In this document: piece after piece, positions 1 to 39,854 of the stretch
Position numbering within the stretch: position 1 is the first letter of the stretch
How the letters are laid out: every line of letters starts with the position of its first letter
Source of the DNA: an uncultured Phycisphaeraceae bacterium
GTDB taxonomy: Bacteria; Planctomycetota; Phycisphaerae; Phycisphaerales; UBA1924
Length of the DNA stretch: 39,854 bases
Assembly: GCA_937899905.1 (NCBI GenBank)
Contig: CALCCF010000003.1
Coordinates: 1 to 39,854 of the forward strand
Direction of reading: 5' to 3'
Position numbers and translations under genes: made by a program
Notes under the pieces: model-generated
What the model was told of the DNA's origin: nothing
Database searches by the model: none
What the model saw: only the letters and a program-made list of their open reading frames with translations

Positions 1-42
1 GTTGAAGAACCACTGGAACGTGTCGGCACGGTCGGCGACCAC

Positions 43-1239
43 CTAGAGGTCCACCGGGTCCGCGCCGCGGTCGGCGACCAGGCTCCCGGGCTGGGCCGTG
101 ATCACCGGCAGGAACGGGCCGCACTGGTTCAGCAGCACGCTGATGTTGTCGGTGTTGCGGTTCGCGACAACCAGATCGGGGGCGCGGTCGCCGTTCAGGT
201 CGCCGATGGCCGCGAAATAGGGAAAGCTGCCCGCGCCGTAGAGCACACGTTCGGCGAAGGTGCCATCGCCGTTGTTCAGCAGCACGCTGACATCATCGCC
301 GCCCTGTGTGGCCACGGCGAGGTCGACATCGCCGTCGCCATCCAGATCGCCGATCGAGAATCCCCGGGGGCTGGGACCCGCGCGGTATCGCACACGGGGC
401 GCAAACGTCCCGTCGCCATTGTTGAGCAGCACGCTGACCCGTTCGGAACCGCCCATCAGGGCCAGGTCGTTGTCGCCGTCGCCGTCCAGGTCGCCGATCG
501 CCGCGGAGTAGGGGTCGACGCCCGCGTCGTAGAGCACCTCGGGCTCGAAGGTTCCATCCCCGTTGTTCAGCCGCACGCTGACGTCTGCGGAGAACACGTT
601 GGCGACGGCCAGATCGGCATCGCCGTCGCCGTCCAGATCGCCGATCGCCACACCAAGGGGTCCGTCGCCCGCGTCGTAGGCCACCTGGGACGCGAAGGTC
701 CCGTCGCCGTTGTTCAGCAACACGCCGAAGCCGTCGGAGCGGTTGTTCGCCACGGCCAGATCCGGGGCGCCGTCGCCGTCCAGGTCGCCGATGGCCACGA
801 ACCGCGGCCCGTCGCCCACGTCGTAGAGCACATCGGGCGCGAAGGTGCCGTCGCCGTTGTTCAGCAGCACTGAGACGTTGTTGGCGCCGAAGTTCGCCAC
901 GGCGAGGTCGGCATCGCCGTCGCCGTCCAGGTCGCCGATGGCCAGGGAATAGGGTCCGAAGCCCGCGCCGTAGTTCACATCGTGCTCGACGCAACCGTCA
1001 CCGTTGTCCAGCAGCACGGAGACCCTGCCGGGAAGGTTGGCCACGGCGAGGTCGGCATCGCCGTCGCCGTCCAGGTCGCCGATCACCACGGACGTGGGAA
1101 AATCGACCACGCCGTAGGTCACATCGGGCGCGAAGAGATCGGCTGGGTCGCAGTCCTGGGCGAGCAGCGGCAGGGGGATCAGGGCGGGGACGGCCAGGGC
1201 GGCCACGATCGGTCGGAACTCGAGTCGGGTGGTGGGCAT
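43..1239 (-). CDS. Secreted FG-GAP/VCBS repeat protein, interrupted by in-frame TAG (3' part runs off the window)
   Basis: Probably an exported beta-propeller protein; substrate unknown. The ATG at 1239 is preceded by GAAGGAG and begins a signal peptide (MPTTRLEF, a hydrophobic stretch, then LLAQ). Seven repeats of about 45 residues follow, each with an IGDLDGDGDxDLAVAN calcium-type loop and most with an LLNNGDGTF turn, as in a seven-bladed FG-GAP/VCBS propeller. After the propeller, the motif PVITAQPGSLVADRGADPVDL looks like the start of an Ig-like domain, but a TAG (43-45) follows at once. The 14 codons after the TAG stay in frame and read VVADRADTFQWFFN, a typical Ig-like strand with the core Trp. 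The gene is therefore either mutated, read through, or carries a sequence error, and it continues past base 1. Repeat identity is sure; function is not. Confidence 0.85.
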   Translation of the reverse strand: MPTTRLEFRPIVAALAVPALIPLPLLAQDCDPADLFAPDVTYGVVDFPTSVVIGDLDGDGDADLAVANLPGRVSVLLDNGDGCVEHDVNYGAGFGPYSLAIGDLDGDGDADLAVANFGANNVSVLLNNGDGTFAPDVLYDVGDGPRFVAIGDLDGDGAPDLAVANNRSDGFGVLLNNGDGTFASQVAYDAGDGPLGVAIGDLDGDGDADLAVANVFSADVSVRLNNGDGTFEPEVLYDAGVDPYSAAIGDLDGDGDNDLALMGGSERVSVLLNNGDGTFAPRVRYRAGPSPRGFSIGDLDGDGDVDLAVATQGGDDVSVLLNNGDGTFAERVLYGAGSFPYFAAIGDLNGDRAPDLVVANRNTDNISVLLNQCGPFLPVITAQPGSLVADRGADPVDL

Positions 1240-1867
1240 AATGAGATCTCCTTCTTCACCAAAGCATATCGGGAGCCCACCGAGCGTGCTCCGGGATCTG
1301 CCCGATGGCCCGCGACGAGGGGCGAGGCCGCGCGAGGCCTCGTTTTTGCCCTGCAACGTCGAATTCGGTGCCTCCACAGTGCGACGCTGCCCCTGCAGAG
1401 TTGGTCTCTGTCCCTGCTGATCCCGGCTCGCCCCCTGCAGACTTGAACTCAGTCCCTGCTGACCCCAACTCAGTCCCTGCAGACTCGAACTCAGTCCCTG
1501 CTGACCTCAACTTAGTCCCTGCAGAGTTCAACTCAGCACCTGCTGAGTTGAACTTTGCGCGAATTCGGATCGACCCCGAACCGCCCCCACGGGCTTCCAG
1601 GCGGGTTTGGCCCCGGATCTCGTGGCGCGACGCGAGGGCGGCTGGCTTTTTTCATCGAACTCGCAAATCGGACCAAAGTCCGGTTCCCGGCCGCTCGATG
1701 CACTCGGTGGCCGGGCACGGACCACGGTGGTCTGCGTCGAGGCCCCCGCCGGATGTTCGACGCGGGCACGCGTGGGAGCGCGTGGGGGTACGCGACGTAA
1801 GAACGCGCCCCAGGACAGGCACGGATACGCCGCCCAATTGAAGGGAAACCTCAGAAAGGACTCGACC
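1240..1867. other. Divergent intergenic region holding the 21-bp array
   Basis: These 628 bases separate two divergent genes. The first 20 bases hold the ribosome-binding site of the minus-strand FG-GAP gene, and 1335-1556 is the minisatellite. I see no gene, tRNA or strong hairpin in 1557-1850; the open frames there have random-looking composition. The last 20 bases hold the AGAAAGGA ribosome-binding site of the gene at 1868. Confidence 0.6.
1335..1556. repeat. 21-bp tandem repeat (minisatellite) with 42-bp higher order
   Basis: About ten units of exactly 21 bp run without indels. Clear copies are 1398-1418, 1419-1439, 1440-1460, 1461-1481, 1482-1502, 1503-1523 and 1524-1544, with decayed copies upstream (1335-1397) and a partial one after 1544. 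The core is GAACTCAGTCCCTGC. From 1377 on, units end alternately in CTGCA and CTGCT, so the array also has a 42-bp period. It is open in several frames: plus-strand heptapeptides of the type PADxNSV and minus-strand SAGTExx. The array lies between the divergent genes starting at 1239 and 1868, and no start in it has a convincing ribosome-binding site, so I treat it as non-coding. Confidence 0.85.
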
Positions 1868-2557
1868 ATGACCACCATCCCGCGGTCGTACGACGAGGCG
1901 ATCGACTGGGTCGCCCAACGCATCACCGAGTGGGCCGCCAACCCCGGCAACATCGGACTGGACGAGCCGACCACCACGGCCATCGCGACCCAGCTCGCCA
2001 TCGCCCAGGGCGCCCGCGATTCGGCGTTCCAGGCCCGGATCGACTCTCGCGATGCCACGGGCGTGTACCACGACCGGGGCGACCAGCTCATCGACCAGGC
2101 CCGCCAGGCCGTCGCGACGATCCGCGCGTTCGCCAAGTCGAGCGAGGACCCGCAGACGGTGTACAGCGCCGCGAGCATCCCCGCCCCGGCGACGCCCGGC
2201 CCGACGCCCGCGCCCGGCCGCCCGTTCGACTTCCGCACCGAGCTGCTGTTCGGCGGTGGCCTGCAGGTCACCTTCGACTGCGACAACCCCAGCCGCGTGC
2301 AGGGCGTGACCTACAAGGTCGAGCGCCAGGACCAGCCCTCTGGTGGAGGTCAGAGCGCGTTCACCTTCCTGACCAACGCCAAGTCGCGCGAGTTCACCGA
2401 CGAGACGATCCCCTCGGGCTCGTCGCAGGTGACCTACCGCGTCACGGCCCAGACGTCGACCAAGGACGGCCTGGCCAACGGCTTCGCCGTCCGCTTCGGC
2501 GCCAACAACCAGGCGGTGGTGTCCGGCGAGGATGGCGGCGAGGAGCTGGCGGCCTGA
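1868..2557 (+). CDS. Hypothetical protein: helical N-terminal domain, Pro-rich linker, beta-rich (Fn3-like) C-terminal domain
   Basis: A 229-residue cytosolic-looking protein of unknown function, without signal peptide or membrane segment. The ATG at 1868 follows AGAAAGGACTCGACC, a good ribosome-binding site; the same frame is open upstream but has no better start. Residues about 1-95 are helical, with an aromatic N-terminal motif (SYDEAIDWVAQRITEWAAN) and a long Ala/Gln/Asp-rich helix. A Pro/Ala linker (about 100-118) leads to a beta-rich domain with alternating residues (TYKVERQ, TYRVTAQTS, FAVRFGANN), suggestive of a fibronectin-III-like fold. I do not recognise a named family. It stands alone, with a long hairpin about 55 bases after its stop. 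Confidence 0.8.
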   Translation: MTTIPRSYDEAIDWVAQRITEWAANPGNIGLDEPTTTAIATQLAIAQGARDSAFQARIDSRDATGVYHDRGDQLIDQARQAVATIRAFAKSSEDPQTVYSAASIPAPATPGPTPAPGRPFDFRTELLFGGGLQVTFDCDNPSRVQGVTYKVERQDQPSGGGQSAFTFLTNAKSREFTDETIPSGSSQVTYRVTAQTSTKDGLANGFAVRFGANNQAVVSGEDGGEELAA

Positions 2558-3137
2558 GCGGCCGGCTTTCCGAGCCTAAGAGACGCGGTTTCAGAGCCGT
2601 TGCCATGGTGCGCGACGCACGGGCGGGTCCCCCTCGACGAAAGGGATGGCCGCGCCCGTGCTCGCGTTTAGAGATTGGTCATTGGCGCTCGTCTTGGCCG
2701 CGGGCGTCGAGGCCCGATGGGGCGTACGGGTTTTCGCGAATCGGTTGTCGTATTTTGCTTTTTCGCTGGTTTTGTGGGCGGAATCGTGTCGCGTTGCCGA
2801 CATTCGCAGCGGACGGAAGAGCCGGGTTCTGGCCCCGGCGCCCGCGATGGGAGAGAGGGAGCGTGCGGTCGGTTCGAGCCGGCCGTGCCTTCCTGGTCCT
2901 GCTGTGTGTTCGCAGCGACCGTCCGCGACCGAGGGAGATACGTCGACCCAACGCCCCGGTCGTCGGATGGGCATGCCTGTCAAACTGGATGAGCTAGGCG
3001 AAGTGGGAATGCGATGCCGCGCCGCCCACGGGTACCCGCAATGCGCGTGCGCGCCCGAGGCGACGTGCAGCCTGCACCACACGCCTTCCTAAGTTGACGC
3101 GCCAACCAATCGGCCCGTTATGGGCCGCGCGTTGCGC
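2558..3137. other. Gene-poor region with hairpins
   Basis: No open frame in these 580 bases has a ribosome-binding site or protein-like composition on either strand. What can be seen is a long stem-loop at 2611-2666, a smaller perfect 6-bp hairpin at 2821-2839 (GCCGGG/CCCGGC), and an A+T-richer patch around 2725-2780. It could hold a non-coding RNA, but I recognise no known RNA family in it. Confidence 0.5.
2611..2666. terminator. Long imperfect hairpin downstream of the 1868 gene (terminator or structured RNA)
   Basis: The left arm CGCGA-C-GCACGGGCG (2611-2625) pairs with CGCCCGTGCTCGCG (2653-2666): 14 base pairs with one bulged C at 2616. The 27-base loop holds a smaller TCCC/GGGA stem. 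On the plus strand it is followed only by TTTA, so as a terminator it is weak in its U tract; a structured RNA or mRNA-protecting element is equally possible. Confidence 0.45.
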
Positions 3138-3166
3138 TTGGCGTATCACGGGGTGTCCTGTACAAT
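3138..3166 (+). promoter_or_regulatory. Sigma70-type promoter for the glycosyltransferase gene
   Basis: TTGGCG (3138-3143) and TACAAT (3161-3166) are separated by exactly 17 bases. Transcription would start near 3173, about 15 bases before the ATG at 3188. Confidence 0.6.
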
Positions 3167-3187
3167 GGCGCGCCGAACGCAACGACC

Positions 3188-4165
3188 ATGGCACCCAACT
3201 GCTCCATCGTCATCGCGACCGTGAGGCGGCGGGACTCGCTGCTCGAGACGCTGCGCGCGCTCGACCCGGCCGGGCTCGAGGCCGAGTGGCCCGAGGGCGC
3301 CGAGGTCGTCGTCGTCGAGAACACGCCCGAGCCGGAGCTGGACGCGGCGGAAATCGAGCACGTTGGTGCGGGTCGCGTGCGGCTGCTGCACGAGCCGAAG
3401 CGAGGCAAGTGGCGCTGCCTGAACACGGCGATCGAGCGCGGCCGGCGCGAGGGCTGGCTCGGCGAGATCATCGCCGTGCTCGACGACGACATGTCGCCCA
3501 TGCCCGGCTGGGCCGCGGCGGTCGTCGACAGTGGCCGGACCCGGCCCGAGCATGATCTCTTTGCCGGAAAGTCGCACGTGCAGTGGCCGCCGGGCGTGCC
3601 GGTGCCCGAGTGGGCCGAGCACTACCTGGCACTCAACGTCTGCTTCTCGATCCTGACGTGGGAGGGCGAGACCGATCGCGAGATGGGCGGCATCTTCCCC
3701 CACCCCAGCGGCAACCACTTCTGGTTCCGCCGGTCGATCCTGGAATCGATCCCCGAATCAAATCCCGCGTTCTCGCCCGGCTGGACCACGGAGATCCGGT
3801 TCTGCATGGCCGCCCGCGCCCGCGGCCACCGCGGCCTGCTCATCCCCCGGATCACCTGCGGCCACCGCGTGCAGCCGGCGCTGATCGACGAGGACGCCTT
3901 CCTGCACCGCGCAATCACGGTGGGCCACACGATGGGCCGCCTACGGCTGGCCGAGGAACGCCCGCGCGGCGCGCAGGCGCTGGCCACACGCGGCAAGAGC
4001 GCCGCCGCACTCGCGGTGTGGACGCTCCGCGAGCGGCGCGCGCGGCGGCGTGCCAGCCGCGACCATGCGCCGGAGATCGTCATCGAGCGTGCCCGCGCCA
4101 AGCTGCAGCTCGGCAGGCACGGGGCGCTCCTCGGCCTGCGACGCGAGATCGGCGACGCGCCCTGA
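3188..4165 (+). CDS. Family 2 glycosyltransferase
   Basis: A 325-residue inverting GT-A glycosyltransferase that would transfer a sugar from a nucleotide donor; acceptor unknown. The N-terminus is the typical GT2 strand-helix (SIVIATVRRRDSLLETL, residues 6-22), VVVVEN follows at about 40-44, and the metal/nucleotide-binding DxD-type motif LDDDM lies at 98-102. A later FWFRRSILESIP...WTTEIRFCMAARARG segment matches the acceptor-side region of GT2 enzymes. There is no membrane segment, so it is cytosolic or peripheral. It has its own promoter just upstream and no glycan-cluster neighbours, so it appears to be an orphan. The ATG has little ribosome-binding site, which fits the very short leader. 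Confidence 0.88.
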   Translation: MAPNCSIVIATVRRRDSLLETLRALDPAGLEAEWPEGAEVVVVENTPEPELDAAEIEHVGAGRVRLLHEPKRGKWRCLNTAIERGRREGWLGEIIAVLDDDMSPMPGWAAAVVDSGRTRPEHDLFAGKSHVQWPPGVPVPEWAEHYLALNVCFSILTWEGETDREMGGIFPHPSGNHFWFRRSILESIPESNPAFSPGWTTEIRFCMAARARGHRGLLIPRITCGHRVQPALIDEDAFLHRAITVGHTMGRLRLAEERPRGAQALATRGKSAAALAVWTLRERRARRRASRDHAPEIVIERARAKLQLGRHGALLGLRREIGDAP

Positions 4166-4286
4166 CAAGAGAGCGTCCCGGCTCGAGCAGATCCGAGCTC
4201 GGCCAAACCAGCCGCAACCGGCTAGACGTTCCCTCGGTACCACCTCCGGCGTCACGCAACAAGCCGACGCCAGCAAGGGGAGCATC

Positions 4287-6074
4287 ATGCACGGGATGGG
4301 AATCCGTCGTGACGCCGTGGGGCGTTGTCTATTTACTAACCAGGCATCCGCATTGGCTGCAAGCATGGCTGTTGGGCTCGCGGCATCGCCGGCGTTGGCC
4401 CAGGTGGGCTATCCAGAGTTCCCCGCCGACGCCTCGCTGCTCCGTGGGGAGAGCGGATTCGCGATGACGACGCTGCCGCGAGACTCTCGCCTCGGCCGTT
4501 CCATCGCCGCGGCGGGCGACATCAACAACGACGGCATCGATGACTTCGCGGTCACGGCGTTCGACGGCCGTGACGCCTCCGTGTACGTCATCTTCGGTCG
4601 TGCCGACGGCGGCTTCGGTGATGAGCTCGATGTCTGGGCGCTCGATGGGAGCAACGGATTCCGCATTCGAGAAGGGCCCGCGCTCGAGCGATTCGCACGG
4701 TTTGCGCGGACGATCGGTGACATCAACCACGATGGCGTCGACGACCTCTTCGTCAGTGGCATCGCGCGCTCGTGGCCCGACGTGGGGTTCGTGGTCTTCG
4801 GGCGCGTCGACGGCAGCTTCCCTGCGCTGCTCGAGCCACAGGAACTCGGGCCTGGAGAGGGCCTGTTCTTGCAGGTATCGCCGGATCGCAGCCGGATGCG
4901 AGGCGATGCGTCGGTCAATGGCGCTGGGTTGGGAGACTTCAACGGCGATGGAGTGGATGATCTCGCCATCGGGACCGGCGCGCTCCCGATCCCCAACGGG
5001 AACACGGGCAAGGCGTACGTGCTCTATGGATCTGCCGACGGCTTTCCCGAGTCGATCACCCTCGAAGAGCTCGACGGCGTCGATGGCTTCGTCATGATCC
5101 CGGAAGAAGCGCAAGACCTCTTTGGGCTCAGCATGGCCGGCGCAGGAGACGTCAATGGCGACGGGCTGGGCGACATCGTGATCGGTGGTCCGGGCCGGAA
5201 CGCCATTATCGGGATGCGGACCCCAACGGCCGGGAAGGCCCACGTTGTGTTCGGCACCGACAGCCCGCCCGCAGAACTCTCACTCGGGGAGCTGGATGGA
5301 ACCAACGGCTTCACGCTCCGACCCGAACGCGACGAGGACTTTGCGCTCGGATACGGCGTTTGGGGCGTTGGTGATGTGAACGGAGACGGGCGGGACGATG
5401 TCGCGATCGGTGCGCCCGAGGGTGGCCCAGAGTTCCAGGGTGAGGTCTACGTCTTGTATGGCCGCGGCTCGTTCGAAGCGGAGTACCTCACGGATGAGTT
5501 CACCGAGGATGACGCGTTAGTCATCACCGGCCGCACCGGTCCAGACGCCGAAGATGCGAGTCTCGGATGGTCGATCGGGTCTGGCGATCCCAATGGTGAT
5601 GGCATCCCGGATGTCCTCATCGGCGATCCAACGCAGTTCAGCTTCCTGCAGCGCAACAGCGTGCACGTGCTATTCGGCCACGCCGACGGCGGTCCATTGG
5701 TTCCCGGTGGGGTGCTCGCGATCGAGGATCTCGACGGCCGCCTCGGCTTCACGATCGAGTGGTCTGCCGGAGCCCAGTCGTTTTTCGGTGGTTCGGTTGG
5801 TGGCTTCGGCGACATCAATGCCGACGGCGTCGGCGACATAGGCATCGGTGCAAACCTGTTCGATCGAAACGCCGGGCGGGCATTCGTCCACTTTGGTGGC
5901 GGGCTGTGCACCATCGATCTGAATGGCGATCGAAAGGCCGACCTGTTCGACGTCCTGGCGTTCCTCGGTCTCTTCGAAGCCCGGGATCCCATCGCCGACT
6001 GGGACGGTGATGGCTCGCGGACCGCGATGGACCTGCAGGCCTACCTCAACGACTTCGACGCCGGCTGCCCATAG
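4287..6074 (+). CDS. Secreted integrin-alpha-like FG-GAP propeller with C-terminal dockerin-like tag
   Basis: A 595-residue exported protein. The ATG at 4287 follows AAGGGG and starts a signal peptide ending ASPALAQ. Seven FG-GAP repeats follow, each with a GDxNxDGxxDxxIG loop (for example GDINNDGIDDFAV, GDVNGDGRDDVAIGAPEG), most then with a VYVIFGR/AYVLYGS strand, as in integrin alpha propellers. The last 55 residues are a dockerin-like domain: LCTIDLNGDRKADLFDVLAFLGLF, then DWDGDGSRTAMDLQAYLNDFDAGCP at the C-terminus. This tag is more diverged than the three others in the window. The role is probably adhesion or scaffold binding outside the cytoplasm; the ligand is unknown. Confidence 0.9.
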   Translation: MHGMGIRRDAVGRCLFTNQASALAASMAVGLAASPALAQVGYPEFPADASLLRGESGFAMTTLPRDSRLGRSIAAAGDINNDGIDDFAVTAFDGRDASVYVIFGRADGGFGDELDVWALDGSNGFRIREGPALERFARFARTIGDINHDGVDDLFVSGIARSWPDVGFVVFGRVDGSFPALLEPQELGPGEGLFLQVSPDRSRMRGDASVNGAGLGDFNGDGVDDLAIGTGALPIPNGNTGKAYVLYGSADGFPESITLEELDGVDGFVMIPEEAQDLFGLSMAGAGDVNGDGLGDIVIGGPGRNAIIGMRTPTAGKAHVVFGTDSPPAELSLGELDGTNGFTLRPERDEDFALGYGVWGVGDVNGDGRDDVAIGAPEGGPEFQGEVYVLYGRGSFEAEYLTDEFTEDDALVITGRTGPDAEDASLGWSIGSGDPNGDGIPDVLIGDPTQFSFLQRNSVHVLFGHADGGPLVPGGVLAIEDLDGRLGFTIEWSAGAQSFFGGSVGGFGDINADGVGDIGIGANLFDRNAGRAFVHFGGGLCTIDLNGDRKADLFDVLAFLGLFEARDPIADWDGDGSRTAMDLQAYLNDFDAGCP

Positions 6075-6101
6075 CAACCGCGCGGGACGATACTGTCCGG
6101 C

Positions 6102-6440
6102 ATGGGGCACGCGTCCGACGCCACGGTCATCGTGTGGGGCCTGCTCGCCGGCTCGGCCGCGGGCGTGCTGCTGGGCATCGTGGCCGGCTCGGTGACGGGT
6201 GACATGGGCGCGTGGCTGCTGCTGGGCACGTCGATGGGCGCGTCCTTCGGTCTCACTGCGGGGTTCATCTGGTGGGCCGTCACGCGGCCGTCGACGCGCG
6301 AGCCGTGCCCCGGCTGCGGCTACGACACCCACGGCCTGCCACGCGATGCGGCCACCGGTGAGGCGACCTGCCCCGAGTGCGGCGGTGTCGTGCCCGCGCC
6401 CAAGCCCGACGGTGCGAACGATCGATCCGGGGTGCCGTAA
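6102..6440 (+). CDS. Small membrane protein with C-terminal zinc ribbon
   Basis: A 112-residue protein with two Gly/Ala-rich membrane helices (about 8-33 and 36-60) followed by a cytosolic four-Cys zinc ribbon: C69-P-G-C72-GYDTHGLP...C90-P-E-C93. The CGYDxxGLP...CPECG pattern is one I associate with Planctomycetota membrane proteins. Function unknown. No clear ribosome-binding site precedes the ATG. It lies 27 bases after the propeller gene and 31 bases before the M60 peptidase gene on the same strand, so the three may be co-transcribed. Confidence 0.75.
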   Translation: MGHASDATVIVWGLLAGSAAGVLLGIVAGSVTGDMGAWLLLGTSMGASFGLTAGFIWWAVTRPSTREPCPGCGYDTHGLPRDAATGEATCPECGGVVPAPKPDGANDRSGVP

Positions 6441-6471
6441 CCATCGCACTTGTACCTCGATACGCTCCAGC

Positions 6472-8703
6472 ATGATCGAGACCACGCCGCGTCGTTCGCC
6501 CATCGCAAGGCGCTCTCGTGCAGTCGTGTTCGCGTGCGCCGTGTTGATGAGCATCGGGCCGTCTGTGACCGATGGCCAAGATGCCGGTCCCGGACAGCAA
6601 CACACCCGCGCCATCGCCACGGGCGGCAACCCTGCCTCGCTTGTGGTCTACGGCGAAGCCGAGGCCATCGCGACGCTGGACGACGGCACGGTGCTGGCGG
6701 CCTCGGGCCGAGTGGGCAAGGGGCGCGTGGTCGCAATCGGTCACGGCGGGTTCCTGAACGATGAACGCGGGGATACTCGAGCGTTCATCGATGATCAGAT
6801 CCGCTGGCTCGCACAAGACGGTGCGCTCAGTGCCTGGGGCGTATCCGAAGCACGCCTCGCGCGCCTCGGCGAGCATGGGCTTGTGCTTCGGCTGGTTGGG
6901 GGCGATGCACGTACCGTGGATTTGTCGAGCGTCGATGTGCTCGTCGGTTCGCCCCAGGGCTTCGCGCGGGTCGGTCGTCTCGACGAACTCGCGAGATGGC
7001 TCGAGGGTGGTGGGGCTTTGCTTAGCGTCGAGACGGCGTGGGGTCAGATCCAACTCGGCCACGCGACCGGCGTCGATGACCTGGCCGCGAACCAACTGCT
7101 GTCCGAGTATGGCATCCTCTATACAGACCGCGCTCTCTCGCCGGGGCGTGATGGCACCTACACCCTCAGCGCAGAGGCCAGCGCCGCTGCGAACGCCAGC
7201 GATGCGCTTGGAGTGCTCGCGGGTGATGCCACCGGAAACATCACCCGCGCGGCTCGCGTCGTGCGTCAAGCACTGGCGATCGTTCCGCTCGACGGCGCGC
7301 TTGTCGCGAGCGCGGATTCGCTCGCTGCACAGCACGCCGAGGCGCTCGGTGAGGCGTACAAGAGGATGTCGATCGGACCCCTGAAACTCTCGGACGAGCC
7401 ACTCGCGTGCGCGCTTCTCGATCTCGAAGCCCGCCGAGCGGCGATCGCGGCACCGACCGGCCACGCCAAGGCCCACCCAAGCCATGTCGCGTTTCCTGGA
7501 GCCGTGGCTGACGACGCCCCGCGCATCACACGACAGATCACACTCCAAGATGCCATCCCAGGCTGGCGCACGACCGGCCTTTACGCCGCGCCGGGCGAGC
7601 CGATCTCGCTGCGCGTAACCGGCGGCGATGCCACGGGCGCTGTGCTCCAGATTGGCTGCTGGCTCGATCCGCAGAACTTTGACGACCGTGTGCGCATGCC
7701 GACGGCCGTGTTTCGGGCGCCCCTAAAGAACGCCACCGCAACGCTCGCATCGCCGATCGGCGGGCCGATCTACCTGGATCTCGGCGACACCCCGGCGGAC
7801 GTGACGATCGAAGTCTCCAACGCGATCGAGATGCCACGATTCCGTCTGGACCACACCAAACTCGCCGAGTGGCAAGAGCGCATCCGCCACCTGCCCGCGC
7901 CCTGGGTCGAGCTCGAGTCCGATGGACTGGCGTTCTCGCTCCCCGCTTCGGCGATCCGTGATCTCGATCGACCCGACCTCGTCATGCAGCACTGGGACCG
8001 TGTGCATCGGGCGATGCAAGGCCTTGAGCCTCGCTCGCCTCGGCACTGGCCCGACCGGCAGTACCGCTACGTCGCCGAGAAGCGGCTGAGCTGGGGCTAC
8101 ATGTACTGCCCGAGTGATGCACCGATCGTCATCCCCCTCAACGAAGCCCGGCCGATGGTCGACATCGCCAAGTTCGACGCCGAGGGTCCCAACCGGCTCT
8201 GGGGCCAGTACCACGAGATGGGGCACGCCCACCAGAACCCGATGTGGACCTTCGCCGGTACCGGCGAGGTGACCGTCAACATCTTCACGGTGTACGCGTT
8301 GCACACCATCAACGGCTATCCGCTCGACAGCGAGATTATGCGAAGCGAGCCAGACCGTGCGCTCTCGGCCATGCAGGCCCACGCCGATCGTGGAGCGCCG
8401 TTCCACCGCTGGCGAGCCGATCCGTTCTTGGCGCTGCAGACCTACGCCCTGCTCTGGCACGAGTTCGGGTTCGAGGCGTTCCACAGGGTGTTCCGCGCGT
8501 ACGACACGCTACCAGCGAACCAGCGCCCCGCCGAAGACGGTGCAAAGCGCGACACATTCGTCATCACCATCAGCCGTGCGGTCGGGCGGAACCTCGAGCC
8601 GTATTTCCGTGCCTGGGGTGTGCCGCTGAGCGAACGGCCCGCGAGAGAACTCTCCGACCTACCGGTTTGGATGCCCGAGGGATTCGAAGGCGCCGGCGGC
8701 TAG
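6472..8703 (+). CDS. Secreted M60-like (enhancin/mucinase-type) zinc metallopeptidase
   Basis: A 743-residue exported protein. The ATG at 6472 starts an Arg-rich n-region and hydrophobic core (VVFACAVLMSIG), then SVTDGQDA. Residues about 45-270 form an alpha/beta domain (LDDGTVLAASGRVGKGRVVAIGHGGFL) like the ThuA/glutamine-amidotransferase-like domain found before M60 domains. About 400-520 are beta-rich (WRTTGLYAAPGEPISLRV). The catalytic gluzincin site is H581-E582-M-G-H585 with the third ligand E599, which fits HExxH(8-28)E of M60. Family members cut mucin-type glycoproteins; the substrate here is inferred only. The protein ends in the M60 domain without a dockerin tag. Convergent with the lipoprotein gene 24 bases downstream. 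Confidence 0.88.
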   Translation: MIETTPRRSPIARRSRAVVFACAVLMSIGPSVTDGQDAGPGQQHTRAIATGGNPASLVVYGEAEAIATLDDGTVLAASGRVGKGRVVAIGHGGFLNDERGDTRAFIDDQIRWLAQDGALSAWGVSEARLARLGEHGLVLRLVGGDARTVDLSSVDVLVGSPQGFARVGRLDELARWLEGGGALLSVETAWGQIQLGHATGVDDLAANQLLSEYGILYTDRALSPGRDGTYTLSAEASAAANASDALGVLAGDATGNITRAARVVRQALAIVPLDGALVASADSLAAQHAEALGEAYKRMSIGPLKLSDEPLACALLDLEARRAAIAAPTGHAKAHPSHVAFPGAVADDAPRITRQITLQDAIPGWRTTGLYAAPGEPISLRVTGGDATGAVLQIGCWLDPQNFDDRVRMPTAVFRAPLKNATATLASPIGGPIYLDLGDTPADVTIEVSNAIEMPRFRLDHTKLAEWQERIRHLPAPWVELESDGLAFSLPASAIRDLDRPDLVMQHWDRVHRAMQGLEPRSPRHWPDRQYRYVAEKRLSWGYMYCPSDAPIVIPLNEARPMVDIAKFDAEGPNRLWGQYHEMGHAHQNPMWTFAGTGEVTVNIFTVYALHTINGYPLDSEIMRSEPDRALSAMQAHADRGAPFHRWRADPFLALQTYALLWHEFGFEAFHRVFRAYDTLPANQRPAEDGAKRDTFVITISRAVGRNLEPYFRAWGVPLSERPARELSDLPVWMPEGFEGAGG

Positions 8704-8727
8704 CGTACGACCTCGGTCATCTCGCGG

Positions 8728-9549
8728 TTATCCACCGAGCAGGGCCCTCGCACGCGCCACTGTCTGCTCGTCGACAAGCGGTTGGGCCGGCGACGCGCCC
8801 CCGAGGTGGAGCATCCACGGAGCGCTCTCGTCGGCGTCCGTGAACTTGCGATCTCCATCGGAGTCCTCGAGCAGCCGGACATACAGCATGTCACGCTCCC
8901 AGTCGATCCACGCCCTCACGACGTGGAGGCCTTCCGGCGTCACCACGCGTGGGTTGCGACCATCCCCGTCGGCGATCCACGCTCGCCGCGCATCGCGGCT
9001 GTCCAGCGTGCCATCACCGTTGGTGTCCTCGGTCGTCGCCACGTAAAGCACGCGGTACACGCTCTGGTCGTTGGAACGCGGCGGCGTGAGCAGGGCGATC
9101 GAGCTGATGACGCCGCGGCGATCGAGCAGCATCCACTGCTCGGGCTCGCCTCGAGATGAAAGGTCTCGCCCGAACGCGTTGTGCCAACGCACGTCGACGG
9201 CCGCGTATCGCGCGCCATTTCGAACACCCGGTGCGGCCTGATCGAGCCATCCGTCCTTCATCAGCGAGTGCCGGCGGCTGCGAGAGTGCTCAAACGGATC
9301 CTCACGCTCGAACCATCCCTTGCCGGTCTCCTTCACGAACGGGATGAGCACGACGTCGTGGCCCTCAAGCTCGATGGGGCGTTCGAGAGCCGCCCGGCCC
9401 TCGACCGGTGCGTTCATCGTGGTGGGCGCGATCGTGTGAGACGTGACTGATGTGGGCGTGTTGCAGCCGACAAGGGCGAGCGTCGCGGCCGCCAAGGCGG
9501 GCACGGCCAATCCAGCGCGCACGTTCTTCCGTCTGGCATCACTTGGCAT
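8728..9549 (-). CDS. Lipoprotein with EF-hand-like loops
   Basis: A 273-residue predicted lipoprotein. The ATG at 9549 has a very strong ribosome-binding site (AGGAGGT, seven bases upstream). The signal ends in a lipobox (LALVGC; Cys 32 would be lipidated), so the protein should sit in a membrane facing the periplasm. Two Asp-rich loops, DTNGDGTLDSRDA and DSDGDRKFTDADE, resemble EF-hand calcium loops and lie about 40 residues apart near the C-terminus. Between them is a beta-like VVTPEGLHVVRAWIDWERDMLYVRLLED segment. I do not recognise a named family and see no enzyme motif. Monocistronic, convergent with the M60 gene. Confidence 0.82.
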   Translation of the reverse strand: MPSDARRKNVRAGLAVPALAAATLALVGCNTPTSVTSHTIAPTTMNAPVEGRAALERPIELEGHDVVLIPFVKETGKGWFEREDPFEHSRSRRHSLMKDGWLDQAAPGVRNGARYAAVDVRWHNAFGRDLSSRGEPEQWMLLDRRGVISSIALLTPPRSNDQSVYRVLYVATTEDTNGDGTLDSRDARRAWIADGDGRNPRVVTPEGLHVVRAWIDWERDMLYVRLLEDSDGDRKFTDADESAPWMLHLGGASPAQPLVDEQTVARARALLGG

Positions 9550-9720
9550 GGGATACCTCCTGTGGTGTTCTCTCCCGTGATGCGAGAAGCGAGCCCACGC
9601 CGCGCACCGCAAGATGGAGATTCCACCAGGAATTCCGGCCGGTCCGCCTCGTGTGCTGCTGAGGGCTTCTGAGAGTCCGATCAAGACCCGATCATCGAGC
9701 TCAATCGCGGATCGGTTCGT

Positions 9721-10593
9721 CTATTGCCCCGCCCGAACGAGGAGGTCTTGCTCCCGCCGGAGCCTCTTGAACGCCTTGCGGAACTTATCGATCAGGATCC
9801 AGTAGATGACCAGGGCGATCAGCGGGCCCAGGCCGATCAGCACGATGCCCACGGTGGAGAGCACCGGGCAGAGCCAGCGCGTGAGCTTCGCACGCTTGTG
9901 CATCGCGGCATCGGGGATGCGCAATGCGAGCCACGCGAGATAGGTGCCGTGAACGACGTACGTCGCGAGCCACAGTACCAGCGAGCCCAGACGCAGCATG
10001 GCCCCCACGACAACGACGCCAGAGAACGCGATGCCCGCCGTGTACATGATGGTCCAGGCCACCTCGCCCGCGAGAACGATCATGCTGCATACGAGCAGGA
10101 TCCGCACCCATCGGCGTGCCTTGTCGACCCACGGCTTCTCGGCCAAGGAAGCCATCGGTGTGCTGAGCTGCCACCAGCCCCACAGCAGCGCGCCCGAGGC
10201 TACGAACTCGGCTCCGGTGAGAAGAACCTCCATCTGCCACGCATTGGTGAACCCACCGATGGTGCCGACCGCGGCAAACCAGACACCAACGGCGATGCCC
10301 ACGAACGTGAGGAGCACCTGCACCAAGATGGCCGTGAGCACGATCATCGCACCACGATGCAGCGTCGCCAGATACTCCGGTGACGCATGGAGCATCAGGT
10401 CGCCCTTCAGCGAGCGTTCGATGTCCGCGCCGCACTCCGGACACTGACCAGTTGCCGGGAGCCCCGCCAGCTCGTAGCCGCAGTCGATGCACGCGTTGCC
10501 CGCGATCACCACGCCGCTGCCGTCGACGCCCTTGGTCCAGGGTTCGGTCGGCGGCGCGCGGGTCGGCAAGGGTGGCGGCGACTGGTCGCTCAT
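9721..10593 (-). CDS. Multi-pass membrane protein with N-terminal zinc ribbon
   Basis: A 290-residue protein. After a Pro-rich N-terminus comes a four-Cys ribbon, C35-IDC38-GYELAGLP...C51-PEC54, of the same type as in the protein at 6102. Five or six membrane helices follow (about 80-110, 122-142, 163-185, 190-225 as one or two, 240-268), then a basic cytosolic tail (KFRKAFKRLRREQD). Likely an inner-membrane protein with the ribbon in the cytoplasm; no transporter or enzyme motif is visible. It lies 30 bases downstream of the minus-strand dockerin gene ending at 10624, so it could be read from that transcript. Confidence 0.8.
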   Translation of the reverse strand: MSDQSPPPLPTRAPPTEPWTKGVDGSGVVIAGNACIDCGYELAGLPATGQCPECGADIERSLKGDLMLHASPEYLATLHRGAMIVLTAILVQVLLTFVGIAVGVWFAAVGTIGGFTNAWQMEVLLTGAEFVASGALLWGWWQLSTPMASLAEKPWVDKARRWVRILLVCSMIVLAGEVAWTIMYTAGIAFSGVVVVGAMLRLGSLVLWLATYVVHGTYLAWLALRIPDAAMHKRAKLTRWLCPVLSTVGIVLIGLGPLIALVIYWILIDKFRKAFKRLRREQDLLVRAGQ

Positions 10594-10623
10594 GGGCCAG
10601 TGTACGAAGTGGCCGAACCGTGA

Positions 10624-12546
10624 TCAGCCGCAGCCCGCGTCGAACAGGTTCTGGAACAGGAGGAAGTCGAAGACGGTCAGCCTCCCGTCACGGTCGATGT
10701 CGGCCCTGCCGTCGCCGGCATCGAAGTGCCCGCCAAACGCGAGGAAGTCGAAGCGCGTCAGCCTGCCGTCGCCGTCCATATCGGCGACGCAAACCACGGC
10801 TTCGTCTATGGTCACGAACGAGTCGCGCTGGATAGTGTGCGCACTCTCGAGCCCACTCGGCCAGCGAACGAACGCCTGCGCGGTGCTGGCAAGGCCCAAG
10901 CCAAACTCGAGATCCAGGCTGCTCGTGCTCGCCGCGTTGCTGCTGCCGCTGGTAACGATCTTGGTCTGCGTCTCACGGGGACCGATGACGCCATCGCCAT
11001 CGATGTCGGCCACGAGTTCCACGGTTGCGCCGATGGCGTCGAGCGAGGATCGCCGTACACCAGGACCTTCAGGATCACCCACGAGCCTGAGCGTGGCAAA
11101 GCCATGATCACTCGAGGTCGCTGCCAGCTCATTGCGGAACAGCGCACTCGCGAGGCCATCGATATTGACCACGAAGAGGTCGACCCAGCCGTCACGATCG
11201 AAGTCGGCCGACATGCTTCCACGAGCCTCACGACGATCGCGATCGACGCCAAGCTCGATAGCTCGCTCGTCGAAGCCGGCGCCCGTGTTCATGTACAAAT
11301 AGTCACGGAACGGGAAGCTGGTCGTCACGTGCAGGTCCTGCCAGCCGTCGTTGTCGAAGTCCTGGAACTGCGCGCCCCAGGAGAGCTTGGCGGGCGCGAC
11401 ATACGACGGAGCCGCATCGATCGCGAGCTCGAATCCGAAGCTCGCCGAGTCGGCCATCGTCCCGAGCCAGAAGTCGTTCAGGCCCGGGCTCGTCGGCTCG
11501 ACCGGGTCGGACCAGTCCGTGATGTACGCGTCGAGGTCGCCGTCGTTGTCTACATCTGCGATGTCGATTCCCATCGCGAAGGGCGAGGCTGCGCCGAACG
11601 TTCCGGGTAACGCATACGTCGCCGTCTCGAAGCCGAGCCATTGCCCGCCCGCATCGGCGCCACGATTGCGGTACAGCATGTCGCGATCGTCGGGCCCGCC
11701 GATCTTGTTGGTGACCCACAGGTCGATCCACCCGTCCTCATCCAGGTCGGCGAAGATCACCGCATTGCTCGAGCTGAACCGCTGGAACGCGGTCTGCTGC
11801 TCGCCCGCCGGCCCTTCCCAGCCGGGCACGCCCGCGTCCATCGTGATGTCGGTGAACGTGCCGTCACCGTTGTTGCGGTACAGCACGTCGCGTCGGCCGG
11901 GAACATCGAACGGTCCCTCAAACACACCAGGCGCCTTGTAATACCCGTTGTGGTTCCCAACGTAGAGGTCGATCCACCCGTCGCGATCAACATCGGCCCA
12001 CGCGGCCGTCAGCGAGTTGTCGAGCTCGACGCCGTCGTGGAACGCCGTTCCAACGCCGTGCTGATCGTCGGCCACGCCCGGCGTCGGGTCACTCTCATCG
12101 GTCGCGTCAACGAATCCGAGCGTGCCAGTCTCGATCAGCGTGTTGCGATACAGGACATTCGGTCCGTCGAAGTTCGTGACGTAGAGATCGAGATCGCCGT
12201 CGTTGTCGTAGTCCGCGGCGATCGCGCCCGTCGCCGGCCCCGAGTTGTCAGCGCCTGCCGCTTCCGGTATCTCGACAAACACCCTGCCGCCATCCGATCC
12301 CGGCCTGTTGAGGAACAGCTGGTTCGTGCCCGGAGGCGCGAGCACCAGCGCGCGCAGCAGGTACAGGTCGGGATACCCATCGTTGTCGAGATCGGCGAAC
12401 ACGCCGCCGGGCCCATGGTCGTCGCCCATCGACGCGCGATAGCCAGAGAGGCCCACGGCGCCGGTGATGTCTTCAAAGCCACCCTGCGCGACCGCGGTCG
12501 ACGCGACAGCCAGCAGCAAACCGATCGAGGCCGAGTGCTGTCCCAT
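10624..12546 (-). CDS. Secreted CRTAC1/UnbV-like VCBS propeller with ASPIC domain and dockerin-like tag
   Basis: A 640-residue exported protein. The ATG at 12546 follows GAAGGAG and starts a signal peptide ending TAVAQ. Seven VCBS-type loops follow (DLDNDGYPDLYLL, DYDNDGDLDLYVTNFD, DVDRDGWIDLYVGNHN, DLDEDGWIDLWV and others). An ASPIC/UnbV-like region comes next (GATVELVADIDGDG...QTKIVTSGSSNAAS...LEFGLGLASTAQAFVRWPSGLE). The C-terminal 55 residues are a two-unit dockerin-like tag starting VCVADMDGDG and ending LFDAGCG. Cys sits just before the first unit and next to the C-terminus, perhaps as a disulfide. It is 10 bases downstream of another dockerin gene and probably translated from the same mRNA. 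Ligand unknown. Confidence 0.9.
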   Translation of the reverse strand: MGQHSASIGLLLAVASTAVAQGGFEDITGAVGLSGYRASMGDDHGPGGVFADLDNDGYPDLYLLRALVLAPPGTNQLFLNRPGSDGGRVFVEIPEAAGADNSGPATGAIAADYDNDGDLDLYVTNFDGPNVLYRNTLIETGTLGFVDATDESDPTPGVADDQHGVGTAFHDGVELDNSLTAAWADVDRDGWIDLYVGNHNGYYKAPGVFEGPFDVPGRRDVLYRNNGDGTFTDITMDAGVPGWEGPAGEQQTAFQRFSSSNAVIFADLDEDGWIDLWVTNKIGGPDDRDMLYRNRGADAGGQWLGFETATYALPGTFGAASPFAMGIDIADVDNDGDLDAYITDWSDPVEPTSPGLNDFWLGTMADSASFGFELAIDAAPSYVAPAKLSWGAQFQDFDNDGWQDLHVTTSFPFRDYLYMNTGAGFDERAIELGVDRDRREARGSMSADFDRDGWVDLFVVNIDGLASALFRNELAATSSDHGFATLRLVGDPEGPGVRRSSLDAIGATVELVADIDGDGVIGPRETQTKIVTSGSSNAASTSSLDLEFGLGLASTAQAFVRWPSGLESAHTIQRDSFVTIDEAVVCVADMDGDGRLTRFDFLAFGGHFDAGDGRADIDRDGRLTVFDFLLFQNLFDAGCG

Positions 12547-12556
12547 GCAAACTCCT

Positions 12557-13264
12557 TCAGCAACCAGCGGCAAACAGGTCCTGGAAGGCCAAGAAATCGA
12601 ACAGCGTGAACTCGCCGTCGCCATCGAGGTCCGCCAACGGGTCGCCGAGATCGAAGAGGTTCTGGAACGCGAGGAAGTCGAACACGGTGGTCCGGCCGTC
12701 GCCGTCGAGATCGACGACGCACAGGCTGCTCGCCTCGATGAGTACCGCCCCCTCGATGAACTCGTCGAGTCGCGAGGCACTACGCGAGGAGTCTCGCGCC
12801 ACATATACGTCGTACCGGACCGTTCGCGTGCTCGCCTCGAACACCACGGGGGAGCTCAGGAACCGGTCGACCGTGAGGTCCACGGCCCAGAACGGGATCG
12901 GGTTCGTATCGTCCGCGTAGATGCCCGCCGTCGCTGGAAAGTTGAGCTGGCCGGCGACGATCTGCTCCACGGACGCATCCAGGAGCGTGCCGCGACTCGT
13001 GCCCGGGCCATCCATCGGAGCGACCAAACGCAAGTTGCTCAGCTCGCCCTGGATGCTGGAGAAGTCCACGCTGGTCTCGACGCCGGCGACCGCGTAGTCG
13101 CCCGGTCCATACCCGGCCAGCATCGTGATGGTGATCGTCTCGCCCGCCCTTGGCTCGGGGTTCGAGACCTCGAAGAAGATCTGCCACGTCTGCGCCGATG
13201 CGCTCGTGCACGCCGCGAGCCCCGCCGCAATGCAACCCACCTTGACACCCGCCACACTACGCAT
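12557..13264 (-). CDS. Secreted hypothetical protein with dockerin-like tag
   Basis: A 235-residue exported protein. The ATG at 13264 has an AAGGAGG site seven bases upstream; the signal peptide ends SASAQ. Residues about 25-170 are a beta-rich domain (IFFEVSNPEPRAGETITITMLAGY, FWAVDLTVDRFLSSPVVFEAS) resembling the cohesin/DUF-type beta-sandwich often found before planctomycetal dockerin tags; this fold is an inference. The C-terminal tag is two units (LCVVDLDGDGRTTVFDFLAFQ and DLDGDGEFTLFDFLAFQ) ending AAGC, with Cys as the last residue. First gene of a two-gene unit with the UnbV-like protein. Confidence 0.85.
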   Translation of the reverse strand: MRSVAGVKVGCIAAGLAACTSASAQTWQIFFEVSNPEPRAGETITITMLAGYGPGDYAVAGVETSVDFSSIQGELSNLRLVAPMDGPGTSRGTLLDASVEQIVAGQLNFPATAGIYADDTNPIPFWAVDLTVDRFLSSPVVFEASTRTVRYDVYVARDSSRSASRLDEFIEGAVLIEASSLCVVDLDGDGRTTVFDFLAFQNLFDLGDPLADLDGDGEFTLFDFLAFQDLFAAGC

Positions 13265-13394
13265 GACACGCCTCCTTCCGTCCACAAGAAGTGGGCCCAG
13301 CGCACATGCGCCCAGCCGCCGCGTCCACTCTACTCGATGACGCGGCCATCGCGAAAGCGATTTCGCATGTAAGGATGCTGGTCGACCAACGCTC

Positions 13395-13976
13395 CTAAGA
13401 ACGCCCGAACAGCCGGCGCTCGACGCCCTCGACCAATGCGTGCAGGATGAGCATGTGCACCTCCTGGATGCGATCGGCGGTCGGCGCATCGATCGGGACG
13501 CCCGGGATGATCCACTCAAGGTCGCACACGCCCGCGAGCGCGCCGCCGTCTCGACCGAGCAAACCGATGGTCCGCATGCCGATTTTGCCGGCTTCTTCCA
13601 CGGCTCGGATGACGTTCGGTGAGTTCCCGCTCGTGCTCATCGCGACGAGAACATCGCCGGACTTGCCGAGGGCCTGCACCCCGCGGGCGAACACCTCGTC
13701 GTACCCGTAATCGTTCGCGACGCACGTGATGTGCCCGACATCGGTCAGGCTGACCGCCGCGAGTGCGGGTCGGTCCTTGCGAAAGCGGCCGGTCAGCTCC
13801 TCGCAGAAGTGCATCGCGTCGCAGGCCGAACCCCCGTTACCGCACGCCAAGACTTTGCCACCTTCGCGAAGGGACGCGGCTGCGAGATCCGCCGCCCGCT
13901 CGAGCGTCGTGACATTGCGGTCGTCGGCCATGAAGGCCTCGAGCGCCAGCTTCGCGTTCTGGAAGGCCTCGATCAC
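13395..13976 (-). CDS. gmhA: Sedoheptulose-7-phosphate isomerase (SIS domain)
   Basis: A 193-residue GmhA: it converts sedoheptulose 7-phosphate to glycero-manno-heptose 7-phosphate, the first step of ADP-heptose synthesis for LPS or S-layer glycans. The single SIS domain shows CGNGGSACDA (45-54) and the phosphate-binding STSGNS (114-119). H56 and E60 (MHFCEE), and Q171 and H179, keep the 4- and 8-residue spacing of the zinc ligands in characterised GmhA enzymes. The start is a GTG three bases after the smc stop, with GAGG inside the end of smc, so translation is probably coupled to smc. The length matches the family. No other heptose gene lies in the window. Confidence 0.93.
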   Translation of the reverse strand: MIEAFQNAKLALEAFMADDRNVTTLERAADLAAASLREGGKVLACGNGGSACDAMHFCEELTGRFRKDRPALAAVSLTDVGHITCVANDYGYDEVFARGVQALGKSGDVLVAMSTSGNSPNVIRAVEEAGKIGMRTIGLLGRDGGALAGVCDLEWIIPGVPIDAPTADRIQEVHMLILHALVEGVERRLFGRS

Positions 13977-13979
13977 GGG

Positions 13980-16900
13980 TCAGTTCGCCTCGACCATCTC
14001 ACTCGGCTCGTTGGGTACGGTTTCGACCTCGCTGGGCTCACCGCGCTTCATGTGCGCTAACGCATCTCGCAGCTTGGGTCGCTCGCCGTTGGACTCGGCC
14101 GAACCGTCCACCTTGGCATCGTGCAAGCGCCCATCGGCGCCCACCTGATCGAACCGGACACCCACGCGGGTCGACACGCCGCGCTCCTGCATGGTCACGC
14201 CATGCATGCGGTCGCACATGGCCATCGTCTTCTTGTGGTGCGTGATCACGATGAAGTTGCTCTGCGTGCTGAACTCGGAAACGACGCGGCTGAATCGATC
14301 AACGTTCGCGTCATCGAGCGCCGCATCGACCTCGTCGAGCACGCAGAAGCAGCTCGGCTTGCTCTGGAAGATCGCCAGCAGCAGCGCCACGGCCGTCATC
14401 GCCTTCTCGCCGCCGGACAGCTGGCTGATCGAGCGCGGCTGCTTGCCGGGCGGCCGCGCGACGATCTCGATGCCGCTCTCCAGCAGGTCGATCTCGTCGG
14501 TGACAACCTTTTGTCCATCGACCTCTCTTACCAGCGGCATGAGACGGATCTCGGCCCGCCCGCCGCCGAATAGCTGGCGGAACAAGCCGTTGTCGCCGGC
14601 GAAGCTCTCTTGCAGCTTCTCGAGCATGTCTCCGAAGCGGTGCCGGCTGGCCTCGTTCAGCTGCTCGATGAGCACCTCGAGGCGCGCCCGCGCTGTGTCG
14701 ATGTCCTCGACCTGCGCTGCCAGTTCCTCGTTCTTGTCGGCGAGCTGGCCCTCCTCATCCATTGCTCCGAGGTTCACGCTGCCGAGCTTGTCGATGGCTG
14801 CCTTCAGTGTCTGTATCGCCTCGCCCGACTCCTGATCGCCAACCGCGCGCATCGTGCCGGTTTCGTCCTCGCCGAGCGCCTCGCGATACCCGGGCAGCTC
14901 AGCCTCAAGCTCGAGGCCGTCCTCGTCGTGCGTGCGCTGCACGAGATTCTCAAGGCGGATCTCCGCCTCGCGGCCGCGCAGCTCCAAGTCGTGCCAGGCC
15001 TTGTCGACCTCGCTCGCACGCCGACGCGAGGTGTCGACAGATCGCTCCAATCCGAGCGAAGCCTCTTGCGCATCATGCAACGCCGATCGCTTCCCATCGA
15101 TGCCGCTGCGCACACCCTCGACGCGTTGCTGGAGCGATTCGATCTCCGCCGCCGCCTCGCGCGCCGCCTTCTGGTGGTCCTGCGCCTGTTCGCGTGCCCG
15201 CTGCACCTGGGCTTCCAACTCGCGCTGGCTGGCCCGGTGCGACTCGGCCGACTCTCGCACCGCTGCCGCCTCGCGCCGGGCCGCAGTAATCTGCTCGCCC
15301 AACGTGCTCGTCGAGACACGAGCCACCGTCAACGCCTCGGCTAGCGAATCCGCGTCGCGCTCGGCCCGCTCGGCGGCCTCGGCGATGGTCTCGAGAGCCT
15401 GCCGCTCATCACCCAAGATGCTGGCGAGCGACTCGAGCTTCTTCTCCAGGTCGGCGACCTTTTCGCGAGCCTGTGCACTGCTCGAACGCGCGGCCTCGCG
15501 CTCGTCGATGGCCCGCTGTCGCTGACGATCCAGCCGGTCGAACTCATCGCCCGCCCGCTCGGCCTCGCTCTCGGCCTTGAGCTTCGACTGCGCGAGCTCG
15601 TTGAGCGTGCGTTGGACGGCGGTTTGCTGCTGGGCCAGGTCTCCGGCCCGCTGATCGAGATCGCGCAGCCGCGCCTGCTCACGATCGAGCTCTTGCGTCG
15701 CGTTCTGGAGCTCGGAAGTCAATTGCTCGAGTTCGGCCCGACGCTGCAGCACGCCCATCGCCTGGCCATTGCCGTCGGCATCACCGTTGAGCGGTCCTGC
15801 GCTCACGACGCCCGGGTGCCGAAGCACGCACGCGTTCTCGTCGGCAATCGTCGCTCCGCGGAGCGGACCGCCCGCAAGCAACGCCGCCGATTCCAGGTCG
15901 TTGGTCCGCCAGCAGTCGTGCAGCAGCACGTCGAGCAGCCCGGAGACCGACGTCGGGTCCACGTCCGCCGCGCGGCACGCGGATTCGTCGACGCCCGCGA
16001 CCTCACGCAACGGCAGTAGGCGGCCCGAAGCGCGCAACGCAGGGAACGCGGCATGATCAGGCCGCTCGTTCACCGCGGGCACGCCCAGTCCGAGCGGCAC
16101 GAAACTCACGCGTCCAGTCAGCGTCTCAAGATCCTCGCGCGACGGCATCGCGTCCAGTGAAGGCACGACCAACGCCGAGAGCAACGGCCCGAGCGCCGCC
16201 TCGACCTGCGGCGCGTGCTCGATCGGCACACGCACGAGCTCGGCTAGCGGGGCGATCACCGTCGTGAACCTCTCGCCGCGCGCGGCCTGGTCCAGCACCT
16301 CACGTGCTGGCTGGCCGAGACCCTCTCGCGAGGCCAGGACCTCGGAGACCGCATGATGTCGCGTCTCGAGACGTAAGCGGCGCTGCTCGAGCTCCTTCAC
16401 CTGCTGGGCCTGGTTCGAGCGGCCCTCGCCCAGTGATGCCGCGTCCTGTTCCAGCCGCTCGGCGTCGGCTGCGCTCGCGCTGCGGCTCGATTCGAGCGAC
16501 TGAGCCTGATTCAGGGCCTCCGCTCGGCGCGCACTTGCGCGGTTTGCGTCCTCGTCCAGCGTCGCGAGTTCCTTCTCGGCCTGCTCGGCCTTGGCGTCGA
16601 GCTGGCTGGCCTGCCGGCGTTCTTCTTCGATGCGCGCCCGCGCCGCGAGTTGGTCACGCTCGATGCGCTCGACCTCCATCCGCTTCTCGGCATGAGCCTG
16701 CCGCTGGCTGGCGACCTCCTGCTGGGCGCGCTGCCGGGCCTGCGAAGCCTGCTCGAGGACGCGCTCCGCGTCGGCGAGCTGTTCGGCCACCGCCGCGACG
16801 CGTTCGGCCACCCGCTGCGACTGGACCTCGGCGCGCTCGGCCGCCTCTTCGACGGTCGCCAGCCGCTGCCCATCCGCGTCGAGCCGGTTCAGTGCGTCCT

Positions 16901-17972
16901 CGGCCGATCGCTCGGCGAGTTCTCGCTGGTGCGTCGCGCGTTGCACGGCTTGGTTGGCCTCGGCCAGCTGCTCCTCATCCGCGCGCAACGCTTGGGCTGC
17001 CTCGTGACGCCGAAGATCTGCCTCTTGCCGCTTGGCATCGAGTTCGGCGAGTTCGGCCTCGGCCGCCTCACGCTGCTCCCGCGAGGCTTCCATATCCGCG
17101 TGGATGCGTTCGACGGCGGTCTTGAGCGCGTCGTGCTGCGCTAGCGCGCGGGCCGCTCGCCAGGCCTTGAGGTCGGCGTCGAGTTCCACGAATCGGCGCG
17201 CCTTCGCGGCCTGCCCGCGCACGATCTTGAGCCGTCGCTCGGTGTTGGCCAGCTGCTCGCGCGTGACCGCGAGGTTGCGCTCGGCCCGGTCGAGCTTGCG
17301 GACAGACTCCACACGCCGCTGGCGATACCTCGCGATGCCGGCGGCCTCCTCGAAGATCGTGCGGCGTTCCTGCGGGTTGGCCAGCAGCATCGCATCGACT
17401 CGGCCCTGCTCGATGATCGAGTACGCGTCGGCGCCCACGCCGGTGTCGAGGAACAGGTCGCGGATGTCCTTGAGCCGGCACCGCTTGTTGTTGATCAGGT
17501 ACTGGCTGCCGCCGTCGCGGTACAGCCGCCTTTCGACCTCGACGACATCGGTATCGATGGGCAACCCCCGCCCGACGGTCCGCCGGTCGGCCAGCACGGA
17601 GCCGGCGTCCTCGGCATCCTCGATGGCGTCGACGACATCGGCGTCCTCGTCCAGCTCGTCGACGACGGGGTGCTGGTCGGCCTCAGTTTCGATGGGGCTC
17701 GATTCGAGCAGTGGGTTCTCGAAGGTGAGCGTGACGCTGGCCATGCCCGCCGGCTTGCGCGCGGCCGAGCCGGCGAAGATGACGTCGAGCATTTCCTTGC
17801 CGCGCAGGCTCTTGCTGCTCCGCTCGCCCAGGACCCACTTGAGGGCGTCGACGACGTTGCTCTTGCCGCAGCCGTTGGGGCCCACGATGCCCGTCACCGG
17901 ATCGTCGAAGTGGAACTCCGTTCGATCGGCGAAGGACTTGAACCCATTGAGCGTCAGCTTGGCGAGCCGCAT
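13980..17972 (-). CDS. smc: Chromosome partition protein SMC
   Basis: A 1330-residue condensin-type SMC ATPase that compacts and segregates chromosomes. The N-terminal head has Walker A GPNGCGKSN (31-39) and QSNFIVITHH lies in the C-terminal head. Two long coiled coils flank a hinge near residues 505-640 (LAELVRVPIEHAPQVEAALGPLLSALVV). The ABC signature LSGGEKAM is at 1185-1192 and Walker B CVLDEVDAAL at about 1211-1220. It is longer than most SMC proteins (about 1150-1200) for two visible reasons: an acidic insert at about 88-136 and a 60-residue hydrophilic C-terminal tail. The ATG at 17972 follows AGGAGGT. gmhA starts three bases after the stop. Confidence 0.97.
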   Translation of the reverse strand: MRLAKLTLNGFKSFADRTEFHFDDPVTGIVGPNGCGKSNVVDALKWVLGERSSKSLRGKEMLDVIFAGSAARKPAGMASVTLTFENPLLESSPIETEADQHPVVDELDEDADVVDAIEDAEDAGSVLADRRTVGRGLPIDTDVVEVERRLYRDGGSQYLINNKRCRLKDIRDLFLDTGVGADAYSIIEQGRVDAMLLANPQERRTIFEEAAGIARYRQRRVESVRKLDRAERNLAVTREQLANTERRLKIVRGQAAKARRFVELDADLKAWRAARALAQHDALKTAVERIHADMEASREQREAAEAELAELDAKRQEADLRRHEAAQALRADEEQLAEANQAVQRATHQRELAERSAEDALNRLDADGQRLATVEEAAERAEVQSQRVAERVAAVAEQLADAERVLEQASQARQRAQQEVASQRQAHAEKRMEVERIERDQLAARARIEEERRQASQLDAKAEQAEKELATLDEDANRASARRAEALNQAQSLESSRSASAADAERLEQDAASLGEGRSNQAQQVKELEQRRLRLETRHHAVSEVLASREGLGQPAREVLDQAARGERFTTVIAPLAELVRVPIEHAPQVEAALGPLLSALVVPSLDAMPSREDLETLTGRVSFVPLGLGVPAVNERPDHAAFPALRASGRLLPLREVAGVDESACRAADVDPTSVSGLLDVLLHDCWRTNDLESAALLAGGPLRGATIADENACVLRHPGVVSAGPLNGDADGNGQAMGVLQRRAELEQLTSELQNATQELDREQARLRDLDQRAGDLAQQQTAVQRTLNELAQSKLKAESEAERAGDEFDRLDRQRQRAIDEREAARSSSAQAREKVADLEKKLESLASILGDERQALETIAEAAERAERDADSLAEALTVARVSTSTLGEQITAARREAAAVRESAESHRASQRELEAQVQRAREQAQDHQKAAREAAAEIESLQQRVEGVRSGIDGKRSALHDAQEASLGLERSVDTSRRRASEVDKAWHDLELRGREAEIRLENLVQRTHDEDGLELEAELPGYREALGEDETGTMRAVGDQESGEAIQTLKAAIDKLGSVNLGAMDEEGQLADKNEELAAQVEDIDTARARLEVLIEQLNEASRHRFGDMLEKLQESFAGDNGLFRQLFGGGRAEIRLMPLVREVDGQKVVTDEIDLLESGIEIVARPPGKQPRSISQLSGGEKAMTAVALLLAIFQSKPSCFCVLDEVDAALDDANVDRFSRVVSEFSTQSNFIVITHHKKTMAMCDRMHGVTMQERGVSTRVGVRFDQVGADGRLHDAKVDGSAESNGERPKLRDALAHMKRGEPSEVETVPNEPSEMVEAN

Positions 17973-18101
17973 CGGACCTCCTGTCCCATCAGCGATCGAG
18001 AGCCACCCGGCGGCATCCTGCCGTCCGGGGCACAGTATCGGCCTCGTCGCCCCAAGGACGCCGGATTCTTCGACCCCTCGGCACGCCGCGTTCGGTGGTT
18101 A

Positions 18102-20129
18102 TCAGCCCTCGGGTTCAATGGGCGTCGCCAAGCCGGTTTCCTCTGTGGAATCTTCGATCTCGCCGCGGATCGAGCGCTCGATGAAGGTCTGCAGCGGATC
18201 GATCTGGGAGTCGTCCTCGCCCTCGAGCTCGGGGCGGTCGGCCGTCGCGCTGCGGGCCCGTCGGTTCACGCCCTCGCGGAGGATGTTCCGCTCGACCTGC
18301 CACTGGGCCTTGATCGCCCCGGACTGCTGCAGCTCGGAGACCACCGACACGATGTCGCCGAAGCCCATGCCCAGGCCCGACAACGGGTCTTCCAGGGTCG
18401 GGCGTGTGGCCAGGAACTCGATGAACTCGTGCAAGCGCGACGGCGCGTTGGGCACGGTGACCACGAAGTCGGCCGGCTGATGGCGGTATCGAACCCGAAC
18501 GTCCAACCCCTCGGGGTCGTGCATCGGGTCGCCTACCTCGGGCCGCGCCAGCACCAGGTCGTCGCTCAATCGGAGCACCGCCCCAGGCTCGATTGAGAGC
18601 TCGGGCCCGAAGAGCACGAGCCCAGCTTGGCCCTGCTGACGCAGGAAGATGAGCGGGTCGCCGAGCGGCACACGATCCACGATGAAACCAGATGGCATGA
18701 CGTCGCGTCGTAGCCCCTGCACCAGGCTGCCCCTGAAGCCCTTGGTTGCGATCTCGTTCCAGTCTCGCAAAACGCCCACCCGATCGACGCCCGGGGGCAC
18801 GGGCTGGCTCTCGATCACCGCACGTAACTCGCGGAGGCCCTCGCGGCGGGCCATGGCCTCGTAGGCCGCGACGCGCACCGAGACGGTCTCGCTGGTGGCC
18901 AGGTCTCGCAGGGTCGCATCGACCATCGCGCCGGTGCCCAACTCGCCGAGGAGCTTGAGCGCTTCGAGCTGCTGGTCGACGTTGGAGCTGTCTCGGGCCA
19001 TCGCAATGAGCGGGCGCTCCGCGTTGGGATCGCCGAGCCGCGCGCCCACGCGCAGCGCCGCCATGCGGGGCGCAACCTCGGGCGCGTCGTAGAGCGTCGA
19101 GATCGTTGTCGAGCCGTTGATGACGACCGGGCCCAGCGCCTCGAGCGCCCAAGCGATGCGGTCGGCTGATCCGGGTTCCTCGCGGAGGGCGCGGATGTAG
19201 CGGCCGGCGAACAACTCCTCACGCCCTTGGGCATCGGGGTTGATGTGTGCGACCAGCCGCAGGAAGTCCTCGGAGCGGTCCTTGTAGCTCCAGGGGATGC
19301 TCACGGTGATCAGGCTGGTCGCCGCATCGGACTGACCGGCCAGGCGGCCGCTGGCGATATCGCCCCGGTCGAGCGGGCTTTCGCCGAAGCGGGTGTTGAT
19401 CATGCTCGCGATCGCGCGGGTGCGCCGGGGGCTGGGCACGTTGAGGCGGATGGCCAGCTCGAGCGGATTGGTCATCGTGCCGCCGCCGATGATCCGGCCC
19501 TGGCTGTTGTTGGCCCGCGGCCCGCTCGCGAATGGGTTCGTGTACACGGGGCCCTGGGCGAAGCCGACGAGCCGCGTCGTTGGGCCGCCCTGCACGGTGG
19601 GGCGGCCGAGCCTGAGGTCGGTCTGCCAGAGGTTGCCGCCCGACAGGTCTTCGTTGTTGAGCGAGAACGCGAGCACGTCGAAGTTCGACCCCTCGGGCGC
19701 GCCGGGCGCGATCAGGCCCAGGATGACCACGACCGAGACATCGGGCCTTCGCAAGAAGCTCTCGGGGCTCTCACCCTCGAAGCGGGTCTCATTGAAGATG
19801 TCCATGCCCAGCGTCCCGCTGCGGAGCGAGAGCTGGCGCACGACGGTGGCCTCGACACCGGGTGGCAGCGGTCCGCCGTCGCCGCTGGTGCCCACGACGA
19901 TGCCCAGGCCCGAGACGAGCACGGGCTCGACCCCGATGATCGAGGCGGACGCGCCCACGGTGCCGCGCAGGACGCTTGGGCCGTCGAAGATCGGCAGCAC
20001 GCCCGAGCCGGGGTCTACCACGGTGCCGCGGGCACCGCAGCCGGGCATCAGGCTGGCCACGCCCAGCGTCTGCACGCCGTGCTGCGGTTGGGGCTGGCCT
20101 TTACGGGCGGTTGCGAAGCGTTGGACCAT
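18102..20129 (-). CDS. FlgI-like (flagellar P-ring) protein with HEAT-like repeats
   Basis: A 675-residue protein. Residues about 50-290 resemble FlgI: VSGLGIVVGTSGDGG (72-86) matches the GxGLVVGLxGTGD motif, followed by FLRRPDVSVVVILGLIAPGAPEGSNFDVLAFSLNN and a GFAQGPVYTNPF segment like the FlgI ALAQGPL region. FlgI proper is about 360 residues and builds the P ring around the flagellar rod. Here a HEAT-like stretch (about 400-470: RIAWALEALGPVV, LGDPNAERPLIAMARD, EALKLLGELGTGAMV) and a further 200-residue C-terminal region are added. No other flagellar gene is nearby. The ATG at 20129 has GGAG nine bases upstream; the motif LMPGC (Cys 31) might be an atypical lipobox, but export is uncertain. 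Confidence 0.8.
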   Translation of the reverse strand: MVQRFATARKGQPQPQHGVQTLGVASLMPGCGARGTVVDPGSGVLPIFDGPSVLRGTVGASASIIGVEPVLVSGLGIVVGTSGDGGPLPPGVEATVVRQLSLRSGTLGMDIFNETRFEGESPESFLRRPDVSVVVILGLIAPGAPEGSNFDVLAFSLNNEDLSGGNLWQTDLRLGRPTVQGGPTTRLVGFAQGPVYTNPFASGPRANNSQGRIIGGGTMTNPLELAIRLNVPSPRRTRAIASMINTRFGESPLDRGDIASGRLAGQSDAATSLITVSIPWSYKDRSEDFLRLVAHINPDAQGREELFAGRYIRALREEPGSADRIAWALEALGPVVINGSTTISTLYDAPEVAPRMAALRVGARLGDPNAERPLIAMARDSSNVDQQLEALKLLGELGTGAMVDATLRDLATSETVSVRVAAYEAMARREGLRELRAVIESQPVPPGVDRVGVLRDWNEIATKGFRGSLVQGLRRDVMPSGFIVDRVPLGDPLIFLRQQGQAGLVLFGPELSIEPGAVLRLSDDLVLARPEVGDPMHDPEGLDVRVRYRHQPADFVVTVPNAPSRLHEFIEFLATRPTLEDPLSGLGMGFGDIVSVVSELQQSGAIKAQWQVERNILREGVNRRARSATADRPELEGEDDSQIDPLQTFIERSIRGEIEDSTEETGLATPIEPEG

Positions 20130-20610
20130 TCGGCGCTCTCCGAGGAGGGGGTCGGGGGCTTGGGGGCCCACACTGTACGGGCGAGGCCGGGACGTGCTGC
20201 ATTTGGTTCGAGGGCGAACGTACCACAACCCGATGTCTAGTATTTGTTTGGATAATCGGGCCTCCTGGGCTGTGGGGCTTCGTGCATGGTGGTGTGGACG
20301 GTCGGATGGATGTACAGAACGGTTCAGGATACCCACTATATTGTGTAGGCGTTTTCCGAAAACACAATTTGTCGGTTGCGGATGCTTGGGGTGGCGCTTG
20401 TCTGGGGGGTGTTTCGTAACTCGGCTGCTCAACGCAGTTTACGAAGGACGGCTTGTAGCCGACAGGTTATCCATACCTCATATTGTGGCTAAAAACCTGT
20501 GGAGACACGAAGTATTGTGGGTAGCATAGTGATGCCGATATTCGCGTCCGGTTGGTTGGCCCGGACGCCCCCAGATGGGCAATCGAGCGGACAACCGAGA
20601 GGAACCCACC
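20130..20610. other. A+T-richer divergent intergenic region with inverted repeats and two DnaA-box-like sites
   Basis: No convincing gene lies in these 481 bases between the FlgI-like gene and dcd. From about 20225 to 20530 the sequence is visibly richer in A+T than the coding DNA around it. It holds a perfect 6-bp inverted repeat GTTTTC-c-GAAAAC (20351-20363), an inverted pair TTCGTAA (20413-20419) and TTACGAA (20439-20445), and two sites one mismatch from the DnaA box TTATCCACA: TTATCCATA at 20467-20475 and, on the other strand, TTATCCAAA at 20247-20255. The motif TATTGTG recurs three times. Probably a divergent promoter region; see the findings. Confidence 0.5.
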
Positions 20611-21183
20611 ATGCCCGTGCTGTGCGACGAACAGATCAGGGAGCTGGTCACCATCGAGCCGTTCGAGCGCGGCGAACGCCGGCCCGGCCGGATTTCGTAC
20701 GGTGTTTCCAGCTACGGCTACGACGTCCGCGTGGGCCCGACCTTCAAGATCTTCACGCCTACGCCCCGCGGCGGCGGCATCACCGTGGTCGACCCCAAGA
20801 ACTTCAGCGACGACCTCTTCGTCGAGGTGAACTGCGAGGAGCAGGGCAACGACCACGTGATCATCCCGCCCAACAGCTTCGCGCTGTGCGAGACGGTCGA
20901 GTTCTTCGAGATCCCGCGGGACTGCTTGGTCATCTGCGTGGGCAAGAGCACGTACGCCCGCTGCGGCCTGATCGTGAACGTCACGCCGCTCGAGCCCGAG
21001 TGGCGCGGCAAGATCACGCTTGAGATCAGCAACACCACGCCGCTGCCGGCCCGCGTGTACGCGAACGAGGGCATCGCGCAGCTGGTGTTCTTGAAGGCCG
21101 ACCAGGTGTGCTCGACGAGCTACGCGGATAAGGCCGGGAAGTATCAGGATCAGGCTGGGTTGACGTTGCCGAAGGTGGATTAG
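20611..21183 (+). CDS. dcd: dCTP deaminase
   Basis: A 190-residue dCTP deaminase of the trimeric dUTPase-like fold, converting dCTP to dUTP plus ammonia for dTTP supply. [10 protein letters not shown] (111-120) carries the phosphate/base-binding Lys, Ser and Arg, and [19 protein letters not shown] (about 123-141) carries the catalytic general base E138, matching E138 of the E. coli enzyme. The length is typical (about 190). The ATG at 20611 follows GAGAGGA; upstream in-frame codons lack a site. It heads a tight same-strand run: 13 bases to the next gene, then a membrane protein, then nrdJ, so deoxynucleotide genes frame two unknown ones. Confidence 0.95.
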
Positions 21184-21196
21184 GAGACACGAACTC

Positions 21197-21505
21197 GTGG
21201 CGAAAAAGACAGCAAAATCATCTTCTAGATCAAAAAGCGAGCAGACCAGCAAAAAGGCTGCTTCCTCGGCGAGCAAGACACTCAAGAGTAAGAGCGCAAG
21301 CAAATCGGCAAAGAGTGCGGCTGGCAGCGCTCTCAGCCAAACCGGCAACTCGAAGACCACAAAGAAGAGCGCAGGATCAGCGGCTTCAAAGACGCTTCGG
21401 TCAAAGTCGGCTAGCGCGAGTGCAAAGTCCGCAGCTGGAAGCGCCCTAACTCAACGCCCGTCAGCAGAACGTGTGTCCAAGGGTGGCGGAAAGAAAAAGA
21501 AGTAG
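21197..21505 (+). CDS. Lys/Ser/Ala-rich basic repeat protein, unknown function
   Basis: A 102-residue, strongly basic, low-complexity protein without aromatic residues, resembling a histone H1 tail in composition. It contains an internal duplication: residues 19-48 and 56-86 share SASKTL(K/R)SKSAS-SAKSAAGSAL(S/T)Q, each ending in the same SALxQ. The tail is KGGGKKKK. The start is GTG at 21197, with GGAG overlapping the dcd stop region. The next gene begins three bases after its stop, which suggests coupled translation. Possible roles are nucleic-acid binding or binding the acidic face of a partner; neither is shown. Base composition is lower in G+C than in dcd and nrdJ, a sign of separate origin. 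The family has no name I can give. Confidence 0.75.
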   Translation: MAKKTAKSSSRSKSEQTSKKAASSASKTLKSKSASKSAKSAAGSALSQTGNSKTTKKSAGSAASKTLRSKSASASAKSAAGSALTQRPSAERVSKGGGKKKK

Positions 21506-21508
21506 CGA

Positions 21509-22246
21509 ATGTTGCAAGGTTCTGTTCAACTAGCGCTTAACGATTTGCTGATCTACATCGTCATCGGTGTAATGGCGATCGTGCTGGGCACAGTTGTCTG
21601 GACTGGTAGTGTTTCGGAAGTGGTTCGGTTAGCCAGTGAGATTACGCCGGCGGTCGGTGTTTTGCTCCTTGCTCTTTGCTATGTCGCGGGTTTTGTGACC
21701 CGATCGATGCTCGAGTGGATCGAAACCGCTATCACTAAAAAGACTGATGATGAGCATGACTCCGAGTTTCGAGCTCCTTTCCAGAAAATTTGCGACTGGG
21801 CCAATCTCAGCTTTATGCCCCACATGCGTAATGAGGCCCAGAAGTTCGAAGTAGCTGCGGCGTGCTTCACATCCATGCTTAGAAAGAGGGATGGCGCAGT
21901 TTGGGGTGAACTTGGCGATGATCGTGTCGTAAATGATGTGGAAAGCGACTTGGCGGAGCGCAGCGTGGTAGACTCGCTCTATCTGTCGCGGCTCGGAACT
22001 CTTGCCACCTTTGCTGCCTGCCTCTCAATAGTTCTCATCGTTTTCTCTATCGCCGTAGTTGCTCGCATGATCCTTCTCTGTGAGGGGGGTATCTGGCTTC
22101 TAGTTGCCCCCTTTTCTTTATTTCTCGGTTTGATTTGTCGCGGACAACATGAGCGACTGCTGCAAGAGATTCGCACTGCGAAGGTTGTCCAGGGTATCAG
22201 TTCCCTCATTTTGGAATCACGCAGCGAACAGACTCGCTGTATTTGA
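21509..22246 (+). CDS. Four-helix membrane protein of unknown function
   Basis: A 245-residue protein with two helix pairs: TM1 about 11-31 (LNDLLIYIVIGVMAIVLG), TM2 about 47-67, TM3 about 164-190 and TM4 about 193-211. The loop between TM2 and TM3 (70-160) is hydrophilic and charged, with a WANLSFMPHMRNEAQKFEVAAACF segment; the C-terminus is an amphipathic helix (RGQHERLLQEIRTAKVVQ). I see no pore, transporter or enzyme motif and do not recognise the family. A+T content is high for this genome: 21721-21780 has 27 G/C of 60, against 42 of 60 in a stretch of nrdJ (22741-22800). It follows the basic repeat gene by three bases and precedes nrdJ by 21. Confidence 0.82.
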   Translation: MLQGSVQLALNDLLIYIVIGVMAIVLGTVVWTGSVSEVVRLASEITPAVGVLLLALCYVAGFVTRSMLEWIETAITKKTDDEHDSEFRAPFQKICDWANLSFMPHMRNEAQKFEVAAACFTSMLRKRDGAVWGELGDDRVVNDVESDLAERSVVDSLYLSRLGTLATFAACLSIVLIVFSIAVVARMILLCEGGIWLLVAPFSLFLGLICRGQHERLLQEIRTAKVVQGISSLILESRSEQTRCI

Positions 22247-22267
22247 ACCGCTATCGGAAGTAGCTAA

Positions 22268-25200
22268 ATGAAGATCACCCGAAAGTTCACCACCGCCGGC
22301 CAGAACCCCTTCGATACCGTCAAGTGGACGACGCGTTCGAGCAAGATCAGCAATCCTGATGGCTCGATCGTGTTCGAGATGAGCGACGCCGAGGTGCCGG
22401 CGACGTGGAGCCAGCTGGCGACCGACATCGCGGTGAGCAAGTACTTCCGCAAGGCGGGCGTGCCGCAGATGGAAGACCAGAACGCGATCATTGCCGGGGG
22501 GTGGCAGGCCGCCACCAAGCGGGCCACGGATGGCCTCCCCTCCGGCGTGAAGAAGGACGCGGACGGCAAGCCCGTGATGGGCCCCGAGCGCAGTGTGCGC
22601 CAGCTGGCGCACCGGCTGGCCGGCTGCTGGCGTCACTGGGGCGAGCAGCACCGTTACTTCGATACGCCCGAGGACGGCCAGGCTTTCTATGACGAGCTGG
22701 TCTACATGCTCATCCACCAGATGGCCGCCCCCAACAGCCCGCAGTGGTTCAACACGGGCCTGAACTGGGCGTACGGCATCGACGGCCCGCCGCAGGGCCA
22801 CTGGGTTCCCGAGCCCAAGACGGGGAAGGTGTCGCTGGCCAAGGGCGCATACAAGCACCCCCAGCCGCACGCGTGCTTCATCCAGAGCGTCGAGGACGAC
22901 CTGGTGAACGACGGCGGCATCATGGACCTGTGGGTGCGCGAGGCGCGTCTCTTTAAGTACGGCAGCGGCACGGGCACGAACTTCAGCCAGCTCCGCGGCG
23001 AGGGCGAGCAGCTCAGCGGCGGCGGCAAGAGCAGCGGCCTGATGAGCTGGCTCAAGATCGGCGACCGCGCGGCGAGCGCCATCAAGAGCGGCGGGACCAC
23101 GCGTCGCGCCGCCAAGATGGTCTGCCTTGATATGGACCACCCCGACATCGAGAGCTTCGTGAACTGGAAGGTGCGCGAGGAGATCAAGGTGGCGGCGATG
23201 GTCGAGGGCCTGCAGAAGATCGCCGGCGAGCGCGCCAGCATGCACGACCCCGAGACCGTTGGCGAGACGGCAGCGCGGCTGGGCCTGATGCTCGACTACG
23301 ACTTCAACGGCGAGGCGTACGCGAGCGTCGCCGGCCAGAACAGCAACAACTCGGTGCGCGTGCCCGACGAGTTCTTCGAGGCGGTCGACAACGGCAGCCA
23401 GTGGCAGACGCGCTGGCGTACCACGAGCGAGGCGGCCCGGACGCTGGACGCCCGCAAGCTGTGGGACGACATCGCGTACGCCGCGTGGCGGTGTGCCGAC
23501 CCTGGCGTGCAGTACGACACGACCATCAACGCGTGGCACACGTGCCCGAGCGCGGGACGCATCAACGCGAGTAATCCGTGCAGCGAGTACATGTTCCTTG
23601 ATAACACGGCGTGCAACCTGGCGTCGCTGAACCTCATGAAGTTCTACGACGCCCCCACGCGACACTTTGATGTGCGGGCGTACGAGCACGCGATCGATGT
23701 GTGGACGATGGTGCTCGAGATCAGCGTGCTGATGGCGGCGTACCCGAGCAAGGAGGTCGCCGAGCGGAGCTGGAAGTACCGCACGCTGGGCCTTGGCTAC
23801 GCGAACCTGGGCGCCATGCTCATGCAGGCGGGCATCGCGTACGACAGCGAGGACGGCCGGGCGATTTGCGGCTGCTTGTCGGCGATCATGACCGGCGGCT
23901 CGTACCGCCAGTCGGCGAAGATGGCCAAGGAGCACGGCCCGTTCCCGGGGTACAAGGCCGACAGCGAGAACATGCTCCGTGTGATCCGCAACCACCGCCG
24001 CGCGGCGCACGGCGTAAAGCGTGAGGCGGCCGAGTGGGAGGGGTTGCACCCGAGCACGCGTCCGGTGCCGATCGATCAGTCGCGCTGCCGCGGCGGCAAG
24101 GTACCTGTGGCCAACACGCCCGAGCTGCTCGATCGCGCTCGCATGGCGTGGGACCAGGCCATCCAGCTTGGTGAGAAGCACGGCTATCGCAACGCCCAGA
24201 CCACAGTCATCGCGCCTACGGGCACCATCGGCCTGCTGATGGACTGCGATACCACGGGTGTGGAGCCGGACTTTGCGCTGGTGAAGTTCAAGAAGCTGGC
24301 CGGCGGCGGATACTTCAAGATCGCGAACGCCAGCGTGAAGCCCGCGCTCGAGGCGATGGGCTATTCCGAGTCGGAGCGTCAGGACATGCTCCGCTACCTC
24401 TTGGGCACGCTGCACCTTGAGGTGCCGCTGCCCGAGGGTGTGCAGGGGGCCATGGAAGGCCAGACGCTGGCGCAGTGGCTGCGCGGCAAGGGGCTGATCG
24501 AGGACGACATCAAGCGCATCAACGACGCGCTGCCGGGTGTCTTCGAGCTGGGCTTTGCCTTCAGCGCGTGGTCGCTTGGTGACGAGGCCCTGGAGCGCGC
24601 CGGTGTGGATGCCGAGGCCGCGAAGGGCAACATGACCTTCAACCTGCTGCGTGAGCTTGGGCTGAGCGCGAAGCAGATCACCGAGCTGAACTACACCATC
24701 TGTGGCACGCAGACGCTTGAGGGTGCGCCGCACATGAAGGCCGAGCACCTGCCGGTGTTCGATTGTGCCAACACGTGCGGTCCGCTGAGCACGCGGTTCA
24801 TCGAGCCTAAGGGCCACATCCGCATGATGGCGGCCGCCCAGCCGTTCATCAGTGGTGCGATCAGCAAGACCATCAACCTGCCCAACGAGGCGAGCGTTGA
24901 GGACATCAAGGAGTGCTACCGGGTTAGCTGGGAGCTTGGCATCAAGGCCAACGCGCTGTACCGCGACGGTTGCAAGCTCAGCCAGCCGCTGAGCACCAAG
25001 AGCGATGCCACTGAGGACGAAACCGAGGAGCCGGTCGAGGCCGCCTTGGAAGTGAAGGCGATCGAGGTAGACCTCCTCGAAGACACGGTCGAGGTCGACG
25101 CGGACGGCGAGGCCGAGGCGCTCGAAGAGGTCGAGGAGTTGACCGTTGCGGCGGCGAAGTCCGCGAGCGAGCAGGACACGCGCACGGTTGTCGAGACCGT

Positions 25201-26035
25201 GGAGCGGATCGTGCACCGTCCGATGCGTCGCCGCCTGCCCGACACGCGCGGCTCGCTGACGCACAAGTTCAATATCGCCGGCCACGAGGGCTACCTGACC
25301 GTTGGCCTGTACGAGGACGGCATGCCCGGCGAGCTGTTCATCACGATGGCCAAGGAAGGCTCGACCATCGGCGGCCTCATGGACAGCCTTGGCACCGCGG
25401 TGAGCGTCTCGCTGCAGTACGGTGTTCCGCTTGAGAGCCTGGTGCGCAAGTTCACGCACCAGCGCTTCGAGCCCGCGGGCATGACCACCAACCGAGATAT
25501 CCCGCTGGCCAAGAGCCTTGTGGATTACATCTTCCGTTGGCTAGGCATCGAGTTCATCCCGGGGTATCGCGAGGCGAACACGCCGCGGCGCAATATCGAA
25601 GGCGGCACGAACGAACGCGGAGAGGGCGGTAGTGACTCGGCGGAGCCGGTCTCGTCCGACCGCGTGCGTCCGCTCGCTGGCCCCACGGACGGGGCTGGCG
25701 ATCGGGTCGATGCGGCCGCCCGCATGACGCGGGAGGCCAACGGCCACGATGGCGACATCGATGCCTCGGAGAACGTGAGCGGTGCTTCGGCGGTCGCGAA
25801 GGCCGAGCCGGTGGTAGCCACGACGCGCCACGTTGTGGTCGAGGCCGCCGAGACAACCGTCCGTCGATCGCGAGCGGCCGAGCCGGCGACCAAGACCGGC
25901 GAGTCGGCGCAGCTTTCCAGCATGCTCGAGAGCATGGCCGACGCACCCGCCTGCGACGTCTGCGGCACGATCACCGTTCGCAATGGCACCTGCTACAAGT
26001 GCCTGAACTGCGGCAACAGCATGGGATGCAGCTGA
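22268..26035 (+). CDS. nrdJ: Vitamin B12-dependent (class II) ribonucleoside-diphosphate reductase
   Basis: A 1255-residue adenosylcobalamin-dependent ribonucleotide reductase, making deoxyribonucleotides without oxygen. Signature segments are [14 protein letters not shown], the active-site NPCSE (436-440, Cys 438), [44 protein letters not shown], and a TSCPD-type domain (about 985-1085, [13 protein letters not shown]-like). The C-terminus has redox/zinc cysteines, CDVC (1229-1232) and [13 protein letters not shown]. An acidic Glu/Val-rich linker (about 915-970) and a second low-complexity linker (about 1110-1220) separate these domains. The ATG at 22268 follows GGAAG. A strong terminator lies about 105 bases after the stop. 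Confidence 0.96.
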   Translation: [1255 protein letters not shown]

Positions 26036-26134
26036 TGCGCAATACCTGAGCCTCCTTCTCCCCCAAGGTCGTTGGGATCTAGCCCGTCCCCCCTCTCTCC
26101 GGCGGGCTTGCCACCACCCGATCCCGACGACCGC

Positions 26135-27031
26135 TCAAGAACCCCCGGGCCCGCCACCAGGCCCGGGGGTTTTATGTTGGCGGGGATCCGTCGAGTGGAG
26201 ATGCGAACGGACGCTCCGTTCGATGCCTTCCGGAAAAGAGAGGCCTGCAGTTGTTGCGAGTTCTCTCCCAAGCGTCACGAACAACTCGATCGTTGCTTCG
26301 AACGCACACTGTATGTCGTCTGTGTTAAATCCACCGAAGCATGACGCGAGCGCGTTACGGTGTTCGGGCGCGAGCCACTCGCTTACGCCTCGTCCGCCAT
26401 ACCAGACATCGACTGGTGGCTTGCCGTGTGCTAGCGCATGCCACTGAGCAACTTGCAAAAGGGCACACAACATGGCCCAGTGTCTTGAGGATGCCAGCCA
26501 CAGCTCTCCCCGGGCGAGATACTTCGGCACGTGCGTCGCCTCGAACCAGAATCGACCAATGGCTTCCGAAAGCTCAACTTGTGTTGGGAGCGGGGTGCTC
26601 TGGGGGATGGGTAGTGGCGGCGGCAGCGATTCGCACTGTCCCCGCTTATCGATCAGCACGGCATAGCCCCGTGCGTACAGGGCGTCAAGCTGCCGATTCT
26701 CGATCATGCCGGTCACTCGCTGTGCGTCTGCGAGGGTGAAGTCGACCCTGACGCCATCGGCGTAGAGCACGAGCCGGGTTGGCCAGGGATGGTGCTCGTC
26801 GCCGTCGAGGCGCATCACGATCGCGACCTCTCCGAAGTCGTTGATCCAGCGGTCGCTGGCGAGGAACCGCTCGGGACTCGGCGAGATGATCTCGATGTCG
26901 ATGTCGGACCACGCGTCGGCTGTGCTATCGCCGCGAGCAAGCGAGCCGGTCAGGACTAGGGCATCGACATCGGCACAGCCGCGTGCCCATTCGACGATGC
27001 GTGCGAGCATTTCGTCTCGTGGGCGTGGCAA
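26135..27031 (-). CDS. Aminoglycoside 6-adenylyltransferase-like nucleotidyltransferase
   Basis: A 298-residue protein of the polymerase-beta nucleotidyltransferase superfamily. GSLARGDS-TADAWSDIDIE (29-47) is the G-S-x(n)-D-x-D site, with D43 and D45 as metal ligands. WINDFGEVAIVMRLDGDE and VRVDFTLAD follow, as in the ANT(6)/AadK-AadE group, which adenylylates streptomycin. The true substrate could equally be a metabolite. The likely start is TTG at 27031, because GGAGG lies six bases upstream; an ATG at 27010 has a weaker site. The gene begins 13 bases after the methyltransferase stop. The last residues (KTPGPGGGPGG) are encoded by the nrdJ terminator, so the C-terminus is probably not functional. 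Confidence 0.82.
   Translation of the reverse strand: MPRPRDEMLARIVEWARGCADVDALVLTGSLARGDSTADAWSDIDIEIISPSPERFLASDRWINDFGEVAIVMRLDGDEHHPWPTRLVLYADGVRVDFTLADAQRVTGMIENRQLDALYARGYAVLIDKRGQCESLPPPLPIPQSTPLPTQVELSEAIGRFWFEATHVPKYLARGELWLASSRHWAMLCALLQVAQWHALAHGKPPVDVWYGGRGVSEWLAPEHRNALASCFGGFNTDDIQCAFEATIELFVTLGRELATTAGLSFPEGIERSVRSHLHSTDPRQHKTPGPGGGPGGS
26140..26171. terminator. Strong intrinsic terminator after nrdJ, inside the end of the convergent gene
   Basis: ACCCCCGGGCC (26141-26151) and GGCCCGGGGGT (26160-26170) form a perfect 11-bp stem, 12 with the A-T pair 26140/26171, around an 8-base loop. On the plus strand TTTTAT follows. It terminates the dcd-nrdJ transcript. On the minus strand it is translated as the Pro/Gly-rich C-terminus of the nucleotidyltransferase-like protein. 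Confidence 0.85.
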
Positions 27032-27044
27032 TGCGCACCTCCGG

Positions 27045-28052
27045 TCAGCCGCGACGATCTTCGCGCTTGCGGGCGAGCACGCGCATCTCGCCATGAGCGA
27101 GAGGGTGGCTGGCGTGACGATCGATGCGTTCGCGGACGATCTCCATGCCCTTGCTGATGAGCATCTCGCGGAGGAGCTCGGGCGTGAAGGCGTGGGGGTG
27201 CATGTCGTCGATGGTGCTGCGAAGGTCGACCAGTATCCAGGCGTGGCCGCCGGGCCTGAGCACGCGGGCGAACTCGGCGATGGCGCGGCCGGGGTCGGCG
27301 ACGTGATCGAGGCAGTTGTCGCAGACGACAAGGTCGAAGCTGGCGCTGGCCAGGGGCAGCTGCTCTCCTGGAGCGGTGATGGGCGTGAAGCGCATCTGTC
27401 CTGGCGGGAATAGGCCGCACGACGCGTAGCCGTCATTGAGGGGGTCAGCCGCCGCGGCGAATCGCCACGAGCCCTGCGCGACCATCGGGTGTGGGCCGCC
27501 GCCGCTCTCGACGACCGAGGTCCGTGCTTGCCACGCGTGGGGGTCGTCGATGCCAAGCCATTCCATGAGTGATGCGCAGCGATCCTGCTGCCAACGGGCG
27601 AAGACCTCGTGGAACGTGCCATACGACGGATCGATGGACTCGTGCGCGCCCGGCACGTGGACGGCGCGGACCCAGTAGGCGAGTTCGTCGCGGAGTCGTC
27701 GCTCGATGTGCGCGTCGCCGATGGCGCTGGACATCGAGCCATCGAGTCCGCCGCGCCATGAGTGCCAGCCGCCCGCGCCGGCGATGGCGTCTTCCAGCGG
27801 GGCGATCGCCGGTCCGATCGCCTTGCGGACCACCTTCTTCCAGCACACGGCGAGTGCGTGCGAGACAGGGTTTCGCTGGCGGCGCATGCGGGCCGTTGGC
27901 GCAGGACGGACCGGCCCGGGTGTGGGCTTGTGTGTGAAGCCGGCGGGTTCGCCGCCATCTGGGCTGGGCCCGGGGCCCCCGGACGCGGGCTTGGACTCGA
28001 TCGCGACCGACGGCTCGACGGCGGTCTCCTGTTGTGCTGGGCTCTGGGACAT
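27045..28052 (-). CDS. Class I SAM-dependent methyltransferase
   Basis: A 335-residue protein with a disordered Pro-rich N-terminus (1-55), a helical region (about 60-160), and a Methyltransf_11-type Rossmann domain (about 170-310). The SAM-site motif I is degenerate (SVVESGGGPHPMV). FDLVVCDNCLDHVADPGRAIAEFARVLRPGGHAWILVDLR is the clear motif IV-to-VI region, and HPHAFTPELLREMLISKGMEIV follows. The methyl acceptor is unknown. No ribosome-binding site precedes the ATG at 28052; a leaderless or downstream start (ATG at 27887) is possible. Probably an operon with the nucleotidyltransferase, divergent from phoU. Confidence 0.85.
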   Translation of the reverse strand: MSQSPAQQETAVEPSVAIESKPASGGPGPSPDGGEPAGFTHKPTPGPVRPAPTARMRRQRNPVSHALAVCWKKVVRKAIGPAIAPLEDAIAGAGGWHSWRGGLDGSMSSAIGDAHIERRLRDELAYWVRAVHVPGAHESIDPSYGTFHEVFARWQQDRCASLMEWLGIDDPHAWQARTSVVESGGGPHPMVAQGSWRFAAAADPLNDGYASCGLFPPGQMRFTPITAPGEQLPLASASFDLVVCDNCLDHVADPGRAIAEFARVLRPGGHAWILVDLRSTIDDMHPHAFTPELLREMLISKGMEIVRERIDRHASHPLAHGEMRVLARKREDRRG

Positions 28053-28166
28053 CGAAGGAGCGTACGCGATGCGCGACAGATCGCCTAGTATTCCTGTTCA
28101 ACCCGCCGTCCCAAGCCGCGTTCGGCGTTGATTTGGCGGGCTCAAGAAGGGGGACTGGCCGCACCA

Positions 28167-28853
28167 ATGGATGCCAAGCCGACATTTAGTCGCCCGGTCG
28201 GCTCGAGCGAATTGCCCCGGCAGATCGTGGGTCTGAAGCGGCAGCTCATCCGCGAGGCGTCGTATGCCGTTGCCATGATCGAGCAGGCCCTCGACGCGCT
28301 GCTGCGGCTGGATCGCCCCCAGGCCAAGGCCGTCCGCAAGCAGGACGACGTGATCGATCGCCACGAGATCGAGATCGAGCAGGCGTGCCTCGACCTGCTG
28401 CTGATGCAGCACCCCGTTGCCAGCGACTTCCAGAACGTGTTCTTCGTCCTCCGCGTGAACACGCAGGTCGAGCGTGTGGGCGACCACGCGTCGAGCATCG
28501 CCAAGTGCGCGTCGCGCATGGCCAAGGCCGGACTCGATCCACGGTGGCCGACCTCGTTGGTCGAGATGGCCCACCGCGTGCCGGCGTGCTGCCATCGCAC
28601 GCTGCGTGCCGTGCTCGACGAGGACGTTGACGCGGCCCGCGAGATCATCGCCGAGGACGAAGTGATCGATCAGCTCGAAAAGACGCTTTTCGCCGAAACG
28701 CTCGAGGTGATGCGCACCGAGCCCAGTGGCGACTTGGCCGGCCTGTACATCTTTCGTGTCGGCCGAGAACTCGAGCGCACCGCGGACGTGATGGCCAGCA
28801 TCTGCAAGGACCTGATCTTCCGCGAGACGGGCGAGAACCTGCGCCACACGTAG
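28167..28853 (+). CDS. phoU: PhoU-family phosphate signalling protein
   Basis: A 228-residue PhoU protein: two three-helix bundles that bind metal clusters and, in the family, restrain the PhoR/PstB phosphate response in the cytoplasm. The first repeat carries HPVASDFQNVFFVLRVNTQVERVGDHASSIAK and the second PSGDLAGLYIFRVGRELERTADVMASICKDLIF; the two ER(V/T)xD motifs are the metal-binding ExxxD sites. The ATG at 28167 is chosen with AAGGGGG upstream; an in-frame TTG at 28128 has none. No pst transporter or phoBR genes are in view, so its partner is elsewhere. Confidence 0.88.
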   Translation: MDAKPTFSRPVGSSELPRQIVGLKRQLIREASYAVAMIEQALDALLRLDRPQAKAVRKQDDVIDRHEIEIEQACLDLLLMQHPVASDFQNVFFVLRVNTQVERVGDHASSIAKCASRMAKAGLDPRWPTSLVEMAHRVPACCHRTLRAVLDEDVDAAREIIAEDEVIDQLEKTLFAETLEVMRTEPSGDLAGLYIFRVGRELERTADVMASICKDLIFRETGENLRHT

Positions 28854-28941
28854 GCGGCCGCGAGCCTGAGTCGGGCTCGTCGCTGGTGTACCAACCCGCG
28901 GGAGTCGGAACAATTCCGAGCGGGTCTTGTTCTTGGCTCAT
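28852..28941 (-). CDS. Possible small ORF with strong ribosome-binding site, antisense to the phoU end
   Basis: An ATG at 28941 on the minus strand follows TTAGGAGATACAACCC, a good ribosome-binding site. It opens MSQEQDPLGIVPTPAGWYTSDEP, about 30 residues of non-random, protein-like composition, before the frame runs on into DNA antisense to phoU (open to 28645, 98 codons in all). The PTPAGWY motif recalls the PAGWYPDP motif of DUF2510, but that is weak. Only the intergenic 30 codons are marked here. It could be a remnant, a frameshifted small protein, or chance. Confidence 0.3.
28861..28879. terminator. Hairpin after phoU
   Basis: CGAGCC (28861-28866) pairs with GGCTCG (28874-28879) around a 7-base loop, eight bases after the phoU stop. 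No T tract follows, so terminator function is uncertain. Confidence 0.35.
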
Positions 28942-28982
28942 GGGTTGTATCTCCTAACGGGAGGCCTAGCGGGAGGCGAGCC

Positions 28983-30464
28983 ATGCCGGGCGTCGGCAGT
29001 CCCAGAATGCTGGATGTGCTGGCTCGGCCGAAGAGCCGTCGGGCGTTGCTCGCATCGGCCCTCTTGCTCCAGGCGATCGTGCTTGGCGTGGGCTGGTTCG
29101 CCACGTTCCGCATTGTGCAACGCTCGTTCGCGGGCGTTGTCGAAGACATCGTGCAAGAGCAGAACGTCGACATCGCCAGGCGCGTCGCGGATCTGCTGCC
29201 CGAGACGATGGGGGATGTGGAGTTTGGCAGCGAGGAGTGGGAGCGTCTGCAGCGGATCATCGAGGGCGAGTCGCTCCAGGCACTGCCGGCCGGCGGGTTC
29301 ATCTGCCTCGTCGAGCCGGATGGCCGGTTGCTGTGCCATCCCGAGATCCGCGACAATCCGGGGCTGCGGAATTTTAGCTTCGATGGCATGGAACTCTCCG
29401 CGGGCCTGACTGGTAGCGGCTCATCCATGCCGTTGCTCGATGCTGGCTCGATGGATGCGCCGACCACTGGCACCATCGATTTTCCCGGCGATACCCACTT
29501 CGTCGGAACCCAGCCCATCAACAACGATGGTCTGCGGCTCTTGGTGCACCAGCCTGTGGGCGCGGTTGTTGATGCCGGCCGGTCGAGCACACGGTGGGTG
29601 CTGGCGTTCGCCGGCGTCGCGGCGGTGGGAGTGCTCGCGATTTCGGGGCTCGGCTTGAACGCGCTCATGCGTCGGTACGAGGGGGCGCAAGAACGCCTGA
29701 ATCGCCAGATGCGAGACAACCTGCGCATTGCCCAGCGGATCCAGCAGGCGACGCTGCCCGACACGCTCCCGACGATGGACGGGTACAGCTTCGCGGGTGT
29801 GAGCCTGCCAGCCGAAGAAACCGGCGGTGACACTTTCGACCTTGCGCGATCGGACGACGGGACGCATGTGGCGCTTACGATCGCCGACGCAACCGGGCAC
29901 GGTATCGGGCCCGCGCTGGCGGTTTCGCAGCTGCAGGCGATGGCCAAACTGGCGTGGCAGCACGAGCGCGACCCCCATCGCATCATCACCGTACTCAATG
30001 AGCACATGCACGCGAGCCTGCCCGACGGTCGCTTCGTTACCGCGTGGCTCGGCGTGCTCGACGCGGCTCGCGGCGTGATACGCATGGTGAGCGCGGGGCA
30101 GGACCCGCAGTTGGTCTATCGCGCCGAGACCGGGCAGGTTGAACGCCTCTCGACGGACACGCTGCCGCTTGGCATCATGGCCGAACTGCCCGAGTACGAG
30201 CATCGAACGGTGATGTTGCAGAAGGGCGACATTCTGCTTGTTGCAACCGACGGCATTGCCGAGGCCGCCGGCCCAACGGGTGAGCAGTTTGGCGTGGAGC
30301 GCGTGATCGAATCGCTCAGACGGCTCGCAGAACAGGGGCCGCAAGCCGTGATCGATGGCGTGCTCGAGTCGGTCCGCACGTTCTCTGAGGACGCCGCGCC
30401 AGATGACGATCGCACCCTGATTGTCGTGCAGAGGCGACCGGGGGCTGCGCCGATGCGCGGCTAG
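28983..30464 (+). CDS. Membrane-bound PP2C/SpoIIE-type serine phosphatase with periplasmic sensor
   Basis: A 493-residue signalling phosphatase. TM1 (about 21-45) and TM2 (about 205-228) enclose a 160-residue periplasmic sensor region that contains GGFICLVEPDGRLLCHPE, similar to Cache-type sensors. A short coiled linker (RYEGAQERLNRQMRDNLRIAQRIQQATLP) leads to the SpoIIE/PPM domain: GGDTFD (281-286; usually GGDYYD), IADATGHGIGPAL (300-312) and the C-terminal DDDRTLIVV. The linker-to-LP motif is that of RsbU/SpoIIE-like regulators, which dephosphorylate anti-sigma antagonists; the partner here is not visible. The ATG at 28983 follows GGGAGGCGAGCC. The stop shares CTAG with the stop of the convergent gene. 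Confidence 0.9.
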   Translation: MPGVGSPRMLDVLARPKSRRALLASALLLQAIVLGVGWFATFRIVQRSFAGVVEDIVQEQNVDIARRVADLLPETMGDVEFGSEEWERLQRIIEGESLQALPAGGFICLVEPDGRLLCHPEIRDNPGLRNFSFDGMELSAGLTGSGSSMPLLDAGSMDAPTTGTIDFPGDTHFVGTQPINNDGLRLLVHQPVGAVVDAGRSSTRWVLAFAGVAAVGVLAISGLGLNALMRRYEGAQERLNRQMRDNLRIAQRIQQATLPDTLPTMDGYSFAGVSLPAEETGGDTFDLARSDDGTHVALTIADATGHGIGPALAVSQLQAMAKLAWQHERDPHRIITVLNEHMHASLPDGRFVTAWLGVLDAARGVIRMVSAGQDPQLVYRAETGQVERLSTDTLPLGIMAELPEYEHRTVMLQKGDILLVATDGIAEAAGPTGEQFGVERVIESLRRLAEQGPQAVIDGVLESVRTFSEDAAPDDDRTLIVVQRRPGAAPMRG

Positions 30465-31264
30465 GGGCAGCCGGCGTCGAACTGTGTCTGGAATGCCAGA
30501 AAATCCAAGATCGTCAGCTCGCCATCGCCGTCGAAGTCGGCCAGCAGATCTCCGGCGTCGAAGGCCGACTGGAAGGCCAGGAAGTCGAAGATGGTGAGTT
30601 GGCCGTCTTGGTCGATGTCGACGCAGCAGCACGCTCCAGATTGCTCGCCGATCACCGTCACGACCTGATTCGAATCAGGAAATCCGAAGTCCGCAACATC
30701 CGTGGGGTCCAAGATGCCGCAATCGATAGAGCTCACGTACCAGGGGGCCGTCTGACCGGCGAAGTTTCCTCCAGGGATGAACCGATCACCCAGCGTGCCT
30801 CCGGCAAGGTCCCGCAGGCTCGGCACGCTGATCTCGACAACGAGCGCGGCGCCGGCGGTCACGCTGGCGGAGGCATCGATCGTGACAAGTTCGAGTGAGC
30901 GCTCGGAAAGTTCGACGCTGGTCGTTCCGATGAGCGGTAAGCCAACTGCCGGGGCCGTACCCGAGAACGTCTCATAGAAATTCACCGTGATCTCGATGGC
31001 GTCGAGTGTCGGCAACTCCAGTGTCTCGACACCGAACTCGAACTGCAAAACGCTGAAGTCGTTGGTCACCCCGAAGTCGGTCGGTTTGAATGCGCGCCAG
31101 AAGCTGTTCGAGAGGGACGTCTGGAGCGGATCGGAATCGGCGCAGGCGATGCCCGCCCCCAACTCGATCGTGATCGGGTCGACCGAGTGTGTCAGTCGCA
31201 CCGTGTCTGGGCCTGCGATTGCGGCGGCCGTGGCGGCCAGTATCATGATGGCGGCGGTCTTCAT
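30461..31264 (-). CDS. Secreted hypothetical protein with dockerin-like tag
   Basis: A 267-residue exported protein. The ATG at 31264 follows GGGGAGGG; the signal peptide ends AAAIAG. The body (about 20-205) is beta-rich without recognised motifs (FSVLQFEFGVETLELPTLDAIEITVNFYETF, VTAGAALVVEISVPSL, AGQTAPWYVSSIDCGI) and resembles planctomycetal secreted domains of unknown role. The tag has two units (CCCVDIDQDGQLTIFDFLAFQ and DFDGDGELTILDFLAFQ) ending FDAGCP. A TTTGGA-16-TATATT promoter lies just upstream. It is tail to tail with the phosphatase gene. Confidence 0.87.
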   Translation of the reverse strand: MKTAAIMILAATAAAIAGPDTVRLTHSVDPITIELGAGIACADSDPLQTSLSNSFWRAFKPTDFGVTNDFSVLQFEFGVETLELPTLDAIEITVNFYETFSGTAPAVGLPLIGTTSVELSERSLELVTIDASASVTAGAALVVEISVPSLRDLAGGTLGDRFIPGGNFAGQTAPWYVSSIDCGILDPTDVADFGFPDSNQVVTVIGEQSGACCCVDIDQDGQLTIFDFLAFQSAFDAGDLLADFDGDGELTILDFLAFQTQFDAGCP

Positions 31265-31298
31265 TGGGCCCTCCCCGATGGCTTGCGGCACTCCTCTC

Positions 31299-31326
31299 AA
31301 TATACCAGGAATCTGACCGATCCAAA
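31299..31326 (-). promoter_or_regulatory. Promoter of the dockerin gene ending at 30461
   Basis: On the minus strand TTTGGA (31326-31321) and TATATT (31304-31299) are 16 bases apart. Transcription would start near 31292, about 28 bases before the ATG at 31264. Confidence 0.5.
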
Positions 31327-31342
31327 GCCCGATTGGTCGGGT

Positions 31343-31369
31343 TTGTTCGGTGGGGATCGTGGATATACT
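31343..31369 (+). promoter_or_regulatory. Promoter of the tRNA-Val gene
   Basis: TTGTTC (31343-31348) and TATACT (31364-31369) are 15 bases apart, a short but usable spacing. The start would lie about 30 bases before the tRNA 5' end. Confidence 0.45.
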
Positions 31370-31405
31370 CCCCGGCTTTCCAGGGCGTGGGTTTGCCCGC
31401 CCGAG

Positions 31406-31479
31406 GGGCGCATAGCTCAGTTGGCTAGAGCGCTGCCGTCACATGGCAGAGGTCACTGGTTCGAGTCCAGTTGCGCTCA
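31406..31479 (+). tRNA. tRNA-Val (anticodon CAC)
   Basis: A complete 74-base cloverleaf. The acceptor GGGCGCA pairs with TGCGCTC (one G-T pair), the discriminator is A, and no CCA is encoded. The D arm is GCTC-AGTTGGCTA-GAGC. The anticodon arm CTGCC-GTCACAT-GGCAG gives anticodon CAC with T33 before it. The T arm is ACTGG-TTCGAGT-CCAGT. It reads GUG valine codons. Confidence 0.95.
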
Positions 31480-31506
31480 TTTGGGTTTTGTACGAGGTGT
31501 TGCGAA

Positions 31507-32784
31507 CTACCGCGACACGATTGGTGACGATCCATCCCGACGCAAATTCTCGGCTGGCGCGGCCGTTGTGGCTTCCGTGCACATCGGTGTGCTGTGGTCT
31601 ACGGGCGTGCCCACGCTCCTTGAGTGGGCTCTTTCGCCTGGACTGACGCGCCGCTCGGCGAGCCAACTCCAGTTGTGCTCGACGAGGCGTTGCTCTTGGA
31701 TGGCCCTCGGCCAGTACCGGTTTTGCTCGGCGAGTTGGGTGTTCAGGCTCGCCTTCAACTCATTTCGCGCGGGCTGCAGCACCAGGGGCAGGTTGGCGTT
31801 ACCAGACTCAAGATAGCCCAGAAGCGCCCCTCGGCTGCCCGCCAGCGCGTCGACGGACTTGAAGGGTACAGACGGCAGCAAGGACGTCGCGGTATTCGCG
31901 AAGAGCGCAATGATTGGGATCGGCGGGAACGTGGTCGTCAGGCTGATCGTCGTCGTGACGGCAACCCCCGCCGCGATCAGCGCCTCGTTTGCGATCAGCG
32001 ATCGGGTCTCGTTTTCGATGTGGTGGCGTGTGTCGGTGGGAGTCGCGACAAGCAACTGTGGCCCGGAGTCCAGGGCGAGGTCGTAGACACCCTCGCGGCC
32101 CGTACTGCCATCGATCACCGCGACCACGAATCTTCCGAGTTCGCCGAAGTGTCCCAGCACACGTATCGACTGTGTTCCATCGCCATCGACGAATGGCGCT
32201 AACCCGGGCTCGGGATCGGCCAGATGCAGTAGCAGAAGGTTGCGATCCACCGTTGCGGGCTCGGGGCGAACACCCCGCGATCCGAGGATCTCTATCGCCG
32301 TCGCACGAAGTTCTGCCGACAGCTCGGGTAGGAGGCCCGGATCATGGAGGAGCCGCTCACGCAGCCGACCACGAAGCGCCGCACGCAGCTCCCGCCGATC
32401 GAAGAGCTCGCCGGTCATGCTCCACTTGCCGATACCGAGCGTCGGCCAGTACAGGAGCCATCCGTTGCCCCCGAGCTGGACATCCTCTGCGGCACGCAGC
32501 TGGTCGTACTCGTTCGCGTTCTCGAAGCTCACCAGCCGAATGGGAGACTCGCGTGTGAGGTCTCGGTGGCCGTCCTAGTGTGTGCGTGGGGTTCGCGGTA
32601 TCGCAAGATCCCAGATTTCTCGCGGGCGCCCAGCCGAGTCTGCAACGATCGCGTATCGATCGAATCTAGAGAGCTCAAAGGGCTGGCCTTCCAGCGGAGT
32701 TTGGGTGTAGCTGGTACACGCGACCATGAGGGTTAGCGCGAGCATCGTCGCGGCGAACAGCAACGCTCGGGCGATTCGTCTCAC
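31507..32784 (-). pseudogene. Lipoprotein gene with in-frame TAG at 32575-32577
   Basis: A single frame runs from GTG (32784) to the stop near 31507, but codon 70 is TAG. The upstream 69 residues are a lipoprotein N-terminus (LLFAATMLALTLMVAC, Cys 23 as lipidation site). Downstream, the same frame continues without a new start (DGHRDLTRESPIRLVSFENANEYDQLR) for 355 further residues, with one long hydrophobic helix (about TRSLIANEALIAAGVAVTTTISLTTTFPPIPIIALFA). The GTG overlaps the stop of the upstream hydrolase gene (GTGA) and has AGGAAG nine bases upstream, so the start is real. Function unknown. The amber may be a mutation, a sequence error or a read-through site. Confidence 0.75.
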
Positions 32785-33791
32785 GGCGCGGGGCTTCCTG
32801 AAGCCTGAGCGATCGCGCCTCGGACCGCGGCGGCTACGGCTTCCGCGCGATCGATCTGCACGAAGTGGCCGCCGCCCTCGATTACCTCGAATGTCGCATT
32901 CGGTAGGAACTCGCGAAGTTCTTGGGCCGCCTCGACACGCAGGTAAGGGTCGAGATCGCCGAATACCAGGAACACCGGTGTTTCGATCTGTGCGAGTCGA
33001 TCTTCTCGTGAACGACGACGCTCATCGAATTCGGATTGCAACTCATCATTCAGATCGAAAAAGGCATCTCTCGATCCTGCGAGCTGGTAGACGAAGATAT
33101 CGACGTACTTTCGCTCCAAATCATCGCCACGGACCATGAACTTCGAGATCTGTTCGCGGGCCTGGCGGCGGAATAGGCCCGCGAAACGCCTGGCAAAGAA
33201 CCGTTGCACGTCTCGCGAGAGGCCGGGCGTTGAGAACGTCTGGATCGCCTCCGGCGCGGTTACCAACTCCGTGCTGTGCTCGACGCTATTGAGCAGCACA
33301 ACGGCCAGCACTCGTGGGTCTTGAGCAGCGCGATCGATCGCGGCCGGCGCCGAGATGTCGTGGGCGATGAGCACGTAGCTCTGGAGTTCGAGAGCCTTAA
33401 GTACGGCATCGAGGTCCGCGTCCAGCTCGCGGAATCCATACTCGAAGCCGCGAGGCTTGTCCGAATCGCCCCACCCCAATAAGTCGAACGCCACAAAATG
33501 GTGCGACGAGGCGAGCAAAGGGGCAATCTCGTCATACAGGCGGCTGTTGTCGGGAAAGCCGTGCATCGCAACGATGGTGGGGCCGTTGCCCTGCAAGTCC
33601 CTGCCAAACTCTCGGACAGCCAACTTGTGCTCATCGCGCGAAACGAGCCGGCTGGTCATGCCGGCGTTGAGCGCCATTTCCGCATCATGTCGGAAGAGTG
33701 TCTGGGAGAGTCTGGTGGTCGGTGCGCAGCCGGCAAAGAAGAGCGCGACAAGGACGGGAACAAATACGGTACACACTCGTCGCTGTCTCAT
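32781..33791 (-). CDS. Alpha/beta hydrolase lipoprotein with Asp at the nucleophile position
   Basis: A 336-residue predicted lipoprotein (ALFFAGC, Cys 22). It has the alpha/beta hydrolase core: oxyanion motif HGFPDNS (77-83), FDLLGWGDSDKP, nucleophile elbow IAHDIS (142-147) with D145 where esterases have Ser, a cap of about 100 residues, acid FGDLDPYL and base GGGHFVQID. Asp nucleophiles occur in epoxide hydrolases and haloalkane/fluoroacetate dehalogenases (G-H-D-W-G); here the flanking glycines are replaced, so the chemistry is uncertain. The ATG overlaps the hxlR stop (ATGA) and the stop overlaps the next gene (GTGA): a tightly coupled operon. Confidence 0.85.
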   Translation of the reverse strand: MRQRRVCTVFVPVLVALFFAGCAPTTRLSQTLFRHDAEMALNAGMTSRLVSRDEHKLAVREFGRDLQGNGPTIVAMHGFPDNSRLYDEIAPLLASSHHFVAFDLLGWGDSDKPRGFEYGFRELDADLDAVLKALELQSYVLIAHDISAPAAIDRAAQDPRVLAVVLLNSVEHSTELVTAPEAIQTFSTPGLSRDVQRFFARRFAGLFRRQAREQISKFMVRGDDLERKYVDIFVYQLAGSRDAFFDLNDELQSEFDERRRSREDRLAQIETPVFLVFGDLDPYLRVEAAQELREFLPNATFEVIEGGGHFVQIDRAEAVAAAVRGAIAQASGSPAP

Positions 33792-34171
33792 TCCTCGGTT
33801 CCTGTCTGGGACTTGGCATTGGGAGACGGCGGGCCGAGCTTTGCTTCCGTTCCGGGCACGTGCGTCAGGCCCCAATCCGCAACGGCGCGGAGCACCGGGC
33901 CCAGCGTGCGGCCCTTGTCGGTCAGGCGATACCGCGCGTGCTTGCGCTCCGCCGGAACGTACCTCTCGACGAGCCCGTGCGCGACGAGCATCTCCAGTCG
34001 GTCGGTGAGGATGTTGCTCGCGATGCCCTCGGGCGAACGTGCGAAGCCCGAGAACCGGTCGACGCCGCGAAAGAGGTCTCGGACGACGAGGAGCGTCCAT
34101 CGATCGCCGAGGATGTCCAGGGTGCAGGACACCGGGCAGCAGGATCGCCGGGCTGGTTCTTGGTCAGGCAA
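33788..34171 (-). CDS. HxlR-family winged-helix transcriptional regulator
   Basis: A 127-residue HxlR-type DNA-binding protein. It has the family hallmark CCPVSCTLDILGDRWTLLVVRDL, the recognition region GFARSPEGIASNILTDRLEMLVAHGLVER, and the wing KHARYRLTDKGRTLGPVL. Such proteins act as small, often redox- or aldehyde-sensing dimers; the double Cys near the N-terminus would fit. No ATG is in range; TTG at 34171 is the start chosen because the promoter lies immediately upstream and the length suits the family. First gene of the operon with the hydrolase and the lipoprotein; probably autoregulated through the palindrome at 34190. Confidence 0.85.
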   Translation of the reverse strand: MPDQEPARRSCCPVSCTLDILGDRWTLLVVRDLFRGVDRFSGFARSPEGIASNILTDRLEMLVAHGLVERYVPAERKHARYRLTDKGRTLGPVLRAVADWGLTHVPGTEAKLGPPSPNAKSQTGTEE

Positions 34172-34189
34172 GGGTCGAAGAGTACTCCA

Positions 34190-34212
34190 TTTAGTAGCAA
34201 AATGCAAGTAAA
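34190..34212. promoter_or_regulatory. Likely HxlR operator: 10-3-10 imperfect palindrome
   Basis: TTTAGTAGCA (34190-34199), AAA, TGCAAGTAAA (34203-34212): eight of ten positions are symmetric. It lies across the spacer and -10 of the hxlR promoter, the position of a repressor, in the divergent region between hxlR and the DUF418 gene. Confidence 0.6.
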
Positions 34213-34218
34213 AAGCAA
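34191..34218 (-). promoter_or_regulatory. Promoter of the hxlR operon
   Basis: On the minus strand TTGCTT (34218-34213) and TACTAA (34196-34191) are 16 bases apart. Transcription would start near 34184, about 13 bases before the TTG start. Confidence 0.55.
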
Positions 34219-34330
34219 CCTCGAAGCATGCCGAATTCGCCTGCACGTCCAGAGTGCCCCTGGTGGCTGCCCGAGGCGTGGCAGACCTGTGATGCAAGGC
34301 CATGGGGATTGTGCCTAATAGCATCTGGCC

Positions 34331-35650
34331 ATGCCAAACTCCCCAGACATGTCTGCCCATCCACCTATGAGTGCCGGCCCGATTCCCGGCGTGCCTTCCG
34401 GACCCGTGCCGGGGCCGGTCGGGCGGGGCGACCGCATCGACTCGATCGACACGCTCCGCGGGGTCGCGCTTCTGGGCATCTTCGTGATGAACATCCCGAC
34501 GTTCGCGCTCACGGGCGCGGCGTTCTTCAACCCGCCGGCGGGCGGGGGCTTCGAAGGTGCGAACTACGCGGTCTGGCTAGTGAGCCACGGCTTGTTCGAC
34601 ATGAAGATGATGGCGATCTTCTCGATGCTCTTTGGCGCCGGCGTCGCATTGATGGGCGAGCGATTTGGACAGACGGGGCGTTCTGCGGTTGGCGTGCACT
34701 ACCGGCGCATGGGCTGGCTGCTGCTCATCGGCATGGTGCATGCGTACGGCATCTGGTTCGGCGACATCCTCGTGGCGTATTCGCTTATTGGCATGCTCGT
34801 GTTCTTGCTGCGACGCCTGCCGGCGAAGTGGTTGCTTGTCATCGCGTGTGCGCTGCTACCGATCGGCATGGCGCTCAGCGGTGCGCAGCAGGCCATGTTC
34901 GAATGGATGCGCAGTAGCACCGATCCGAACATGGTGGAAACGTGGGAAGATGTTGGTTCGATGTTCTTCCCTACCGAGGAGTTTCTTGAGGAGGAGCGGC
35001 AGAACGCTCTGGGAGGATTTGCCGAGCGCATCCGTGCGCACGCGCCCGACGTGCTCATGATGCAAACGTGGGTGTTCGCGGTGTTCACGTTCTGGCGTGT
35101 GTCGGCGCTCATGCTCTTGGGCATGGCTTTGTATAAGTGGCGTGTGTTCGACGCGTCACGCTCCACCGCGTTCTACGCCACGCTGCTCGCAGCCGGCCTG
35201 CTCATCGGTGGTGGGCTCATTGCCGCCGGAGTGGTGGTGAATCACCGCAACGGGTTTGATCCGGTGGCCTTCTTCGGCGTCGTCGGTTGGTTCAATTACG
35301 CGGGAAGCGTCGGTATGGCTCTGGCATGGATCGCTCTGGTCATGCTCGTCTGCAAGAGCGGCGTGTTGCGGTGGCTCCGCGCATCGCTCGCCGCCGTCGG
35401 CCGGATGGCGCTCACGAACTACCTCATGCAGTCGGTGATCGCCGCGTTCATCTTCTATGGCTGGGGACTCGGATACTTCGGCCGCCTCGATCGCATCGAC
35501 TACGTCCCGATCGTGATAGGCGTGTGGGCGTTCCAGCTGCTCGCGAGGCCACGCTGGCTCGCGCGGGTCCGCTATGGACCGATGGAATGGCTATGGCGCA
35601 GCCTGACGTATTGGAAGCCGCAGCCGATGCGGCGCGGTTCAGCGTCGTAG
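34331..35650 (+). CDS. DUF418 family membrane protein (YeiB-like)
   Basis: A 439-residue integral membrane protein. After a Pro-rich cytosolic N-terminus comes the family signature RIDSIDTLRGVALLGIFVMNIPTF (about 35-58). About nine to ten membrane helices follow, and the C-terminal DUF418 domain has VGRMALTNYLMQSV...GPMEWLWRSLTYWK, typical of the family's end. The role of DUF418/YeiB proteins is not established; they resemble acyltransferase-type membrane proteins. A charged loop (about 205-240, EEFLEEERQNALGGFAERI) is cytosolic or periplasmic. No ribosome-binding site is clear before the ATG. It is divergent from the hxlR operon and could share the palindrome's control. Confidence 0.88.
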   Translation: MPNSPDMSAHPPMSAGPIPGVPSGPVPGPVGRGDRIDSIDTLRGVALLGIFVMNIPTFALTGAAFFNPPAGGGFEGANYAVWLVSHGLFDMKMMAIFSMLFGAGVALMGERFGQTGRSAVGVHYRRMGWLLLIGMVHAYGIWFGDILVAYSLIGMLVFLLRRLPAKWLLVIACALLPIGMALSGAQQAMFEWMRSSTDPNMVETWEDVGSMFFPTEEFLEEERQNALGGFAERIRAHAPDVLMMQTWVFAVFTFWRVSALMLLGMALYKWRVFDASRSTAFYATLLAAGLLIGGGLIAAGVVVNHRNGFDPVAFFGVVGWFNYAGSVGMALAWIALVMLVCKSGVLRWLRASLAAVGRMALTNYLMQSVIAAFIFYGWGLGYFGRLDRIDYVPIVIGVWAFQLLARPRWLARVRYGPMEWLWRSLTYWKPQPMRRGSAS

Positions 35651-35725
35651 CGATTCGCCCGATTCCAAACCGGGCCGCGGGCTTGCGTGATGAAGACTAC
35701 GGCGTGCTTCGCCTAGGCTTGCGCA

Positions 35726-36649
35726 ATGCAGGCCGATGGTGACTCAACACGTAGCGGTGCGATCTCTAGCGGTGTGGGCCTCGACCCGCAGCCCATCCTA
35801 TTGGTGGGCTCCCAACGCAGCGGCACGACATGGCTCTACAAGATGTTCAGCCAGCACCCGCAGGTCGCCAGTGCCGAAGAACCGCGGCACATCTGGATCC
35901 GCGGCAACGCGTACCGCCCGGATGATCGACTGACAGAAGCCGATGCCAATCCGAAGATCATCGCACGCATCCATCGGGCGTTCGCGAAGCTCCAGGCCGA
36001 GCAGGGCAAGCCCCGCCTGATGGAGAAGACGCCGAGCAACTGCCTCCGGGTTCCGTTCTTGCGCGCGGTCTTCCCGCAGGCCAAGATCCTGCTCGTGCTG
36101 CGTGATGGACGCAGCGTGGTGCGCTCCACGGCGGACATCCAGAAACGCAAGGGCAAACTCAGCATCGCCATCCATCGCGCGGCGAACACGCCGCTGCACG
36201 AGTGGCCGGCGCAGGCGGGCCGCGCGGCGGACGTTCTCCAGCGGCGCCTGCTTGGGAAGCCGCTGCCGATCTGGGGGCCCCGGCCGCCGGGCTGGCGCGA
36301 GTGGGTCGGCCACGATCACCCAGACGTCGTGCGCGCCAAGCAGTGGTCGGCGACGATCCTCGCGGCGTACCGGGATGCCCAGATGCTGATCGAGCAGGCC
36401 GAGGAGCGGGGCGAGGAGCCGAACGTCCTGATCTTCCGGTACGAAGACCTGGTTGCCAACCCCGCGCCGACCATGTCACGCATCCTCGAGTTCACTGGAC
36501 TGCCCGATGAGGGCATGATCGACCGGTTCGCCGGCAGCGTGGATCAAGAGCGATTCGCCAAGCGGCAGGATGCGAACACCGACGCCCAACTCGAACGCAT
36601 GCGACCCCATATGGAACCGGCGCTGCTCGAACTGGGGTACACCTGGTAG
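35726..36649 (+). CDS. Sulfotransferase (PAPS-dependent)
   Basis: A 307-residue sulfotransferase-family protein that would move a sulfo group from PAPS to an unknown acceptor. The 5'-phosphosulfate loop is GSQRSGTTWLYK (28-39) and the 3'-phosphate motif is LRDGRSVVRSTAD (125-137). MEKTPSN (99-105) and FRYEDLVANPAPTMSRILEFTGLP near the C-terminus are also characteristic. No signal peptide or membrane segment is visible, so it is probably cytosolic. It lies 75 bases after the DUF418 gene, on the same strand. Convergent with the repeat protein gene. Confidence 0.9.
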   Translation: MQADGDSTRSGAISSGVGLDPQPILLVGSQRSGTTWLYKMFSQHPQVASAEEPRHIWIRGNAYRPDDRLTEADANPKIIARIHRAFAKLQAEQGKPRLMEKTPSNCLRVPFLRAVFPQAKILLVLRDGRSVVRSTADIQKRKGKLSIAIHRAANTPLHEWPAQAGRAADVLQRRLLGKPLPIWGPRPPGWREWVGHDHPDVVRAKQWSATILAAYRDAQMLIEQAEERGEEPNVLIFRYEDLVANPAPTMSRILEFTGLPDEGMIDRFAGSVDQERFAKRQDANTDAQLERMRPHMEPALLELGYTW

Positions 36650-36706
36650 CTGGTGCGAGTGCGCCCGGGCTGCTTGTCGTTGAAACACCCGCGATGACTC
36701 GATCCG

Positions 36707-38962
36707 TTAGCGATCGATGCCCACGGCGCGGCCGTTGAGAAACCCCTCGGACCAGACGTGACTGTTGCGAGCAGCAGACTCGAGCCCTTCGTACGTGTCC
36801 GTACCTTCCGTATCGAGAAACACGCCGTAGGCCCGTAGGTCATCTCGGAACGAATGGAACGGCTCCGGGTAGATCGTGATCGTGCCCATCGGGGGCCGGG
36901 TCCAGTTCGCATTGCCCGGGGACGGGTCGATCTCTAGCCCGGTGTAGCGGTCATCGCCTGAACGATCCCAGAAGAAGCCGACGGAGTTGAGGTCTCCACT
37001 GCCCGCACAGTTCGCGCGCAGCACATACTCGTCGTTGCCGGCGCCATCAACGAAGATGCCGAGCGCACCATCGCGAGCGTGTCCGGCATACTGGTTCTCT
37101 GCGATCCACTGTTCCTCGCTGGTGTATGGGTTGGCCATGCGCTCCGGATTCGCGTTGTACGTGTCGTTGCCATCGAGATCGACGTGGATGCCGACGGCGA
37201 AGTGGGCCGCGGCACCCTGGCTGTACTTGCCCTGGCGATACGTGTCGTTGCCGCCACGGTCCTCGAGGATGCCCACGCCCCACCAATAGCCCGCGCCTTG
37301 GCTCCAGGCCATCGCGCTGTAATGGTCGTCGCCCGCGCCGTCTACGAGCACGCCGAAGCCGCCCGCCATCGATCGGCTGTCGCCCAGGTCGGCGCGTCGT
37401 CCATAGCCGCAGCCCTGGCCCATGGCGACCACTCGGCCGAGGTACAACTCGCTTCGCGCGGTGGAATCGGGGATCGTGTAGGTGTCGTTGCCAGCAAGGT
37501 CCACAATCACACCTGCGCCACGCGTTGAGCCGTGCGCTTGCGAGCTGCGACCCGATGTGTATTGGTCGTTGCCGCCGCGGTCGATGATCGCGCCGAACCC
37601 AACGTGCCCGACGCCCTGTCCCCAGCTCTGGCGTACGAGGTATGTGTCGTCGCCGCCATCATCGATGAGCATGCCGACCCCGTGCAGCCCGACGCCCATG
37701 GATGACTCAACGGCTTCGTAGGCGTCGTTCTCGCCGCCAAGATCCCAGAGCATCCCAAGGCCGAACACGCCCGCCGCGAGTGTCGGATTCGACCGATCCT
37801 CGCTCTCAGCGTCGCTCGGATTCCGTGGCTGCCAGACCTCGGTCTCGCCGGGCAGATAGGTGTCCCGACCCCCAAGGTCGATCAGGAGTGACACGGGCCG
37901 CTCACGCACGCCGTCACTCACGGCGAACGCGCCCTCGTAGCGATCATCTCCGCCGAAGTCGATGACCAGCGCGGGTCCTGGATAGCCAACATGAACGTGG
38001 TTGTCTGAGTCCACACCTCCGATGACGATCGGTCCTGCGGTCGTTCCGATGCGGATGATGCCGGTGAACGTCGCGCCGTCGGGCTGGGCTCGGTTAAACT
38101 CCTCAACCGCGAGCCGTACGCTCTTGGCGGCGAGGATGCTGCCATGGCCGAGGTATCCGAGATCTGTTGTGCCCACGACGTCCATCAACGGGCGTGCGAT
38201 GAGCCGGCCGTACGGCTCGAATCGTGGTGCAATCGAAACGACGTACCCCGTATCTAGGCCATACTGCTCCTGCGCCGCGTCCATGCCGAGATCGATCGAG
38301 GCCCGATCGAACGCGTTGGTCGTGTACCGCGAGCTCTCGAAAACCGCGACGAGAAGTCGGATGATGAGCCTCTGCTCGGCCTCGGTCAGCTCGAGCAGCG
38401 CCGATGGGAAGCCGTCTGCTCCGACATCGAACACAACTTCCATTGCGGTCTTCGTGTCCTTGTCCTCGAGCCACGGGACGTTCCAGCCACCGGTTTGTGT
38501 CGAGGCGTCGAACGAGTCGGGCAGTTCACCGCTGATGCCCTGGGCATCGAGACCGGGAAGGCGGATGCGCCGGCCCATGGTCTCGTCGAGGAACTGCGCG
38601 AACGCATGACGGATGAATTCGTCTTCGTACACCGCGTTGTTGAGCAGCAGATCGGTGGCGCGCCCGCTAAATCGCAGCGTCTTCCGCACGTCGGCGAATT
38701 GTCTCAGAACCGGTCGCAGCACGTGCAGATCACGGCCGAAGGGTTCGAGCTGTTCGGGCGTGTAGCCCAGCCTCCCACCGTCAAGACCAAGCCGCTCATC
38801 AATCGCGCTCCATGCCCCGTCAGGAACGGTCAATTCTGATCGATTCGGGGCATCTTGCGAGAGCGCGACGGTGGCGGCGACGACAAGCATCACGGTACTG
38901 AACATGAGCGATGCTATGGAGATCGGGAACCTCGTGGTCGATCGAAGCGGACCGGACACCAT
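36707..38962 (-). CDS. Large secreted protein with twelve GNDxY repeats
   Basis: A 751-residue exported protein. The n-region (GPLRSTTRF) and hydrophobic core (ISIASLMFSTVMLVVAATVALS) form a signal peptide; the ATG at 38962 is chosen because GGAGG lies upstream and it supplies Arg residues, while an ATG at 38905 would not. Residues about 40-310 are a helical domain without a known motif. From about 320 on there are twelve repeats of roughly 25-45 residues, core D-x-G-G-N/D-D-x-Y (for example IDLGGRDTY, IDRGGNDQY, LEDRGGNDTY, VDLDGNDTY), often preceded by S-Q-G-x-G. This suggests a calcium-binding repeat structure, perhaps a beta-solenoid; it is not the RTX nonapeptide. Function unknown. Confidence 0.82.
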   Translation of the reverse strand: MVSGPLRSTTRFPISIASLMFSTVMLVVAATVALSQDAPNRSELTVPDGAWSAIDERLGLDGGRLGYTPEQLEPFGRDLHVLRPVLRQFADVRKTLRFSGRATDLLLNNAVYEDEFIRHAFAQFLDETMGRRIRLPGLDAQGISGELPDSFDASTQTGGWNVPWLEDKDTKTAMEVVFDVGADGFPSALLELTEAEQRLIIRLLVAVFESSRYTTNAFDRASIDLGMDAAQEQYGLDTGYVVSIAPRFEPYGRLIARPLMDVVGTTDLGYLGHGSILAAKSVRLAVEEFNRAQPDGATFTGIIRIGTTAGPIVIGGVDSDNHVHVGYPGPALVIDFGGDDRYEGAFAVSDGVRERPVSLLIDLGGRDTYLPGETEVWQPRNPSDAESEDRSNPTLAAGVFGLGMLWDLGGENDAYEAVESSMGVGLHGVGMLIDDGGDDTYLVRQSWGQGVGHVGFGAIIDRGGNDQYTSGRSSQAHGSTRGAGVIVDLAGNDTYTIPDSTARSELYLGRVVAMGQGCGYGRRADLGDSRSMAGGFGVLVDGAGDDHYSAMAWSQGAGYWWGVGILEDRGGNDTYRQGKYSQGAAAHFAVGIHVDLDGNDTYNANPERMANPYTSEEQWIAENQYAGHARDGALGIFVDGAGNDEYVLRANCAGSGDLNSVGFFWDRSGDDRYTGLEIDPSPGNANWTRPPMGTITIYPEPFHSFRDDLRAYGVFLDTEGTDTYEGLESAARNSHVWSEGFLNGRAVGIDR

Positions 38963-39848
38963 GGCGCGCACGCACCTCCCCTATTGGATGGCTGTCGTCG
39001 TTGTGTTGTTCGCCTCGGCGGCATGCCTCGCCGATGGCAAGACGTTCGCGATGGTGGCCGACCCGCTGAGCGACCGAGCACGCACCACCATGCCATCGCA
39101 GCGCGCGATCATCGCATGGGACGGCGCGGAGCAGCGGCTCGCGATCGATACCGCGTTCACGGGCGAGGGCACGGAGTTCGCGTGGCTCGTGCCGCTGCCC
39201 AGCGAGCCGGAGATCCTGCCCGCAACCAAGGGCATGTTCGATACCGCTGCCGTGCTTACCGCGCCAAGGATCGAGCGGAGCGACCACGGGGTGGCGTTCT
39301 TGCTCGGCGGCTCGCTGGTGATCGGTGCGTTCGGAGTCATGGCGCTTCAGTCGAGAATGGGGCGGGTCTGGTTCCTGCTGGCGATCGTGGTTGTCGGTAT
39401 ATTGGTGGTGATGCCCAATCTTGGTTATTCGCGCGGGCGCGTCGGCCTGGCCGTGCCCGTCGAGGTGCTCTCGTCCGGTACGGCCGGCCTGTACGACACG
39501 AGGGTGCTGCGAGCGCAAGACGCCGATGAACTCATCGCGTGGCTCGAATCGGCCGGATTCGGCGTTCCCGATGGAATCGCCGAAGTCGTACAGGACTATC
39601 TCGACGAGGGCTGGGTCTTTGCGGCCGCGAAGCTGAGCGTTGATGGGCCGCAAGCCAGCGAACACCGAGCCCATCCCTTGCAGTTCCGCTTTGCCACAGA
39701 CTCCCCGATCTACCCCATGGCGCTGACGGCCGTGGGCAACGAGGACATCGAGCTCGAGCTCTTTGTCTTCGCCGACGGCTCGGCCCATGCGCGTGGTCTC
39801 AGAGCGAGCAGCAACCGAGATTCGGTCGCCAGGAGGTTGCCGTGGTGA
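38961..39848 (+). CDS. DUF2330-like secreted protein with two internal membrane helices
   Basis: A 295-residue protein. The ATG at 38961 opens a signal peptide (PYWMAVVVVLFASAACLA). The body begins like DUF2330: SQRAIIAWDGAEQRLAIDTAFTGEGTEFAWLVPLPSEPEI. Two hydrophobic helices (about 117-136 and 141-158) with a short Gln/Arg turn follow, and then the second half of the DUF2330 pattern: LYDTRVLRAQDADELIAWLESAGFGVP...YLDEGWVFAAAKLS...HPLQFRFATDSPIYPMALTA. The helices between the two halves are unusual for the family. Function unknown. It is divergent from the GNDxY gene, with start codons in one CCATGG. No strong ribosome-binding site is seen. Confidence 0.78.
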   Translation: MARTHLPYWMAVVVVLFASAACLADGKTFAMVADPLSDRARTTMPSQRAIIAWDGAEQRLAIDTAFTGEGTEFAWLVPLPSEPEILPATKGMFDTAAVLTAPRIERSDHGVAFLLGGSLVIGAFGVMALQSRMGRVWFLLAIVVVGILVVMPNLGYSRGRVGLAVPVEVLSSGTAGLYDTRVLRAQDADELIAWLESAGFGVPDGIAEVVQDYLDEGWVFAAAKLSVDGPQASEHRAHPLQFRFATDSPIYPMALTAVGNEDIELELFVFADGSAHARGLRASSNRDSVARRLPW

Positions 39849-39854
39849 TCGAGC
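39842..39854 (+). CDS. Start of a further gene (cut by window end)
   Basis: AGGAGG (39831-39836) lies five bases before GTG-GTG-ATC-GAG, in a different frame from the preceding gene, whose TGA overlaps the second GTG. Only four codons are present, so nothing can be said of the product. Confidence 0.4.

Follow-up and report, generated by a model that had tools for sequence, protein, structure and literature searches.

As judged from sequence comparison, the interval between the host genes dcd and nrdJ is a variable slot: its content differs among related genomes, the cargo that could be recognized runs in the direction of the operon, pairs resembling NrdR operators lie upstream of dcd, and the smaller of the two genes that fill the slot here, ORF A, belongs to a family that often adjoins defence genes. 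The slot and the family membership of ORF A are much firmer than any function of the cargo. The functional reading that we favour, and to which we give slightly less than an even chance, is that ORF A and ORF B would be cargo of the defence type, gained by horizontal transfer and lacking a promoter, within a variable slot of an NrdR-controlled dcd-nrdJ operon, with ORF B as a putative membrane effector and ORF A as its accessory.

Gene Layout and Base Composition

The window, i.e., the whole stretch of 39,854 bases that was analyzed, carries the four genes of Table 1 on the same strand, separated by gaps of 13 (dcd/ORF A), 3 (ORF A/ORF B) and 21 bases (ORF B/nrdJ). ORF A encodes 102 amino acids from a GTG start, comprising 28 serines, 22 lysines and 20 alanines, while ORF B encodes 245 amino acids from an ATG start. 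Both genes stand out by composition: their G+C content is 0.54 (ORF A) and 0.51 (ORF B) compared to 0.64 for dcd and 0.66 for nrdJ, and their GC3 is 0.55 and 0.54, respectively, compared to 0.94 and 0.89. Computed over 400-base windows, positions 21155-22399 form the sole segment of at least 500 bp with a G+C content below 0.56 in the window. For congener G004, 12 low-G+C segments of at least 500 bp were counted in 280 kb sampled, located in six of the 14 stretches. A simple consensus scan of positions 20350-22400 recognized no sigma70-like promoter and no terminator, so transcription of ORF A, ORF B and nrdJ probably relies on the promoter of dcd. Coordinates, G+C and GC3 thus agree with the preliminary description, which had reported a gene pair of lower G+C between dcd and nrdJ with this spacing. 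Its further proposal, an inserted pair that is probably part of one transcript, is supported, and the pair looks foreign. As a separate observation made by eye, the final codons of dcd (approximately 21139-21183) often end in G across the genus, unlike the remainder of the gene.

Table 1. Features of the dcd-nrdJ locus and its control region (positions within the window).
Feature	Position	Strand	Basis
Distal NrdR-box-like pair	20331..20377	+	Boxes 20331-20346 and 20362-20377; 15-base spacer; 14/16 and 11/16 consensus matches
Proximal NrdR-box-like pair	20473..20520	+	Boxes 20473-20488 and 20505-20520; 16-base spacer; 11/16 and 12/16 consensus matches
dcd, dCTP deaminase (host gene flanking the slot on the left)	20611..21183	+	TIGR02274, 2.6e-43; Pfam/NCBIfam
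ORF A, small basic protein with two PHROG 5079 units	21197..21505	+	Profile match, unit alignment, AlphaFold model
ORF B, putative four-helix membrane protein	21509..22246	+	Hydropathy; without usable homologues
nrdJ, class II ribonucleotide reductase (host gene flanking the slot on the right)	22268..26035	+	TIGR02504, 1.2e-172; Pfam/NCBIfam

A Variable Slot between dcd and nrdJ

The slot was surveyed in the genome itself and 60 relatives (61 genomes). A dcd gene was found in 55 of them, and 53 intervals were measured, leaving out G036, where dcd lies at a contig end, and G057, which has no nrdJ within 3.9 kb; the interval L046 of G030 is a lower bound, as the contig ends there. Interval lengths range from 42 to 2058 bp, with 15 intervals of at most 160 bp, three of 160-400 bp and 35 above 400 bp. 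Seven congeners have seven different contents. The genome under study carries ORF A and ORF B in 1087 bp. The others comprise a 178-aa frame with host-like GC3 (641 bp), a 164-aa frame, whose helix-turn-helix match falls just under the cut-off, together with an M78 peptidase (1465 bp), no gene (L024, 118 bp), no frame longer than 96 aa (L025, 607 bp), a 268-aa hydrophobic protein unrelated to ORF B (G004, 844 bp), and an IVP protein with one further frame (995 bp). Measured between match ends, two intervals upstream of dcd remain within 3-51 and 129-184 bp in the same congener genomes. Behind nrdJ, however, the interval is variable too (approximately 200-1400 bp between match ends in five genomes), hence the slot may belong to a generally plastic neighbourhood. 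At positions 14601-15171 of L094, a low-G+C segment of a congener lies just downstream of nrdJ and is a possible second slot. Among the titles and abstract openings listed by searches of an open-access library, there was no account of a variable slot between dcd and nrdJ.

The recognized cargo in the 53 intervals consists of IVP/S23 (n = 9), DUF4282 (n = 7), M78 (n = 3), HNH (n = 2) and PHROG 5079 (n = 2). All 23 of these genes recognized by homology run with the operon (IVP/S23 9/9, DUF4282 7/7, Peptidase_M78 3/3, HNH 2/2, PHROG 5079 2/2), as counted with queries drawn from + strand frames, by which a family occurring only in reverse would be missed. One of the IVP/S23 calls was made by Pfam (9.8e-36) and the other eight by similarity to that one. 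Some DUF4282 copies have a host-like GC3, and the DUF4282 genes in the slot may perhaps be residents rather than cargo. The IVP/S23 genes in six slots (L028, L029, L030, L032, L040 and L043) are flanked by inverted repeats of the GAGGCA/TGCCTC type, as if they were small mobile elements themselves. Apart from these repeats around IVP genes, slot junctions compared by eye have no common end sequences, and no integrase was recognized in the part of the gap frames that was scanned. An attC site takes up at least about 55 bases. The possibility of an integron cassette was rejected, since the 13, 3 and 21 bases between the genes offer too little room for attC. Two other slot frames gave matches under the Pfam cut-off: a 311-aa frame in L034 weakly resembles nucleoside 2-deoxyribosyltransferase (E 0.0086), and a 200-aa frame in L050 has a C-terminal RHIM-like motif (Pfam RHIM, E 0.005), making it a possible amyloid-signalling defence protein. 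In addition, the dcd match at G021:C1:259348-259998 falls in two parts with 81 in-frame bases between them, a possible 27-residue insertion in the dCTP deaminase.

The preliminary description had reasoned that a pair fixed between dcd and nrdJ in all relatives, with normal composition, would speak against its proposal of an undescribed system; ORF B is absent from all of the other 52 measured intervals. The same survey bears on a rival explanation, in which the slot is a permissive gap in a well-expressed operon, and ORF A and ORF B were acquired by chance, play no dNTP-linked role and are heading to decay. The near-empty or apparently decayed gaps of L024 and L025, the many unrelated cargos, the varying interval behind nrdJ and the lack of usable relatives of ORF B are all in its favour. 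Nonetheless, both frames are intact and tightly packed, ORF A retains the conserved residues of its family in both units, and this family is associated with defence genes. We consider such a drifting passenger somewhat unlikely, while it keeps appreciable weight.

The Control Region Upstream of dcd

The window was scanned with an NrdR-box consensus, without training on these promoters and with a score of at least 20 as the threshold for a pair. Two NrdR-box-like pairs were returned for the whole window, both upstream of dcd, and none for the 280 kb sample of congener G004 at the same threshold. Six congener regions contain one or two such pairs each, all upstream of dcd as well. The distal pair outscores the proximal one on the consensus and may also serve the divergent frame at 18102-20432. 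A weight matrix was trained on ten box pairs (from the genome itself and nine relatives) and has a background maximum of 9.1. It exceeded this maximum in 16 of 19 unseen promoters, several of them on one box only; the remaining three (L045, L049 and L050) did not rise above it. The genome also encodes NrdR, with an ATP-cone above the cut-off and a CPFCG zinc-ribbon start recognized by eye.

NrdR binds paired 16-bp boxes with a usual spacing of 15-16 bp, and needs ATP plus dATP rather than ATP alone (PMC12051234). The locus has this arrangement, i.e., paired 16-bp boxes with spacers of 15-16 bp upstream of an RNR operon, by the published spacing rule (PMC12051234). The dcd-nrdJ operon is probably NrdR-controlled and, given the box pairs upstream of dcd and the encoded NrdR, the cargo is probably under dNTP-sensing control.

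ORF B

Kyte-Doolittle averages over 19 residues exceed 1.4 at approximately residues 1-39, 37-71 and 157-213 of ORF B, a profile that fits four predicted helices in two pairs, with a loop of about 90 residues between the pairs. None of 2000 mononucleotide shuffles retained the open frame of 245 codons. No relative is present in the 60 relative genomes, and the best other match among 392 genomes of the phylum (overlapping the 60) is a partial one in G113 (E 0.003; residues 15-108) with two stops. There is no match in Pfam (E up to 1), PADLOC, PDB sequences, plasmids or phages, nor in IMG/VR and genome_contigs, searches that reach close relatives only. Matches were weak in NCBIfam, with a prenyltransferase as the best (15.5 bits against a cut-off of 239), and in PHROGs, with phrog_15068 as the best (E 0.066). 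A single-sequence structure model reaches a mean pLDDT of 52.5 and is not reliable. The similar-looking 268-aa cargo of congener G004 proved not homologous on comparison, and the S_4TM and SLATT effector profiles do not match ORF B, as judged by the Pfam search with its E limit of 1. As no usable homologue is available, the function of ORF B rests on its topology, from which we infer a membrane effector.

The search results also bear on the view that ORF A and ORF B form a two-component device, as had been suggested at the outset. Co-occurrence of their homologues had been named as a check, and among 105 loci of ORF A relatives, no neighbour significantly matches ORF B, which counts against a unit. 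Relatives of ORF A occur without ORF B, and the genomes and databases searched gave no usable homologue of ORF B; a conserved device of the two is therefore unsupported.

ORF A and the PHROG 5079 Family

ORF A matches PHROG 5079 (E 5e-16), a phage protein family listed without function, and each of its two units does so. The units (approximately residues 17-48 and 55-86) align without gaps over 32 amino acids. ORF A retains the conserved residues of PHROG 5079 in both of them, and the T, A, L, K and S-A-L-x-Q positions are conserved across phyla. A motif scan confirmed by tblastn returned 140 relatives from genome_contigs, of which 80 were kept, and another 25 from viral contigs; the record titles include Planctomycetota, Hyphomicrobium, Rhodobacteraceae, Dehalococcoidia, Streptococcus and Herbidospora, among others. 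Double-unit proteins laid out like ORF A also span phyla, and 13 columns are invariant among 22 of them. The AlphaFold model of ORF A (mean pLDDT 64.9) comprises two helical hairpins, with a local pLDDT near 80 at the hairpin cores and low confidence towards the ends, and a fold search with this model gave no usable match (best E 2.0). ORF A has no match in Pfam and one non-significant match in PADLOC (E 0.59). By tblastn, ORF A or related short queries found nothing in phages, and nothing in plasmids apart from the query's own occurrence on two planctomycete plasmids; low-complexity filtering probably limits both searches.

Genomic Neighbours of ORF A Relatives

A gene was counted as a neighbour if it lies on the same strand, encodes at least 100 amino acids and is located within 350 bp, with genes called by a custom script. 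Such a neighbour is present at 58 of 105 loci of ORF A relatives and lacking at 47. After inclusion of the following genes and removal of near-duplicates, by which two of the 58 loci were lost, the set comprises 78 proteins from 56 loci. At least 16 of these 56 loci contain a defence, toxin-antitoxin or conflict family: a SMODS cyclase with S_4TM (L177, Novosphingobium) or Sa_NUDIX (L167), HsdR (L131, L192), Eco57I (L160), a C5 methylase (L181), AAA_15/AAA_21 (L179), MNT plus HEPN (L168), RES (L170), HicB (L171), TIR_2 (L187), Peptidase_M78 (L158, L165), DndB (L183), WYL (L189) and patatin (L159), the last few entries up to patatin being looser evidence than the first ones. Outside this set of 16, the small gene of planctomycete G088 is preceded by the HsdM and HsdS genes from a type I restriction operon. 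The control set of 78 genes, taken from the same loci at a distance above 2.2 kb, is mainly housekeeping, with EcoEI_R_C and HicB as defence-type families among the 25 of 53 families listed; the contrast between neighbours and control is qualitative, since the families were compared among those 25 and genes were called by a custom script. Nine loci, of which eight are from Hyphomicrobium, have a common conserved setting in which no defence gene was recognized; these loci and the 47 without a neighbour count against the association.

By these gene calls, small proteins of the PHROG 5079 type often adjoin defence and toxin-antitoxin genes. Defence and nucleotide genes had both been raised beforehand as neighbours to look for; defence-type genes occur at no fewer than 16 of 56 loci, and nrdJ recurs in three phyla. 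The PHROG 5079 neighbourhood points to defence loci across phyla and could guide the discovery of new systems, ORF B included.

The adjacency to toxin-antitoxin genes raises a second rival explanation, by which ORF B would be a membrane toxin and ORF A a small antitoxin or regulator, kept by addiction and with phage defence as a side effect. The two genes are indeed adjacent at three bases and one of them is small, while relatives of ORF A adjoin RES, HicB and MNT/HEPN genes as well as M78 regulators. Unlike a dedicated antitoxin, however, these relatives have very different partners or no same-strand partner, and the modelled helical hairpins of ORF A have no usable fold match. Based on this combination, a toxin-antitoxin pair seems unlikely.

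Link of the ORF A Family with nrdJ

At loci of ORF A relatives that were not selected for nrdJ, this gene is located in the fetched flank in four cases out of 117 and absent in 113, a total that includes five duplicates from contigs fetched twice. The four loci are from G047, G367 (planctomycete), one Rhodobacteraceae genome and Herbidospora, a member of the Streptosporangiaceae. The order in G047 is dcd, the small gene, a frame of 208 aa that matches no Pfam family, M78 and nrdJ. Targeted searches located the small gene immediately downstream of nrdJ and in the same orientation in 4/4 Streptosporangiaceae genomes with a match (150 searched) and in 9/22 Rhodobacteraceae genomes with a match (295 searched). 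When nrdJ loci of both families were sampled instead (the best-scoring 30 per family, leaving out three known Streptosporangiaceae positives), a relative of ORF A lies downstream in three of 60; two of these are the starting loci and the third is one of the nine. On this evidence from gene order, nrdJ is a recurrent place for the ORF A family in three phyla and not an obligate partner, with shared ancestry possible within a family. The tie to nucleotide-pool genes that the preliminary description had put forward is supported: the slot lies behind NrdR-like operators and the family recurs beside nrdJ in three phyla.

A dNTP-pool accessory, i.e., a protein by which family members beside nrdJ would assist the class II ribonucleotide reductase or its mRNA, with ORF B as unrelated cargo, is suggested by the same-strand place just behind nrdJ in the four Streptosporangiaceae, the nine Rhodobacteraceae and planctomycete G367, but is improbable given the few relatives at the sampled nrdJ loci (a sample that left out three known positives), the 113 loci without nrdJ in the fetched flank, and the position of ORF A upstream of nrdJ with foreign composition.

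Proposed Function

The mechanism behind defence-type cargo in an NrdR-controlled slot would run as follows. NrdR would repress the operon when dATP is plentiful. As dNTP pools fall, the operon would open, and dNTP stress, for instance when a phage takes over the cell, would thereby switch on the cargo. ORF B may then act as a membrane effector, a pore or depolarizer that halts the cell. ORF A, with its two basic helical hairpins, may be an accessory that restrains or positions ORF B, or it may bind nucleic acid. Much of the slot cargo is non-defence (nine IVP/S23 and seven DUF4282 genes), which counts against this reading. If the slot is under NrdR control, it would allow incoming defence genes to be coupled to a dNTP sensor in a simple manner, with no new regulator having to evolve.

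A broader version would turn the NrdR slot into an exchangeable immunity slot. Foreign effectors between dcd and nrdJ or behind nrdJ would inherit dNTP sensing through NrdR and be activated as a phage depletes the pools, the PHROG 5079 protein would be a mobile accessory marking such cargo across phyla, and ORF B would represent a new membrane-effector family. At this breadth, the proposal is decidedly doubtful.

Comparison with Known Systems

PHROG 5079 itself describes one unit of 49 positions, whereas ORF A combines two units with a longer basic tail; members with two units do occur elsewhere. At the level of the locus, defence hotspots between core genes combine conserved flanks with variable, horizontally acquired cargo. 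The dcd-nrdJ slot likewise has conserved flanks and variable cargo, some of it of defence or conflict type, but this cargo is small and resides inside a co-directional host operon. Among CBASS systems with an S_4TM effector, the S_4TM protein of L177 has a helix-helix-loop-helix-helix layout similar to that predicted for ORF B, without sequence similarity (BLASTP E 1.2). In CBASS, the SMODS cyclase (CD-NTase) lies beside the effector, while the cargo in the window consists of ORF A and ORF B only, with no cyclase.

Clover defence comprises the dNTP-sensing dGTPase CloA plus CloB and senses dTTP through its own enzyme (PMC12265719). It would share with the proposed role of ORF A and ORF B that defence is tied to the dNTP pool. 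Compared with Clover, the link in the window would be transcriptional and rely on NrdR of the host, and neither of the two ORFs matches a Pfam family. The closest parallel for the control region is the NrdR regulon: as in RNR operons, paired boxes lie upstream of dcd and NrdR is encoded; the operon in the window differs by the foreign cargo, exchangeable among genomes, that it contains between dcd and nrdJ.
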